Positions 1 through 64,000 of a stretch of 64,000 nt of DNA are shown piece after piece (the stretch's first letter is position 1; every line of letters starts with the position of its first letter). Below the pieces are notes generated by a model. The model ran no database searches, was not told the DNA's origin, and saw nothing but the letters and a program-made list of their open reading frames with translations. A program made the translations under genes and the position numbers. The DNA comes from an uncultured Tateyamaria sp. Lineage in GTDB: Bacteria > Pseudomonadota > Alphaproteobacteria > Rhodobacterales > Rhodobacteraceae. The stretch lies in contig CAJQRC010000024.1 in NCBI GenBank assembly GCA_905480645.1, forward strand, positions 1 through 64,000, in the 5' to 3' direction.

Positions 1-13
1 CTCTCTTACGATA

Positions 14-41
14 GTCTCAATCATACATAACAGATTGAGAC
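14..41. repeat. Inverted repeat just upstream of tRNA-fMet
   Basis: GTCTCAAT at 14-21 is matched by its exact reverse complement ATTGAGAC at 34-41, with a 12-nt loop. The repeat ends 6 nt before the tRNA. If the tRNA is the last gene of an rRNA operon, as is usual in Rhodobacterales, this stem lies between 5S rRNA and the tRNA and would be a natural processing signal. The rRNA itself is outside the window, so the role is inferred. Confidence 0.5.
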
Positions 42-47
42 AGGTGG

Positions 48-124
<77 letters not shown>

Positions 125-151
125 ACACTAGTTAATTGATTACAATGTAGT

Positions 152-180
152 AGCGCCCTGATGGGCGCTTCTTGCATTTT
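152..180 (+). terminator. Rho-independent terminator after tRNA-fMet
   Basis: A perfect 7-bp GC-rich stem, AGCGCCC/GGGCGCT, has a TGAT loop and is followed by a T-rich tail (TCTTGCATTTT). It lies 27 nt after the tRNA and would end the presumed rRNA operon transcript. Confidence 0.8.
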
Positions 181-288
181 GGCGCCCTCAGAAATTGCCG
201 CGTTGATTGCCGCTTTTGAAGTGGTTTGGCAAATTCGGACAGCGTGCTCAGATGTATCCAGCACGATTGAATGGATACGAGAATGACA
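181..288. other. Short unassigned stretch between terminator and IS remnant
   Basis: No gene is recognised here. The minus-strand ORF 132-353 runs across the tRNA terminator and into the insertion sequence, so it is not a plausible gene. A forward frame beginning at the CTCAGAA near 187 stays open for about 30 codons, but it has no start and no recognisable product. It may be a scrap of an older gene. Confidence 0.3.
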
Positions 289-303
289 AAGTGATGGAAC
301 TTT

Positions 304-546
304 TCAGACAAGTTTAATACTACTATATCGCTTGAGGCGCTACGTGGTGACAAGACGGTGCAAAAGATCGCAGCGAAGCGCCAGCGTTATCCTTCGCAGG
401 TGAGTACGTGTATACGGCAGGCAATTGAAGGCATTGCCCACGCCTTCTTGGACAAGGTCAAGAAGGCTGGGGACAAGGACGGTAAGATTAAAGAGCTTCA
501 TGCTAAGATCAGTCAACTTGCGATGGAAAATGATTTTTTGTCATAA
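304..546 (+). pseudogene. IS3-family transposase orfA, broken
   Basis: The frame encodes an IS3 OrfA: a helix-turn-helix N-terminus (SLEALRGDKTVQKIAAKRQ) followed by the leucine-zipper-like end ISQLAMENDFLS. The sequence before the track start at 358 (SDKFNTTISLEAL) is still recognisable OrfA, but a TGA lies just upstream where the usual start region should be. At the 3' end TAA replaces the lysine codon normally found after ENDFLS. The gene is therefore broken at both ends. Confidence 0.8.
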
Positions 547-554
547 GTTCTAAA

Positions 555-1411
555 GTGATTAGCCCGTCTGAACGCAGCGCGATGATCCGTAAGGACAACA
601 CCGACCTTAGCCTGACGCGGCATTTTAAGCTGCTCAAGATTAGGCGTCCTTCAATCTATTACACGCCGGTCGGCTTTGATCAGGCTACGATTGATCTGAT
701 GCACGAGATTGGCCGGATATTTACAAGGCACCCGTTCTTTGGCAGCCGCTAGATCGCGGCGTATCTGCCCCAATCAGGGTTCTCGGCAGGCCGGGAATCG
801 AGTGCGTCGTCTGATGAGCATCATGGGGCTGCAGGCCATCTACAAAGGGCCTAACACCAGCAAGATGCACCCGCAGTATAAAGATCTGGCCACTTATTAA
901 GAAAGCTGTCGATCACGCTCGCACATCATGTTTGGTGCCGCGATATTACCTACATTCAGTGAAGAACGACTTCCTGTATCCGGCAGCGATCATGGATTGG
1001 GCAACACGCAAAGTGCTGTCCTAGCGGCTGTCACATACGCTGGATGCCAGCTTATGCGTTGAAACACTGGACTTAGCCATCGCCAAATATGACAAGCTCG
1101 AGATCTTGAATACGGATCAGGGCAGTCAATATACGGGTGCATATTGGATTACGACACTGACGAAGGTCGATATCAAAATCACTATGGGTGGGCGAGGTCG
1201 CTATATGGACAAAAACTTTATCTAGCGGCTCTGGCGATCCCTGAAGTAAGAGGCAGTCTTTTTAAACGAAATCAATGACGTTTTCCGAGCCAAGCGGATC
1301 ATCGATGACTGGATAGGGTTCTACAACAGCGAACGGCCTCACACCGCCCTCGACAAACGCACGGCAGACGCGACATACTTCGACCAAACCGAGATACGAA
1401 AAGCGGCATGA
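555..1411 (+). pseudogene. IS3-family transposase orfB (DDE integrase), broken
   Basis: Pieces of OrfB are spread over frames. An N-terminal part around RRPSIYYTPVG ends at a stop near 750. A middle part in another frame (NRVRRLMSIMGLQAIYKGPN) ends at 900. The rve core follows, with MDWATRKVLS, NTDQGSQYTG and the C-terminal FYNSERPHTALDKRT. In-frame TAGs occur after KVLS and in place of the glutamate of the usual FIERLWRSLK motif, which is the last acid of the DDE triad. No intact transposase can be made. Confidence 0.85.
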
Positions 1412-1499
1412 ACATAAACCAGATACATCTTAGCCAAGCCGCAAACCTGTCCTGAAAAGTAGGACCACTTCAAATAAAGATATTGAATTGAATTTAAGT

Positions 1500-2093
1500 T
1501 CAACATTTTGTTAAACGCCACGCGTCCCATTCTTCGGGAGTATCAAGGTCCAGCCTTGCTTGATTACTGGATAGTCTGACTAAGCGAACGTCGTTTTTGA
1601 CCTCATTAATAATACTTTGCCCTCCGTTATCACCTGTCAGCTGCATAAGTCTGTTGAAAAGGCTTTGATCGAAAACTATTGGGTGGCCCGGCTTGCCGTC
1701 TTTTGTGGCACCACGCCAAACTAGTTGGTTTGGGTGGCTATTTATAGCGGCGATTACTGTGTTGAGTTCAATTTGGGTAATTTCGGGTAGATCAGCAAGC
1801 AAAAGCATAGCTTTAGTTGTTTTTTGTGACAAACTTTTAATAGCTGTCCGAATGCTTGCGCTAATACCTTCGGTTGCGTCCTTCACAGATAGAGGTGAAA
1901 CATTTAAATCTGAAACTGTATGGTATCGCGGATGAGGCGCTGGCGGTAACGTAATAATAACATCATTACTTACAGCAAGCGCGGCTAAAGCTTGTTGCCG
2001 CAAAAGTGGAATATCATCTATTTTTTCAAGTAATTTGTCTCTCCCTCGCATTCGTGAAGATGATCCTGCGGCTAAAATAATGATAGTTATCAT
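1500..2093 (-). CDS. MobA-like nucleotidyltransferase (NTP_transf_3)
   Basis: This 197-aa protein has the N-terminal nucleotide-binding signature LAAGSSSRMRGRDKL and a central LLLADLPEI, which corresponds to the metal-binding LADMP region of MobA/MocA proteins. The C-terminal half holds GHPIVF and LDLDTPEEWD, both usual in this group. MocA-type members transfer CMP or GMP to molybdopterin. No other molybdenum-cofactor gene is present nearby, so the substrate stays open. The length fits a complete single-domain protein. The gene stands alone between the IS remnant and the divergent channel gene. Confidence 0.8.
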   Translation of the reverse strand: MITIIILAAGSSSRMRGRDKLLEKIDDIPLLRQQALAALAVSNDVIITLPPAPHPRYHTVSDLNVSPLSVKDATEGISASIRTAIKSLSQKTTKAMLLLADLPEITQIELNTVIAAINSHPNQLVWRGATKDGKPGHPIVFDQSLFNRLMQLTGDNGGQSIINEVKNDVRLVRLSSNQARLDLDTPEEWDAWRLTKC

Positions 2094-2297
2094 GGTTTTA
2101 GTCTTTCAAAAATTAACTTCCTGTTTTGTTTAATCAATTTTATTCTAGAAGGTAATATTTGTGTCATATTTCATTCCTTTACAATTGTGTTATTTGAATC
2201 TCTGTCTAATTTTGAATTCATGCCTCAACCGAATGAAGGTGCTAAACTTGGTTTATCTTCTTGCATTTTTAGGCGATTTTGTTGTCAAATAAACAAT

Positions 2298-3074
2298 ATG
2301 TTTGGAACTTTTAAAGAGCATGTTGTCGAACTTTACACTGGGACTAATTTGAGATCTCTGGTGTTTCGATATGCATTAATTGCGTTTGATGTTTTTAGCA
2401 TAATACTGTTCATTGCTGTTAGTCCGTTGCAAGAAACCTCACAAATTGAGTACATCGTTTCTATCGTTGGTTTGGTCATTCTGACGGATTTTATAATTAG
2501 GCTTTGGATAGCTCGCGACCGTTTAGCTTTAATGCGTCGAGTATATGTGATCGCGGATTTTGTGGTTATATTCGATATTTTAATTTCGGCATTCATAGAT
2601 CAGGATATAGCATTTCTGCGCGTTCTTCGGGGCTTAAGGTTAGTCCATTGTTATCATTTGTTGAATGATCTTCGCCACGTAAGTCGGTTTTTTCAACGGC
2701 ATGAACAAATCTTTATATCTGTATTAAATCTGTTTGTTTTTGTGTTCTTTACAACGTCCCTTGTTTTTACTTTTTTTGTAGGAAAATCTACTGGCTTTAA
2801 TGGTTATGTTGATGCTTTATATTTTACAATCGCCACGCTTACGACAACTGGTTACGGAGATCTTACCCCAACAACAATTCCAAATAAACTTTTGGCCGTG
2901 GGAATTATGATTGTTGGTGTCACCCTGTTTGTGCAAGTAGCACGCGCAATTTTTGTTCCGTCTAAAAAACTTTCTAAGATATCTATCGAATGTCATAATT
3001 GCTCCTTATTGCAACATGATGTAGACGCTGTGCACTGTAAACATTGTGGAAATTTGTTAAAGATTGCGATGTAA
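2298..3074 (+). CDS. Six-TM ion transporter (K+ channel type) with C-terminal zinc ribbon
   Basis: I start at the ATG at 2298 (MFGTFKEHV) because the extra 37 residues of the track ORF show no domain character; the product is 258 aa. Hydrophobic segments S1-S3 are followed by an arginine-rich S4-like helix (FLRVLRGLRLVHCY), then S5, a pore loop with the selectivity filter TTTGYGD, and S6. The layout is that of a voltage-gated-like potassium channel in the inner membrane. The tail holds CHNC and CKHC, 14 residues apart, which form a four-cysteine zinc ribbon. From memory, roseobacter ion transporter proteins share this tail (VHCKHCG). No partner gene is adjacent. Confidence 0.88.
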   Translation: MFGTFKEHVVELYTGTNLRSLVFRYALIAFDVFSIILFIAVSPLQETSQIEYIVSIVGLVILTDFIIRLWIARDRLALMRRVYVIADFVVIFDILISAFIDQDIAFLRVLRGLRLVHCYHLLNDLRHVSRFFQRHEQIFISVLNLFVFVFFTTSLVFTFFVGKSTGFNGYVDALYFTIATLTTTGYGDLTPTTIPNKLLAVGIMIVGVTLFVQVARAIFVPSKKLSKISIECHNCSLLQHDVDAVHCKHCGNLLKIAM

Positions 3075-3598
3075 AATCCGCGATCTCCCAAATCTAAACT
3101 GGCAAAATCAAAGATTTGTGATCGTTGATATTCACTTATAGGCAAACCTTTAGGTTGAAAAAGGTACAGAGCATTAATCAGTAAGTGCCGATCAAACTAT
3201 ACTGTTAAAGGTATTGATTATGACTAACTCTCATAGTTTGGGAGTTTCTTTACTGGACCAGTGTGGCAGAAATTTAGCTTAACCTGCACGAGAGACTGTC
3301 ATTATATGAAATTTTTACAAAGCTGTCGCTCTTGACCGAATTACTGATGTGAAGGCAGGAATTATATTTATTTAAAGATGGCGATGGTTTTAGTTTTTAT
3401 GTGATTATGATGAGAGCTTATTCATCTGAGATGAGATTACCGCGTTTGTAGTTGTAAAATGCTAAAGATGGAAATTAAGTGGAAGTTGTGTTGACGGGGC
3501 AAACTTGTAATGAAATTGAAAATTCATGCCTAAAATTTTGTAAATTTGTATGATGACTTTTTTAAATACTCAGTATTTGATAACCTAACTAAGCAAGA
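3075..3598. other. 524-bp gap, no gene recognised
   Basis: This AT-rich stretch lies between the 3' ends of the channel gene and the CorC-like gene. The longest start-to-stop frame I read is about 20 codons (from 3220). It contains a 19-base exact copy (3080-3098) of a segment from inside the CorC-like gene (4280-4298). I see no terminator or RNA fold that I would defend. Confidence 0.5.
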
Positions 3599-4909
3599 TT
3601 AGTCCAATTTCTTTATTTGCAGTGCTGTTATTCTGTTACCGTCACGCTGCATTACTTCAAACCTAAAACCATGGAAGTTGAAAACTTGACCAACAGTGGG
3701 AATTATTCGCGCTTCATGAATAACTAAGCCGGCTACGGTGTTGGCTTCTTCATCAGGCAGTGTCCATTCCGTCGAGCGGTTTAGGTCGCGAATTGTCATA
3801 GCTCCATCAATAAAGTAATATCCTTCCTCTGTCTGCTGAACTTGGTGATTAGCGTCAGGATCAAATTCATCTGTAATTTCACCAACTATTTCTTCTAGAA
3901 TGTCTTCAAGAGTGATTAAACCCTGCAGCGAACCATATTCATCCACAACGAGTGCAAAGTGGCTTCTAATACGCAGAAATTGGCGCATTTGATCGTCCAA
4001 AGTGGTAGTCTCTGGCACGAAGTAAGGTGATGTCGCAACTGCAGATATATCGAAGTCTTTCAGAGCTGCTGCGTTTCCATCTGGGCCACCGATTGTTTCG
4101 TACATGGCACGTAACAAATCTTTTGCATGAATTACTCCTGTAATATTTTCAGGTTCATCTGCGTAGACGGGAAGTCTCGTGTGACTTGATTGTAAACACT
4201 GCTCTAGAATAGCCTGTGGAGCATCGCCAGAGTTAATCATTTCTATACCAGATCGATGCAGCATGATTTCCTCGACGGTGCGATCTCCCAAATCTAAAGC
4301 TCCTAGGATGCGGTCGCGGTCTTCTTTTTCAACTACACCATCGGAGTGACCAATTTGTATTGCTCCAGCAATTTCTTCTCGAACGGCCATAATGTGGCTG
4401 TTTGGATCAATTTGGACTCCAAATACCCCAAGAATGCCACGTACTAGAAAGCGTACTGCGGCTACTACTGGTGCAAAAATAGTGACAATTAGTGAAATTG
4501 GGCGAGATACTAAAGCTGCCGCTGTTTCGGCATTTGTGATAGCGTAGGTTTTTGGTAGCACTTCTGCAAAGATTAGAACTAAAAAAGTCATTACAAAGGT
4601 TGCCATCACTACACTGCCTTCTCCAAAGGCTTTGGAAAACAGGATCGTGGCTAAAGACGTTGCTAAGATATTTACCAGGTTGTTTCCCAAAAGAACGGAG
4701 CCAATCAGCCTTTCGCTGTCATCTGTTATTTCAAGGGCTCGTTGTGCCCCACGTGAACCTTTATCCGCCTGGCTGCGCAACTTTCCACGTGAAGCGGCAG
4801 TTAGTGCAGTTTCTGAACCTGAAAAAAAACTAGATAATACCAACAAGCACATGATTGTCCCCGCCGTGATCCAGAAAGCAACATTGAAGATTGAATTTGG
4901 CTCTTCCAT
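3599..4909 (-). CDS. CorC/HlyC family membrane protein (DUF21 + CBS pair + CorC_HlyC)
   Basis: This 436-aa protein has a DUF21 transmembrane domain at about residues 10-190 with four hydrophobic helices and the motif FFSGSETALTAAS. A pair of CBS domains follows at about 215-335 (VDEYGSLQGLITLEDILEEIVGEI), then a CorC_HlyC transporter-associated domain at about 350-432. Family members act in divalent cation transport or efflux; the name hemolysin is historical. The length is complete. Upstream, on the other strand, lies the broken metallophosphoesterase gene. Confidence 0.9.
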   Translation of the reverse strand: MEEPNSIFNVAFWITAGTIMCLLVLSSFFSGSETALTAASRGKLRSQADKGSRGAQRALEITDDSERLIGSVLLGNNLVNILATSLATILFSKAFGEGSVVMATFVMTFLVLIFAEVLPKTYAITNAETAAALVSRPISLIVTIFAPVVAAVRFLVRGILGVFGVQIDPNSHIMAVREEIAGAIQIGHSDGVVEKEDRDRILGALDLGDRTVEEIMLHRSGIEMINSGDAPQAILEQCLQSSHTRLPVYADEPENITGVIHAKDLLRAMYETIGGPDGNAAALKDFDISAVATSPYFVPETTTLDDQMRQFLRIRSHFALVVDEYGSLQGLITLEDILEEIVGEITDEFDPDANHQVQQTEEGYYFIDGAMTIRDLNRSTEWTLPDEEANTVAGLVIHEARIIPTVGQVFNFHGFRFEVMQRDGNRITALQIKKLD

Positions 4910-5017
4910 TAGTGATTTATCCTTTGGCCTCTATAGCGTTATGAGGGTGTGATGCGCCGCAATCAAGAGAGGTAGCAAATGGAGTATTAAAATTTTGGAG
5001 TATTTTAAGGTCCAGTT

Positions 5018-5784
5018 TTGATATTTGGTGGGCCATACTCTAATCTGCAAGCCACCCAAGCAGTTCTTTTGGAAAGTGTTAAAAATGTTGCGAATCCTGT
5101 ATGTACTGGGGATCTGGTAGCGTATTGTGCACGGCCTACTGAAACTGTTGCTGTGCTTCGCTCCGCAAACTTTGAAGTTATTGATGGAAATTGTGAGGTG
5201 CAATTGGCCGCTAGGGCGAACAGTTGTGGTTGCGGATTTACCAGTGATTCTGTTTGTAACGCATTATCAATTGACTGGTTTGGTTTTGCTTCCTCTTAAA
5301 TTTAAATTTTGAGCGAAAATGGATGGCTAGTTTGTCAGATGTAATTAGTTTTATACACTCTGGTGCGAATTATGGCGTAATCCATGGTGGAGCGTCTGAT
5401 ATTGCCCGATTTTTTTGGTCATCTACAGCCACTGAGGTTTTGGAAGGGGATTAGTCTGCGCTTGAAGCCATTATTGGTCAAGTGAATTATATTTTATCCG
5501 GACATAGTGGTATTCCCTTTATTAGATTTTTGAGGAGAGGTAGTTGGATCAACGTTGGAGTTATTAGGATGCCTCCGAATGACGGTTTTCCAGACATGCG
5601 TTTTATATTACTGGAACAGGGTGACTTTACTTTTCATAAACCGTCGTATGATTTTAGCGCGCCGGTTTTGGATATGCAGACTGCAAGCTTGACACAAGGT
5701 TATAATAAGTCACTTGTCAGCGGCTATTGGCCTTCTGAAGATATTTTACCAGAGGAATTGCGTCGACCTTTCGACAGCGGGTGA
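5018..5784 (+). pseudogene. Calcineurin-like metallophosphoesterase, broken
   Basis: Two frames together encode one metallophosphoesterase of about 250 aa. The first (5018-5299) has the N-terminal IFGGPYSNLQA, CTGDLVAYCARP and VIDGNCE, the asparagine-bearing core motif of the family. The reading then has to shift near 5300 into the frame of 5323-5784, which holds the histidine motifs GVIHGGASD and SGHSGIPF. This second frame is also cut by an in-frame TAG at 5452-5454, between EGD and SALEAI, where a tryptophan codon would fit. One frameshift plus one stop make it a pseudogene. Its 3' end overlaps the xerD 3' end tail to tail by about 60 bp. Confidence 0.85.
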
Positions 5785-6686
5785 TGGTCTACAACTAATT
5801 TAGTTAAATGGTCGGCAACTACATGTGTATAGATTTCTGTTGTGGCTATATCAGAATGGCCTAGCATAGTCTGGATTGAACGTAGATCCGCCCCACCTGC
5901 TAGAAGATGAGTTGCAAAAACATGGCGTAAGATATGGGGTGTAACTTTAGCTGGGGAAACCCCAGCGAAAACAGCTAATTTTTTAATCCTTGCATAGAAC
6001 CAGTGCCTTGTAAGAAAACCAGAAGCGCCACGAGATGGAAAGAGATAGGAGGATTTTGATTTGCCTCGTCCTTCCATGCCTTCATATTGAAGATCCCAGA
6101 GTTGAATCCATTCTGTTAAAGCGATCTTCGCTGATACTGACAAAGGCACCAACCGCTCTTTACGGCCTTTACCTAAAATGAGTAACATTTCTGGCTGGCC
6201 TCGAGCAGCCGAAACTGGCAAGCTTAAAAGCTCACTGACCCGCATACCTGTGGCATATAGAAGTTCCATTAGGCATGTATCGCGTATCTTATCATGGGTG
6301 TTACGACCAAAGTTACGAGCTGCTAGTAAAAGTTTGTCTACTTCATTGATTTCTAAAGTTTTGGGCAGGCGTTTTTCTAGTTTTGGACTACTAATTTGCA
6401 TTGCCGGGTTGTCTGGCCGCCAGCCTTCATCGAATGCAAATCTGTATAACTGTTTGATTGCTGAAAGACGGCGGGCACGAGTGGATTTAGCTAATCCAAG
6501 CGCTTTACAATCCAATAAATAGGCTTCTATTTCGGGCTGTCCAATATTGGTAAAGTCACTATTCCGTAACTCTAACCAACTTTGCATGTCTGTGAGGTCA
6601 CGGCCGTAGGACAGCAATGTATTGGGAGCAGCTCCCAATTCTGCAGCTTGCGCATCCAAAAAAATTGATATCCATCCTGTACTCAT
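5724..6686 (-). CDS. xerD: Tyrosine recombinase XerD
   Basis: This 320-aa protein has an N-terminal SAM-like core-binding domain (about residues 5-95) and a C-terminal catalytic domain. All six catalytic positions are visible: R149 (TGMRVSELL), K173 (GKGRKERLV), H251 and R254 (HILRH), H277 (GHSDI) and the nucleophile Y286 (EIYTHV). Xer recombinases resolve chromosome dimers at dif with FtsK. The location after aroK and the 510-aa gene matches xerD in related genomes. Its start overlaps the stop of the 510-aa gene, so the two are probably co-transcribed. XerC is the alternative, but context favours XerD. Confidence 0.92.
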   Translation of the reverse strand: MSTGWISIFLDAQAAELGAAPNTLLSYGRDLTDMQSWLELRNSDFTNIGQPEIEAYLLDCKALGLAKSTRARRLSAIKQLYRFAFDEGWRPDNPAMQISSPKLEKRLPKTLEINEVDKLLLAARNFGRNTHDKIRDTCLMELLYATGMRVSELLSLPVSAARGQPEMLLILGKGRKERLVPLSVSAKIALTEWIQLWDLQYEGMEGRGKSKSSYLFPSRGASGFLTRHWFYARIKKLAVFAGVSPAKVTPHILRHVFATHLLAGGADLRSIQTMLGHSDIATTEIYTHVVADHLTKLVVDHHPLSKGRRNSSGKISSEGQ

Positions 6687-8218
6687 TACTGAACTTCTAA
6701 AAGTAAAATTTGTAACGCTGTTCGACGGGCGACGTCTTCTAATCCGAGTGCGCGCAAAGTAGCTAAACCGGTGGTCAACTGAGCCAGGTCGCCTTTTCCG
6801 CCGGAATCTGTCATATGCACTGTATCAAGTAAAGCGGATCCCAAAGCACCTGATGCAGCAATTTCCAAAATTTTCTGGTCGGGTTGTGCGTCACGAAAAC
6901 CATCTAAAATAGCTCTCTTAATTCCGATTGCTGTAAGAGATTTAGGAGGATTTCCCTTGGCTATTGCCGCCACTACCGGGTTCTGTATAGCCCTTGTAGG
7001 AAAAAGGCGCGCGGCTGTTTCATATAATTCTGATAGAGATAAGACTTGAAAAGCGATATCTGCTGTCCTACCGCTAAGTATCATTTGACTTAAAGATGAT
7101 GAGAATAGGTTGGCGAACTGAACTGCTAACTGTGCTCGCTGCATGGCTTCCCATGCGTCAGGAAGAGTTGTGGCCACGGATGCAGAACTCCCTGAATTAA
7201 TTGCCACTTCAAAACGTTGTATTGCTTCAATTCGATCCCAGACCCCCCCTGATGCTGCTGGCTCTCCTAGTGTGTAAAGGCCTAGGAGGCGGTTGTCTGC
7301 CATTGATCCGACACGGGCTAAGCGTTCTGCAGCCTCTACTTGTGCCTTCCAACCTGCGGTATCTGCTAGATCGGCATTTGCATAAATTAGTGGCCAAACT
7401 CTTGCTGGAATAGGTGTTCCAATTGCTTGGTATAAACGAAAACTTAATGGATCAGGTTTTGTTGGCATGGAAAGCGCAGGTTCACTTTCGAACAGGTCAG
7501 GGTCTAAAAAACGTTCAAGAGCATTAGCCATTGTAACTGGCACTAACCCTAAGGCTTTGCCTGTTCCAAGCAGTAATACAGCATCTTCCCATTTACCAAT
7601 ACGCGCTTTGCAATAAATCTCGTGAGATTTACTTGGTGACAATTGAGGTTTATCAACCAAGATTGTACAGGCAGTAGTGTCCGTTCCAGCTAGAAGTGCC
7701 ATGTCAAAATATCTTTTGAAATGAGCGTTAGAAGTGGTTGGTCCAATTTGCTCCATCAAAGTCATGGCTGAATCTAGCGCACCTAAAGTCATTAGCTCAT
7801 CTACACGTATTAGATCAAAGGTTTCTGCGCCAATAGATGGAGGAGATGCTTCAGCAATAAGTAACGTGTAGTAAAGAGATTGTAGTGCTGGAAGTTGTAG
7901 ATTTGGTATAGCTTTAATTTGCTTTGTTAACAAAAGGCCGTCACTCGATGACCAAAGGGTATCAGGTAATCCAGTCACACTAGATGGTGCTAATCCAATG
8001 CGTCTGGGGGTATTTGTATTCAGCGCACCTACGGAGACCTCTGGTACTGAACCGCTATCTGCCACATCAGGCTCTGAATACAATGGTATTGGTGTTTGGG
8101 AAGATGGTTGTTGGTCTATCCAATCTATAACGTTTAACGGTCGGTTTGATAACTCCTGAGCCACGAGGCTTCTAGACAGCACTATACTCGCAATAATTAT
8201 TGTTACCGCAATACGCAT
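6686..8218 (-). CDS. Secreted protein of unknown function, 510 aa
   Basis: An N-terminal signal peptide (MRIAVTIIIASIVLSRSLVAQE) predicts export to the periplasm. The rest is rich in alanine and leucine and probably all-helical, with many stretches like ALDSAMTLMEQIG that resemble TPR/SEL1-type solenoids, but I cannot assign a domain. The gene starts directly after the stop of the 49-aa membrane protein, and its stop overlaps the xerD start, so all three form one unit reading away from aroK. Proteins of this size in the same position are, as I recall, annotated as hypothetical in roseobacters. Confidence 0.8.
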   Translation of the reverse strand: MRIAVTIIIASIVLSRSLVAQELSNRPLNVIDWIDQQPSSQTPIPLYSEPDVADSGSVPEVSVGALNTNTPRRIGLAPSSVTGLPDTLWSSSDGLLLTKQIKAIPNLQLPALQSLYYTLLIAEASPPSIGAETFDLIRVDELMTLGALDSAMTLMEQIGPTTSNAHFKRYFDMALLAGTDTTACTILVDKPQLSPSKSHEIYCKARIGKWEDAVLLLGTGKALGLVPVTMANALERFLDPDLFESEPALSMPTKPDPLSFRLYQAIGTPIPARVWPLIYANADLADTAGWKAQVEAAERLARVGSMADNRLLGLYTLGEPAASGGVWDRIEAIQRFEVAINSGSSASVATTLPDAWEAMQRAQLAVQFANLFSSSLSQMILSGRTADIAFQVLSLSELYETAARLFPTRAIQNPVVAAIAKGNPPKSLTAIGIKRAILDGFRDAQPDQKILEIAASGALGSALLDTVHMTDSGGKGDLAQLTTGLATLRALGLEDVARRTALQILLLEVQ

Positions 8219-8368
8219 TTATTCTGTTTCCAAAGTAACAGGCACTCTCGTCTCTGTTTGTGGGGGAGAGAAGTTAGCGCCAAAATATTCGCCTAAATAG
8301 GCATAACTTGCTAATCCAACAAAACTAATGATTAATATAAATATTAATAATTTAAAAATTCTGCCCAT
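8219..8368 (-). CDS. Small single-pass membrane protein, 49 aa (missed by ORF track)
   Basis: The ATG at 8368 opens a 49-codon frame that stops at 8219-8221, immediately before the start of the 510-aa gene. A Shine-Dalgarno-like AAGG lies about 10 nt upstream. The product begins with a hydrophobic helix (KLLIFILIISFVGLASYAYL) and ends in a short polar tail with a PVTLETE end. Similar tiny proteins with a YAYLG(D/E) junction and a PV.L end occur, to my recollection, upstream of aroK in Rhodobacterales. Function is unknown. The direct junction with the next gene supports it being real. Confidence 0.7.
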   Translation of the reverse strand: MGRIFKLLIFILIISFVGLASYAYLGEYFGANFSPPQTETRVPVTLETE

Positions 8369-8459
8369 ATTTATTTACCTTATTCTTTATATACAATTTT
8401 GCCTATTTTAATAAAAGCATAGCTGGTCTTTTAAACAAAATCACGTCATTGAAAGTTTA

Positions 8460-9038
8460 ATGGGTAAAAAAAAACACATCCAACCGCACTTTATCCTAAA
8501 AAAAACCATTGTAATGGTGGGAATGATGGGTGCAGGAAAGACAGCTGTTGGGCGAGGCTTATCTCAACGGCTTTCTGTTCCATTTTTGGATAGTGATTCA
8601 GAGATTGAGACTGCTGCCAATCGGACAGTTCCAGAGATTTTTAAACGTGATGGCGAAAAATTTTTCAGAGCCCGAGAAGCTGAAGTAATTGCCCGTTTAC
8701 TTGAAGAAAAACGTGGTGTCCTTTCAACAGGCGGTGGTGCATTTTTGGCTCAGGATAATCGTATTAAAATTACGACTCGTGGTGTATCTGTTTGGTTAGA
8801 TGCTGATCTAGATTTATTATGGCAACGAGTGCGGCTTAAAGATACTCGGCCCTTGCTTCGTACCGCAGATCCGTTTGCTACTTTGACAAAAATTTATGGA
8901 AACCGCGTGCCCACGTACGCAAAGGCAGACGTAGTCGTGAAATCGATTTCAGGTTTATCTATTGAAGAGATGGTTGATCGTGTAATCGATAAGTTATTAT
9001 CGGATCGTCCAGATGTTTTGGAGATGAGCATTGCGTGA
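8460..9038 (+). CDS. aroK: Shikimate kinase
   Basis: AroK phosphorylates shikimate at the 3-hydroxyl in the chorismate pathway. The 192-aa sequence has the Walker A motif GMMGAGKT at 21-28, the shikimate-binding DSDSEIE after it, the STGGGAFL segment at about 90, and the lid arginine in LKDTRPLL. The gene overlaps aroB by 8 nt. The first residues (MGKKKHIQPH) are basic; a later start is possible but no better ATG precedes the Walker motif. Confidence 0.95.
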   Translation: MGKKKHIQPHFILKKTIVMVGMMGAGKTAVGRGLSQRLSVPFLDSDSEIETAANRTVPEIFKRDGEKFFRAREAEVIARLLEEKRGVLSTGGGAFLAQDNRIKITTRGVSVWLDADLDLLWQRVRLKDTRPLLRTADPFATLTKIYGNRVPTYAKADVVVKSISGLSIEEMVDRVIDKLLSDRPDVLEMSIA

Positions 9039-10137
9039 AGTTGTCCATGTACCATTGGGTGAAAGAGCTTATGATGTAATTATTGGTCCAGGCCTTTTGG
9101 CTGATTCTGGAACTTTAATTACGCCTTTTTTACAGCGTGCGCGCGTAGCAATTATTACTGAAACCCATGTCGCATCTTTGCATTTGGAAAGGTTTCGATC
9201 TGGTCTTGTGAAAGCTGGAGTTGAATGCTCTGTTCTTGAATTACCTCCTGGGGAAAGTACTAAAAGCTGGTTATATTTAACTAAAGTCACTGAATGGCTT
9301 CTGTACGAAAAAATTGAACGACACGATGTAGTAGTTGCACTTGGTGGCGGGGTAGTAGGAGATCTTGTGGGGTTCGCAGCGGCAATTTTGCGCCGTGGTG
9401 TACGACTAATTCAAATTCCAACCTCGCTGTTGGCACAAGTAGATAGCTCTGTTGGCGGAAAAACTGGAATAAACACATGTCACGGTAAAAATTTGGTGGG
9501 AGCATTCCATCAACCTTGTTTGGTATTAGCAGATTCCAGTGTTTTACAAACGTTATCATCGCGCGATTTTCTTGCTGGTTATGGCGAAGTTATGAAATAT
9601 GGCTTACTGGGAGATGCGGATTTTTGGAATTGGTTAGAAGTTAATGCTTCAGCGATGGTAGACGGTGACATGACGTTAAGAATTGCGGCAGTGAAAAAAT
9701 CAGTTCAGATGAAAGCTGATATAATAACACATGATGAAACAGAGCAGGGTGACCGAGCTTTACTCAATCTGGGTCACACATTCTGTCATGCTCTTGAAGC
9801 CGCTACTGGCTATTCTGATAGGCTTTTGCATGGAGAAGGGGTGGCGATCGGTTGTGGTTTGGCGTTCGCAATTTCGGCGCGTATGGGATTAATTAGTCAA
9901 GAAGAGCCAAGTCGCATCCATGAGCATTTACAATCGATGGGTATGAAAATAAATTTAACTGATATTTCAGGGGCTTTGCCATCAGCTGAAGATCTATTGG
10001 TTCTAATGGGACAAGATAAGAAAGTTGTTTCTGGCCGACTAAACTTTGTTTTGGCAAAAGGCATTGGTAATACATTCGTAACGGATAAGGTTGAGCCAAA
10101 TACCGTTATTGAGGTTCTAAAGGCCTACGGAGCCTAA
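9031..10137 (+). CDS. aroB: 3-dehydroquinate synthase
   Basis: AroB converts DAHP to 3-dehydroquinate, using NAD and a metal. The 368-aa protein has the NAD-binding GGGVVGDLVGFAAA, the IPTSLLAQVDSSVGGKTGIN block and the metal-ligand region LNLGHTFCHALE. The start is TTG at 9031, inside the aroK end, with a Shine-Dalgarno GGAG at 9019-9022, so translation is probably coupled to aroK. Confidence 0.96.
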   Translation: MREVVHVPLGERAYDVIIGPGLLADSGTLITPFLQRARVAIITETHVASLHLERFRSGLVKAGVECSVLELPPGESTKSWLYLTKVTEWLLYEKIERHDVVVALGGGVVGDLVGFAAAILRRGVRLIQIPTSLLAQVDSSVGGKTGINTCHGKNLVGAFHQPCLVLADSSVLQTLSSRDFLAGYGEVMKYGLLGDADFWNWLEVNASAMVDGDMTLRIAAVKKSVQMKADIITHDETEQGDRALLNLGHTFCHALEAATGYSDRLLHGEGVAIGCGLAFAISARMGLISQEEPSRIHEHLQSMGMKINLTDISGALPSAEDLLVLMGQDKKVVSGRLNFVLAKGIGNTFVTDKVEPNTVIEVLKAYGA

Positions 10138-10280
10138 CCTAATGTTTTCATTTCTTTTGCTAAGCTTAATAGTCTTTACAAAGTTTTTATAACGGGAGGT
10201 AAAAGGTCTTGTCTGACAATCCATTTAATTTTTTTATCCCGTGTGAATTAATTAGATCGTTTTTAGAAACCTTGATGTGA

Positions 10281-10320
10281 GAAAAATGACATCGAAAGCG
10301 GTTTTTGAAGCTTCCGATGC
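10281..10320 (-). terminator. Probable terminator of ssb
   Basis: On the minus strand CATCGGAAGC and GCTTTCGATG form a 10-bp stem with one weak pair around a loop of about 10 nt, followed by TCATTTTTCT. It lies some 45 nt after the ssb stop. The tail is imperfect, so confidence is moderate. Confidence 0.5.
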
Positions 10321-10364
10321 TTATTGTGGTATTTGTCCATATAGGCAGAATTTCGATCATTACA

Positions 10365-10856
10365 TCAAAATGGGATTTCATCATCTAAATCACGAGATGC
10401 CGCAGGGCTCGGAGTATTCGCATTTCCCCCGCCAGTATCTCCACCACGGTTATCGTAGCCTACTTGTCCATCGCCACCACCGCCCATCGAGCCGGCCCCA
10501 CTCTCGCGACCGTCAAGCATAGTAAGTGTACCACCATAACCTTGCAAAACAACTTCGGTCGAGTAGCGATCTTGACCAGCTTGATCCTGCCATTTTCGAG
10601 TTTGCAACTGTCCTTCAACATATACTTTGGAACCTTTTCGCAAATATTGTTCTGCAATCCGGACAAGTCCCTCCTGAAAAATAGCAACAGAATGCCACTC
10701 TGTGCGTTCTTTCCGCTCACCAGTATTACGATCTTTCCAATTTTCGGATGTTGCAATGCTGAGATTACAAACTTTCCCACCATTTTGGAACGTGCGAACC
10801 TCAGGGTCTCTTCCAAGATTTCCGATCAAAATTACTTTATTTACAGATCCTGCCAT
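10365..10856 (-). CDS. ssb: Single-stranded DNA-binding protein
   Basis: This 163-aa protein has an N-terminal OB fold to about residue 110 ([32 protein letters not shown]). A glycine-rich linker follows, and the tail ends in DDEIPF, the acidic tip that binds partner proteins such as RecQ, the Pol III chi subunit and exonuclease I. SSB coats single-stranded DNA in replication and repair. A holC (chi) gene is present at 53.3 kb. The 138-aa forward ORF over the same bases is a shadow. Confidence 0.97.
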
Positions 10857-11039
10857 GTTTTTCCCTTCAGGTGTTGTTAAATGACAATGATTCTATGCCA
10901 TGTTCATTAAACCTCTTCCAACTTATACTTCTATTGAAAATGGTTAAAGCGTTTGGCACCCTTAAGGGTGGATCAAATAATAAAAAACTACTATAATTTT
11001 TTAAAGGCAGAAAGCCACTTTATATGGGCATTGGACACA

Positions 11040-11624
11040 ATGAGGAAAGTGATACCTGTAGTATTGGTTTTAAGCTGTACAGTTCAGTTAGTTGCAGCAG
11101 ATGTTTTAACCAATCGGAATCGAAACAAATTATTTAAATCTCAGACCAGTATTCTAGATAATCGCGCTGCCAAACAATACTCAAATTCGATTCGTTTGCA
11201 GCCTCCACAAGTGATCACGCCAACAAAATGGGGTGGTGCAGTGAAATTCCAAGGTAAATACAATGGCCCATTTCTAAAAATGGCACAGGATGCCGCTCGT
11301 CGTCACAGTGTGCCGGTGGATTTATTTCTACGTCTTGTCCAACAGGAGTCTGGTTGGAATTCAGAAGCAGTATCTCACAAAGGGGCGTATGGCTTGGCTC
11401 AACTGATGCCTCAAACAGCGGTTGCGCTTGGTGTTGACCCGACAGTACCTGCTGAAAACCTCGAGGGCGGCGCGCGTTATCTTAGGCAACAATATAGGGC
11501 TTTCGGCAGTTGGCGCCTCGCTTTAGCAGCATATAATGCTGGGCCAGATGCTGTGAAAAAACATAATGGTGTCCCTCCTTATGCAGAAACTCGCAATTAT
11601 GTCCGTATAATCTGGGGAAGTTGA
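11040..11624 (+). CDS. Lytic transglycosylase (SLT domain, family 1)
   Basis: I start at the ATG at 11040, since it opens directly on a signal peptide ([20 protein letters not shown]); the longer track ORF has no such signal. The 194-aa product carries an SLT domain at about residues 75-190. Catalytic glutamate is E103 in QQESGWN, followed by [13 protein letters not shown] and [13 protein letters not shown]. Such enzymes cut the MurNAc-GlcNAc bond in the periplasm and leave anhydroMurNAc, which AnmK (26.4 kb) can recycle. The gene is short for a Slt70-type enzyme and resembles the small LtgE/MltC-like lone-SLT proteins. Confidence 0.9.
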
Positions 11625-12054
11625 TTTTAAATAAAACTAAATCTTAGTAGTCTTCACGGTTACAATGATGGATTATAAAAAACTTTGTTTGAATAAAAGA
11701 GGCAATGGAACCGACTGAGCAACCCCACTTGAGTGGTCCATATTGAAAGGGGAAGGCTCTTATTCGCGTGGTTAGCTCTAAACAGTCTCGATGCCGGCTA
11801 GGTTAGCATATTATTATGAGGTTCTGACGTATTTACTGAATACTGCAGTGAGACTTAATAAAATATTAAACAGTTTTACCTCAACGTCCTTTTCTAATCG
11901 GATTTAATAATCTGTAGAAAATGAAATATAATCAGCATACTAGCTAATGTCAGCTATATGTTTTCAACTTTATTGAGGGTCAGATTGTGGACATGTACAT
12001 TCAAATACATCGTTCTGCATCGCTCGTTTATTAACCATACCCAGTTTTTTTAAG
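11625..12054. other. 430-bp gap, no gene recognised
   Basis: The gap lies between the transglycosylase end and the miaA end. It contains a CCACT-TG-AGTGG palindrome at about 11728 and a slightly GC-richer patch with no open frame of note. The GAGTGGTCC part resembles the IS end at 1470 only over eight bases. I see no terminator I would defend. Confidence 0.4.
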
Positions 12055-12921
12055 CTAAGATGTCTCTACCTGAACCCACTCGGCCATATTCGACCTAAAC
12101 CATGTCCGTTGCCTTTTGGCGTATTTTCGTGTGGTGATGCTTGCCGCTTCCACAGCTTCGTTGCGTGTTATTTTTCCGGTAATTACACCAATCGCTTCTG
12201 CGGCACCAATGGCCTTACAGGAAGGCAGGCTGGGATCAAATCGATTCAGCATAGCTTTGGCTTCGTCCAACCCTCCATTGTCAATAATATGATTAAAACG
12301 GTTTTCGATACGATGATTTAACCAATCTTTTGTGCTGTTTAGTACGATGCCAGTATAATCGCTTTTCCGTAGTATGGGTGGACCAGTATCCTTTTGCCAA
12401 GAAGTCAAAGAACGTCCAGTACATTTTTGAACTTCCCAAGCACGCTGAACACGTGCTCGATTAGCTAAATCTATTCGGGAAATGGTCTCGTGGTCTATTT
12501 CATTAACAAGTTTTTCCAATGATAGAGTGTTTCCAATTAATCGAATTTCAGTTGGAGTAGTGGGAATATCTGCTAATCCTTTAGTCAGGGCGTTGAAGTA
12601 AAGCCCTGTTCCACCAACTATGACGGGCTTGTTGTCTTTAATAAGTAATTTTATGCTTTTTAACCAATGCCCTGTGGAATACTCAGTATCATAGGAAATA
12701 TGGCCATACAAAAAATGAGGAGCACATTTTTCCTCTTCCATCGACGGCCGCGCTGTAATTATGCGCCAACAGTTGTATACTTGGCTTGCGTCAGCATTAA
12801 CTATTATTCTGTCTTGCGCTTCAGCTATAGCCATAGCTAGTGCAGATTTTCCCGTAGCAGTTGGCCCAGCGATTAAGACTGGACGTTCTTTGCTCAAAGA
12901 TGCGATCAGGTTTTTGATCAT
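12055..12921 (-). CDS. miaA: tRNA dimethylallyltransferase
   Basis: MiaA adds a dimethylallyl group to N6 of A37 in tRNAs that read U-starting codons. The 288-aa protein has the P-loop GPTATGKS at 19-26, then VNADASQVY, the [11 protein letters not shown] segment and a C-terminal [12 protein letters not shown] motif that contacts tRNA. The size is at the short end for the family but complete. It is divergent from pyrH with only about 70 bp between the starts. Confidence 0.95.
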
Positions 12922-12993
12922 ATGGTTCTGTCCATTGAATACTGTTTGATTTTACGACAGGTTACATTGAATTCAAAGTGCAAGGAAAATGTC

Positions 12994-13722
12994 ATGGCTG
13001 AGATGGGCTCAAAAGTATCTTTCAAGAGGGTCATGCTTAAAATATCAGGCGAAGCCTTGATGGGTGATCAAGGTTTTGGTTTACACCCGCCTACTGTAGA
13101 ACGGATAGCTCGAGAGGTACAATCTGTACATGAAATGGGCGTTGAAATTTGTATGGTTATTGGTGGGGGTAATATTTTTCGCGGGCTCCAAGGGTCTGCG
13201 CAAGGTATGGAGCGCACGACGGCTGATTACATGGGAATGCTCGCCACTGTCATGAATGCTTTGGCAATGCAGTCTGCTTTAGAAGGGCTAAACATTCATA
13301 CTCGTGTAATTTCTGCCATTACTATGAACGAAGTGGCCGAACCCTACATCAGGCGTCGGGCTGTTAGGCATCTTGAAAAAATGCGGGTGTGCATTTTTGC
13401 AGCAGGGACGGGTAATCCATATTTTACAACGGATACAGCAGCTACCCTGCGCGCTAGTGAAATGTCCTGTGAGGCAATATTTAAAGGAACTAAAGTTGAC
13501 GGAGTATATGATAGAGACCCAGCTAAGTATGACGATGCATCCCGTTATGAAACCGTAAGCTATGATGATGTATTGGCAAAGCGTTTAGGTGTTATGGATG
13601 CTAGTGCGATTGCATTGGCTCGTGATAATAATCTTCCAATCATCGTATTTTCTCTGGATGAACCTGGAGGGTTTCGTGGGATTCTTGCAGGCGATGGAAC
13701 TTACACTAGGGTCCAAGGTTAG
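12994..13722 (+). CDS. pyrH: UMP kinase
   Basis: PyrH phosphorylates UMP to UDP for all pyrimidine nucleotides and for UDP-sugars used by LpxA and LpxB downstream. I choose the ATG at 12994, preceded by AAGGAA with good spacing, giving 242 aa; the track start adds 24 residues without homology. Visible motifs are [32 protein letters not shown] and GVYDRDP. rpsB and tsf, which often precede pyrH, are not here; miaA lies upstream on the other strand instead. It is the first gene of a long forward envelope cluster. Confidence 0.96.
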
Positions 13723-13846
13723 ATTTTTGAGGGTAGCTTCTATTTCTTTCTAAATTTTAGATCTTAAGACCTCTAGAAATTCATATGCTCCTTGATCTAT
13801 ATGGAATAAATTAAACTCGTGTAGGTGAAAATATTTAGGAGAGTGC

Positions 13847-14410
13847 ATGTCTGACGATTTTATGCTCGATACTGATGACCTTGGGCGCCGTATGGACGGT
13901 GCAATGACTAATTTAAAAATGGAATTTGCTTCATTGCGGACCGGTCGCGCATCTGCTTCTATGCTGGAGCCGGTAATGGTGGACGCTTACGGCGCAACAA
14001 CTCCTATCAACCAAGTTGGTACTGTAAATGTTCCTGAGCCAAGAATGGTAACCATTAATGTTTGGGATAAGGGGCTTGTTGATAAAGTTGAAAAAGCAAT
14101 CCGGAATAGTGGTTTGGGAATAAATCCGCAAATGAATGGAACTCTTATTATGCTTCCCATTCCTGAACTTAATGAAGAACGTCGTCGTGAATTGACTAAA
14201 GTAGCTGCCGGTTATGGGGAGAATGCTCGAGTTAGTATCCGTAATGTGCGGCGGGATGGTATGGATCAGATCAAGAAAGCTAAGGCCAATGGCATGTCTG
14301 AGGATGATCAGAAACTTTGGGAAGAAGAAGTGCAGGATATGACTGACACAGCAATCAAAGCTATTGATGCTCAATTGGAACAAAAACAGTTTGAAATCAT
14401 GCAGGTCTAG
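13847..14410 (+). CDS. frr: Ribosome recycling factor
   Basis: The 187-aa product has the typical RRF length and the sequences [27 protein letters not shown] and [15 protein letters not shown] works with EF-G to split the post-termination ribosome. A strong Shine-Dalgarno (TTAGGAGAG) precedes the ATG. The order pyrH-frr-uppS is conserved across bacteria. The 124-bp gap after pyrH may hold a separate promoter, but no clear one is seen. Confidence 0.97.
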
Positions 14411-14502
14411 CTCATTAATTCACAATTAATACGGCGAATTGTAAGAAAAATATTTTCTAGTCATTAATTGACTGGCACTAATAGAGCCGCAAGGATAATA
14501 AA

Positions 14503-15219
14503 ATTACTAAATTTAAGAATAAGGGTCCACGCCATGTTGCCATTATTATGGATGGCAATGGACGGTGGGCGTCGCAGCGTGGGCGCCCGCGGCTATTTGG
14601 TCATCATGCTGGTGGTAAGCGCGTTCGTGAGGTTATCGAAGCCTGTCCTGATGCTGGTGTTGAATATCTTACTATTTTTGCCTTCTCCACGGAAAATTGG
14701 AAGCGCACTCAGGTTGAGGTCGCTGGCCTAATGAGCCTTTTCCGTCGGTATATATTGAAAGAGGCGCGAGAGGTCCATAATTTTGGAGCGCGAGTTCGAT
14801 TTATTGGTGATAGGGTTCAACTGGATAGAAAGCTGGTTGCATTAATGGATGAATTGGAAACATTGACTGAAAATAATACTCGCGTCCATTTAACAGTTGC
14901 CCTGAATTATGGAGGGCGCGACGAGGTTGCTCGAGCGACAAAACGTCTTGCGGAAGATGTAGCAGCAGGTAAGCTGAAACCCGATGAAGTAACTGAGGAA
15001 ACACTGCCAAATTATTTAGATACTTGTGTTTTACCCGATCCTGATCTTGTTATCCGAACTAGCGGTGAGGCTCGTATATCAAACTTTTTACTCTGGCAGT
15101 CAGCTTACGCTGAATATGAGTTTATTGATACTTTGTGGCCAGATTTTAAACGGGATGAATTTATCCGTCTTTGCCAAAGTTATGGAAACCGTGATCGGCG
15201 TTACGGTGGGTTAAAATAA
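14503..15219 (+). CDS. uppS: Undecaprenyl diphosphate synthase, probable ATT start
   Basis: UppS adds eight isoprene units to farnesyl diphosphate to make the C55 lipid carrier. The catalytic MDGNGRW, HHAGGKRVREV, FAFSTENWKR and the C-terminal RTSGEARISNFLLWQ are intact. The ORF-track start at 14548 is the methionine of MDGNGRW itself and would remove the first beta strand (HVAII), which is present in frame upstream. No ATG, GTG or TTG lies between that point and the in-frame TAG at 14482. An ATT at 14503 sits 7 nt after AAGGA (14491-14495) and gives a normal 238-aa protein. A frameshift or assembly error is the alternative. Confidence 0.9.
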   Translation: MTKFKNKGPRHVAIIMDGNGRWASQRGRPRLFGHHAGGKRVREVIEACPDAGVEYLTIFAFSTENWKRTQVEVAGLMSLFRRYILKEAREVHNFGARVRFIGDRVQLDRKLVALMDELETLTENNTRVHLTVALNYGGRDEVARATKRLAEDVAAGKLKPDEVTEETLPNYLDTCVLPDPDLVIRTSGEARISNFLLWQSAYAEYEFIDTLWPDFKRDEFIRLCQSYGNRDRRYGGLK

Positions 15220-16010
15220 TGCTTAAACCTGAAAAATTGCCTGACCTGGCTAGCCGTTCTGCGTCAGCGTTAGCAATGATATTTTTGGGATTCTGGGGTA
15301 TTTGGATTGGTGGTTTTGTATTTCAAATCTTAGTATCAATAGTCTGCGGCGTGATGATTTGGGAGCTAGTAGTGATGTTAGTACCGTCAAAAAAGTCACT
15401 TGCCCTGCAGCTGGGTAGCGTGACTGGAGCGTCATTATTACTATCATTGTATTTTCCAAACGAATTCATTTTACCATTGTTGACTGCGTCCTTTTTGGTG
15501 GGAATTTCTCAGCTCTCGAGAAACCGGATAATTTACCTATTATTTTCAATCATGATAGTAATATCTGGATTTGCTATATTATTTTTACGTAATGACTTTG
15601 GATTAATTTGGGTGGTATGGCTAGTAACTGTTGTAGTAGTGACTGATATTTCAGGTTATTTCGCAGGACGTCTAATAGGGGGGCCAAAATTTTGGCCACA
15701 AGTAAGTCCCAAGAAAACTTGGTCAGGTACAATCGCAGGCTGGTTAGGAGCAGGGTTTGTTGGAGCACTATTCATGGTAAACTTGGATTTTGGCCCAAAG
15801 ATTATTGGCATTTCAGTAGCTGTATCGATGGCTAGTCAGTTGGGCGACATAGCAGAAAGTGCTTTAAAGCGGAAGATGTTGGTTAAAGACAGTTCTAATC
15901 TTATCCCCGGTCACGGTGGTGTTTTAGATCGCTTTGATGGCATGCTGGGCGCGTTAATTTTCTTATTTACTCTTTGGCTACCATATGGCGCTGCTGGAGA
16001 CTTTTTTTGA
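15219..16010 (+). CDS. cdsA: Phosphatidate cytidylyltransferase
   Basis: CdsA makes CDP-diacylglycerol from phosphatidic acid and CTP in the inner membrane. The 263-aa protein has multiple hydrophobic helices and the C-terminal family signature around SALKRKMLVKDSSNLIPGHGG and LDRFDGML. Upstream, VSPKKTWSG is also typical. Its ATG overlaps the last base of the uppS stop (TAATG), so the two are coupled. Confidence 0.95.
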   Translation: MLKPEKLPDLASRSASALAMIFLGFWGIWIGGFVFQILVSIVCGVMIWELVVMLVPSKKSLALQLGSVTGASLLLSLYFPNEFILPLLTASFLVGISQLSRNRIIYLLFSIMIVISGFAILFLRNDFGLIWVVWLVTVVVVTDISGYFAGRLIGGPKFWPQVSPKKTWSGTIAGWLGAGFVGALFMVNLDFGPKIIGISVAVSMASQLGDIAESALKRKMLVKDSSNLIPGHGGVLDRFDGMLGALIFLFTLWLPYGAAGDFF

Positions 16011-17176
16011 AACGTCGTGTTTCTATTTTTGGATCAACTGGTTCCATTGGACAAAATACGGTTGATCTTATCAATCGAAATCCTGATGATTACGACGTCA
16101 TTGCTCTTACTGGTGCTTCTAATATTCAGCAACTTGCTCGTGATGCAATACGTCTTTGCGCCGATGTAGCTATAACTGCCGATGTATCACGGTTAGATGA
16201 TCTACGTACAGCCCTTGATGGTTCTGGTATTGATTCTGAGGCTGGCTCAAGCGCTATTAATGAAGCAGGACATCGGCCTACAGATTGGGTTATGTCTGCA
16301 ATAGTTGGCGCAGCAGGTTTAACCCCCGGCCTCCATGCCCTGCAGCAGGGTGCGACGGTTGCATTAGCAAACAAAGAATCGCTGGTATGTGCTGGAGAGT
16401 TGATATTGCAAACAGCCAAGCAAAATGGCGCACAGTTGTTACCTGTTGATAGTGAGCATTCTGGAGTGTTTCAAGCCTTAGCTGGTGAAGATATAAGCAC
16501 GGTCGACCGAATTATTATAACTGCATCTGGCGGAGCTTTTAGAGACTGGCCTTTAGAAAAACTTGCGCACGCAACTCTTGCACAAGCTTCATCTCATCCA
16601 AATTGGGATATGGGACAGCGGATAACAATAGACTCTGCATCTATGTTTAATAAGGCGATGGAAATTATTGAAACTAAAGAATATTTTGGGATTAGCGCTA
16701 ATAAAATAGAAGTGCTTGTGCATCCAGAATCATTAATCCATGCTCTTGTTGGTTTTAATGATGGTGCTCTGATAGCTCACGTTGGTCCAACAGATATGCG
16801 GCATGCAATAGGGTATGCTTTGCACTGGCCTAAACGACAGCCCCTTCCAGTGGAGCGTTTAGACTTCGCTCGAATTGGGACTTTTTCCTTTCGCGCACCT
16901 GACGAGAAACGTTGGCCTGCGTTGCGCTTGGCACGTGAGGTTATGGAGCGTGGTGGATTGGCAGGCACTGTATTTAATGCAGCCAAAGAGGTTGCTTTGA
17001 ACGGCTTTGTCTCTGGAGATATATCTTTTATAAATATGGCAGAAATTGTTGATAAAGTGCTTAATTCAGTAGCAGTTGATCATATTGACGCTCCAATGAC
17101 CCTTGATAACATTATGTATGTAGACCAAATAAGTCGAAATGCAGCTATTAACGAAATAAAACAAAGAGCAGGATAA
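16007..17176 (+). CDS. dxr: 1-deoxy-D-xylulose 5-phosphate reductoisomerase
   Basis: Dxr makes MEP from DXP, the committed step of the non-mevalonate isoprenoid route. I start at TTG 16007, which overlaps the cdsA stop and has GGAG at 15996-15999; the product is 389 aa and begins KRRVSIFGSTGSIG, the NADPH-binding motif. Metal and substrate residues lie in VDSEHSGVFQ and IDSASMFNKAMEIIE. The track start at 15974 lies inside cdsA and adds residues with no homology. Confidence 0.95.
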   Translation: MKRRVSIFGSTGSIGQNTVDLINRNPDDYDVIALTGASNIQQLARDAIRLCADVAITADVSRLDDLRTALDGSGIDSEAGSSAINEAGHRPTDWVMSAIVGAAGLTPGLHALQQGATVALANKESLVCAGELILQTAKQNGAQLLPVDSEHSGVFQALAGEDISTVDRIIITASGGAFRDWPLEKLAHATLAQASSHPNWDMGQRITIDSASMFNKAMEIIETKEYFGISANKIEVLVHPESLIHALVGFNDGALIAHVGPTDMRHAIGYALHWPKRQPLPVERLDFARIGTFSFRAPDEKRWPALRLAREVMERGGLAGTVFNAAKEVALNGFVSGDISFINMAEIVDKVLNSVAVDHIDAPMTLDNIMYVDQISRNAAINEIKQRAG

Positions 17177-17179
17177 ATT

Positions 17180-18529
17180 TTGGATATTTTAACCAGCATG
17201 CCTGCCTTTGGTGGCATTGTGTGGACTATTTTTTTCTTCGTCATAGCGCTCAGTGTTATTGTTGCTATCCATGAGTACGGTCATTACATCGTTGGGCGTT
17301 GGTCTGGTATTCATGCGGACGTGTTTTCGATAGGTTTTGGCCCAGTTTTATACCGTAGAAAAGACAAGCGCGGCACTTACTGGCAAATTGCAGCTCTTCC
17401 CTTTGGTGGTTTTGTTAAATTCGCTGGTGACGCTGACGCTTCCTCTGGAAAAGATGTAGACGCTATGGCTGCCGCTGCGAAAGATCCAGTAATGTTGCGA
17501 CAAACAATGCATGGCGCACCTTTGTGGGCTCGGACAGTAACTGTAGCAGCAGGCCCTATTTTTAATTTTGTATTTTCAGTTATAATTTTTACTCTTTTTG
17601 GATATTCTAATGGTACTCCTCGTGATCCGCTTACCGTGGGCAATTTACCAGCACTGCCTACAGAGTTTCAAGAATTACAGGAAGGCGACTTGATAATTTC
17701 AATTAACGGTATTTTGCTTCCAAAAATTGGCAATACTTTTGATGATAATTTTATAAATAAATTGCCAAAAAAACCAGTTCTTGATTACACCGTTAACCGT
17801 AACGGTACTGAGGTAATAGCCAGAGGGCCTTATTTACGGCCTGCGTTAATTGGTGCTGTAAGCCCAAAAAGTGCCGCCTTAGCAGCTGGCCTTTTGCCGG
17901 GTGATGTGGTCGTGGCTGTGAATGACGAATCTGTTTTTTCTTTTACACAACTAGTATCTGCTGTGGAGGGTTCTGACGGCAGAAGCCTAGACCTGTTGGT
18001 ATGGCGTGATGGCCTTTTGACAGAGAAAACTCTTACTCCAAGAAAAGTTGACGAGCCTCAATCGGAAGGTGGTTTTACATCACAATGGCGAATTGGTGTC
18101 GCTAGTGCTAATGCTTTTGAGGCAGCTACTGAAGCTCCCGATTTGTCAATGGCAATAACAGATGGTGTTATTCAGACTTGGTCAATAATTAGTGGTTCTA
18201 TTTCAGGTCTGGGGCATATGATTACGGGTGCTATAAGCACTTGTAATTTGTCTGGTCCAGTCGGTATTGCTCAAGTATCCGGCACCATGGCTAGCCAAGG
18301 TGCCCAAAGCTTCGTTTGGTTTATTGCGGTACTTTCTACCGCCGTAGGGCTAATGAATCTTTTTCCGATCCCCGCACTAGACGGAGGACATCTAGTTTTT
18401 TACGCCTATGAAGGTGTTACAGGTAGGCCGCCTAGTGATCGTGCGCTGCGCGTATTGATGGGTTTTGGCTTCGTTTTTATTATTTCTTTGATGGTTTTTG
18501 CGTTGGGCAATGATCTTTTTTGCCCTTAG
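17180..18529 (+). CDS. rseP: Site-2 intramembrane zinc metalloprotease RseP
   Basis: RseP cleaves membrane-anchored substrates such as anti-sigma factors and signal-peptide remnants. The 449-aa protein has the catalytic HEYGH at 31-35 in the first TM helix, PDZ-like regions in the middle (KSAALAAGLLPGDVVVAVND) and the second metal motif IPALDGGH near residue 408. The TTG start at 17180 is preceded by AGGA. It begins 3 nt after dxr and belongs to the same transcript. Confidence 0.94.
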   Translation: MDILTSMPAFGGIVWTIFFFVIALSVIVAIHEYGHYIVGRWSGIHADVFSIGFGPVLYRRKDKRGTYWQIAALPFGGFVKFAGDADASSGKDVDAMAAAAKDPVMLRQTMHGAPLWARTVTVAAGPIFNFVFSVIIFTLFGYSNGTPRDPLTVGNLPALPTEFQELQEGDLIISINGILLPKIGNTFDDNFINKLPKKPVLDYTVNRNGTEVIARGPYLRPALIGAVSPKSAALAAGLLPGDVVVAVNDESVFSFTQLVSAVEGSDGRSLDLLVWRDGLLTEKTLTPRKVDEPQSEGGFTSQWRIGVASANAFEAATEAPDLSMAITDGVIQTWSIISGSISGLGHMITGAISTCNLSGPVGIAQVSGTMASQGAQSFVWFIAVLSTAVGLMNLFPIPALDGGHLVFYAYEGVTGRPPSDRALRVLMGFGFVFIISLMVFALGNDLFCP

Positions 18530-18573
18530 GCATAAAAATATTACTGTTACATTGCCTCGAAATCGGTCACATA

Positions 18574-18602
18574 AATTGTAATTGTAATTTTAATTGTAAT
18601 TG
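18574..18602. repeat. Short tandem hexamer run (AATTGT-like)
   Basis: AATTGTAATTGTAATTTTAA is followed by another TTGTAATTG, so a period-6 unit is repeated about four to five times with one interruption. It lies in the rseP-bamA gap. Confidence 0.7.
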
Positions 18603-18746
18603 CCAAATTGGCACCCTCAGTTATTTGATATTTTCTATCTTTGTTTATGTAATTAATTTCTGTTTTTTATCTACTTACGTATATTTTTTGTGCAGATAAC
18701 CAAAATAAAAAAGGCTGTTTTTCCAACGGAATTGCTGTTTGTGGTT

Positions 18747-18775
18747 TTGACAACCTACTACAATCCAGTTACTTA
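18747..18775 (+). promoter_or_regulatory. Candidate promoter upstream of bamA
   Basis: A perfect -35 hexamer TTGACA (18747-18752) is followed after 17 nt by TACTTA, a weak -10. It lies about 40 nt before the bamA ATG in a 285-bp gap, the largest break inside the envelope cluster. A separate bamA promoter would make sense here, but the -10 is poor. Confidence 0.35.
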
Positions 18776-18814
18776 ATTACTTTGTAAGTTGCTTTGCATC
18801 TTTGCAATATCATT

Positions 18815-21166
18815 ATGGGATTAGGGATTAAAGGCGTGGGTCGTAAAAAAGATTTTAAACACCATAACGCAATATGGGCAGTTTTTATTTTTATAATAAT
18901 TTCAGTGACTAGTGGCGCATATGTGTCGCCCGCAATAGCCCAAGATTACACCTTTAGTAGAATAGTAGTGCAGGGCAATACACGCGTCGGTGATGCAGCT
19001 GTAGTGACGAGGGCGGGAATTGGGCAAGGTGAGACTGTAACTGCTGGACAAGTTAATGACGCTTTGCAAAATCTCCAGAATAGTGGTTTGTTCGAAACTG
19101 TATCGGTTGTGCCACAAGGATCGACACTTTTGATAAGTGTGGTTGAACGTGCAACTCTTAATAGAGTGGTCTTTGAAGGCAACAAACGATTGAAAGATGA
19201 TGAACTGCGTGAAGTCGTTGAAAGTAAGGAGAGACGTGCCTTTAGCGCTTCACAAGCGGAGAGTGACGCCAGCGCTATAGCGGAGGCTTACTCAGTACAA
19301 GGTAGAATTGCCGCTCGAGTAACACCGCGGATTATTCGTCGTTCTGACAACCGGGTGGATCTTATATTTGAGATTTTTGAAGGTGATGTTGTCGAAATAG
19401 AAAGACTTAGCTTTCTTGGTAACCGTGTATTTTCAGACAGGCGTTTACGTCGCGTGTTACAAACAAAACAAGCTGGCATTTTCAGGGCTCTTATTAAAAG
19501 TGATACGCTGATAGCGGAACGCGTTGATTTTGATAAGCAGCTATTGCAAGATTTTTATTTTTCACGTGGTTATGTTGATTTTAGAATTGTTAGTACCAAT
19601 GCTCAGTTGACAAAAGAACGAGACGGTTTTTTTCTCGTTTTTAAAGTTCAAGAAGGTCAACAGTTCAATTTTGGGAATATTTCCGTGGTGTCTGACATAC
19701 CAGGGCTTGATCTTGGTGTTTACCGCAAGTCCATTAAAATTAAACCGGGTGTGGTATACTCTCCTACGCTAGTTGAAAACGAAATCTCCCGATTAGAAAA
19801 ACAAGGACAGTCTGATGGGGTGGATTTCTTGCGTGTTGAACCTCGCATAACTAGAAATGACAGAGATTTATCTCTGAACGTCCAGTTTGTACTTAGTCGT
19901 GGCCCCCGAGTTTTCGTTGAAAGAATAGATATTGAGGGTAATACGACCACATTGGATCGTGTGATCCGGCAACAATTTAAAATTGCAGAAGGCGATCCGT
20001 TCAATCCACGTGAGATCCGAGATGCGGCGGAACGTATTCGAGCATTAAATTTTTTTGAAAATACTGACGTTAATGCTCGAGAAGGTTCGAGCCCAGATCA
20101 GGTGATTGTTGATGTGGATGTTGAAGAAGCCCCGACGGGATCGCTCAATTTTGGCGGATCATACGGGGTAAATGATGGATTTGGGTTAGCTATTGGATTT
20201 ACAGAACGTAATTTCCTTGGTCGGGGGCAAACCGTTAGTCTTTCATTGTCAACAGCGCAGGATGCAGCGCAATATGGCGTCAGTTTTCTTGAGCCAGCGT
20301 TTCTAGGCAGAGATGTGGCGTTTGGATTTACACTACAATATAATGAGTCGGACAGTAGTTTTTCTAATTTTGATGGAGAATCTCTTCTTTTCAGCCCGTC
20401 TTTATCTTTTCCCGTAAGTGAAAAAGGACGGGTAAAATTAGTTTATTCACTGCGACGAAACGAGATGCAGGGGCGTTCGCCACCCGATAACGGCGCTGTT
20501 GTTCAAAACGAAATAGACGCTGGCCGCGAAATTGTATCTAGCTTAGGTTATGCATATTCTTATGATACTCGCAAAACAGGTCTTGATCCCACTGCAGGTG
20601 TTTATTTTGAATTTGGTCAAGACTTTGCGGGACTTGGTGGAGATGCTGAGTTTATACGAAGTAAGACTAAAATTGTCGGTGAACGTCGAATCCTGAGTGA
20701 AGAGGTTACACTTCGTGCTACTTTTGAAGGTGGACTGCTTAACTGGAGAGGTGGGACTAACCGTTCTATTAATAGGTTCCAAGTTGGTCCGAGAATATTT
20801 AGGGGGTTTGAGCCATTTGGTATCGGACCACGTGATTTTTCCGCACCAGATGATGCCGATCCACTAGGTGGAAACATGTACTGGGTTGCAAGATTAGAAA
20901 CTGAGTTTCCTATCGGATTGCCCGACGAATGGGGTATAGGTGCCGCTATATTTTATGATGCAGGTAATGTGTGGGACTTAGATGACGTAGATCTTGCAGG
21001 TGGAGATATTAAGGGGCAGTCTGGTTCAATCCGTCATGTGGTTGGAGCCTCAATTCTTTGGGACTCAGTTATTGGCCCACTACGCTTTAATTTCACCAAG
21101 GCTCTTAAAAAAGAGAGCTATGATGAAGAGCAATCCTTTGACTTTGCAATACAATCTAACTTTTAA
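18815..21166 (+). CDS. bamA: Outer membrane protein assembly factor BamA
   Basis: BamA folds and inserts beta-barrel proteins, including LptD, into the outer membrane. The 783-aa product has a signal peptide ending at about AIAQDY, five POTRA repeats (for example FSRIVVQGNTRVGDAA, RVFVERIDIEGNTTTLD), then a C-terminal 16-strand barrel. The barrel holds FRGFEPFGIGPRD, which matches the loop-6 VRGF/Y motif, and ends in an aromatic residue (AIQSNF), the usual barrel signal. The ATG at 18815 is chosen because the signal peptide follows it. Confidence 0.96.
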   Translation: MGLGIKGVGRKKDFKHHNAIWAVFIFIIISVTSGAYVSPAIAQDYTFSRIVVQGNTRVGDAAVVTRAGIGQGETVTAGQVNDALQNLQNSGLFETVSVVPQGSTLLISVVERATLNRVVFEGNKRLKDDELREVVESKERRAFSASQAESDASAIAEAYSVQGRIAARVTPRIIRRSDNRVDLIFEIFEGDVVEIERLSFLGNRVFSDRRLRRVLQTKQAGIFRALIKSDTLIAERVDFDKQLLQDFYFSRGYVDFRIVSTNAQLTKERDGFFLVFKVQEGQQFNFGNISVVSDIPGLDLGVYRKSIKIKPGVVYSPTLVENEISRLEKQGQSDGVDFLRVEPRITRNDRDLSLNVQFVLSRGPRVFVERIDIEGNTTTLDRVIRQQFKIAEGDPFNPREIRDAAERIRALNFFENTDVNAREGSSPDQVIVDVDVEEAPTGSLNFGGSYGVNDGFGLAIGFTERNFLGRGQTVSLSLSTAQDAAQYGVSFLEPAFLGRDVAFGFTLQYNESDSSFSNFDGESLLFSPSLSFPVSEKGRVKLVYSLRRNEMQGRSPPDNGAVVQNEIDAGREIVSSLGYAYSYDTRKTGLDPTAGVYFEFGQDFAGLGGDAEFIRSKTKIVGERRILSEEVTLRATFEGGLLNWRGGTNRSINRFQVGPRIFRGFEPFGIGPRDFSAPDDADPLGGNMYWVARLETEFPIGLPDEWGIGAAIFYDAGNVWDLDDVDLAGGDIKGQSGSIRHVVGASILWDSVIGPLRFNFTKALKKESYDEEQSFDFAIQSNF

Positions 21167-21170
21167 TCTA

Positions 21171-21710
21171 ATGCGGCATTTGGCTAAATTACTCTTTTTA
21201 GTGATAACTTTGACTGTCCCGGATGGTTTGCTAGCACAAGACCTTCGCAACCCTGTACTTACTATTGATATTGACCAGTTTTTTGGGGAAAGCGCATTTG
21301 GAAAACGTATTGCACTTGAGATAGAGGAGCGCCGACGTGCGTTAGGCGATGAAAACCGAAGGCTACAGACTGAACTGGAAATAGAAGAGCGTAAATTAAC
21401 CGCTCAGCGCGCTGAGCTTACACCTCAAGAGTTCCGAGAACTAGCTGATGCGTTTGATAATCGTGTGCAAACAATCCGAAGAGAACGTGAAGTACAAGGC
21501 CGAGCGATGAATGATCAACTTGAGGAAAACAGAATTCGATTTTTGAATACGGCAGCGCCCGTGCTGGAAGGTATTATGAAAGATTCAGGTGCTCAAATCA
21601 TACTCGAACGTGGTGTTGTTTTTATCAGTACAAATGTGATTGATATCACTGCTATTGCCATAAAGCAGATCGATGCTGTTTTAGGAGATGGATTGAAAGA
21701 CGCCGAATAA
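21171..21710 (+). CDS. skp: OmpH/Skp-family periplasmic chaperone
   Basis: I start at the ATG at 21171, four bases after the bamA stop, because it opens on a signal peptide (KLLFLVITLTVPDGLLAQ); the track ORF begins far inside bamA. The 179-aa product has the OmpH pattern: an N-terminal beta strand (VLTIDIDQFF), a long charged coiled coil (EIEERRRALGDENRRLQTEL) and a C-terminal strand pair with IILERGVVFIS. Skp holds unfolded outer-membrane proteins for BamA. Confidence 0.9.
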   Translation: MRHLAKLLFLVITLTVPDGLLAQDLRNPVLTIDIDQFFGESAFGKRIALEIEERRRALGDENRRLQTELEIEERKLTAQRAELTPQEFRELADAFDNRVQTIRREREVQGRAMNDQLEENRIRFLNTAAPVLEGIMKDSGAQIILERGVVFISTNVIDITAIAIKQIDAVLGDGLKDAE

Positions 21711-21787
21711 GTCCAGCGCTTGCGACACTTAAATGACCTTGTTAGTCAAGTATTAAGATAACTGTATCAGTAAAATCGGGATATACC

Positions 21788-22252
21788 ATGACACAAGAAC
21801 TTCCTTCAGCTGACATTGGGTTGATTCAACGCATAATACCTCACCGCTATCCCTTTCTGTTGGTAGACAAAGTCATAGACATTGATGGCATAAAATCTGC
21901 CACTGGGATAAAAAATGTGACCATGAATGAACCTCATTTTCAAGGTCACTTTCCCAGCAAACCGATTATGCCGGGCGTTACAATTGTAGAAGCTATGGCG
22001 CAAACAGCTGCTATTATGGTTGGAACAGCATTAAATATGATGGATAAAGAAATGTTGGTCTACTTCATGGCAATAGATAAATGCAAATTTCGGAAAATGG
22101 TCGTACCAGGTGACGTCTTGTATATGAAACTCGTAACCACTCGTGGCAAAGCAGGCGCCAAGGTATGGAAATTTTGTGGGGTTGCTGAAGTTTCTGGAGA
22201 AATGGTTTGTGAAGCTGAATTTACAGCTATGATGGATTTACCTACCGGATGA
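21788..22252 (+). CDS. fabZ: 3-hydroxyacyl-ACP dehydratase FabZ
   Basis: FabZ dehydrates 3-hydroxyacyl-ACP in fatty acid synthesis and competes with LpxA for 3-hydroxyacyl-ACP. The hot-dog-fold catalytic pair is visible: H54 in [14 protein letters not shown] and E68 in VEAMAQ. The length of 154 aa is normal. It overlaps lpxA by 4 nt (ATGA). No lpxD lies between skp and fabZ, unlike the E. coli order. Confidence 0.96.
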
Positions 22253-23037
22253 CTGAAGCCAACATCCATCCCCTCGCTATTGTAGACCCTAATGCGCAGG
22301 TAGATTTTTCTGCTCAAATTGGACCTTTCTGTATAATAGGTCCAGATGTTGTCATTGGCCCTGAGGTGGTTCTTAAAAGCCATGTCGTGGTGTCCGGGCG
22401 AACAAAAATTAATTTGGGTACGGTTGTTTTTCCCTTCGCAGTGATTGGTGAGGTGCCCCAAGACCTTAAATTTGATGGTGAAGATAGTCGACTTGAGATT
22501 GGAAAACGCAATCGAATTCGCGAACATGTCACTATAAATAGTGGGACTGAAAGAGGGGGAAATGTAACTCGTATAGGAAATGACTGTATGTTTATGGCAG
22601 GATGTCACATAGCTCATGACGCATCGATTGGAAACCGTGTTGTTGTTGTTAACGGGGCTGGTGTTGCCGGGCACTGTGTACTTGAAGATGACGTTATTTT
22701 AGGTGGTTTGTCCGGAGTTCATCAATTTGTAAGAATTGGTCGTGGTGCTGTAATTGGTGCTGTGACTATGGTAACTCATGATGTTATTCCCTTTGGGCTT
22801 GTTCATGGTCCACGCGGGGGATTACACGGTCTTAACTTGGTTGGTTTGAAAAGAAATGGTGTTGATCGCGTTGATATCACCGCTCTTCAAGCAGCCTACC
22901 AAATGTTGGCACAGGGAGATGGGACTTTTTATGAAAGAGCGGCTTTGCTTGGATCTGAAACAGATAGTAAATATGTAAAAAAAATTATTGATTTTGTAAT
23001 GGGAGATAGTGACCGCTCCTTTCTGTCGCCACACTGA
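22249..23037 (+). CDS. lpxA: UDP-N-acetylglucosamine acyltransferase
   Basis: LpxA transfers 3-hydroxyacyl from ACP to UDP-GlcNAc, the first step of lipid A. The 262-aa protein shows left-handed beta-helix hexapeptides ([18 protein letters not shown]), the catalytic His near residue 123 ([10 protein letters not shown]), and a C-terminal helical part. It shares single-base or 4-base junctions with fabZ and lpxI. Confidence 0.96.
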
Positions 23038-23927
23038 TGTTGGCATTAATTACAGGGCGTGGAGGCTTACCTGCTGCAGTGGTGAACTCCGTATCATTAC
23101 GTCCGTTAATTTGTGTTTTAGATGGTCATATTCCTAAGTCTTTGACACCTGATATATCTTTTAGGATCGAAAACTTAGGGACTTTAATTACTACCTTAAG
23201 AAATGCAGAAATTACTGAACTGTGTTTTTGTGGCGCAGTTGATAGACCAAAAATTGATTTATCAGAAGTGGATGAAGCAACATCTCCGTTTTTAAGTATT
23301 CTTGCTGGAGCTGTAGCTCGAGGTGAAGATAGTTCACTTCGAGCAATAATTGGCATTTTTGAAAAATCTGGTTTCAAAGTTCGTGGTGCGCACGAATTAG
23401 CTCCTGATTTACTTCCCCCTTTGGGAGTTTTAACCATCACGCCATTACCGCAACAAGCGCATTCTGATGTTAAATTGGCTCTTACAGCAATAACCACAAA
23501 TACTAAATTAGATTTAGGGCAATCCTGCATTATTCGAGATGGTTCGGTTCTGGCGGTAGAAGATACGCGCGGCACGGATGCAATGCTAGAAGATGTAAAG
23601 ATAAGTGTAGAACCAACCTCTGCGGAGCCACCTGATCCATTTTTTGATATGATGGATATAGCAGGCGGTTATCTCGAGAATGCTGCGGATTGGTTATCGG
23701 GCCAAGTTGAAGAAAAAAATATTATCGGGGGTATGTTATTCAAGACACCAAAAGTAAATCAAGACTTCCGTATTGATTTACCAACAATTGGACCTGACAC
23801 AGTGGAAAAAGCTATTGAAGCGAGATTAAGTGGGATTGTTATATCTCATGGTGATGTACTCGTCTTGGATAAGAATAGTGTGATTGAAAAGTTGAACGAT
23901 GCGGGTATGTATCTTTGGGTCCGCTGA
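23037..23927 (+). CDS. lpxI: UDP-2,3-diacylglucosamine pyrophosphatase LpxI
   Basis: LpxI cleaves UDP-2,3-diacylglucosamine to lipid X and is the alphaproteobacterial replacement for LpxH. The 296-aa protein begins LALITGRGGLPAAV and has the family C-terminal region (GGMLFKTPKVNQDFRIDLPTIG, GIVISHGDVLVLD). Its ATG overlaps the last base of the lpxA stop. The location between lpxA and lpxB supports the call. Confidence 0.94.
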   Translation: MLALITGRGGLPAAVVNSVSLRPLICVLDGHIPKSLTPDISFRIENLGTLITTLRNAEITELCFCGAVDRPKIDLSEVDEATSPFLSILAGAVARGEDSSLRAIIGIFEKSGFKVRGAHELAPDLLPPLGVLTITPLPQQAHSDVKLALTAITTNTKLDLGQSCIIRDGSVLAVEDTRGTDAMLEDVKISVEPTSAEPPDPFFDMMDIAGGYLENAADWLSGQVEEKNIIGGMLFKTPKVNQDFRIDLPTIGPDTVEKAIEARLSGIVISHGDVLVLDKNSVIEKLNDAGMYLWVR

Positions 23928-25081
23928 AGGTTTTTATTATCGCTGGGGAACCCTCTGGCGATGAATTAGGCGGTCTACTCATAAAGAGCTTGCGCAAGTT
24001 TTTACCAGACGCTTCTTTTGATGGTGTTGGCGGTGTAATGATGAGTGAGAATGGCTTGGTAAGTCGTTTTGATATGTCTGAATTAACACTAATGGGTATA
24101 GCTGAAATTCTTCCAAAATATCTTCAGTTGAAACGTCGAATTTTGGAAACTGCAAAGGCGATTATTAATACAAAACCAGATATATTAATTACTGTCGATA
24201 GCCCCGATTTCTCTCTTCGTGTTGCTAAGTTAGTGAAATCTAAATGTAATATCCGCACTGTACATTATGTTGCACCTACAGTTTGGGCCTGGCGTCCAGG
24301 TAGAGCAAAAAAAATGCTGGGTATAATTGATCATATTCTTGCACTGTATCCTTTTGAACCCGATTATATGAAGGCAGTGGGTATTGATTGTGATTTTGTC
24401 GGGCACCCAATAGCGACTAATACTCAAGCGACAGATGATGAATGCTGTTTATTTCGAAAACGTTATAGTTTGCAGGATGCTGATCCACTAGTTGTTGTTT
24501 TGCCTGGATCCCGGGAAAACGAAGTGGAGCATATGGGTCCTATTTTTGGTGCTGCGTTGGGTAAGTTAACCGAAAAACTGCCTAGAATGAAGGTTGTGCT
24601 ACCAATCGCTAGGTCGGTTGTACAGCCCGTGAAAGCTTTAGTCTCTGATTGGCCACTGCAGCCTACAATGCTAGAACCAAATAAATTATCTCTCTCAATG
24701 AGGATAATAGAAAAAAAAGTAGCTTTTCGAACGGCTGATGTGGCTTTAGCTACTTCTGGCTCAGTTGCTTTGGAGCTGGCTGCAGAAAATACGCCGATGG
24801 TTACCGCGTACAATATGCATTGGTTGAGCCGTGCGATAATAAGTAGAATGGTGACTACGGACACAGGAAACATTGTCAATTTGGTATCAAATACACGTGT
24901 TGTGCCCGAGTTGCTTGGTAAAAAACTCACGTCTTTGGCTGTGATCGAAAACTTACAGAGTGTGCTAGCTAATCCAACTTTGCAGCACAATGCGATGCAA
25001 AAAACTATGACATTGCTTGGCCGTGGTGGTGAAGATGCTGGAATGCGGGCGGCTAAAGCGATTTTAAAAAGATTGCAATAA
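23915..25081 (+). CDS. lpxB: Lipid-A-disaccharide synthase
   Basis: LpxB joins lipid X and UDP-diacylglucosamine. The 388-aa GT-B/GT19 protein has IIAGEPSGDELGG at the N-terminus, HYVAPTVWAWRPGRA in the middle, and VVVLPGSRENEVEHMGP and TSGSVALELA in the C-terminal half. The start is TTG at 23915, 13 nt inside lpxI; no ATG precedes the first motif. It is the last gene of the forward envelope cluster. Confidence 0.94.
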   Translation: MGPLKVFIIAGEPSGDELGGLLIKSLRKFLPDASFDGVGGVMMSENGLVSRFDMSELTLMGIAEILPKYLQLKRRILETAKAIINTKPDILITVDSPDFSLRVAKLVKSKCNIRTVHYVAPTVWAWRPGRAKKMLGIIDHILALYPFEPDYMKAVGIDCDFVGHPIATNTQATDDECCLFRKRYSLQDADPLVVVLPGSRENEVEHMGPIFGAALGKLTEKLPRMKVVLPIARSVVQPVKALVSDWPLQPTMLEPNKLSLSMRIIEKKVAFRTADVALATSGSVALELAAENTPMVTAYNMHWLSRAIISRMVTTDTGNIVNLVSNTRVVPELLGKKLTSLAVIENLQSVLANPTLQHNAMQKTMTLLGRGGEDAGMRAAKAILKRLQ

Positions 25082-25103
25082 AAAACTTAATTTTACTATT
25101 AAG
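25079..25103 (-). terminator. Weak candidate terminator for tyrS
   Basis: On the minus strand CTTAAT and ATTAAG pair around a 6-nt loop and are followed by TTTTTTATTG. The stem has only one G:C pair, so it may not be enough by itself. It sits between the converging lpxB and tyrS ends. Confidence 0.3.
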
Positions 25104-25129
25104 GTTTATATGCCGGCGTATGTATTGGA

Positions 25130-26374
25130 TCAAACCAAAATCACTAAGACATGTCTTTTCTTTCCCGCAGAGATTTTAATAGGCGTGTCTAAATCGCTTG
25201 TGACAATCATCTGGCCTGTACTGGGAACTGGTAGATCGTTAATTTTTGCCCCACCTTCAGAAATCAGGCGCTTAGCTTCTTTTCCAGACTTTGTCAGTCC
25301 AGATTTAACAATCAATTGAACGATGCTAATTCCTTCCCCAATATCTTTTAAAGTAAGAGTTAAGGTTGGTAAATTGTCTCCAGAACCACCGTGCTCAAAA
25401 ACCTCACGCGCAGTACTTGCAGCAGCAGTAGCCGCAGTTTCACCATGTAAGAGTGAAGTCACTTCAGTGGCAAGCCGCGCTTTAGCTTCGTTTATTTCTG
25501 AGCCTTTAAGAGCTCCAAGTCTTTCGCATTCATCAATTGGGAGTTCAGTATAGAGCTTTAAAAATCTACCAACATCTGCATCCGTAGTATTCCGCCAAAA
25601 TTGCCAGAATTCGTATGGTGATAGCATGTCTGGATCAAGCCATATGGCTCCGGCTTGAGACTTTCCCATTTTTTTACCGTCAGATGTAGTAAGTAGTGGA
25701 GAAGTAAGACCATAGACGTCGCCTTCAATTACACGCCGAGTAAGGTCAATTCCATTTACGATATTGCCCCATTGGTCGGATCCACCTAGCTGCAGAATGC
25801 ATCCGTAGCGACGATGAAGTTCCATAAAATCATATGCTTGGAGGATCATATAATTAAATTCAAGAAACGACAGGGATTGTTCACGGTCTAAACGAGACTT
25901 TACACTTTCGAAAGACAACATCCGGTTAATTGAAAAATGACGGCCTATATCACGCAGAAAATCGAGATAATTTAAATTATCTAACCATTCGGAATTGTTA
26001 ATCATCATAGCCTGATGTTCGCCATAGTCGATATAGGCAGAAAACACTTTCTTTATACCGTTAATGTTGGCGTTAATTTGTTCAGGGCCGAGTAGTGGAC
26101 GTTCATCTGCTCGGAATGATGGATCACCTACTTTTGTCGTGCCTCCGCCCATCAGAGTAATTGGACGATGTCCAGTCTTCTGGAACCAACGGAGCATCAT
26201 GATCTGAATAAGTGAACCAACATGTAATGACTTAGCAGTTGCGTCAAAGCCAATGTAGGCAGATTGAACAGTGCTGATTAATTTTTCATCTAATGATTGC
26301 ATGTCAGTACAATCTGCAAGAAATCCACGGCTCTGCATTACATGCAAAAAGTCTGCTTTTGGAAAGTATGTCAT
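25130..26374 (-). CDS. tyrS: Tyrosyl-tRNA synthetase
   Basis: TyrS charges tRNA-Tyr. I use the ATG at 26374 ([13 protein letters not shown]), 414 aa; the track start adds 26 residues that run into the divergent anmK start. The class I motifs are visible: the HIGH equivalent HVGSL, the tyrosine pocket region ([18 protein letters not shown]) and KKMGKS for KMSKS. A C-terminal S4 domain follows ([20 protein letters not shown]). Confidence 0.96.
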
Positions 26375-26438
26375 TGTGTTGTCCTTGGGAACAGATCCGA
26401 AACAGTCTATACTTGGACAAAGAACAAAGGAAAAGGCT

Positions 26439-27557
26439 ATGGACAAGGTCAAAATGAACGGCGTGACGCTTAGAGCTTTGGGGACGATGTCAGGTACTTC
26501 ATTAGATGGTGTTGATGCAGCAGTTTTAGAGACAGACGGAATTAAAATCTATGGATTTGGCCCCACTGAATATGTTCCTTATACCTCAGAGGAACAATCA
26601 GTTTTAAATGCTGCACTTGGCCACTGGGATGGTGAAATAGTAGAGCGCGCTGCTGATGTGGTTATGAAAGCACATTGTAATTTACTTGGTGTTTTTGCTG
26701 AGGTTGATTTGATCGGATTTCATGGGCAAACCGTTGCACATTCGCCGCGCCAAAATGGCACTCTACAGTTAGGTGACGGGGCAGCTTTAGCTGGTTATTT
26801 TAAAACCCCAGTTGTTTGGGACTTTAGGTCTCTAGATATCAGAATGGGCGGGCAGGGTGCGCCTTTGGCTCCGTTCTTTCATTTTGCTTGTGCTAAATGG
26901 ATTAAGGCATCTCAACCAATTGCCTTTTTAAATCTTGGTGGTGTTGGTAATATTACTTGGATCGATCCAGATTTCGACAAGCCGGAAGAAGTTGGCGCTC
27001 TCTTAGCTTTTGATACTGGTCCTGCAAATGCCCCTATAAACGATCTAGTTCGAAATCGTGTTGGAGTACCTTTTGATGCAGATGGTGCTATTGCTCGAAA
27101 TGGAACAGTTGATGTCGATGCAGTTCAATCTTTTCTAGAAGATCCATACTTTAAACTGCCACCTCCTAAGTCTTTGGACAGGAATGATTTTTCTGAAATA
27201 ATTAACTCTGTCCGTAATCTCAGTGATGCAGATGCAACTGCAACCATTACAGCGATGTGTGCTGCGAGCGTGGCACAAGCTGTGTCCCATTGTCCCAAAA
27301 TGCCATCGCAGATTCTTGTTACTGGTGGTGGTAGACACAATTCTGCGCTTATGGAAATGTTGTGTATGTCGTTAGATTGTTCCGTTGCTCCGGTGGATTC
27401 TGTAGGTTTGGATGGCGATATGCTTGAAGCTCAAGCTTTTGCATATCTTGCAGTACGAGCGGCACGTAATTTACCAACTTCTTGTCCTGCAACAACTGCG
27501 GTAAGCAAGGCAGTATCTGGTGGCGTATTGAGTTTTCCATTTAGGTCTGCTGAGTAA
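26439..27557 (+). CDS. anmK: Anhydro-N-acetylmuramic acid kinase
   Basis: AnmK opens and phosphorylates anhydroMurNAc released by lytic transglycosylases, for cell-wall recycling. The product from ATG 26439 is 372 aa; ATG 26454 is also possible. Motifs are [48 protein letters not shown] and LVTGGGRHN. The start is divergent from tyrS with a 64-bp gap. The track ORF from 26271 reads back into tyrS and is too long. Confidence 0.94.
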
Positions 27558-27699
27558 CAATCTCAATTTAAACTTTTCAAAGTTGTTTTAAATCAACTAG
27601 TTCCTTTGCCGGAAATTTTGATTGATATCTCATGTCTATGATTTCTGGTATGTAATCTTGTAAATGTGAATTTTCTTATTAGAACCGTAATAACAACGA

Positions 27700-27804
27700 G
27701 AGACCTCAAAATAACTCCTTTTTTATAAATATTCATAATTTTAATCAATAAAAACAATAGTAAATTTTCCAAAAATCACCAAAAGGGCGTTAGCCTGAGG
27801 TCTC
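27700..27804. repeat. Dispersed 105-bp MITE-like element, copy 1
   Basis: The element begins GAGACCTCA and ends TGAGGTCTC, perfect 9-bp inverted ends. Its AT-rich interior includes AATTTTCCAAAAAT-ACC, which also occurs in copy 2 at 36736-36841. It lies between the anmK end and the cupin end and carries no ORF. No convincing target-site duplication is seen. It could be a non-autonomous transposon relic or a conserved structured element. Confidence 0.75.
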
Positions 27805-27838
27805 AATGAATAATTAGGTCTTCATATTTCAAAAAAGA

Positions 27839-28255
27839 CTATTTCGCTATTTCAAATTCAGGCGAAGCAAGTGTAAACCCATCAAATTGAAACCCTGGTG
27901 AAACAGTGCAACTAACTAATGACCAGTCGCCAGTGCAATGTGCAGTTTGCCAATGCCCGTCAGGTACAATCAATTGTGGGACACCTTTAGTAAGGTCAGC
28001 TGTTAAAATGTGTTGGAAGGTGGGACCAGTTGCCGTTGGGCTGATAGACAATACAATCGGTGCTCCACAATGAAATAACCAAATTTCAGTAGCATCAACA
28101 CTGTGCCAATGGCTGTGTTCGTCTTTACCCAACAAGAAATAGATGCAGGTACCTGTGGGTCGTCCTTTATTTTCTGCAACCCAAGTTTGTCGGTAATGTC
28201 CACCTTCGGGATGTGGAAGTAAATTAAGCTTATTAATGATATCTTGTCTGTTCAT
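27839..28255 (-). CDS. Cupin-domain protein (DUF985)
   Basis: The 138-aa protein matches the DUF985 single-domain cupin type: LLPHPEGGHYRQTW near the start, then IYFLLGKDEHSHWHSVDATEIW, PQLIVPDGHWQTA and VSPGFQFDGFTLA at the end. The family fold is a cupin barrel; its substrate is not established. It is divergent from the FAD oxidoreductase with about 40 bp between starts. Confidence 0.88.
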   Translation of the reverse strand: MNRQDIINKLNLLPHPEGGHYRQTWVAENKGRPTGTCIYFLLGKDEHSHWHSVDATEIWLFHCGAPIVLSISPTATGPTFQHILTADLTKGVPQLIVPDGHWQTAHCTGDWSLVSCTVSPGFQFDGFTLASPEFEIAK

Positions 28256-28294
28256 GCACTGACGTTAGTGTGCTTGATATTGGAGGGCAAGTTA

Positions 28295-29347
28295 ATGAAA
28301 GTAATCATTATTGGAGGTGGGATAATAGGGGCTGCTCTTGCACAGAATCTAAAATTAACAAATGCAGATGTCACTGTGATAGACATAGGTGGTGGTGCAA
28401 CAATAGCGTCTTTTGGGTGGTTAAACGCCAGTTTTTTTCTAAATCACGATCATTTCAAACTTAGGTTAGCAGGATTAGATGCTTGGCGACGTCTCGGTGT
28501 TCCGCTCACTTGGTCAGGTGCGCTATGTTGGGAAAAAAAAGGTAAAGCTTTAGAGGAACAGTTTCAGTCATTTGTAAAATTAGGTTATCATACTGAATTT
28601 ATTGATGAAAAATCATTTCTTGAGTTGGAACCGCATGTTTGTAGTCCTGGCCAGGCTATCAGGTTTGGTTCAGAAGGTGTGGCTGAGCCCAGAGAAACCA
28701 CGCAAGCTTTGCTGAGGGGAGTAAAGCGCCTCCGTGGCATAGAGGTGCTGGGTATCACAACTAAAGCAGGACATGTTACTGGGGTTGATACTGTTCAAGG
28801 TCAAATATTGGCTGATCGGGTAATAGTTGCGTCTGGCACTGGAAGCCCCTCTTTGTTGAAGTCTGTTGATGTTAAATTACCCATGCAACATAACTCTGGT
28901 GGAATAATGCGGACTGCTAGATTACCGGTAAGGCTTTCTCATGTCCTTGTCACTCCAGAGGGAGAAGTGAGGCAAGACAAAGATGGGTTTATTTGGACCC
29001 CAACCAAGGTACAGCATCACAAAATTACAACTGATAAAAATGAAAAAAAGCTAGAGCTGTTGGCCGATAAAGCAATAATAAGGCTCCGAAAATTATTACC
29101 CACCACAAAACTCATATGGGAAGAATTAATATCGTCCTCTCGACCTATTCCTAAAGACGGGCTCCCAGTTTTTGGTCCTGCAGGACCCGAAGGTCTATTT
29201 GTAGCTGTAACGCACTCTGGAATGACTTTAGCCGCTGTTATAGCAGAATTACTTTGTTCCCAAATATGTGATCGAAAGCTAAGTGATGATCAGGCAAATA
29301 TAGCTGTTAGCTATGATATAAACCGTTTTAAAAATAAATCGTTTTAA
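28295..29347 (+). CDS. FAD-dependent oxidoreductase (DadA/DAO type)
   Basis: This 350-aa protein starts at ATG 28295 with GGAGGG upstream. It opens on the dinucleotide-binding KVIIIGGGIIGAALAQNL and has the DAO-family GWLNASFF region, a basic middle, and the C-terminal FAD contact FVAVTHSGMTLAAVIAELL. Family members oxidise D-amino acids, glycine or sarcosine with FAD. The exact substrate cannot be read from the sequence. No electron-transfer partner is adjacent. Confidence 0.85.
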   Translation: MKVIIIGGGIIGAALAQNLKLTNADVTVIDIGGGATIASFGWLNASFFLNHDHFKLRLAGLDAWRRLGVPLTWSGALCWEKKGKALEEQFQSFVKLGYHTEFIDEKSFLELEPHVCSPGQAIRFGSEGVAEPRETTQALLRGVKRLRGIEVLGITTKAGHVTGVDTVQGQILADRVIVASGTGSPSLLKSVDVKLPMQHNSGGIMRTARLPVRLSHVLVTPEGEVRQDKDGFIWTPTKVQHHKITTDKNEKKLELLADKAIIRLRKLLPTTKLIWEELISSSRPIPKDGLPVFGPAGPEGLFVAVTHSGMTLAAVIAELLCSQICDRKLSDDQANIAVSYDINRFKNKSF

Positions 29348-29584
29348 TTCGAGATTTTGGAAAGATGATTTGCACTATTAAAATAATGTTCTGCAAAAGG
29401 CGTGATAATGCTTCAGGAATTCATTCAATGTGCGACTGCAACACATTCCTCCATTTAATCAATTTAATTCAGTATTACTGTGATGACAAAAAATTAAAGC
29501 TCTTTAATACAGGTATTTTTGCCATCCTTAGTTCTAAAAAATTTCATTATGAATGATTTTTTATAAATGCTGTAATTCTGCAAA

Positions 29585-31249
<1,665 letters not shown>

Positions 31250-31669
31250 TTATTTTTTAAAAGGTACGCCATATAATTCTAATCGATGACCGCGCAATTC
31301 GTAGCCTAACTTCTTAGCAATCTTTTCCTGCAGAGCTTCAATCTCGGAATCAACAAATTCTATCACCTCGCCAGAATTCATATCAATAAGATGATCATGG
31401 TGCTCACGCTTTGCATCTTCATAGCGAGCACGCCCGTCGCCAAATTCGAGTTTGTCCAAAATACCAGATTCTTCAAAAAGTTTTACAGTGCGATATACAG
31501 TTGCTATCGAAATGCCAGGATCTATGGCGTTAGCTCTATTGTATAATTCTTCCACATCAGGGTGATCTTCAGATGTTTCAAGGACCTGAGCAATAATTCG
31601 TCTTGGTTGAGTCATACGAAGTCCTTTGACTTCGCACCGAGTAGTTATGGTAAATTGTTTGTTGTTCAT
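31250..31669 (-). CDS. Fur-family transcriptional regulator (Fur/Mur type)
   Basis: The 139-aa protein has an N-terminal winged helix (LRMTQPRRIIAQVL, ISIATVYRTVKLFEESG) and a dimerisation domain with metal ligands in REHHDHLIDMNSGEVIEF. The CxxC pair seen in E. coli Fur after HHDHL is absent, as in alphaproteobacterial Fur/Mur proteins, which respond to manganese or iron. Irr-type heme motifs are not seen. It is divergent from the helicase gene by 66 bp. Confidence 0.88.
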   Translation of the reverse strand: MNNKQFTITTRCEVKGLRMTQPRRIIAQVLETSEDHPDVEELYNRANAIDPGISIATVYRTVKLFEESGILDKLEFGDGRARYEDAKREHHDHLIDMNSGEVIEFVDSEIEALQEKIAKKLGYELRGHRLELYGVPFKK

Positions 31670-31735
31670 GCAAGCACATTAACGAAAGTTCAGGTCAACG
31701 GCAATTGCGGTTGACGTCATCACTGGATAAGTCCA

Positions 31736-33007
31736 ATGGAAGTCATGAGTGATTTTGACATGATGAATTTGCCTGATGCACTGACTAAGCGTATCGCAGA
31801 GATGGGTTTAATAGATCCAACCCCTATTCAAGCTCAGGCAATACCTTATGCACTTAATGGTCGTGATGTAATTGGACTGGCTCAAACTGGCACTGGAAAG
31901 ACTGCAGCTTTCGGTATTCCTTTGATTGCCCAACTTATGTCGACTAATGAACGGGTCACACCAAAAACCGCGCGTGGTTTAATTTTGGCACCAACTCGTG
32001 AGCTTGCAGGGCAAATAGCTCAAGTACTTCGGGCTATGACGGATATGAAAGTGCAAATCGTTGTTGGAGGGGTATCAATCAATCCGCAAATTCAACGTTT
32101 ATCTAAAGGTGTTGATATATTAGTGGCAACACCAGGTCGATTGCTGGATCTAGTCGACCGTCGTGCTGTGCGGCTAGACTTGACAAATTTTTTAGTTTTG
32201 GACGAGGCAGATCAAATGCTAGATTTAGGATTTGTTCACGATTTGCGTAAAATTGCCAAAATGATGGGAGATGACCGTCAGACAATGCTGTTTTCTGCGA
32301 CTATGTCGAAACAAATGACAGAAATAGCGGCAAGTTATTTGCAAAACCCAAAACGGATAGAGGTTTCGCCGCCTGGAAAGGCCGCCGATAAAATTACTCA
32401 GGAAGTGCATTTCATCGCCAAAGCTGAAAAAACAACTTTCCTAATTGAATTAATTGCTAAACATCAAGAAGAACGAGCGCTTGTATTTACGCGCACGAAG
32501 CATGGTGCGGACCGTTTGACTAAAGCTTTGGATCGCGCAGGTTATAAAGTTGCAGCAATTCATGGAAACAAACGGCAGGGACAAAGAGATCGCGCTCTGG
32601 GTGCTTTCAAAGCTAGGGATATTTTAGTGTTAGTTGCAACGGATGTTGCTGCTCGTGGTTTAGATATTCCGGATGTTAAGCACGTATATAATTTTGAGCT
32701 TCCAAATGTGCCTGAGGCATATGTACATCGCATTGGCCGTACGGCACGTGCGGGTAAAGATGGCGCCGCGATCGCTTTTTGTGCGCCAGATGAAATTTCT
32801 CATCTCAAAGATATTCAAAAGATGATGAAAATTAGAATTCCGGTGGCATCTGGTCGATTATGGGATGACATACCTAATGCCAAATTGGCAAAAAGTGATG
32901 ACTATAACAAAGTCAAAGGTCGTCGAGGAGGAGGAGCAGAAAAAATGCCTGCCGCAAAAAATCGTCGTCGTCGGTTCAAGTCGAAGGGTGTAAAAAGTCT
33001 AGAATAA
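31736..33007 (+). CDS. DEAD-box RNA helicase (RhlE-like)
   Basis: The 423-aa protein has the Q motif (TPIQAQAIP), motif I AQTGTGKT, motif Ia PTRELAGQ, motif II as VLDEADQM, motif III SATM, motif V ATDVAARGLDIPDV and motif VI HRIGRTARAG. A basic tail (AKNRRRRFKSKG) probably binds RNA. The short tail and overall form fit RhlE, which remodels RNA in ribosome assembly and decay. ATG 31745 is an equally good start. Confidence 0.92.
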   Translation: MEVMSDFDMMNLPDALTKRIAEMGLIDPTPIQAQAIPYALNGRDVIGLAQTGTGKTAAFGIPLIAQLMSTNERVTPKTARGLILAPTRELAGQIAQVLRAMTDMKVQIVVGGVSINPQIQRLSKGVDILVATPGRLLDLVDRRAVRLDLTNFLVLDEADQMLDLGFVHDLRKIAKMMGDDRQTMLFSATMSKQMTEIAASYLQNPKRIEVSPPGKAADKITQEVHFIAKAEKTTFLIELIAKHQEERALVFTRTKHGADRLTKALDRAGYKVAAIHGNKRQGQRDRALGAFKARDILVLVATDVAARGLDIPDVKHVYNFELPNVPEAYVHRIGRTARAGKDGAAIAFCAPDEISHLKDIQKMMKIRIPVASGRLWDDIPNAKLAKSDDYNKVKGRRGGGAEKMPAAKNRRRRFKSKGVKSLE

Positions 33008-33401
33008 TTTGTTTGCTTGATATATAAGACATTCGTCTCAATAACAATTTATAGATTGACTTTGAAATAAAACATCCAATGTCTATTTGCTTAAAATGCA
33101 AACTTTGGAAAGTTAGTAGATATATCATTTTAAGCTACAAAGTTATTGCTTATCTCTATTTCACCACAGATATGAAAAATGCATTTGTTATTTTAGGAAA
33201 ATTAAGATTGTGATAATCTTTTTCTCGTTTTGAAATCTAAATTCTACTGAAAATAGAAGATTGTCGCTTATTAAAGGTGGATTTTTGGTGTCTTGAATTA
33301 ATATCGTATCTCAAAAATTAAGTATGAATTGAGTCTATAACCTAATGGAGAGATATGAGCGATAATTATTATTTTAATTTAGCAAGTCGTAATAAAACAA
33401 A
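33008..33401. other. 394-bp gap, no gene recognised
   Basis: Very AT-rich spacer between the helicase gene and the EamA transporter. No ORF, terminator or RNA motif could be supported. Confidence 0.4.
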
Positions 33402-34277
33402 ATGAACCGAAAAACTCATATAGATATGTTTGGTGTGGTAGCACTGATAGCTATAGCATTAAATTTTGGTCTTAATCAGATAGTTATTAAATTTTCGAAT
33501 GGGGGATTTCAACCACTTTTTATGGCTTGTCTAAGGTCTGCTGGGGCAGGAATAGTTTTGCTTATCTGGATGCGAATAAGAAAAATACCTTTTTTTTTAC
33601 CGCGTTCCAGTCTTATTTTTGGAGCATTGGCTGGAGTTTTTTTTGCACTTGAGTTCAGTCTTTTATTTACTGCTTTAGATTTGACTACCGTTTCAAGATC
33701 TTCAATTATTTTTTATTCAATGCCGGTATGGTTAGCTTTGATATTACACTTTGCTGTACCAGATGAAAAACTCTCAGTTCTCCGTTTCATTGGTTTATTG
33801 TTAGCAATGCTTGGCGTTTTTATTGCTCTTTTTGATAGGCAAGATGAGCAGGGTAATTTATTAGGAGATATCCTATCGCTTTTTGCTGCTTTGTGCTGGG
33901 CTGCTATTGCGCTGTTAGTGCGGATTACTCCGCTTAGTAAAATATCTGCTGAACAACAACTTCTATGTCAATTAGTGGTTTCTGCTCCAATTCTTTTGAT
34001 TATGTCACTCGGATACGGAACCCTTCTACGTGATGTTGAGTTTATCCATGTGATTGGATTAGCTTATCAAATCTTTGCCATTGCAAGTTTTGGATTTTTA
34101 TCTTGGTTCTGGCTCATGAAAAGATATCCAGTATCATTGGTGGCTTCTTTTAGTTTTCTTTCACCTGTTTTTGCAGTTTTACTAGGTTGGATCATTTTGG
34201 ATGAACAAATTGAGGTTACTATTTGGTTGGCGTTGGGATTAGTAGCTGCGGGGCTTTACTTGATAAATAGACGTTAA
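33402..34277 (+). CDS. EamA/DMT-family permease
   Basis: The 291-aa protein has ten hydrophobic segments in two similar halves, the two-EamA layout of drug/metabolite transporters. Typical sequences are SAGAGIVLLIWM after TM2, LLAMLGVFIALFD at the end of the first half, and AVLLGWIILDEQ near the C-terminus. Substrates vary widely in the family and are not predictable. Its 3' end overlaps the selO end by 4 bp. Confidence 0.88.
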   Translation: MNRKTHIDMFGVVALIAIALNFGLNQIVIKFSNGGFQPLFMACLRSAGAGIVLLIWMRIRKIPFFLPRSSLIFGALAGVFFALEFSLLFTALDLTTVSRSSIIFYSMPVWLALILHFAVPDEKLSVLRFIGLLLAMLGVFIALFDRQDEQGNLLGDILSLFAALCWAAIALLVRITPLSKISAEQQLLCQLVVSAPILLIMSLGYGTLLRDVEFIHVIGLAYQIFAIASFGFLSWFWLMKRYPVSLVASFSFLSPVFAVLLGWIILDEQIEVTIWLALGLVAAGLYLINRR

Positions 34278-35731
34278 GTTCCGCAAAAAGTTGCAGAAAT
34301 AATCTCAGTATTTTTTGGTTCTCGACATAAGTAATTTAAATCTTCAGGTAAGTTAAATGGACTGCTTAGTGCCTCTTGCAAATTTTCAAATGGTTTCATG
34401 TCTCCAGCTAAGGCAGCGTTTATCATCGCTTCAATCTGATGGTTTCGTGGAATGATTTGAGGGTTTGCCAATGTCATAATTGCTTCTGCATCTGACCCTT
34501 TCCGTAATGACCATTTCTTTTTCCAAATGCCAAAGCCATCTCGGTCTTTGAATAACTTGCTAGCTTGGTCATCTTTGAGGGCGTGAAAAATATTAGTGAA
34601 ATCTACACCATCGGCCTCCATAAGACGCAATAATTCTTCAATCAGATCTCGATCTTCTGGCTGTGTATCAGAAATACCAATTTTAGCACTAAACCGACGA
34701 AGCCAAGCACTTTGGATTTTATCTGGCAACGTATGTATAATTGCTGTTGCCTGCTCAAGAGCGGCCTCTTTATCGTCATATAGTTGGATGATAGCAGTTG
34801 CTAGCTGAGCCATATTCCAGATTGTTATTCGTGATTGATTACCATAGGCGTAACGGCCAGTTTTGTCTATTGATGAAAAAACCCGCATCTCATCGTACGC
34901 ATCCATAAATGCGCACGGTCCATAGTCGATGGTCTCACCAGATATTGTACAGTTATCCGTATTCATCACACCATGAATGAAACCTACAGACATCCAGGAA
35001 GTGACCAATTCCACATGCGCGCTACAGACTGCTGATAAAAACTCCATGGGATCATTAGCTTGAGGGTAATGGCGAGATATTGCATAGTCAGTAAGGACCT
35101 GTAATGCCTCTGTATCACCACGATGTGCAAAAACCTGAAATGTTCCAACTCTCAAGTGACTTGAAGCCGTGCGTGTCAATATGGCTCCAGGTAACCCACC
35201 TTGCTCCCGATAAACAAGTTCTCCCGTTCCTACCGCGGCCAAAGCACGAGTGGTTGGAATCCGCAATTTGTGCATAGCCTCTGAAATTAAATATTCTCTC
35301 AGTACAGGACCAAGCCAAGCGCGACCATCACCCATCCGGGAATATTTAGTTGGTCCACTTCCTTTAAGTTGTATATCGTGGCGTTTTCCATTTTGGCCAA
35401 TCACTTCACCCAACAAAATTGCGCGGCCGTCGCCGAGCTGTGGGTTAAAGCTACCAAACTGATGCCCACAATATAATTGTGCTATTGGCTCAGCCCCATC
35501 GGGAATAATATTGCCTGAAAAAACATCTACATTCTCACCTCTAATGTTGAGTGAAGAAGCAAGTGATGTGTTCCAAGCTATAGTTAGTGGTTCCGTTACG
35601 GGTGTGGGAGCTTGTCGCGAAAAAAAATGCTCTGGCAGTTTTGTGTAGGTGTTATTAAATGGAATAATTAATATAGACATTTTTTTTAAATAGGCTGTCA
35701 TTGGTTTGAAAGCCAGTGATCCTTTTGTCAT
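34274..35731 (-). CDS. selO: Protein adenylyltransferase SelO (YdiU/UPF0061)
   Basis: SelO is a pseudokinase that transfers AMP from ATP to hydroxyl side chains, linked to redox stress. The 485-aa frame holds LYCGHQFGSFNPQLGDGRAI, LKGSGPTKYSRMGDGRAWLG, the HGVMNTDNCTISGETIDYGPC catalytic/metal region and a C-terminal PRNHQIEAMI. The first family-like residues are IPFNNTYTKLPEHFF, so the real start may be the ATG at 35680; I keep the long frame because no ribosome site decides. Some SelO proteins carry selenocysteine near the end; here CREPKNTE and a final CGT use ordinary codons. Confidence 0.93.
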   Translation of the reverse strand: MTKGSLAFKPMTAYLKKMSILIIPFNNTYTKLPEHFFSRQAPTPVTEPLTIAWNTSLASSLNIRGENVDVFSGNIIPDGAEPIAQLYCGHQFGSFNPQLGDGRAILLGEVIGQNGKRHDIQLKGSGPTKYSRMGDGRAWLGPVLREYLISEAMHKLRIPTTRALAAVGTGELVYREQGGLPGAILTRTASSHLRVGTFQVFAHRGDTEALQVLTDYAISRHYPQANDPMEFLSAVCSAHVELVTSWMSVGFIHGVMNTDNCTISGETIDYGPCAFMDAYDEMRVFSSIDKTGRYAYGNQSRITIWNMAQLATAIIQLYDDKEAALEQATAIIHTLPDKIQSAWLRRFSAKIGISDTQPEDRDLIEELLRLMEADGVDFTNIFHALKDDQASKLFKDRDGFGIWKKKWSLRKGSDAEAIMTLANPQIIPRNHQIEAMINAALAGDMKPFENLQEALSSPFNLPEDLNYLCREPKNTEIISATFCGT

Positions 35732-35932
35732 TAGCTCTTGGTTGTTGTGAAAACTTGACGCATGAGCAAGTATTAATGATATTTATATTTAAATCACTAC
35801 AATAGAGGCTGCTTATTTAAGTGATTATAAACGACGCATGTATTTGAACATCAAATTTTACTTAAAACAAATTTAAATTATATGTTAATTATTAGAAATA
35901 ATACGTGTATGAAATAGCAGTAGCCTGAAAAT

Positions 35933-36388
35933 TTAAAGTATTTTTTTCATTATTTGAAAATTTTTGTCTAATATAAAACCCTTACTTTCGTAAATTTTGA
36001 CAATTTCAGAATTTTCTTTGCTGACTTTAGCATGAAGTCCCTTAAGCCCCGCCCCTAACAAAGCTTTAGGTAACGATGTGAGCACTTCTCCAGCGATGCC
36101 GCGTCGTCGTACGTTCGGCCTGACATAGATTTCATCAATCCAACCATCCATACCGCCTAATTTTATAGACCAACTGAAAGTTATAATAATGTAACCTATT
36201 GGAGCTTTGGGTGGACCGATAAGGTATGCTGCACCCTGTGGTATGCCTTGCAGAAGTGATCGTACAGCGGCATGGCATTCCTTACTGTTAATGGTTAATT
36301 TTGCTTCGTCGTGGTAAGCATTAACCAGCGGTAAAATATGGTTGAAGTGTTCTAGTTTTGCGAGAGTTAAAGCTGCACTCATTTGCAT
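35933..36388 (-). CDS. GNAT-family N-acetyltransferase
   Basis: The 151-aa protein has the acetyl-CoA-binding motif VRPNVRRRGIAGEVL preceded by a strand (GGMDGWIDEIYV), and the KIYESKGF motif near the end. The fold is GNAT; the acceptor is unknown. It starts at M1 or M3. Nothing nearby hints at a substrate. Confidence 0.88.
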   Translation of the reverse strand: MQMSAALTLAKLEHFNHILPLVNAYHDEAKLTINSKECHAAVRSLLQGIPQGAAYLIGPPKAPIGYIIITFSWSIKLGGMDGWIDEIYVRPNVRRRGIAGEVLTSLPKALLGAGLKGLHAKVSKENSEIVKIYESKGFILDKNFQIMKKIL

Positions 36389-36990
36389 CGCTCCATATTT
36401 AATCTGTCTTGTTGAGTTTATGAGTTATTTAATATTTCAGTTTATTTGTAATTAGATTTAATTCTGAAAATGGTGTGAAAAAGCTGTCGCATCCATGCTA
36501 TTTTAATCTTAAAAAACGCAAAATAAATTTGCAGAGTTAAGAAAAATCATATGATTGCAATGAAGTGAGTAAGCTTGGCTGGTTAAATACAAATTATTTA
36601 CCCTAACTATTCAACTTTTAGTATTTAGATATCTTAAATATTTTATTGGAGGGAACATGGTTTATGACTGAGATATCTTAATTTGTCTCCTTCAAGTTCT
36701 CACCTACTAAATTTAAATGCTTAAAATTTGTGTAAGAGACCTCAGCACAATTCTTTTTTAAAAATATCCATAATAATTACTTAATAAAACCAATGGTGAA
36801 TTTTCCAAAAATTACCAAAAAGGGTGTTATGTTGATGTCTCTGTAAAGCTATTTCTTTTCGTATTAGGCAGATTGCTATAACCTAGCCTTATGAAAATTA
36901 AAAACCAACCCAACGCACAGAGTTATTAATCTGTATTTTGACCTACAATAAAAACGTCAAAGATTTTGCGACTATAATAGATTAAATGAC
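36389..36990. other. 602-bp gap containing repeat copy 2
   Basis: AT-rich spacer upstream of the GNAT gene. Apart from the repeat at 36736-36841 it shows no coding frame. The bases directly before the repeat are equally AT-rich. Confidence 0.5.
36736..36841. repeat. Dispersed 105-bp MITE-like element, copy 2
   Basis: This copy begins GAGACCTCA and ends TGATGTCTC, one mismatch from perfect inverted ends. The interior matches copy 1 (27700-27804) over most of its length, with the strongest block at AATTTTCCAAAAAT-ACCAAAA. Differences are mostly single bases, so the copies are old or under some constraint. Confidence 0.75.
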
Positions 36991-37932
36991 TTACAGCCGT
37001 GCAAGACGTTCGGTTAAAAGCTTGAAAAAACCTTCTGAATCCAAATCCCCTATAAATAAAGCATTTTTGGGACGGTCTGTAACCCCCCACCAATCTGCGA
37101 CGGTCATTCCCATTGTTAACTCTGAAGCAGTTTCAACCATAACATTTATATGGCGACCCACAAAAAGATCAGGATTTATAAGATATGCAGTTACACAAGG
37201 ATCATGCAATGGCGCGCCGGCGGAACCGTATTTTTCTTTGTCAAATCGTTCAAAAAAGTCGGTCATTTGAGCTACTGCTACGCCAACCGGTGTGCCTAAA
37301 GCACGGAAGGCGTCATTTCTTGCTTTGGTAACCAGTGCCTTGTGAGTGACATCTAGAGGTAATACAGTAATATCTAGATTAGATTTAAAAACAATATCAG
37401 CAGCTTCCGGGTCTACATAAATGTTAAATTCGGCCGTTGGAGTTATATTACCTACTTCGAAATAAGCTCCTCCCATTAAGACAATCTGTTGTACTTTTTC
37501 AATGATATCGGGAGCTTTCAGGAAAGCACTAGCGATATTAGTTAATGGTCCAAGAGGGCACAAAGTCACAGTTTTGTTTGTTTCTGCGCGCAAGGTATTA
37601 ATTATGAAATCAACAGCATGTTCTGCTTGAATTTGCATTTTAGGTTCGGGCAGAGATGGACCGTCAAGCCCTGTTTTCCCATGAACATGCTCTGCTGTTA
37701 TCAGCCGTCGCTGTAATGGTTTATGGCAACCGGCATAAACAGGCATATCAAAAGCACCCGCTAGCTCACAAATTGTAAGAGAGTTTTTTACCGTTAAATC
37801 CAATGGTACATTACCCGCCACAACCGTTATGCCCAGAACTTCTATTTCCTCCGGGCTGGCCAGAGCTAATAATATAGCAACAGCATCGTCTTGGCCTGGA
37901 TCAGTGTCTATGATGACTTTACGTTTGACCAT
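36991..37932 (-). CDS. Inosine-uridine-type nucleoside hydrolase
   Basis: The 313-aa protein has the calcium-binding DTDPGQDDAVAILLAL at the N-terminus, LGITVVAGNV, LCPLGPLTNIASA and MGGAYFEVGNITPTAEFNIYVDPEAAD, all hallmarks of the IUNH family. C-terminal LHDPCVTAYLI supplies the catalytic His and last metal Asp. It splits ribonucleosides into base and ribose for salvage. The exact base preference is not readable. Confidence 0.93.
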   Translation of the reverse strand: MVKRKVIIDTDPGQDDAVAILLALASPEEIEVLGITVVAGNVPLDLTVKNSLTICELAGAFDMPVYAGCHKPLQRRLITAEHVHGKTGLDGPSLPEPKMQIQAEHAVDFIINTLRAETNKTVTLCPLGPLTNIASAFLKAPDIIEKVQQIVLMGGAYFEVGNITPTAEFNIYVDPEAADIVFKSNLDITVLPLDVTHKALVTKARNDAFRALGTPVGVAVAQMTDFFERFDKEKYGSAGAPLHDPCVTAYLINPDLFVGRHINVMVETASELTMGMTVADWWGVTDRPKNALFIGDLDSEGFFKLLTERLARL

Positions 37933-38159
37933 TGTAACCTCTCAAAAGTGACAGAAATAGAAAGCTATTTTAGTTGAAATCAATCATACAGCGCTTCAAC
38001 AACTTTGTGTATGAAATACTAGACAAATTGGTCGTTATTGGTTCTAAATATATTTAGATCTGCATACGATTATCGCTGAAAGAATTTCAGCTAATTTTAT
38101 TCCCTTTTTTAGTAGAAGTATGCTGGGAATTACGAACTAATTATATCTTATGAAGCTTT

Positions 38160-38993
38160 TTATTTTTGTTTTTCTTTTTCAACCATTTTAGCATCATTCC
38201 AAAGATCATCCATTTCCTCCAGCGTACTATCTTCTGGTTTTTTACCCATCTGAGAGAGAGCATATTCGATTGAATTGAACCGTCGGACGAATTTAGCATT
38301 TGTGCGTCGAAGTGCTTCTTCAGGATCAATATTGAGGTGACGAGAAAGATTGGCAATTACAAATAAAAGATCACCCATTTCATCGATCATGTTATCCTTA
38401 TTAAGGGTTTCCCGGGCTTCGATCAGTTCGGCAGACTCTTCGCTGATTTTGGCAAGCACATGATCAGTATTCGGCCAATCAAAACCCACACGTGCAGCCC
38501 TTTTTTGAAGCTTTAGTGCGCGTGTCAGAGCTGGTAAATTTGATGCTATGCCGTCTAGAACACCAATATGTTTTTTAGTTGAACGCTCTTCAGCTTTAAT
38601 ATTTTCCCAATCGTCAATCTGTTGTTCCACCGATTTTTCTCGACTTTCACTTCCAAAAACATGCGGATGCCTTGCAATCATTTTATTTGAAATATTAGTA
38701 ATTATTGTTTGAAAAGTGAAATACCCAGCCTCTTCGCCTATTGTAGCGTGGTAGACTGACTGTAGCAATAAATCACCCAGTTCACCCTCGAGATCATTCC
38801 AATCACTGCGTTCAACGGCGTCAGCCACCTCGTACGCTTCCTCAATGGTATAAGACGCTATGGTTTTAAAAGTTTGCTTAATATCCCAAGGGCATCCTGT
38901 GTCTGGATCACGTAGGCGGCGCATAATTTCTAAAAGCCGTTCGATTCCCGCGCTTTGATCGTCTACTAGGTTTGAGGTTTGCCTTGCGTCCAT
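38160..38993 (-). CDS. mazG: Nucleoside triphosphate pyrophosphohydrolase MazG
   Basis: The 277-aa protein has two MazG repeats. The first has RDPDTGCPWDIKQT, TIEEAYEVADAVE and LEGELGDLLLQSVYH; the second has KISEESAELIEA and IDEMGDLLFVIANLSRHL. The EExxE and D residues bind magnesium. MazG removes aberrant NTPs and affects ppGpp. The length is standard for the two-domain type. Confidence 0.95.
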   Translation of the reverse strand: MDARQTSNLVDDQSAGIERLLEIMRRLRDPDTGCPWDIKQTFKTIASYTIEEAYEVADAVERSDWNDLEGELGDLLLQSVYHATIGEEAGYFTFQTIITNISNKMIARHPHVFGSESREKSVEQQIDDWENIKAEERSTKKHIGVLDGIASNLPALTRALKLQKRAARVGFDWPNTDHVLAKISEESAELIEARETLNKDNMIDEMGDLLFVIANLSRHLNIDPEEALRRTNAKFVRRFNSIEYALSQMGKKPEDSTLEEMDDLWNDAKMVEKEKQK

Positions 38994-39378
38994 TGCATTC
39001 TCATTAAATTTAGTGGTTTGTTCAGTTGACTCTTAAGACTATAAACAGTCCACATTGCATTAATATAAGGTATAGAAAAATTAAATGGAAATATCTGAAT
39101 TCTTTTACATGTTCATCTCGATAAAAGTAAGCCTCGTTACATAAGGATGCAAAGAATATTATGATTATAAATCATTTAGATAATTTAAATAACCGCGATG
39201 GAACTCGTATTGACTTTACCTATGTCGCCAATATTTTATTAAATTTAATTATTCAGAGAAATACGATTAAAAGTTGCTATTTCGCCAACTCTAAAAATAA
39301 TATCAGAGGCTTTTTCCATTCATTTAATCTGCAACTTTCCAGCCCCAATCTAAATAACATCTTTCTGGTAGATAGCTA
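38994..39378. other. 385-bp gap upstream of the agmatinase gene
   Basis: A 72-codon frame (39161-39379) ends exactly at the agmatinase start. Its composition follows the AT-rich background and it matches nothing I know, so I do not call it a gene. The rest holds the two divergent promoter regions, which I cannot pinpoint. Confidence 0.35.
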
Positions 39379-40347
39379 ATGGGTCTTGAAGACGCCAAGA
39401 CGGAGATTGATCACGCATTTACGCGTCAAAATCTTAAAGGTCCATCATTTGAACTTACTTTTGCTGGTGCAACATCCTTTTTAAGGCGGCGTTACACTAA
39501 AGATTTGAAAAACGTTGATATAGCTGTAACGGGCATTCCCTTTGATCAAGCGGTAACAAATCGGCCAGGCACCAGATTAGGGCCCCGTGCAATTCGTGAA
39601 GCATCCACCTTACAAGCTCCTGATCCACCTTACGGGTGGCCCTTTGATGTAATAAGTGAGCGTGTTATTGTGGATTATGGAGACGTTGCATTCGATTATG
39701 CAAATATTACCGAATTTCCAGATATCGTAACTAACCACATAAGAGAGATTTTGGCAGCAGGGGCCGCCAGTGTCGTTTTAGGTGGCGATCACTATATTTC
39801 TTATCCAATTCTAAAAGCCTATGCGGAAATTTTTGGACCACTGTCAATAATTCAAGTGGATGCGCATACTGACACTTGGCCTGACGATGATATGGCTCGA
39901 GTAGATCATGGTACAATGTTTTATAAAGCTGTGAAGTCTGGAATCGTAAATCCTGCAACATCGATTCAAATTGGAATAAGGACCACAAACATTGACACAT
40001 TAGGTGTGAATATAATTGATGCTGCAGAATTTCATCGGATTGGACCTAAAGCAGTTGCCGACAGGGTCAGACAAGTAGTGGGTGATAGGCCGTGCTATTT
40101 GACCTTTGATATAGACGGGCTTGATCCGGCGTATGCGCCAGGTACGGGCACACCCGTTTGGGGTGGTTTAACATCTGCTCAGGCGGCGGCTTTATTGCGG
40201 GGCTTAGCTGGAATTAATATACGAGGAGGCGACATAGTTGAGGTATCACCGCCGTTTGACACATCTGGTGCTACTGCGATTGCTGGGGCTCATATAGCAA
40301 CTGAAATTTGCTGTTTATTAGGATGGAGAATGCGGGAAGGTGATTAA
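39379..40347 (+). CDS. speB: Agmatinase/ureohydrolase family protein
   Basis: The 322-aa protein has all manganese-binding motifs of the ureohydrolase family: GGDHYIS, DAHTDTW and TFDIDGLDPAYAPGTGTPV, with the C-terminal EVSPPFDTSGATAIAGAH. Agmatinase releases urea from agmatine to give putrescine. Guanidino-acid hydrolases share these motifs, so the substrate is not certain. A broken paralogue follows 54 bp downstream in the same orientation. Confidence 0.85.
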   Translation: MGLEDAKTEIDHAFTRQNLKGPSFELTFAGATSFLRRRYTKDLKNVDIAVTGIPFDQAVTNRPGTRLGPRAIREASTLQAPDPPYGWPFDVISERVIVDYGDVAFDYANITEFPDIVTNHIREILAAGAASVVLGGDHYISYPILKAYAEIFGPLSIIQVDAHTDTWPDDDMARVDHGTMFYKAVKSGIVNPATSIQIGIRTTNIDTLGVNIIDAAEFHRIGPKAVADRVRQVVGDRPCYLTFDIDGLDPAYAPGTGTPVWGGLTSAQAAALLRGLAGINIRGGDIVEVSPPFDTSGATAIAGAHIATEICCLLGWRMREGD

Positions 40348-40401
40348 AAATCACCCAATTAGTGGAAATGATCTAGCTGGATTTTGGGTCTAAACACTTA
40401 T

Positions 40402-41284
40402 ATGCGATTGCCTTTCTCCAATGATTTAAATGAATTGGACGTTGCAGTTGTGGGTATTCCAATGGACATAGGCACCTTTTGGCGGTCTGGTACTAGGTTT
40501 GGTCCCAAACAGGTGCGAAGTGAGTCAGCTATGATCCGGCCTTACAATCTTTAAACCGGAGCTGCTCCATTCGATGGTTTAAATGTCGGTGATATAGGGG
40601 ATATTCCGATAAATACATTTTCTCTTTCTGATAGTTTGCGCATTATCAACGAGAGTTACGATGTTATTTTAAAGTCGGATGTGATTCCGTTGGCTATTGG
40701 TGGCGATCATTCAATTACTTTGCCGATGTTGCGCAGTATAGCGAAAACACATGGGCCTGTGGCATTAGTACACGTAGATGCGCATGCAGATGAAAATGAT
40801 GAAATGTTTGGAGAGACAGAGACACATGGCACTGTTTTTCGGAGAGCTTATGAAGAGGGACTTATCATTCCTTCAAAAACTTTCCAAATTGGCTTGCGTG
40901 GAACAGGATATACAGCGCAAGATTTCACAGAAGCTACCGACTAGGGGTTTCAACAGTTTTTAGCCTGTGTTTTTTGGGGTGTTAATCTTACCTCAATTGG
41001 TCAGGAAATTAGGCGAAAAATTGCACAATCTCCTGTTTATATAACGTTTGATATCGAAAGTTTAGATTTATCCTACGCTCCTTGCATAGGTACGCCAGAG
41101 ATAGGTGGCCTGACAACACCACAAGCCATTCAACTACTAAGAGCGTTAAACTGTTTGAATATTGTTGGCTGCGATCTGGTAGAGGTTTCACCTCACCTAC
41201 GACACATCTGGAAATATGGCGCTGTCTGGCGCGAATATACTATACGAAATACTATGTATTTTACCTAGAGTAGCATATCATTAA
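40402..41284 (+). pseudogene. Second agmatinase-like gene, broken
   Basis: One frame from ATG 40402 encodes MRLPFSNDLNELDVAVVGIP and runs on with IGGDHSIT, VHVDAHADENDEMFGE and TFDIESLDLSYAP, an agmatinase distinct from the intact neighbour. It is cut by TAA at 40552-40554 and TAG at 40942-40944. Near 41200 one extra base in SPH/YDTSGN shifts the last part into another frame (YDTSGNMALSGANILYE), which ends at 41284. The region after the second stop is also diverged. At least three lesions make it a pseudogene. Confidence 0.88.
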
Positions 41285-41528
41285 ACTCACTAATTATAAA
41301 TTGTGAAATAAAAAAGTTATTTCTTTTAGGTAATTGATATTATTCAATTTTAATATTTTATTGGTTTACTCAGTTCGGTTATGTTTGCAAATTAGATCAG
41401 TGAATCAGACATTTAGGTGGCAGTAGACAGTGTTTTGACTTTAAAAATGGATTTAAAAAGATTTCATCAATCCTTTTTCATTTGGTGTACCTCTTGACCA
41501 AGGCTCAGCCTTGAAGCAAACCCTCTCT

Positions 41529-42578
41529 ATGGTCCCTGAAGAACGCCTAATTCAGATAACGCAGCGTTTCCAATATTTGGAGGCCGCAATGGCAACGGGT
41601 TGCGATAATATAGCAGAGCTTGCGAAAGAGTATTCAGACCTGCGGCCAGTAGTTGACCAGATTACTATTTATAACAGTATAGTTTCTGACTTATCCGAGA
41701 CCGAGCTAATGCTAAATGACCCAGATATTGTGGAATTGGCTCAAGAAGAACTGAAACGCCTCCGGAGTGAACTACCCGAAGTAGAAGTGGCTTTGCAATT
41801 AGCATTGTTACCAAAAGATATAGCAGATGTTCGTCCAGCTGTGCTAGAGATAAGGCCTGGTACTGGTGGTGACGAAGCAGCACTTTTTGCTGGTGACTTG
41901 TTAAGGATGTATAACCGCTATGCAGAAGCGCAGGGTTGGAAAGTGGATATTGTTGAAGAACATTCTACAGAACTAGGCGGAATCAAGGAAGTAGTGGCAC
42001 ACGTTAAAGGAGAGAATGTGTTCGCCCGCCTTAAATACGAGTCAGGCGTACACCGTGTGCAGCGTGTTCCAACTACTGAAAGTGGAGGACGAATTCATAC
42101 GTCGGCCGCTACTGTTGCAGTCCTGCCCGAGGCAGAGGCTGTCGATATTGAAATAAATGTAAGTGACATACGCATTGATACTATGCGCGCCTCAGGGGCA
42201 GGCGGTCAACATGTAAACACGACAGATTCGGCAGTTCGCATTACCCATATTCCCACAGGTATTACTGTAACTAGTGCCGAAAAGTCCCAACATCGCAATC
42301 GAGAGATAGCAATGCAGGTCTTACGAGCACGGTTATATGATCGCGAAAGAACTCGAGTTGATAATGAAAGGTCTGCTGATCGTGCCTTGCAGGTGGGCAC
42401 AGGCGATAGGTCGGAAAGAATCCGAACTTATAATTTTCCTCAAGGTCGTATGACTGATCATCGCATTAATCTAACATTATATAAACTTGACCAAATTATG
42501 CAGGGTGAATTAAACGAAGTTATTGATGCGTTAACCGTAGATGCGCAAGCTAAACAATTAGCAGAGATGGGTGTGTGA
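41529..42578 (+). CDS. prfA: Peptide chain release factor 1
   Basis: RF1 ends translation at UAG and UAA. I start at ATG 41529 ([10 protein letters not shown]), 349 aa; the track TTG at 41511 adds six residues. The peptidyl-hydrolysis motif is [18 protein letters not shown] and the codon-reading loop region is around [20 protein letters not shown]. PrmC, encoded next with a 4-nt overlap, methylates the GGQ glutamine. Confidence 0.97.
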
Positions 42579-43408
42579 CTGCTGGCGAGGCAATGGCAAC
42601 CGCTGCCGCTCGCTTGCGAACTGCAGGAGTTCCAGACCCAGCGCGTGATGCGCGCGTTTTATTGGCTCATGCGGCACAAGTAGATGCAATCCGTATCACG
42701 CTTATTGCGCCAGAAGATATTGAGCCTGAAATTGTTGTAAGGTATGAACATCTAATCGCTTTACGTTCTGCTAGAGTGCCTGTCAGCCATTTAATTGGAG
42801 AAAGAGAATTTTATGGGCGCAAATTTAAGGTAAGTCCAGATGTCTTGGATCCCAGACCAGAAACAGAGACCTTAATCGAAGCGGCACTTTCTGAAGACTT
42901 TACAAGAGCCTTGGACCTAGGTGTTGGATCCGGATGTATACTTGTTACGCTTCTCGCCGAACGATTAAATGTGACTGGAGTTGGAACAGATTTGAGTGAA
43001 GATGCTTGCCTACAGTCCAGCGTAAATGTTGTTTTGAATAATGTGGCTGATAGAGTGGAAATTATTAATACTTGTTGGTTTGATGGCTTAGAAGGCCGCT
43101 TTGACTTGATAGTCTCGAATCCACCGTATTTGACCGCCTTTGAAATGGAGGAAGTCGCACCGGAACTGCGTGATCACGAACCTCGCATGGCCTTAACAGA
43201 CGAAGGGGATGGTCTATCAGCTTATCGAGTTATAGCTGCTAAGGCAGGTGATTATTTAACTACCACCGGCCGTGTTATTTGTGAGATAGGTTACGAACAG
43301 GGTGAAGACGTTTTTAATATTTTTCGCGATCAGGGCTGGGGTAGTCTAATGATATTACCTGACCTTGACGAGAGAGACCGTGTCATTATTGCGCGAAATC
43401 CGGCATAG
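42575..43408 (+). CDS. prmC: Release factor glutamine methyltransferase
   Basis: PrmC uses SAM to methylate the GGQ glutamine of RF1 and RF2. The 277-aa protein has an N-terminal helical domain, the SAM-binding [16 protein letters not shown] and the catalytic NPPYL motif in [16 protein letters not shown]. The start is GTG at 42575, overlapping the prfA stop. Confidence 0.96.
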
Positions 43409-43609
43409 ATGTGTAAAAACAACAAAAAAAACTAAAAAAATGGTATTTGCTCTTGTTTTAGGAGTTAAGCCATGTTTATTCCTGTTGAAAGGCTTCGTAT
43501 TCAACATACACATACATGTCTTCATCAATAGACCGCCATAAATATTAGTTGCGTAAAAATATAGCGCAGGGTGGTTAACTAAATATTCCTAGAAAGCTGA
43601 AAATAATTC

Positions 43610-44239
43610 ATGAAATCCTCGAGATCACGGTCAAGATCTAAGAACAACCGCAATCGTACCAACAACGGCAGTGGTGGTAATGTAATTAATAGGGTATTTG
43701 ACAGTTCTGGACCTGAAGGTAAAGTTCGTGGTACGCCTGCACAGATAATTGATAAATACAATCAATTGGCTCGTGATGCTCAAGTATCAGGCGATCGTGT
43801 CGCTACGGAAAACTTTCAGCAGCACGCTGAACACTATTTACGTATGCTCAGTGAAGCACAACGTGAATTAGATGTTCGTCGTGAGGAGCAGGAACGTCAG
43901 CAACGAGAGCGACAAGCGGACCAAGAACGTCATAATCGGGATCGTCAGGCCGAACGGGATCGCGATCGTGCTACTCGAAATGAACAAGAATCGGATTCTC
44001 AGCCTGAACCAAGACAATCTGATATTTCTAAACCTGACAATGTCGAGATTGAACCAGAATCTAGTCTAGTTGATACGCCAGAAAGTGCGTCTAAACCAAA
44101 ACCTCGCAGAAGAATAAAAAAAGTTGTGACGGATGTTTCACAATCCGAGGGAACTGAGGTGGAGAATAATATAGCCGAGGGCATATCTGCGGATAATGTG
44201 CAGTCTAGTTCAGAGCCTAAGCCAAATGCCGCAGAGTGA
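43610..44239 (+). CDS. DUF4167 domain protein
   Basis: The 209-aa protein starts with a basic, asparagine-rich tail (SRSRSKNNRNRTNN) and then has the DUF4167 core FDSSGPEGKVRGTPAQIIDKYNQLARDA with ATENFQQHAEHYLRML. The remainder is a highly charged, low-complexity coil (EEQERQQRERQADQERHNRD) and an acidic tail. The family is nearly confined to alphaproteobacteria; its function is not established. The basic start suggests nucleic-acid binding. It follows prmC, as is usual in roseobacters, and faces rsmA tail to tail across 8 bp. Confidence 0.88.
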   Translation: MKSSRSRSRSKNNRNRTNNGSGGNVINRVFDSSGPEGKVRGTPAQIIDKYNQLARDAQVSGDRVATENFQQHAEHYLRMLSEAQRELDVRREEQERQQRERQADQERHNRDRQAERDRDRATRNEQESDSQPEPRQSDISKPDNVEIEPESSLVDTPESASKPKPRRRIKKVVTDVSQSEGTEVENNIAEGISADNVQSSSEPKPNAAE

Positions 44240-44247
44240 ATAACGGA

Positions 44248-45090
44248 TTACTCTGATTCAATATTCCGAGCCAATGCGCAAAATGATTCAAGCGATACTT
44301 TTTCGGCACGGTCAGTTGGCTTTATTCCAGCGATTTTCAACCTATCTTCGATATCTGGAGAAATCATTTTAAGTGCTGAACGCAACATTTTACGCCTTTG
44401 ATTAAAGGCAGTGGAGACCAAACTATTTAAAACTTGCATATTAGCCTTAAAACGGGGTTCTGGTAGAGCTTCAAAGTGCACTACAGCACTAGAAACTTTT
44501 GGTGGAGGAGTAAAAGCGTCTGGTTGAAGCGACATCACTATCTTTGGATCAGAGCGCCATTGCGCCATTATGGAGAGACGACCATAGGCTTTAGATCCTG
44601 GGGTTGCGACGATCCTTTCAGCAACTTCACGTTGAAACATTAAGGTTAAGGATTTCCAGAAGGGTGGCCAATCTTCTGGTGTCAACCAACGAACTAATAA
44701 TTCAGTTCCCACATTATATGGTAAATTTGCGACAACGCGGATAGGAGCATTTAAATATACAAGTGGGTTGAAGTCTAAGGCATCTCCCCTGACAACCTCC
44801 AAACGTCCTGGATATTTATTTGAGATTTCTTCCAGAGCAGGCAGGCATCTAGCATCTTTTTCGATAGCTAATACTTTTCGTGCACCTTCTGACAATAAAC
44901 CTCTAGTTAACCCTCCAGGTCCAGGACCTATTTCTAAAATATCAACATTTTTAAGTTCACCAGCTTGACGAGCAATCTTTGAAGTCAAATTCAAATCTAG
45001 TAAAAAATTTTGACCCAATGATTTACGTGCTCGCAAATTATGTGTCTCAATTACAATCTTTAATGGTGGTAAATTGTCAATGGTTGTCAT
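44248..45090 (-). CDS. rsmA: 16S rRNA dimethyladenosine transferase
   Basis: RsmA (KsgA) dimethylates A1518 and A1519 of 16S rRNA. The 280-aa protein has [17 protein letters not shown], the SAM-binding [17 protein letters not shown] and the [12 protein letters not shown] catalytic motif, then [15 protein letters not shown]. It is the last gene of the lptF-lptG-lptD-surA-pdxA-rsmA series. Confidence 0.96.
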
Positions 45091-45122
45091 CTTAACTATC
45101 CTTCAATTTAACTTTGGAAACA

Positions 45123-46085
45123 TTAAGATTGTGCCAGTTTAGCTGCTAGTTTTATCGCTTCTATTATGCTGCTGGGGTTGGCAATATTACGACCGGCTAT
45201 ATCAAAAGCGGTCCCGTGATCAGGCGATGTTCTTATAATAGGGAGGCCAAGAGTTAAGTTTACACCTTTATCGAAATCTAGAGTTTTTATTGGGATCAAG
45301 GCTTGATCGTGGTACATGCAGATTGCGGCATCATATTTCAAGCGTGCTGCCGGATGAAATAATGTATCTGCTGGCCAAGGACCTGTAATATTACTACCAT
45401 TTCTTGATAATTCTTTTACAAGAGAATTGATCCATTTTATTTCCTCATTACCCAAAGCGCCTTCTTCTCCAGCATGTGGATTCAATCCTGCAACAACCAA
45501 ACGCGGGCTTGTAATCTGAAACTTATTGCGTAGCCCATTGATTGTGATTTCAATTGTTTCACGCAACAATTTAGGAGTTAATGCATTAGGAACATCTTTA
45601 ATGCTGATATGGGTGGTGACAGGAACAACACGTAAAGATTGGGATGCCAGCATCATTACCGCTGTTGGCGCTTTTGTAAGGTGCTGTAAATACTCAGTAT
45701 GCCCAGGGAATGCAAATTGAGCGCCGTCAATCAAAACTTTTTTGTTGATGGGCGACGTGCATAATGCGCTTGCACTACCATTTTTTACCAGATTAACACC
45801 AATTTTAATGACATCTATGACACTTTGCGCATTTTCTGTATCAGGTTTACCTAATGTGGAAGCCTTTGGAAATGCGTGATGCAAAACTGGCAAAGCAGAT
45901 ATACACGAACCAACTGCCTCTGTAACTGAAGTAACCTCCACAATAGGTGTATTGGTGGGGAGATGACGTTTGTCACCTATCCATACTATTGGAATACTGT
46001 TTCGAAGAGTTCTCCAAGCCTTTACGGCAATTTCTGGTCCAATTCCTGACGGTTCACCACAAGTAATAACAACAGGTTTCTGCAT
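45123..46085 (-). CDS. pdxA: 4-hydroxythreonine-4-phosphate dehydrogenase
   Basis: PdxA oxidises 4-phosphohydroxy-threonine in vitamin B6 synthesis. The 320-aa protein starts PVVITCGEPSGIGPEIAVKAW and holds the metal histidines in FPGHTEYL, LNPHAGEEGALGNEE and MYHDQALIPIK. RTSPDHGTAFDIAG closes the active site. Its start overlaps the surA stop by one base. Confidence 0.95.
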   Translation of the reverse strand: MQKPVVITCGEPSGIGPEIAVKAWRTLRNSIPIVWIGDKRHLPTNTPIVEVTSVTEAVGSCISALPVLHHAFPKASTLGKPDTENAQSVIDVIKIGVNLVKNGSASALCTSPINKKVLIDGAQFAFPGHTEYLQHLTKAPTAVMMLASQSLRVVPVTTHISIKDVPNALTPKLLRETIEITINGLRNKFQITSPRLVVAGLNPHAGEEGALGNEEIKWINSLVKELSRNGSNITGPWPADTLFHPAARLKYDAAICMYHDQALIPIKTLDFDKGVNLTLGLPIIRTSPDHGTAFDIAGRNIANPSSIIEAIKLAAKLAQS

Positions 46086-47326
46086 CAGTTGAAAATTACG
46101 ATGTCAGCGTCTGCTTGTAGTTCTTCGAGCAAGGTATTGGATAGCGCCGATAGTCGGGTATTTAGCAGTTGGGCAGCGACTGCCTCCCGGGTGGCCTTAT
46201 CGTCCTCACTTTGTGATAATGCGGGTGTGCGTCCACATAACATTAGAAACACAAGCGTTGAACCATTTGATCTAGTCAAGGCGGTGGAAACTTCATTTTT
46301 ATCTAATTTTGAAAGTTCTAAAGCTATATCTCTAGGTATCTTTGATTGAGACAGGTTTTCTCGCTTTAAATTTGCTTGTGGCTCGTTTTGAGCGACACCG
46401 TAGAGATCATCGCAGCGATCAATACTTGCCTTAACCTTTTGTGCTCGCCTTAATGCCTCAGATGAGCGCCCACCTCCAATTAAATATACTGCATAATCGA
46501 TGGAGGAATACCGTATAGCAGGTACGGAGCGCTCACGAATATCCCGGAGTTGAAACAAAGCAATTGCGTCCGGAATGGGAAGTGGATTGGTAATTTCTCC
46601 TGGCGCAAGCGAGAGTAAAATTGGGCGCAACTGTGGAGGCAGGTCAGTTAGGGGGACCCAATCTAGACGTCCACCATCTTCTCGAGATGCAGTAGCAGAG
46701 TAACGAGTGGCATATTCAGAAAACTCCGTTGTGGAATTTGAACTCATTATTTCCTCCGCAATCTCTAAAACTTCGCTGGCTATATCTGGAGAAGTTGGGA
46801 TGATTATTTCGGAGACCAGAACATCTATCCCCGTGTTGGAGCTAACTGACTGGACTGCTCGGTCAACCTGATCATCAGTAATGTCTATGGAGTTGCCATA
46901 CCTTGCCCTTATATAATCACGCCACACCAATGACACAGTAACAAAGTCACGGAATGTTTGACGAGCGACACCGTCGACTTTTAATTGTTTAATGAACTCT
47001 TCCGAAGACAGTTCAGCGCGCGCTGCAAAATCTGTAAGCCCTTGCTGCAACGCTTCCTCTGATAAAAAAATATCAAACTTTTTAGTTATTTGTTGCCGCA
47101 ATCTGTCCTTAATCAGTTCATCCAGCACATCTGAGTTTGAACTGGCAGGAGAGCCTAATAATTGTAGAAATAGTATTCTCTGATCTAATTCAAATTGTGT
47201 AATAATTGATCCATTAACCTGTGCCACCTTTTCGAATGGGCTCTGTGCAAAGACTGAAAAGGGCGCTAAAATCATGCATGCTAGTGCTGATGATTGGATC
47301 AGATGTTTTAAGAATTTTGCGCTCAT
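46085..47326 (-). CDS. surA: Periplasmic chaperone/PPIase SurA
   Basis: I choose the ATG at 47326, which overlaps the lptD stop (ATGA) and opens on a signal peptide (FLKHLIQSSALACMILAPFSVFAQ); the product is 413 aa. A SurA_N domain follows (VAQVNGSIITQFELDQRI), then a parvulin-type region (DGGRLDWVPLTDLPPQLRPI). The second PPIase domain is not obvious. SurA escorts outer-membrane proteins, including LptD, to BamA. Confidence 0.9.
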   Translation of the reverse strand: MSAKFLKHLIQSSALACMILAPFSVFAQSPFEKVAQVNGSIITQFELDQRILFLQLLGSPASSNSDVLDELIKDRLRQQITKKFDIFLSEEALQQGLTDFAARAELSSEEFIKQLKVDGVARQTFRDFVTVSLVWRDYIRARYGNSIDITDDQVDRAVQSVSSNTGIDVLVSEIIIPTSPDIASEVLEIAEEIMSSNSTTEFSEYATRYSATASREDGGRLDWVPLTDLPPQLRPILLSLAPGEITNPLPIPDAIALFQLRDIRERSVPAIRYSSIDYAVYLIGGGRSSEALRRAQKVKASIDRCDDLYGVAQNEPQANLKRENLSQSKIPRDIALELSKLDKNEVSTALTRSNGSTLVFLMLCGRTPALSQSEDDKATREAVAAQLLNTRLSALSNTLLEELQADADIVIFN

Positions 47327-49488
47327 TTTGCCCGCTTTCCACATGACCTTGTTAATGTTTGGGCACCCGTACTAGCCGATAACCCGTTTAGTGACATTGT
47401 TAACCCTAGATTAGTAGAAGGCTCAACCGTTGTTGACGTCGTATATCGTCGGTTTATTGATAACGCTATGTCCACGCATTCGTTAGAATATTTCAAACCT
47501 GCACCGGCCGTAGCTGAGCGGTCCGCTTCAAGGTCATATCGCCAGTCAATATTCAAATTCCAAAAACGATTGAGTTGGTACGATGCACCAACTGTCAGTT
47601 CATTGATAGGTGATAGACGGTCTTCGGCTGGATCTTTATCCAACCAAACATAGCTGCCTCCAAAATTAAAAGTTTTACTGTTCCAATAACCTTTAACTTC
47701 GGACTTTGTGAATTCAAAATCATTATCAAATATTGTTCGGCCAGCAAAATAGATGCTTTTGGACAACTTAAATTGACCTGATAGTAAAATATCAGAGTTG
47801 GTCGACGATAATCCGGAGGATTTCGTAAAATCAGCCTGCGAATTATTACGTAAAATTTGCGCAAGTAAAATATTTGCTGACCATCCATTGTAGGCTTTGT
47901 GTGACCATTGCGCTCCGTATGCCAGTGAGAGACCTCGCTCGCGTCTGTCTGGTGCAGGGAATCGGGATAGTGACAATAAGTTGCCTTCGTCAAAATCTAC
48001 ACTGATGCTTTCTTCGTTTGGTATGGCTAAGCCATCTCCACCGACCCACCCAACTTGAGCTAAAGGTTCGATAATCTGAGTGGCTTCATTAACTATTCGG
48101 GACAACGGATATCGCAGGATAACTGAAGTTGCTGGCACAATATCAGAGTATTTACCTTTATAATTATCATCTTGTTTTATATCAAATGTATCAGCAGCTG
48201 CTCTAACTATTGTTTGTATTTGCAAACCGCCTAATCGGTATGCTTTCAACCATTCTGCCTCAACTGTAAATCGAAGTACGTCTCTACCCTCTGCAACATC
48301 ATTACTGTCATAATCTAAGGATTGCTGTGATCTACGGAAATGGGTGTGCCCCAATGCGGTCAACCGTAGTTCACCGCCAATAGGATTGGGGAAAAACCTT
48401 TTCTGATAAACTGCTTCTATTGCATCATTTGGCAATTCATTATTTTTGTCGCTATCACGCAAAGATTTAAAATTAAGGTAGCTTAGCTCAATGTATTCGT
48501 CTCTTTGGGCCCGACTTAACTGCAATATACTATCAAGTCGGTCGGCATTAGAAAAATCATAATCATATAGATATGTGTCGTCTGATACCCACTCTAAATT
48601 GAAATCCAAAACAAAATCTTTTTTTAGTTTGAATTGGCCCACACCCGACGTGTAGCCTCTCATGTCGCTCTCAAGCACATCATCTGAAAGAGCTCCTTGG
48701 AACTCAATAAATCCTCTATTGAATACATGGCGATAGCGAAATTCTAAAGTTTTGGTTCTTGATGACAAATAAGGCGCGATCGTTAGATCACTTTTTTTAT
48801 TTAGCACTATGAAATATGGAACTTTAATGCCCAGCCCCAAACGCGATGACGTCAGTATAGACGGAATTAGAAAACCGCTTGTTCTTTCTACAGTGGGATC
48901 GGGCAATCGTAAACTTGGCAAATAAACGATGGGTATGCCTAAAACTCGGAATTGGGCTTGGTCAAAATATAGCTGCTTGTTTTCCATGTCATGGATCACG
49001 CGCTTAGCGCGAATTTGCCAAAGAGGGGGGCTTGGATCTTCTTCACAAATTCTGCAAGATGTAACCACTGCTTTATAAAGCTGCGTATAGCGCCCGTCCA
49101 CACGACTCATTTGAACCGACGCTAACTGTAATTGCTCATTTAGGACTAGTCGTGCGCCTTGTAATAATCCATTTTGCATATCTCTGCTAAGCTCGGCCTG
49201 ATTTGCAAGTATCAGCGTGCCTTCTTCATCCTGTATAGTGATAGGTCCTGTGACCATTAACTTTGATGTTTTTTGGTCGTAACTCACTCTTGATGCTGTA
49301 AGTCGTATTTTACCTTGAAAAGCTTCAACATTGCCGCTGGCAACGATAACGCGATCTCTTGTAACGGTTATTTCATCCGCAACAAGAACTGCAGGCAGAT
49401 CGCGGTCACTAGCCGACAGAATAGAAACACTGAACAAGTAGATCAAAATCGATGCCAACGTGCTCAACCGCAAATAATCAACCATCAT
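47323..49488 (-). CDS. lptD: LPS-assembly protein LptD
   Basis: LptD is the outer-membrane translocon that places LPS on the cell surface. The 721-aa protein has a signal peptide, an N-terminal OstA/LptA-like jellyroll (DEITVTRDRVIVASGNVEAFQG, GPITIQDEEGTL) and a long C-terminal barrel (YDLEADRSATAGAGLKYSNEC). Four cysteines stand in the expected zones: two near SCRICEED and two near NEC and RSCGK at the end. Its start overlaps lptG by 11 nt. Confidence 0.94.
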   Translation of the reverse strand: MMVDYLRLSTLASILIYLFSVSILSASDRDLPAVLVADEITVTRDRVIVASGNVEAFQGKIRLTASRVSYDQKTSKLMVTGPITIQDEEGTLILANQAELSRDMQNGLLQGARLVLNEQLQLASVQMSRVDGRYTQLYKAVVTSCRICEEDPSPPLWQIRAKRVIHDMENKQLYFDQAQFRVLGIPIVYLPSLRLPDPTVERTSGFLIPSILTSSRLGLGIKVPYFIVLNKKSDLTIAPYLSSRTKTLEFRYRHVFNRGFIEFQGALSDDVLESDMRGYTSGVGQFKLKKDFVLDFNLEWVSDDTYLYDYDFSNADRLDSILQLSRAQRDEYIELSYLNFKSLRDSDKNNELPNDAIEAVYQKRFFPNPIGGELRLTALGHTHFRRSQQSLDYDSNDVAEGRDVLRFTVEAEWLKAYRLGGLQIQTIVRAAADTFDIKQDDNYKGKYSDIVPATSVILRYPLSRIVNEATQIIEPLAQVGWVGGDGLAIPNEESISVDFDEGNLLSLSRFPAPDRRERGLSLAYGAQWSHKAYNGWSANILLAQILRNNSQADFTKSSGLSSTNSDILLSGQFKLSKSIYFAGRTIFDNDFEFTKSEVKGYWNSKTFNFGGSYVWLDKDPAEDRLSPINELTVGASYQLNRFWNLNIDWRYDLEADRSATAGAGLKYSNECVDIALSINRRYTTSTTVEPSTNLGLTMSLNGLSASTGAQTLTRSCGKRAK

Positions 49489-50575
49489 CGGCTCGCAACA
49501 AAAAACCTATTGCCAAAAGAATTGACGCAATTGGTGGTGTCCATACTGCAAGCAAAACTGGTATTTGCCCACTTTCTCCCAAAACCTGTGCAAAATTTTG
49601 AATGAAATACAAACTAAATCCCATCAATATCGGAAACAATATAGTAAAGCTGGTTTTTCCAAAACTGGTATGTCGAATTGTGAGCGCAGCAGCAACTAAA
49701 ACCAAGCCTACTAGAAATAAAGGTTGTGCAAATTGAGATTGTAACCAAACGTAATGACTTTTGGTGGAAAATCCAGCCTGTTCTAACTGCTGTATATATT
49801 TAGACATTTTCCAGATAGAAACGTTCATGTCTGATCCAAGACTTTCGCGGATGCGATCCAAAGTAAGAGTGGATGGAACTACGTGAACATCATATGTCCT
49901 TGCGTTAGCTTCTGGGTTAAGTCCATTGGCTAGTTGCCAAACTTTTGCATCTCGTAAAACCCATTTACTTTTTATAATTGTAGCGCTTTTCGCTTCTGTT
50001 CGGGTTACTGGAAGACCTGTGGGACCATACTTGACGAATGTCACATCATGAAAAATGGAAGCCTCGTTATTAGAGTACTTTGCCCTAATTACTGTATTCT
50101 CATCCTTACTGCTCTGCCGAAGCCACAATCCTCTTCCTGACACTGAAAGCGCTAAAACATCATCTGATTTGTATAACTCGGTTAGTTGTGAATAACGTTT
50201 AAAAGTCACTAATGCGACAGGTCCGAGAATTGTTACGGCGAATAAACCAATTAAAGATGTGATAATTGCTGGCGCTATTATGGCGCGAAGGGTAGATTGT
50301 CCAGCTGCTCGCGTAACGACAAGTTCTGAAGAGCGTCCTAGCGTCATGTAAAATGCCACTGTCCCCAAAATCATAATTAGAGGTAAAAACTCGATTATCA
50401 TTGTTGGGATGTAAAGTAATGTAAGCCCAAGTTTATGTGAAACTGATACAGAAAGATTTTCAAAACGTCTTGTCTGCTCTATAAAATTAACCATCATCGC
50501 TAAGCCAATGATTACTGTTCCAAGAATGAGAAGACTTACTATAAACCGTTTCGCAAAATAAATATGTAAAATCAT
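49478..50575 (-). CDS. lptG: LPS export permease LptG
   Basis: The 365-aa protein has the YjgP/YjgQ permease layout: three N-terminal TM helices, a periplasmic beta-jellyroll (residues about 130-260) and three C-terminal TM helices. The MTLGRSSELVVTRAAGQS motif after TM2 contacts the ATPase LptB. LptB2FG extracts LPS from the inner membrane. It overlaps the lptF stop by 4 nt. lptB, lptC and lptA are not in the window. Confidence 0.93.
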   Translation of the reverse strand: MILHIYFAKRFIVSLLILGTVIIGLAMMVNFIEQTRRFENLSVSVSHKLGLTLLYIPTMIIEFLPLIMILGTVAFYMTLGRSSELVVTRAAGQSTLRAIIAPAIITSLIGLFAVTILGPVALVTFKRYSQLTELYKSDDVLALSVSGRGLWLRQSSKDENTVIRAKYSNNEASIFHDVTFVKYGPTGLPVTRTEAKSATIIKSKWVLRDAKVWQLANGLNPEANARTYDVHVVPSTLTLDRIRESLGSDMNVSIWKMSKYIQQLEQAGFSTKSHYVWLQSQFAQPLFLVGLVLVAAALTIRHTSFGKTSFTILFPILMGFSLYFIQNFAQVLGESGQIPVLLAVWTPPIASILLAIGFLLRADDG

Positions 50576-51708
50576 GCTTTATTCCTACTATGGTATAGTA
50601 ACAGTCTTAAATTTGTTGCTGTCCAAAGAAGGGTTAAAACCAGTAAGAGACCCAGTAAGGAGGGTAGATATAAAATGGGCCAATAATTTGCATTGAGTAG
50701 AACTGGGACGGAAATACCAGACCTCATACCGTCTAAGATCAATAGAAACAAAAAAGCAAAAATAATTTTCGGCCACGCATTTAATTTTGAATGGTTTCCA
50801 AATATTAAAACCGTGAATCCAACCAAGGCTGAAACGACACAAAATAGAGCACGGGCGAAGCGACTATGTAATTCTTCTGCTACGGCTCCAGGTGTCGTAT
50901 TATTATTTTTAGCTATGTCTTTCCAATTATAAAATAAATTTGGACTAGTCATATGTTTGATAGAATAATCATCATTACTATTTTTTTTGATTAAAGCATT
51001 AATATCAAATGAAAAATCTTTGAAACGAGCAGTGGATAAACGTCTGCCAGGTTCTGACAAAATCTGTGCTATGCCATTAATCATAATTAGAGACTTATTA
51101 TCATCGTTTTGTACTAAATAAGCTTCTCTCGCTGTGTAAATTATATACCTTTTTGCATCACGATGGTCAGCTATAAAAATATCTCGCAAAACGCCATCGT
51201 CTCCAATATCTCGCGTGTAAATAGTAACACCCTCCGAAGGATTTAAAAATGTTCCCTGTGTTAGGAACTGCGTCAAGACGTCGTTTGTTATATCAGTTTC
51301 ACGATTGCTTATTTTTTCTGCTGCCATCGGAACAAGGAAGTGGCTCAGAACACTCATAACACCACCTGTTATTAACCCAAAAATTAATATTGGCCTTACA
51401 ATTCTCCAATGCGAAGTTCCCGCAGCCATAATTATTTTTATTTCGCTTTCTTGATTTAACTTGTTTGTCAAATAAGCTGAGGCGGTAAATGCCGCAATTG
51501 GAAGAACAACAGTTATAAGTCGTGGCATTCCTAGAGCCGCAAATTCTAGAAATATGGTTGTAGGTTGACCCTCGCCAATCAAGCTCTCAAAGAGTTGAAC
51601 AGCTCTGTTAATCCAGAAGACTATGATTAGGATCAGCGTAAAAAAAGAAAAAATAATGAGCAGTTGGGATAGAATGTAGCGGTCAAATTTTGACAAGTAG
51701 TACTCCAC
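50572..51708 (-). CDS. lptF: LPS export permease LptF
   Basis: The 378-aa partner of LptG starts FDRYILSQLLIIF and has NKLNQESEIKIIMAAGTSHW, the LptB-contacting segment typical of LptF. TM helices flank a periplasmic domain (GVTIYTRDIGDDGVLRDIFI). Being first in the minus-strand series, it probably shares a divergent promoter region with pepA (156 bp between starts). Confidence 0.93.
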   Translation of the reverse strand: MEYYLSKFDRYILSQLLIIFSFFTLILIIVFWINRAVQLFESLIGEGQPTTIFLEFAALGMPRLITVVLPIAAFTASAYLTNKLNQESEIKIIMAAGTSHWRIVRPILIFGLITGGVMSVLSHFLVPMAAEKISNRETDITNDVLTQFLTQGTFLNPSEGVTIYTRDIGDDGVLRDIFIADHRDAKRYIIYTAREAYLVQNDDNKSLIMINGIAQILSEPGRRLSTARFKDFSFDINALIKKNSNDDYSIKHMTSPNLFYNWKDIAKNNNTTPGAVAEELHSRFARALFCVVSALVGFTVLIFGNHSKLNAWPKIIFAFLFLLILDGMRSGISVPVLLNANYWPILYLPSLLGLLLVLTLLWTATNLRLLLYHSRNKA

Positions 51709-51864
51709 CTTGTTTATAACCGGAAAACGTCCACATTATAGATATATAAATAAACTATCACAAACTTGCTCTTGGTAAAATCATTTATGACCATTACTTC
51801 ACTGGCCAGCGGAGTGAGGTCGAGTTAACTGAATTGTAAACTAATTAAAATCTTAGAGGCTTCC

Positions 51865-53334
51865 ATGACCTATATCACTCCAATTTCCTTCGCTGCGACG
51901 GACTTAAATACATTTGCGAATACAACAGGTCGTCTGGCCGTGATTGTTTCCCCCGAGGGAAAGCTGGGGGTGTCAGCGCGCAAACTAAATCGCTTAACAA
52001 AAGGCGCTATCCATCGATTTATACAAAGTGATAATTTTAAAAATTTTAAACCCTCAAATATTATTTCGTTGGCGTGGCCGTCTGGTTTAATAGCAAGTTC
52101 TTTAGATATTGTTTGTCTCCCTCGAGACCATTCGGTAGCCCAAGCACGCAACGCAGGCGCAGCACTTGCCAAACTACGTGGTAAGGAATGCATACTACTT
52201 GCGTTAGATGGGGTTCGTCGAGCTGACGAAATTGCCTTTGGGCTAGCTATGAGAGACTACAGGTTTATTGATCATAAAACGGATGCTGTCTTGAACGATG
52301 GCGCAGTGACGGTGATGTGTACAAATCCGAAAATTGTAGAGGCTGCTTACGCTCCATTACTTGCTGTAATCGAAGGTACATTTTTGACACGTGATCTGGT
52401 CAATGAACCTGCCAACGTACTGACAACTAACAATTTTGCCAATCGTTTAGAAGAAATGTCCGCTTTAGGTTTGAAAGTGGAAGTTTTAGATGAAAAAGAA
52501 CTGGAGCAGCTTGGAATGCGCACGTTACTGTGTGTTGGCCAAGGGTCTGAAAGTCCATCTAAAGTTGTAATCATGAAGTGGGATGGAGGCCAAAAAAATA
52601 TTACACCTTTCGCGTTAGTTGGTAAGGGAGTTGTATTTGACACCGGTGGTATCAGCTTGAAACCTGCAGCGGGTATGGAAGATATGACTATGGATATGGG
52701 GGGGGCCGGTGTAGTTGCTGGTGCTATGCGCGCGTTGGCGTTGCGTAAGGCTAAGGCTAACGTAGTAGGTATTGTTGGTCTAGTCGAAAATATGCCATCT
52801 GGAAACGCTACCCGCCCTGGAGATGTGATTAAATCAATGAAGGGTGATACTGTCGAGGTGATCAATACTGATGCCGAAGGTCGTTTAGTTCTATGTGATT
52901 TACTGTGGTATGCTCAAGAACGCTTTAACCCTTCTGGGATTATTGATTTAGCGACGCTTACAGGAGCTATTATTATTGGTTTAGGTCACGAAAAAGCAGG
53001 TGTTTTTTCAAATAATGATAAGTTGTGTAATGCATTTCTTAAGGCGGCCGCAACGGAAGGTGAGGGGGCTTGGCGCATGCCACTTGGTCAATCCTATGAT
53101 GATATGTTAAAATCCAGAATAGCTGATATGAAAAATATTGGTGGCAGGCCCGCAGGATCAGTCACTGCTGCGCAGTTTTTGCAACGTTTTGTTAAACCTG
53201 AAACTCCGTGGATCCATTTGGACATTGCTGGAGTAGCATCAGTTACATGTGAAACTGAGTTAGCGCCAAAGGGTGCAACGGGCTGGGGTGTTATGGCGTT
53301 AAATCGATTAATTTCTGATTTTTGCGAAAATTAA
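51865..53334 (+). CDS. pepA: Leucyl aminopeptidase (M17)
   Basis: The 489-aa M17 enzyme removes N-terminal residues from peptides; E. coli PepA also binds DNA. The catalytic C-terminal half holds the metal site in LVGKGVVFDTGGISLKPAAGM, MDMGGAGVVAG and the signature NTDAEGRLVL. The order lptF-divergent-pepA-holC is conserved in alphaproteobacteria. Length is complete. Confidence 0.95.
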   Translation: MTYITPISFAATDLNTFANTTGRLAVIVSPEGKLGVSARKLNRLTKGAIHRFIQSDNFKNFKPSNIISLAWPSGLIASSLDIVCLPRDHSVAQARNAGAALAKLRGKECILLALDGVRRADEIAFGLAMRDYRFIDHKTDAVLNDGAVTVMCTNPKIVEAAYAPLLAVIEGTFLTRDLVNEPANVLTTNNFANRLEEMSALGLKVEVLDEKELEQLGMRTLLCVGQGSESPSKVVIMKWDGGQKNITPFALVGKGVVFDTGGISLKPAAGMEDMTMDMGGAGVVAGAMRALALRKAKANVVGIVGLVENMPSGNATRPGDVIKSMKGDTVEVINTDAEGRLVLCDLLWYAQERFNPSGIIDLATLTGAIIIGLGHEKAGVFSNNDKLCNAFLKAAATEGEGAWRMPLGQSYDDMLKSRIADMKNIGGRPAGSVTAAQFLQRFVKPETPWIHLDIAGVASVTCETELAPKGATGWGVMALNRLISDFCEN

Positions 53335-53338
53335 ACTT

Positions 53339-53788
53339 ATGGGTAATGCATATTTTTATCATTTGACGCGTCGACCCATGGAAGAAACTTTGATTATGCT
53401 GTTGTGTAAGGCACAAGACGTTGGATGGCGGGTGGCTATAAGAAGTGAGGATCATAACCTCTTGTCTCGATTGGATGAATATTTATGGAAAATAAATGAT
53501 TTTTTGCCACATGGGCTTGCAGGTGGGCAAAATGATGCCAACCAACCAATTTTGTTAACGTTACATAAGATTTCTAATTATGCTAAATGTTTGATGTCCG
53601 TTGACGGTACTGTAGTGGACCCAGAGGAAGTAAAATATCTAGAACGCGTTTGTATTTTATTTGACGGTGAAGATCCTGACCAACTGAGAATGGCACGCAA
53701 TCAGTGGAGGAGTCTAAAAGACGCTGCAGTACCCTCCCAATATTGGTCCGACCAATCAGGGAGCTGGGAGAAAAGGGCAGAGGCCTAA
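53339..53788 (+). CDS. holC: DNA polymerase III chi subunit
   Basis: The 149-aa protein begins NAYFYHLTRRPMEETLIMLL and has VAIRSEDHNLLSRLDEYLW and FLPHGLAGG, the alphaproteobacterial HolC pattern. Chi links the clamp loader to the DDEIPF tail of SSB (10.4 kb). It starts 4 nt after pepA, so it is probably co-transcribed. The start context is ATTAAACTTATGG, without a strong ribosome site. Confidence 0.9.
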   Translation: MGNAYFYHLTRRPMEETLIMLLCKAQDVGWRVAIRSEDHNLLSRLDEYLWKINDFLPHGLAGGQNDANQPILLTLHKISNYAKCLMSVDGTVVDPEEVKYLERVCILFDGEDPDQLRMARNQWRSLKDAAVPSQYWSDQSGSWEKRAEA

Positions 53789-54402
53789 CGCGATAAAATT
53801 AACTCTCCTTTATATATCTCGATTTTTCCCCACCTTTGTAAGTAATCCATACCCAGCAATGATTTATTCATTTGACCATTATTGACCACAGCTGGTACAT
53901 TTACATCCTCAAAATTGCCTATAGCAACCGTTTTAAGCTTAATTGGAGCGGTACGCACTTCCCCATTAGCAGTGATGGCTCTACCTAGAAAATTTAAAGT
54001 ATCTAGCTTCAAGCCAGCTGCTACCGCATCATCCCGCGTCAAAACCATATCGCTTGCACCAGTGTCGATAATAAAATCAATAGGCGTATCATTCAGATAC
54101 AATGTAATATAATAATGACCGTCCATTTGTCTTGAAACAACGATTTGGTCAGTATCGTTGAAATGGATTTGCTTGGGGGATAATGTTTCTTTAATGGTCC
54201 CCCAAAGGCCAATTACTGCGATAGCTCCAAAAAAAATAAATACCCAAATGGAAGCTGTCTGTAAGGTTTTGGTCAATTTAATTTTTGTTGTTAAAAAAAA
54301 GCTACCACCAAGCACTACGATTAGTGTGCTTAAATAGATTAGATGGAAAATATCATCTGAACTCATAAATCTAAAGTAGAATAATGGAACGGGAAAGTTC
54401 AC
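53785..54402 (-). CDS. Membrane-anchored retropepsin-like aspartic protease
   Basis: The protein has two N-terminal TM helices (about 18-36 and 49-68 of the long frame) and a retropepsin domain with IIDTGASDMVLT at about 111-122. A second motif, SLLGMDYLQRW, is near the end. This form matches the TIGR02281 clan-AA family, common in alphaproteobacteria; its target is unknown. A start at ATG 54366 (MSSDDIFHL) looks better than the track start. The 3' end overlaps holC by 4 bp. Confidence 0.85.
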   Translation of the reverse strand: MNFPVPLFYFRFMSSDDIFHLIYLSTLIVVLGGSFFLTTKIKLTKTLQTASIWVFIFFGAIAVIGLWGTIKETLSPKQIHFNDTDQIVVSRQMDGHYYITLYLNDTPIDFIIDTGASDMVLTRDDAVAAGLKLDTLNFLGRAITANGEVRTAPIKLKTVAIGNFEDVNVPAVVNNGQMNKSLLGMDYLQRWGKIEIYKGELILSR

Positions 54403-54407
54403 TATTT

Positions 54408-54449
54408 AAATGGCTATATTGTAAATTTAAAATGGCTATATCGTAAATT
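54408..54449. repeat. Two tandem copies of a 20-bp unit
   Basis: AAATGGCTATATTGTAAATT (54408-54427) is repeated as AAATGGCTATATCGTAAATT (54430-54449) with one mismatch. The repeat lies just upstream of the aspartic protease gene, where a dimeric regulator could bind. Confidence 0.7.
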
Positions 54450-54507
54450 ATTAAAGAACTTTTGATCCTCATCACAACATTTAAGTAAACCTATATCGAA
54501 GTTAGTA

Positions 54508-56361
54508 CTAGCAGCTTTCGGCTAATTCCAATTTTTCCAGATCTTGCCACCATATAGCCTCTGCTCGTTCAAGTGCGCTCATTACTTCTGCATATTTTTT
54601 TTGCCAGACTTCCATCTCGCCGAGTTTTGCATCATCGTAAAGAGCTGGGTCAGAAAGTTTTTTCGCAAGTTTATCCCGCATTTCGTTTAGTTTAGTTACA
54701 CGCGCCTCTGATCTCCGCACTTCAGAACGCAAGTTTAGTATGATCTCTCTACCTGGTCGTTTTGGTTTAAGTTTCTCTATCGTATTTTTGGTGGGCTTCC
54801 CTTCGTTAAGTAACATTTTGCGGTAAGATTCTAAATCGTCGCCGTATGGTTTTACTGTACCATTTGATACTAACCAAAGACGGTCAGCGACCAATTCTAA
54901 AAGATGCATATCGTGACTAACCAGAATTACTGCGCCTGTATAATTAGTAAGGGCAACTACTAGCGCCTCGCGAGACTCAATATCTAGGTGATTAGTTGGC
55001 TCATCAAGGATTAGAATATGTGGTGCTTCTAGTGTAGCTAGTAAAAGTGATAACCTTGCTTTTTGCCCACCGGACAGCTTGGCTACTAGCGTATCCGCTT
55101 GATCTGCATTTAAACCAAATCCAGAAAGCCGGGACCGCCACCGGGCTGGCCCTTCTTGTGGGCGCTCGCGGCGCAAATGATCCAAAGGTGTTTCATCAAT
55201 AAAGAGTTCGTCCACCTGATGCTGTGCAAAATAACCAATCCGCAATTTGTTCGATTTAGTGATAGTACCTTTCAAAGCGGGCAATCGCCCACTAAGAAGC
55301 TTGGCCAGTGTTGATTTACCTTGACCATTTTTACCTAACAAAGCGATACGATCATCTTGATCAATTCTTAATGAAAGGTTTGATAAAACTGTAGTTTTTC
55401 CATAACCAGTACTTGTACCATCCAAATGTACAATTGGCGGTGACAGTTCTTCCGGATTAGGAAAATCGAAACGTCGTAATCCCGCTTCCTGAGGGGAAGA
55501 TATAGGCTGCATTTTTGATAAAGCCTTGAGACGTGATTGAGCTTGTCGTGCTTTATCGGCTTTATATCGAAATCGATCTACATAAGATTGTAGATGCGCG
55601 CGGCGAGCCTCTTGTTTTTTTGACATTGCCGCGGCTAGTGCGAGTTTTTCAGCTCTCTGTTTGGCAAACTGATCATATGATCCTTGATAGAAAGTCAGAT
55701 TGCGATCTTCAAGATGTAGGATTGCGCCTACCGCTCTATTTAGAAGCCCACGGTCATGACTAATTATTAAGACCGTATGAGGATATTTAGCAAGATAATT
55801 TTCCAGCCAAAGGGCTCCCTCTAGATCCAAATAGTTGGTTGGTTCATCTAATAATAATAAATCCGGTTGTGAAAACAAAACTGCTGCCAATGCCACCCGC
55901 ATTCTCCACCCACCCGAAAAATCAGAGCAAGGCATAAGTTGTTCTGCATCATCAAATCCTAACCCTTTTAGAATAGTGGCAGCACGTGCTTCAGCAGACC
56001 ACGCATCAATATCAGTAAGCCGCGTTTGAATTTCAGCGATACGCGTCGGGTTTTGACTGTCGTCGGCTAACAATTCTGCTCTTTCAATATCTGCGGCCAA
56101 AACCGTATCGATTAGAGATGTAGATGAGGCGGGAACCTCCTGAGCCACTCCGCCAATACGGGCGCCTTTTGGTAATGATATATCGCCACCTTCAAGCAAT
56201 AATTCGCCACGGATTAATTTGAATAGTGTTGTTTTGCCCGTTCCATTGCGACCAACAAGACCAACCTTGTGCCCTTCTGGGATGATAGCACTGGCGCCCT
56301 CAAAAAGTGGTCGGCCAGCAACTGCATAATTAATATCAGAGATGTGCAACATGTGCTCCAT
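54508..56361 (-). CDS. ABC-F family ATPase (Uup/YheS-like)
   Basis: The 617-aa protein has two ABC cassettes and no membrane part. Cassette 1: Walker A GRNGTGKTTLFKLI, signature SGGWRMRVALA, Walker B LLLLDEPTNYLDLE. Cassette 2: GKNGQGKSTLAKLL, LSGGQKARLSLL, ILILDEPTNHLDIES. A linker with RYKADKARQAQSR and a C-terminal coiled coil follow. ABC-F proteins act on the ribosome to resolve stalls. The natural start is probably M4 (MLHISDINYAVAGRPLF). Confidence 0.93.
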   Translation of the reverse strand: MEHMLHISDINYAVAGRPLFEGASAIIPEGHKVGLVGRNGTGKTTLFKLIRGELLLEGGDISLPKGARIGGVAQEVPASSTSLIDTVLAADIERAELLADDSQNPTRIAEIQTRLTDIDAWSAEARAATILKGLGFDDAEQLMPCSDFSGGWRMRVALAAVLFSQPDLLLLDEPTNYLDLEGALWLENYLAKYPHTVLIISHDRGLLNRAVGAILHLEDRNLTFYQGSYDQFAKQRAEKLALAAAMSKKQEARRAHLQSYVDRFRYKADKARQAQSRLKALSKMQPISSPQEAGLRRFDFPNPEELSPPIVHLDGTSTGYGKTTVLSNLSLRIDQDDRIALLGKNGQGKSTLAKLLSGRLPALKGTITKSNKLRIGYFAQHQVDELFIDETPLDHLRRERPQEGPARWRSRLSGFGLNADQADTLVAKLSGGQKARLSLLLATLEAPHILILDEPTNHLDIESREALVVALTNYTGAVILVSHDMHLLELVADRLWLVSNGTVKPYGDDLESYRKMLLNEGKPTKNTIEKLKPKRPGREIILNLRSEVRRSEARVTKLNEMRDKLAKKLSDPALYDDAKLGEMEVWQKKYAEVMSALERAEAIWWQDLEKLELAESC

Positions 56362-56481
56362 CTGCCGCAGTTGTAACTCCGCGTCAATCTCACCTTTTCA
56401 AGCAACATGTGCCATGGTATCGACCCGCGATTTGAACAAAGGGACACTTTAAAAATGTGTTCTTAATACAGGAGTTATCTC

Positions 56482-56904
56482 ATGCCTCTCGAGCGCACGT
56501 TTTCAATTATCAAACCAGATGCAACACGCCGCAACCTGACTGGTAAAATTAATGCTAAATTTGAAGAAGCAGGACTGCGTATAATAGCGCAAAAACGCAT
56601 TCATCTTTCTAAAGCACAGGCTGGTGTTTTTTACAAAGTGCATGCAGAACGTCCGTTTTATGATGAACTTTGCCAGTTTATGGCTTCAGAACCGATCATT
56701 TGTCAGGTTTTAGAAGGTGAAGGTGCTATTTCTAAAAACAGAGAAGTCATGGGAGCCACCAACCCTGCCGATGCAGCAGTTGGTACAATACGAGCTGACT
56801 TCGCTGAGTCAGTTGGCGAAAACTCCGTACACGGATCTGATGCACCAGAAACAGCTGCCGAAGAAATTGCATATTTTTTCTCTGGACTTGAATTGGTCGG
56901 TTGA
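56482..56904 (+). CDS. ndk: Nucleoside diphosphate kinase
   Basis: The 140-aa protein starts [18 protein letters not shown] and ends [14 protein letters not shown]. The catalytic His lies in [16 protein letters not shown]. Ndk balances nucleoside triphosphates. A clear ribosome site (ACAGGAGTTATCT) precedes the ATG. Confidence 0.97.
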
Positions 56905-57072
56905 ACTGCCAAAGCTGCACAAAATCATGGTGCTCCATCATTTGGGGCGCTTTGTAAGCACGGAAAATTCAGAAATTTAGTTGGTCATTTATGCCAATTT
57001 GTTACTATGGGCAGCGTGTACTATCATTAGCGACGATTTGCGGGGTTGTTTTACTACAGAGAATAAAAATAT

Positions 57073-57987
57073 TTACGCTTGTTTGATTAGGTATCTCGTT
57101 TTTTGAAAATATGGTTTTTTCGGAGAAATGATCACAGATGGAAAATCTATTTCATTTACGGCATTTGGCCAGCCTTGTGGTTCCAGTGCTATGCCTGCTA
57201 ACGGACCAATTTTATTTTTTGAAAGTTTTGGAAGTAAAGCACCAGCATAAACCTGCAAACCTGGCTCTGTACTATCAAGATGCAAAGTTAGACCGTTAAT
57301 ACTGGTTAAAGTAGCAACAGGTATGGGGGCATCCAACTGGCAACGAGACAAGCAAAAATTGTGATCAATTATAGGGTTGACTGCCCTTGGAATTCTAAAA
57401 TCAAAAATTGTGTTTGAAACTGGTAAAATCTCACCAGTAGGTATTTTTTGTTGGTCAACTGGTAAATATTCGCAAGCATTAATCTGCAGTTTATGCAGGC
57501 TTGTATTTCCAAGTCGCCAATAGGGATGGTGAGCAACTGAAATTGGCGTTGGTTGATCAGATGTGGCTTTTATTTCTAGGTTTAAACTAGCGCCATCGAC
57601 TTGATATACAACATCAAACATGCGATTCCCCGGCATGCCACAATCACCATCTTTCAAAGCACGTTGAAAGTGTATCATCTGTACTTCATGTCTTGTTACG
57701 TGCCAGCGAAGGCTCGAAAGACCTTTGGGGCCGCTATGCAAGGACGTGACCCCGTTCTCGTTGCAGGCCATCTGATGGATTTTACCTCCGAGAGAAAATT
57801 GGCCATCTCTCACTCTATTGGCTATCGGACCAACTACACTACCAGCAAAGCTTTTGCGCCAATGTAATGACTCGTCGTGTAAAATAAGATTGGGGCCATG
57901 GCAAAACCTGAGCGTCTCAAGGCTTGCACCTACAGTTGATATGTTGGCTGTTAAATAAGAAGATGAGATAGATAAAGTTTTGTTCAT
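57073..57987 (-). CDS. Aldose 1-epimerase family protein
   Basis: The 304-aa protein has the galactose-mutarotase fold motifs: GPIANRVRDGQFSLGG, NGVTSLHSGPKGLSS with the first catalytic His region, VAHHPYWRLG with the second His, and a C-terminal GIALEPQGWPNAVN with the catalytic Glu. It interconverts anomers of a sugar. It stands alone, and no sugar operon is near. Confidence 0.88.
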   Translation of the reverse strand: MNKTLSISSSYLTANISTVGASLETLRFCHGPNLILHDESLHWRKSFAGSVVGPIANRVRDGQFSLGGKIHQMACNENGVTSLHSGPKGLSSLRWHVTRHEVQMIHFQRALKDGDCGMPGNRMFDVVYQVDGASLNLEIKATSDQPTPISVAHHPYWRLGNTSLHKLQINACEYLPVDQQKIPTGEILPVSNTIFDFRIPRAVNPIIDHNFCLSRCQLDAPIPVATLTSINGLTLHLDSTEPGLQVYAGALLPKLSKNKIGPLAGIALEPQGWPNAVNEIDFPSVIISPKKPYFQKTRYLIKQA

Positions 57988-58083
57988 TGGAGAACAATGT
58001 CAGAGCCGTAGATCTCCTGCTAGTCTAAAGCTTTGATTTTGCCTAAATTAGATTAATCTGTTGCATCATTAGAGGAGTAAATT

Positions 58084-59010
58084 ATGACGTCTGTTCAACA
58101 TGTTACAACACACACAGCCGAGGCAGATTGCCGAAACGACAATATCAAAATTTATATTGATGGTAATATCGTATCGCGCGACAAAGCCGTTGTTTCGGTT
58201 TATGATAGTGGATTTCTTCTTGGAGACGGAATTTGGGAGGGACTTCGCCTTTTCGACGGGAATATTTTGTTTTTTGACGATCACTTGGATCGTCTGTTCG
58301 AGGCATCGTTGTACACTAAAATTGACATTGGTTTGGATAGACCAAGTTTAAAACAGGCCGTTTGGGATACTTTAATGGCTAATAATATGACAACAGATGT
58401 TCATATTCGCCTTATGGTTACACGAGGCCGTAAGAGTAAACCATTTCAACATCCACAATTAAGTATTTTTGGATCGACAGTTGTAATTATAGCTGAGCAT
58501 TCAAAGCCTGATATGTCGGGGTCATTTCAGGGAGTCCGGTTACATACCGTGCCTCATCACCGAGGCCTACCCTTAACTCAAGACCCAAAACTTAATTCCC
58601 ACTCAAAATTAAATTGTATAATTGCATTAAATCACGCAATTCAAGCTGGTGCAGATGAAGCTTTGATGCTTGATCCAAATGGCTTCGTAAACACGACTAA
58701 TGCGTGCAATTTTTTTATTGTAAAGAAAGGGTCTATTTGGACGTCTACCGGTGATTATTGTATGAATGGTATAACACGCCAGAAGGTAATCGAAATATGT
58801 AAATCTGAGAGTATTCCTATATTTGAAAAGAACTACTCCTTAGTTGATGTTTACAGTGCAGATGAAGCATTTTTAACTGGGACTTTTGGTGGTCAAACTC
58901 CAGTCTCTAAAATTGATGGACATATTATAGGTGATGGTCTGGTCGGACCAATGCTTTTAAGAATTCGAAAATTGTATAAGGCTTTATTAATTGCAGGTTT
59001 AGAACATTGA
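58084..59010 (+). CDS. PLP-dependent class IV aminotransferase
   Basis: The 308-aa protein has VSVYDSGFLLGDGIWEGLRLFDG at about 37-59, the PLP lysine K175 in NSHSKLNCIIALNHA, GADEALMLD and the C-terminal AFLTGTFGGQTPVSKIDG. The class includes branched-chain (IlvE) and D-amino-acid aminotransferases and aminodeoxychorismate lyase. The FLTGTFGG ending resembles the D-amino-acid or beta-keto type, but substrate is open. TTAGAGGAG precedes the ATG. Confidence 0.9.
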   Translation: MTSVQHVTTHTAEADCRNDNIKIYIDGNIVSRDKAVVSVYDSGFLLGDGIWEGLRLFDGNILFFDDHLDRLFEASLYTKIDIGLDRPSLKQAVWDTLMANNMTTDVHIRLMVTRGRKSKPFQHPQLSIFGSTVVIIAEHSKPDMSGSFQGVRLHTVPHHRGLPLTQDPKLNSHSKLNCIIALNHAIQAGADEALMLDPNGFVNTTNACNFFIVKKGSIWTSTGDYCMNGITRQKVIEICKSESIPIFEKNYSLVDVYSADEAFLTGTFGGQTPVSKIDGHIIGDGLVGPMLLRIRKLYKALLIAGLEH

Positions 59011-59112
59011 ATTGACAGCCGCATAATGAATTTTCAACTACAGTCAAACATAACTTGGTACTTGATTACTTTCGTTTAACGAACACAGCGTTCAGCTATG
59101 AATAATTATAGA

Positions 59113-60015
59113 TTATGAAAGCCAAGCCAGTGAAATGATTGAAATCGCAGATGTCCAAATAATTACAGGGGCGATTTGATCTGTTCTAACTCCATGTAAA
59201 ACTGCAAGAGCAAATGCCATTGCACCTGAAGGGCCAGCAGCACTTAAAACAAGCATTGTATTCCACGTTGGTGGGCGGTCACCAATCTTTAACGCTCCCC
59301 AAACCATTACTGGAAATACAATTAATTTAAGTCCTGAAACTGTGATTATTGTGGGTGAAATTCGCAAATTATGGCCAGCTAGAATAGCACCCAATGCGAA
59401 TAATGTGAGAGGCGCAGCACCAACGCCAGCAAAATTAAGAGCTGTTATGCAAGGTTCTGGAATTGGAATATGCAATATGTTGGTTACGCAGCCTAACACA
59501 ATAGCAATCAATACTGGGTTAGTGACAACTCGGCGTGTTGATTTAATAGCTGATCCGTGTGGTGTAACTAATAAATCAGTTGAGATGATAAAAAATGCAA
59601 AGGTGACAGTGGAATCCCACGCGACAATGCTGGCAATAGGAAGAGATGCGCTCTCCCCGTAAATCAAAAATGATATAGGCCAGACATAAAGCAAAGTATT
59701 AACAAATATAGTTGCCATTCCCAAAAGCCAGGCTTCGGTTTTTTCACGTCGTAATATCTGGCTTGTAATCCAATATGTTATAAAAAATAAAAATGCTTGG
59801 CAGGTTGCATATGACGCAATTGCGTCAAAACGAAATTCATCAAGGCTGAGTTCGTTAATAAACGGAAAGATTAATGCTGGTTGCAGTACAAGAAATGCGA
59901 TCCGATTGACTGCAGTTGCCTCTTTAAAAGATATTTTGCGAAAAAATCCAAGTATAAATCCAAGAGCCAGCATGGAAAAGATAGGAAGAATATTATGTGT
60001 AAGAACCTGAAGCAT
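59113..60015 (-). CDS. AEC-family auxin efflux carrier-type transporter
   Basis: The 300-aa protein has about ten hydrophobic helices in two five-helix halves. It opens ILPIFSMLALGFILGFF, and FVLQPALIFPFI-like FLVLQPALIFPFI follows. GVGAAPLTLFALGAILAG in the second half is a typical AEC motif. Members export organic acids or take them up; the substrate is unknown. Confidence 0.9.
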   Translation of the reverse strand: MLQVLTHNILPIFSMLALGFILGFFRKISFKEATAVNRIAFLVLQPALIFPFINELSLDEFRFDAIASYATCQAFLFFITYWITSQILRREKTEAWLLGMATIFVNTLLYVWPISFLIYGESASLPIASIVAWDSTVTFAFFIISTDLLVTPHGSAIKSTRRVVTNPVLIAIVLGCVTNILHIPIPEPCITALNFAGVGAAPLTLFALGAILAGHNLRISPTIITVSGLKLIVFPVMVWGALKIGDRPPTWNTMLVLSAAGPSGAMAFALAVLHGVRTDQIAPVIIWTSAISIISLAWLS

Positions 60016-60427
60016 TTTTCAATATTTAAAATATTTAGATCAGTTATCCTATAACATTTGTGGGTCGTTGATATTGATTTCTGATGAATAATCAGTGGAA
60101 AGGTAAATATGTAGACAATTATATCGTTCGCCAATAACTCTTAGAAGCCTTAAATCGTTTCTAGATCTTCATGAAGATCATTCCGTGTTTCCATAACAGT
60201 GTCACGTTTGCTAAAAAATACATATAAAACAATGGGTTAATGATTTGTAATATTGCAAAAATAGTAGGTTTTATTATAAAAATATTTACAAAAAACCATA
60301 GTAACTAATTTTTTAGTTGGGCATTATTGGCTCCTGTTGTTCAGTGCTAATTTTTGTTGCCACGAATGCTTCTCAAATTCAAGAATTTATACAACTCAGC
60401 GCTAAAGGGCAGGGACGAACAACAAAC
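60016..60427. other. Gap between AEC gene and accessory region
   Basis: AT-rich DNA with no coding frame of note. It contains the 16-bp palindrome at 60164-60179. This is the border between the dense housekeeping part and the accessory region to the right. Confidence 0.5.
60164..60179. promoter_or_regulatory. Perfect 16-bp palindrome
   Basis: GATCTTCATGAAGATC reads the same on both strands. It could be a dimer-binding operator for the AEC gene, whose start is about 150 bp away, or for something in the accessory region. Nothing else supports a function. Confidence 0.4.
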
Positions 60428-60460
60428 AAAAAAACCGCCCCTGTATTGCTACAAGGACGG
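60427..60460 (-). terminator. Strong Rho-independent terminator, minus strand
   Basis: On the minus strand CCGTCCTTGTA pairs fully with TACAGGGGCGG (two G:U pairs) around a GCAA tetraloop, and TTTTTTTG follows. It ends transcripts coming from the right, 29 nt after the stop of the 64-aa minus-strand ORF, and so supports that ORF. Confidence 0.85.
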
Positions 60461-60488
60461 CTAGGTAATCGCTCACCTTTGTTGTTGG

Positions 60489-60683
60489 TTATTCCAATGA
60501 CGCCACAGATTCATCGGACAATCGTTGTGAATTTCCCGCAACCTTAATTGGGACGTTCAAAGCACACAGACACACAATCAAGGTTTCTCTATCAACGCCT
60601 GACAGGTGTAATTCTAACGCTTTGGACACCAATTCATTTTGCCCACCTTCAAGATAACACTGGCGAAGTTTCTTCTTTAGCAT
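60489..60683 (-). CDS. Small protein of unknown function, 64 aa
   Basis: The frame MLKKKLRQCYLEGGQNELVS continues as an amphipathic, probably helical protein (KALELHLSGVDRETLIVCL) with a serine-rich end. I do not recognise it. Two things favour a real gene: the sequence reads like a folded protein rather than AT-rich noise, and a strong terminator lies directly downstream on the same strand. The overlapping forward ORF (60317-60547) lacks both supports. Confidence 0.5.
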   Translation of the reverse strand: MLKKKLRQCYLEGGQNELVSKALELHLSGVDRETLIVCLCALNVPIKVAGNSQRLSDESVASLE

Positions 60684-61075
60684 TGCCGTTTTGCCTGAAC
60701 GTTGTAACGCATTGAATATATTTTATTTATTTCTGGTGATAAAGAAGAACCGGTGAATGAACTCAATCCAAACAGCGCCAACACCACAAGTGTCACAGCA
60801 AGACTTTGAGCATACACAGTCGCAAGAGCCTATAGCACCCAAGTAGTGCTTACATTGGAAAACGATTTAAGGATGTTGTTCAGCGGTGCCGTAGGGCACG
60901 TGTGTGCTTGCTGCATGGGGTGAGTTTGAGGGTAGGATGTGTTGAGTGCTGCACAACAACTGAGGGCTGTGTGTGCCTTTTTTTGCTTGAAATCAGCAGA
61001 TTTTATGTGGTTGAACAAGTGACGCTGCTTTGGATGAATGGCATAGTGAGACTTAGATTAGAAGGATAAGTACAT
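60684..61075. other. 392-bp gap in the accessory region
   Basis: The GC here is higher than in other gaps. The minus-strand ORF 60830-61018 is cysteine- and histidine-rich without pattern and is probably spurious. The stretch should contain promoters for the diverging genes on both sides. Confidence 0.4.
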
Positions 61076-61470
61076 ATGTTAAACAGTATTGGGTTGCTAG
61101 GTTTATTGTTGATGCTACTACTGTTGGGCTATTATTATGCCGCATTCAAATCTAGCTGGAAGGGCAAGCTATTCTTTAAGAATCCGCACAACGGCAAGTT
61201 ACGTGAGGCGCCAATTGGGTTTTCTTGGACAACACATTTTTTTGGTTCTTTCCTGCACTGCTCCGCGGGCATTGGCTAGCCTCGCTTGTCATGTTGTTAA
61301 TTGGATTTGTTACAGGCGGTTTAGCTTGGCTTGTGTTCCCCTTTTTATACAACAAGTTCTACGTAAAGCATCTAATCAAAGAAGGTTTTTTTGTAACAAC
61401 TACTGACGCAAATATGGCTGCGATAGAAAGATATCTCGGCTATGAAGTTCCGATGCTTTCTGCTGACTAG
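61076..61470 (+). pseudogene. Small membrane protein, interrupted by a one-base frameshift
   Basis: Two overlapping frames together give one 130-aa membrane protein. The first (61076-61279) ends after EAPIGFSWTTHFFGSF; the second resumes with FFPALLRGHWLASLVMLLIGF and FVTGGLAWLVFPFLYNKFYV. Restoring one T in GGTTCTTTCCT joins them as FFGFFPALLRGHW. The pattern GFSWTTFFFGFFPALFRGDW and VFPFIYNK is familiar from small bacterial and phage membrane proteins of unknown function. A good ribosome site (AAGGA) precedes the ATG. It is either a fresh pseudogene or a sequencing error. Confidence 0.75.
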
Positions 61471-61645
61471 ACGTATTTGTTTGCTTGGGCATTATTGATG
61501 TGTAACAGGAAATAAGCCGTTTTTCTGGAACGTAGTTAATATTTCCATCGTCTGCCCTTGCCGCAACATCAGCTAGGTCTGCTGCGTGTTCTTGTTTGAT
61601 GTCGCGTATGACCTCGCCTACGGCTTCAAGTATTGATTTATCCAT
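61400..61645 (-). CDS. Small protein of unknown function, 81 aa
   Basis: The N-terminal half (MDKSILEAVGEVIRDIKQEH, then ADLADVAARADDGN) looks like a normal acidic helical protein. The C-terminal part overlaps the membrane-protein pseudogene on the other strand, so the natural end may have been lost and read-through added. Its start overlaps the stop of the next gene upstream by 8 nt, which points to coupled translation. I do not recognise the family. Confidence 0.45.
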   Translation of the reverse strand: MDKSILEAVGEVIRDIKQEHAADLADVAARADDGNINYVPEKRLISCYTSIMPKQTNTSSQQKASELHSRDIFLSQPYLRQ

Positions 61646-62234
61646 TTAACTTCTCCTGTAATTCTTTTGCCACGACGTCTAGGCGTTCTTTACGCGTTTT
61701 TAATTTTGCGGCTGCTACTCTGGCTTCTTTGCCCTTCTGTTGGGCATCGACTTGCATCTGGCACTGGGTAACTAGGACGGCTGTATTGCGTAGAACGCTT
61801 CCCACAGGTGCTTTCTTTGCTGCTTCCAGATCGACAACACCCAGCGTGACATTATACAAATCTTTTGAGATTACGGCTCTTGGCACAAACCTTGACCAAT
61901 CTTTGCCGTTAAGGTGTTCAAGTGATTTTGCAGAAGCAACTGAAGCAACAAAACCGTTGCTCATGCGTGTCTTTAAAGTGGATTTCTTCTTGTTGAGACT
62001 TTCTAATTCAAACAAATAGAGGTCTTGTAAATCAATCAGAATATCTGCCGTGGCGTCCAAGTCTGATGTTTCTGTTTTAGGTGAAACAGACTTACAATTT
62101 GCTACTGAATTATGAAGTTCAGCACAGGATGCTATAATGCCAGATTTGCTGTTATGAGGTTGTCCAGATAATGTTAAAATGGCGTCTGATAGATCAGTAA
62201 TTGCAGACTTTATTGAACCTTCCAGAGCTTCCAA
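61638..62234 (-). CDS. Helical protein of unknown function, 198 aa, possibly 5'-truncated
   Basis: The protein is charged and probably mostly helical, with a basic C-terminal coiled coil (EARVAAAKLKTRKERLDVVA). The start given is TTG; the codons before it (RKLSIAEATAAFEDLEALEG) still look like protein, back to an in-frame TAA, with no ATG. The gene may have lost its true start, or it uses a rare one. It pairs with the 81-aa gene by an 8-nt overlap. No family is recognised; a phage or plasmid origin is possible. Confidence 0.5.
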   Translation of the reverse strand: MEALEGSIKSAITDLSDAILTLSGQPHNSKSGIIASCAELHNSVANCKSVSPKTETSDLDATADILIDLQDLYLFELESLNKKKSTLKTRMSNGFVASVASAKSLEHLNGKDWSRFVPRAVISKDLYNVTLGVVDLEAAKKAPVGSVLRNTAVLVTQCQMQVDAQQKGKEARVAAAKLKTRKERLDVVAKELQEKLNG

Positions 62235-62903
62235 ATCTTCGAAGGCTGCTGTTGCTTCCGCAATGGATAGCTTTCTGGGATTGGATTATTGCATTGAACG
62301 AATTGCGGCGCTTGCCATCTTAACGCTTAACACTCGCTTGTGGTGACCAAAATTAGCCACAAATGGGGAAATATTGATTCCCTTTTAGTTCCTTAAATGC
62401 GATTTGAGGGTGATAATCATCACGCCTAAATCAGGATTAATCACAGGCATTGTTGCTCTGTGGGCAAGGCATTATGCCTCTTCTTTTTTTCTTTGTGGAA
62501 ACTGGTGGGTATCTCGCTCAGGCGGTAAGGGTGGCGGTGCAACTCTTGGAGATAAACTTCACCGCCTACTAAGCTTTTGGGGCTTAGTTTTTGTTTAGAT
62601 AAGCAATTAAAGCTTTGGTTGTTAATATTGAGTTGTGAAATTTTAATATTGAAGCGTCGATAAACTTAAATGTTAAGTTTGGAATTGGATAAATGCAGTT
62701 GTGAACTAAAAAATCTACCTTAGGCACTTTTTGTTGATAAGATAATCGGTCAATTTTTAGCGTCTGCTTTTCAGTTCGAAAATGATAGGTTATCTGATAT
62801 TTTTATAAGTTTTTCATTAATTTTAAATTATGGCGTGAAATGGGCAGATTTTCTTTTTTAGAGTTGTTATGATTAGAAAATCAAATTTAAAAGGTGTTTA
62901 TCT
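62235..62903. other. 669-bp gap upstream of the DUF1254 gene
   Basis: The stretch contains an inverted repeat TTGTGG/CCACAA at about 62339-62363 and a small hairpin GTGAT/ATCAC at about 62410. ORF 62404-62598 (tryptophan- and glycine-rich, RSGGKGGGATLGDKLH) is not recognised and is probably chance or a fragment. The last 250 bases are very AT-rich and should hold the promoter of the next gene. Confidence 0.4.
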
Positions 62904-63917
62904 ATGAAAACTCTACGGAATTGTACTCTTCTGGCCTCTGCAATCCTTTTACTTGCCTCGATTAACATTGCAGCCAGCGAAACGACCATTCCGGTAACGG
63001 AAGAAAACTTCTCTCACGCTGAAACGGCGCGAAACTACCGTAACTGGGTCAAGCAGGGTGCGAACGAGATGTTTGTTATAATGCCCGGCCTGCCTCCTCG
63101 CGGTAAAGCAGCTGCGACTGTGCAAATGAACGACGACACCCTTTATGGTTCGGCCATTGTAGAAGCCGTCGATGGCAAGGTGACGTTTTCAATACCTGAC
63201 ACTGATAACTACCTTGCCGTGCAAGTGGTAACTGAACGCGGACATGGGCAGCAATATGTTGTAGAAGATGGTGACTATAACCTGCCGGTTGAATCGCAAT
63301 ACGCGTTTCTGATTTATCGCTCTGGGACTGAAAATGGGATCGACGTCGCTAAAGCAAACTTAGGTAAAGTGGATGTAACAGACTTTAACTTCGCCACGAG
63401 TTATCAGGTACAGCCTTACGATTACGACGAAGTTGAAAAGTGGGTCCAGAAATATACACAAGAAGTGAACAGCATGGATAACTTCACCTACACGTTTCCT
63501 CGCACGTCCAAAGACGTCACCGATCTCCACCAGTGGAATTTAGAAAATGCTGCAGGCTGGGGGGGAGCAAGCCCTGAAGCGTTTGTCGGGAATAAATATG
63601 CCAATAGCTCTAAAATGAAGGCCGGCACCTGCTATACTTCGACATTTAATGACCCAGAGAATGAGTTTTTCACCTCAATCACTGCTTATGATAATGATAA
63701 ATACTTGATGGAAGGTGTCCGCAGCATCAATTCGCATATGTGGGACAAGAACGACGATGACACAATCACCGTATCTTTTAACTGCGGCGAAAACGCGAAA
63801 AATAATATCGATACTCAAGGCAATGACTTCACCTTCACTTCACGTCATTACGGCGTAAACCCCAAGGTGATTAACAGTTCAGAAGACCCAATTATTTCTG
63901 CAGTTAAAACGCAGTAG
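62904..63917 (+). CDS. Secreted DUF1254/DUF1214 domain protein
   Basis: The 337-aa product has a signal peptide (NCTLLASAILLLASINIAAS). A DUF1254-type domain follows (VQMNDDTLYGSAIVEAVDGK, VTFSIPDTDNYLAVQVV), and a C-terminal DUF1214-type domain (FFTSITAYDNDKYLMEGVRS, FTFTSRHYGVNP). Proteins with this pair are exported and widely spread, but their activity is not settled. A ribosome site AAGGTG precedes the ATG. The gene is visibly richer in G and C than its AT-rich flank, which suggests acquisition from elsewhere. Confidence 0.85.
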   Translation: MKTLRNCTLLASAILLLASINIAASETTIPVTEENFSHAETARNYRNWVKQGANEMFVIMPGLPPRGKAAATVQMNDDTLYGSAIVEAVDGKVTFSIPDTDNYLAVQVVTERGHGQQYVVEDGDYNLPVESQYAFLIYRSGTENGIDVAKANLGKVDVTDFNFATSYQVQPYDYDEVEKWVQKYTQEVNSMDNFTYTFPRTSKDVTDLHQWNLENAAGWGGASPEAFVGNKYANSSKMKAGTCYTSTFNDPENEFFTSITAYDNDKYLMEGVRSINSHMWDKNDDDTITVSFNCGENAKNNIDTQGNDFTFTSRHYGVNPKVINSSEDPIISAVKTQ

Positions 63918-64000
63918 TTGCTACAGATTTTGACAAGGTACGCTTCAAATCACAACTCCCAGAGAAAGTTTAGGAAGAATAAACGGCCTGTCGAGAGTAG
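63918..64000. other. Right end of the window
   Basis: Only 83 bases follow the DUF1254 gene; no feature can be supported. Confidence 0.5.

Follow-up and report, generated by a model that had tools for sequence, protein, structure and literature searches.

Two intergenic segments of the window, which is the whole 64,000-nucleotide stretch of DNA from an uncultured Tateyamaria sp. analysed here, are very probably (about 0.93) copies of a nonautonomous MITE that an IS5-family transposase would have moved in trans, whose partner would then have been lost, and whose copies are now decaying. A MITE was one of the forms proposed earlier for these segments from the sequence alone, and several findings bear it out: the repeat is dispersed in 12 copies, it has terminal inverted repeats of 17 bp and target duplications of 3 bp, and its ends recur in an IS5-family element. 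The family is new, small, and decaying; its kind is well known and ordinary, and no concept is changed by its finding.

A dispersed family of short intergenic elements

The sequence-only reading had placed two similar segments at 27700-27804 and 36736-36841. Both were found there, with better bounds at 27699-27805 and 36735-36842, and they are homologous: in a search of their own genome they were 81% identical end to end (E = 2e-19). Copy 1 (27699-27805, + strand, 107 bp) lies between anmK and a cupin (DUF985) gene. Its left terminal inverted repeat (27699-27715, + strand, AGAGACCTCAAAATAAC) has 2 mismatches to the family consensus, and its right repeat (27789-27805, - strand, reading GTTAGCCTGAGGTCTCA on the + strand) has 3; the flanking triplets, ACG and ATG, are a degraded duplication. 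Copy 2 (36735-36842, + strand, 108 bp) has as neighbours a GNAT-like acetyltransferase gene and a nucleoside hydrolase-like gene, both named by reading of their ORFs. It runs from AGAGACCTCAGCACAAT (36735-36751, + strand) to a right repeat on the - strand (36826-36842, GTTATGTTGATGTCTCT on the + strand) and is enclosed by an exact 3-bp duplication, GTA, at 36732-36734 and 36843-36845. The frame GAGACCTCA...TGAGGTCTC described for both segments is exact at 27700, but the right arm of the segment at 36736 reads TGATGTCTC. The inverted ends are present as described but extend to about 17 bp (AGAGACCTCAGCATAAC), not 9. An AT-rich interior without an ORF was seen in both segments.

A lack of further copies in the genome, with an alignment of the two segments no better than shuffled AT-rich sequence, had been named as grounds for refuting the earlier reading, and this refutation failed. 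A whole-genome search found 10 further copies elsewhere, giving at least 12 in the 3.07-Mb assembly (67 contigs), on 10 contigs, with pairwise identities of 68 to 83%. All 12 are intergenic, and no ORF of at least 80 amino acids overlaps a copy at any of the 12 loci. The copies are 105 to 108 bp long (about 107 bp), with an AT-rich interior, and from all 12 we derived the 17-bp terminal inverted repeat consensus AGAGACCTCAGCATAAC...GTTATGCTGAGGTCTCT.

Target duplications were also looked for, as had been proposed. Exact 3-bp flanking direct repeats were found in 7/12 copies (TAA, CTA, TAA, TCA, GTA, CTA, and ATA), a number that shuffled pairing of the flanks reached in about 3 of 10,000 trials (P about 3e-4). 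Exact repeats of 2 bp flanked 0/12 copies and those of 4 bp flanked one. At the mean divergence of 13.5%, some 5 of the 12 duplications should still be intact (0.865 raised to the power of 6), and the observed 7 therefore fit duplications that were once universal. Additionally, a T precedes the left triplet in 10/12 copies and an A follows the right triplet in 11/12, a T-NNN-A pattern that suggests a weak target preference. The element is thus short and noncoding, has terminal inverted repeats and a target duplication, is present in dispersed copies, and has ends in common with an autonomous transposon, all of which are criteria for bacterial MITEs.

Outside this genome, the family was absent from the 19 same-genus genomes searched. 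A scan of a 397-genome family sample, which scored two candidates per genome and so had lower sensitivity to weak copies, detected none in the 396 genomes other than this one. Exact-pattern searches gave no match to the element in GTDB genome contigs and none to its ends in viral contigs. The exact 17-mer end was likewise found in none of 395 genomes of the order; this excludes perfect ends only, because none of the copies in its own genome carries the exact consensus 17-mer. Single-end matches elsewhere in the genome were mostly due to chance, apart from a relic insertion sequence end at C33:25010. The MITE probably spread to its intergenic sites, at least 12 in number, after this lineage had split from those of the congeners sampled.

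Copy 1 lies in the anmK-cupin gap (27558-27838), which is 281 bp here and -14 to 0 bp in several relatives, including two that are named Tateyamaria. These short gaps agree with an insertion of copy 1 here, as far as gene spacing may tell, and the gap varies widely among relatives, reaching 852 bp in T. pelophila. The MITE itself accounts for only some 110 bp of the additional length. The relatives' DNA is about 65 to 70% identical, too diverged for base-by-base empty sites.

Ends in common with IS5-family elements

To judge from sequence comparison, the MITE ends are tied to an IS5-family transposase. The statement that no named family has these ends held within the searches made, but the ends do match those of an IS5-family insertion sequence. 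A tblastn search reached the Marinomonas algicola plasmid NZ_CP061942.1, where a 1197-bp element (144101-145297) is annotated with the IS5 family transposase WP_191603771.1. Its left end equals the MITE consensus at 19/19 positions and its right end does so at 19/20, and it is flanked by AAT on both sides, a 3-bp duplication of the same length as that of the MITE. It differs from the MITE in its size, its open transposase frame, its dissimilar interior, and its gammaproteobacterial host. Beyond the terminal repeats, similarity between the MITE interior and this insertion sequence was not significant (p = 0.18 and 0.33). A derivation of the MITE by internal deletion of the Marinomonas element is thus unsupported. 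Elsewhere in the phylum, most of the more distant IS5 relatives have other ends, and the copies in one genome have GAGACCTCTGCA-like ends. The MITE ends link a roseobacter genome to IS5-family ends on a gammaproteobacterial plasmid.

Within its own genome, the sole match to DDE_Tnp_1 (PF01609) lies at a contig end, in an IS5-type transposase (NCBIfam transpos_IS5_4, DUF772) that is broken by stops. The broken element occupies C21:1-920 and C39:13570-13694, with fragments at C33:11552-11726 and C33:25010. Its left end, which begins AGAGACTTCAG at two sites, reads AGAGACTTCAGAAAATTTC and is found, with different flanks, where contigs C21 and C39 end. The related relic end at C33:25010 reads AGAGACCTCAGCGAAAC. 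These own-genome ends (AGAGACTTCAG and AGAGACCTCAGCGAAAC) match the MITE end at 13 to 15 of 17 positions. The element has at least 2 copies, with the transposase broken in the readable one (C21); both C21 and C39 break off within it, and no right end for it turned up in the assembly. PF13340, another IS5-type transposase domain considered as a partner, is absent from the genome.

With ends that are similar, not identical, and a DDE_Tnp_1 transposase with stops, the broken element is a candidate for the MITE's partner. The mobilizer was likely an IS5-family transposase acting in trans. This genome yielded no partner transposase that is intact, and mobilization in trans is therefore something that we can only infer; the loss of the partner and the present immobility of the MITE have the same standing. 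We envisage that an IS5-family transposase would have recognised the 17- to 19-bp MITE ends in trans and that insertion at short AT-rich sites (T-NNN-A) would have duplicated the middle 3 bases. The MITE would have reached its intergenic sites, probably after the split noted above, and the matching transposase would then have been lost or broken, leaving the remaining copies immobile and decaying neutrally.

Decay of the copies and tests for a retained role

The copies diverge from the consensus by 10 to 19% (mean, 13.5%), and their commonest changes are C to T and G to A. Decay is roughly uniform along the element, with columns agreeing on average in 10.4 of 12 copies (left end), 10.5 (interior), and 9.8 (right end).

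The earlier suggestion of a small RNA or binding-site cassette did not hold up, with no Rfam match, uncoupled arms, and roughly uniform decay. In its broader form, this explanation takes the segments for a dispersed cassette that is either a conserved structured RNA or an element regulating at the RNA level. The consensus does fold into a long hairpin (-38.7 kcal/mol, z = -9.6), but inverted ends necessarily fold, and any MITE with long inverted ends gives such a hairpin. In the real copies, stem stability is much reduced, and the reverse strand of copy 2 has a z of only -1.0. When covariation in the ends was tested, as the sequence-only reading had proposed, 79.3% of arm cells paired in the real alignment versus 79.1% in shuffled ones, and the covariation score equaled that of the shuffled alignments. 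This independent variation of the arms speaks against an RNA with a conserved structure and in favour of elements that are old, immobile, and decaying neutrally. Moreover, RNAalifold predicted zero consensus pairs on the copy alignment, and an Rfam scan of the window at the gathering threshold found only a tRNA and no match to the MITE. An RNA might also be favoured by the location of 9/12 copies within 150 bp downstream of a stop codon, but they lie there in either orientation, with no constant orientation relative to the neighbouring gene. We consider a structured RNA extremely unlikely. Four copies lie no more than 18 bp downstream of a stop codon.

The same location just after stop codons could instead mean that, among the decaying MITE copies, some have been co-opted, for instance as 3'-untranslated-region elements or protein-binding sites. 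Invariant columns numbered 31, a slight excess over the 22 that base-specific neutral decay would leave (p = 0.03), and there is an invariant 6-base run, ATTTTC (p = 0.009). However, the invariant-column test ignores shared ancestry among the copies, which would give the same excess and is the simpler reason for it. The ends and interior are also nearly equal in mean conservation, and MITEs are commonly intergenic. Co-option is thus very unlikely, and there is only a slight chance that some copies are kept for a host role, such as a transcript-end element after stop codons with the invariant run as a putative binding site. As a decaying MITE family, the copies are probably functionless now.

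Comparison with known elements and the host genome

Among known elements, the 107-bp RUP of Streptococcus pneumoniae, which is attributed to IS630-Spn1 (PMC2229807), resembles the Tateyamaria MITE in size, intergenic location, terminal inverted repeats in common with an insertion sequence, and lack of an ORF. It differs in its IS630 partner, its TA target, and its well-conserved copies, about 108 in number versus 12 decayed ones. The Correia/NEMIS elements of Neisseria, which measure about 107 and 155 bp and have a reported IHF site (PMC2229807), are likewise similar in size, terminal inverted repeats, target duplication, and AT richness but have TA at the termini and a different host. MITEPye1 of Paracoccus yeei (PMC11578231) is, by its description, also alphaproteobacterial, low in copy number, and intergenic, with inverted repeats in common with an insertion sequence, but its partner is of the IS1182 family and not the IS5 family. 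In the library searched, no paper dealt with elements of this sort in Tateyamaria and none with IS5-linked MITEs in roseobacters.

With this finding, one low-copy MITE family is on record for a marine roseobacter whose genome is small and AT-rich compared with others of its genus, and the copies can be used as marks of insertion times and assembly breakpoints. The AnmK protein of the window is closest to that of Tateyamaria pelophila (72%), followed by those of other Tateyamaria and Roseobacteraceae, so that the genome probably belongs to Tateyamaria or close to that genus. The genome measures 3.07 Mb versus 4.1 to 5.6 Mb in the other same-genus genomes compared, and GC within the window is 38.5 to 43%. 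The host thus has the look of a reduced representative, shifted towards AT, of a genus whose genomes are larger.
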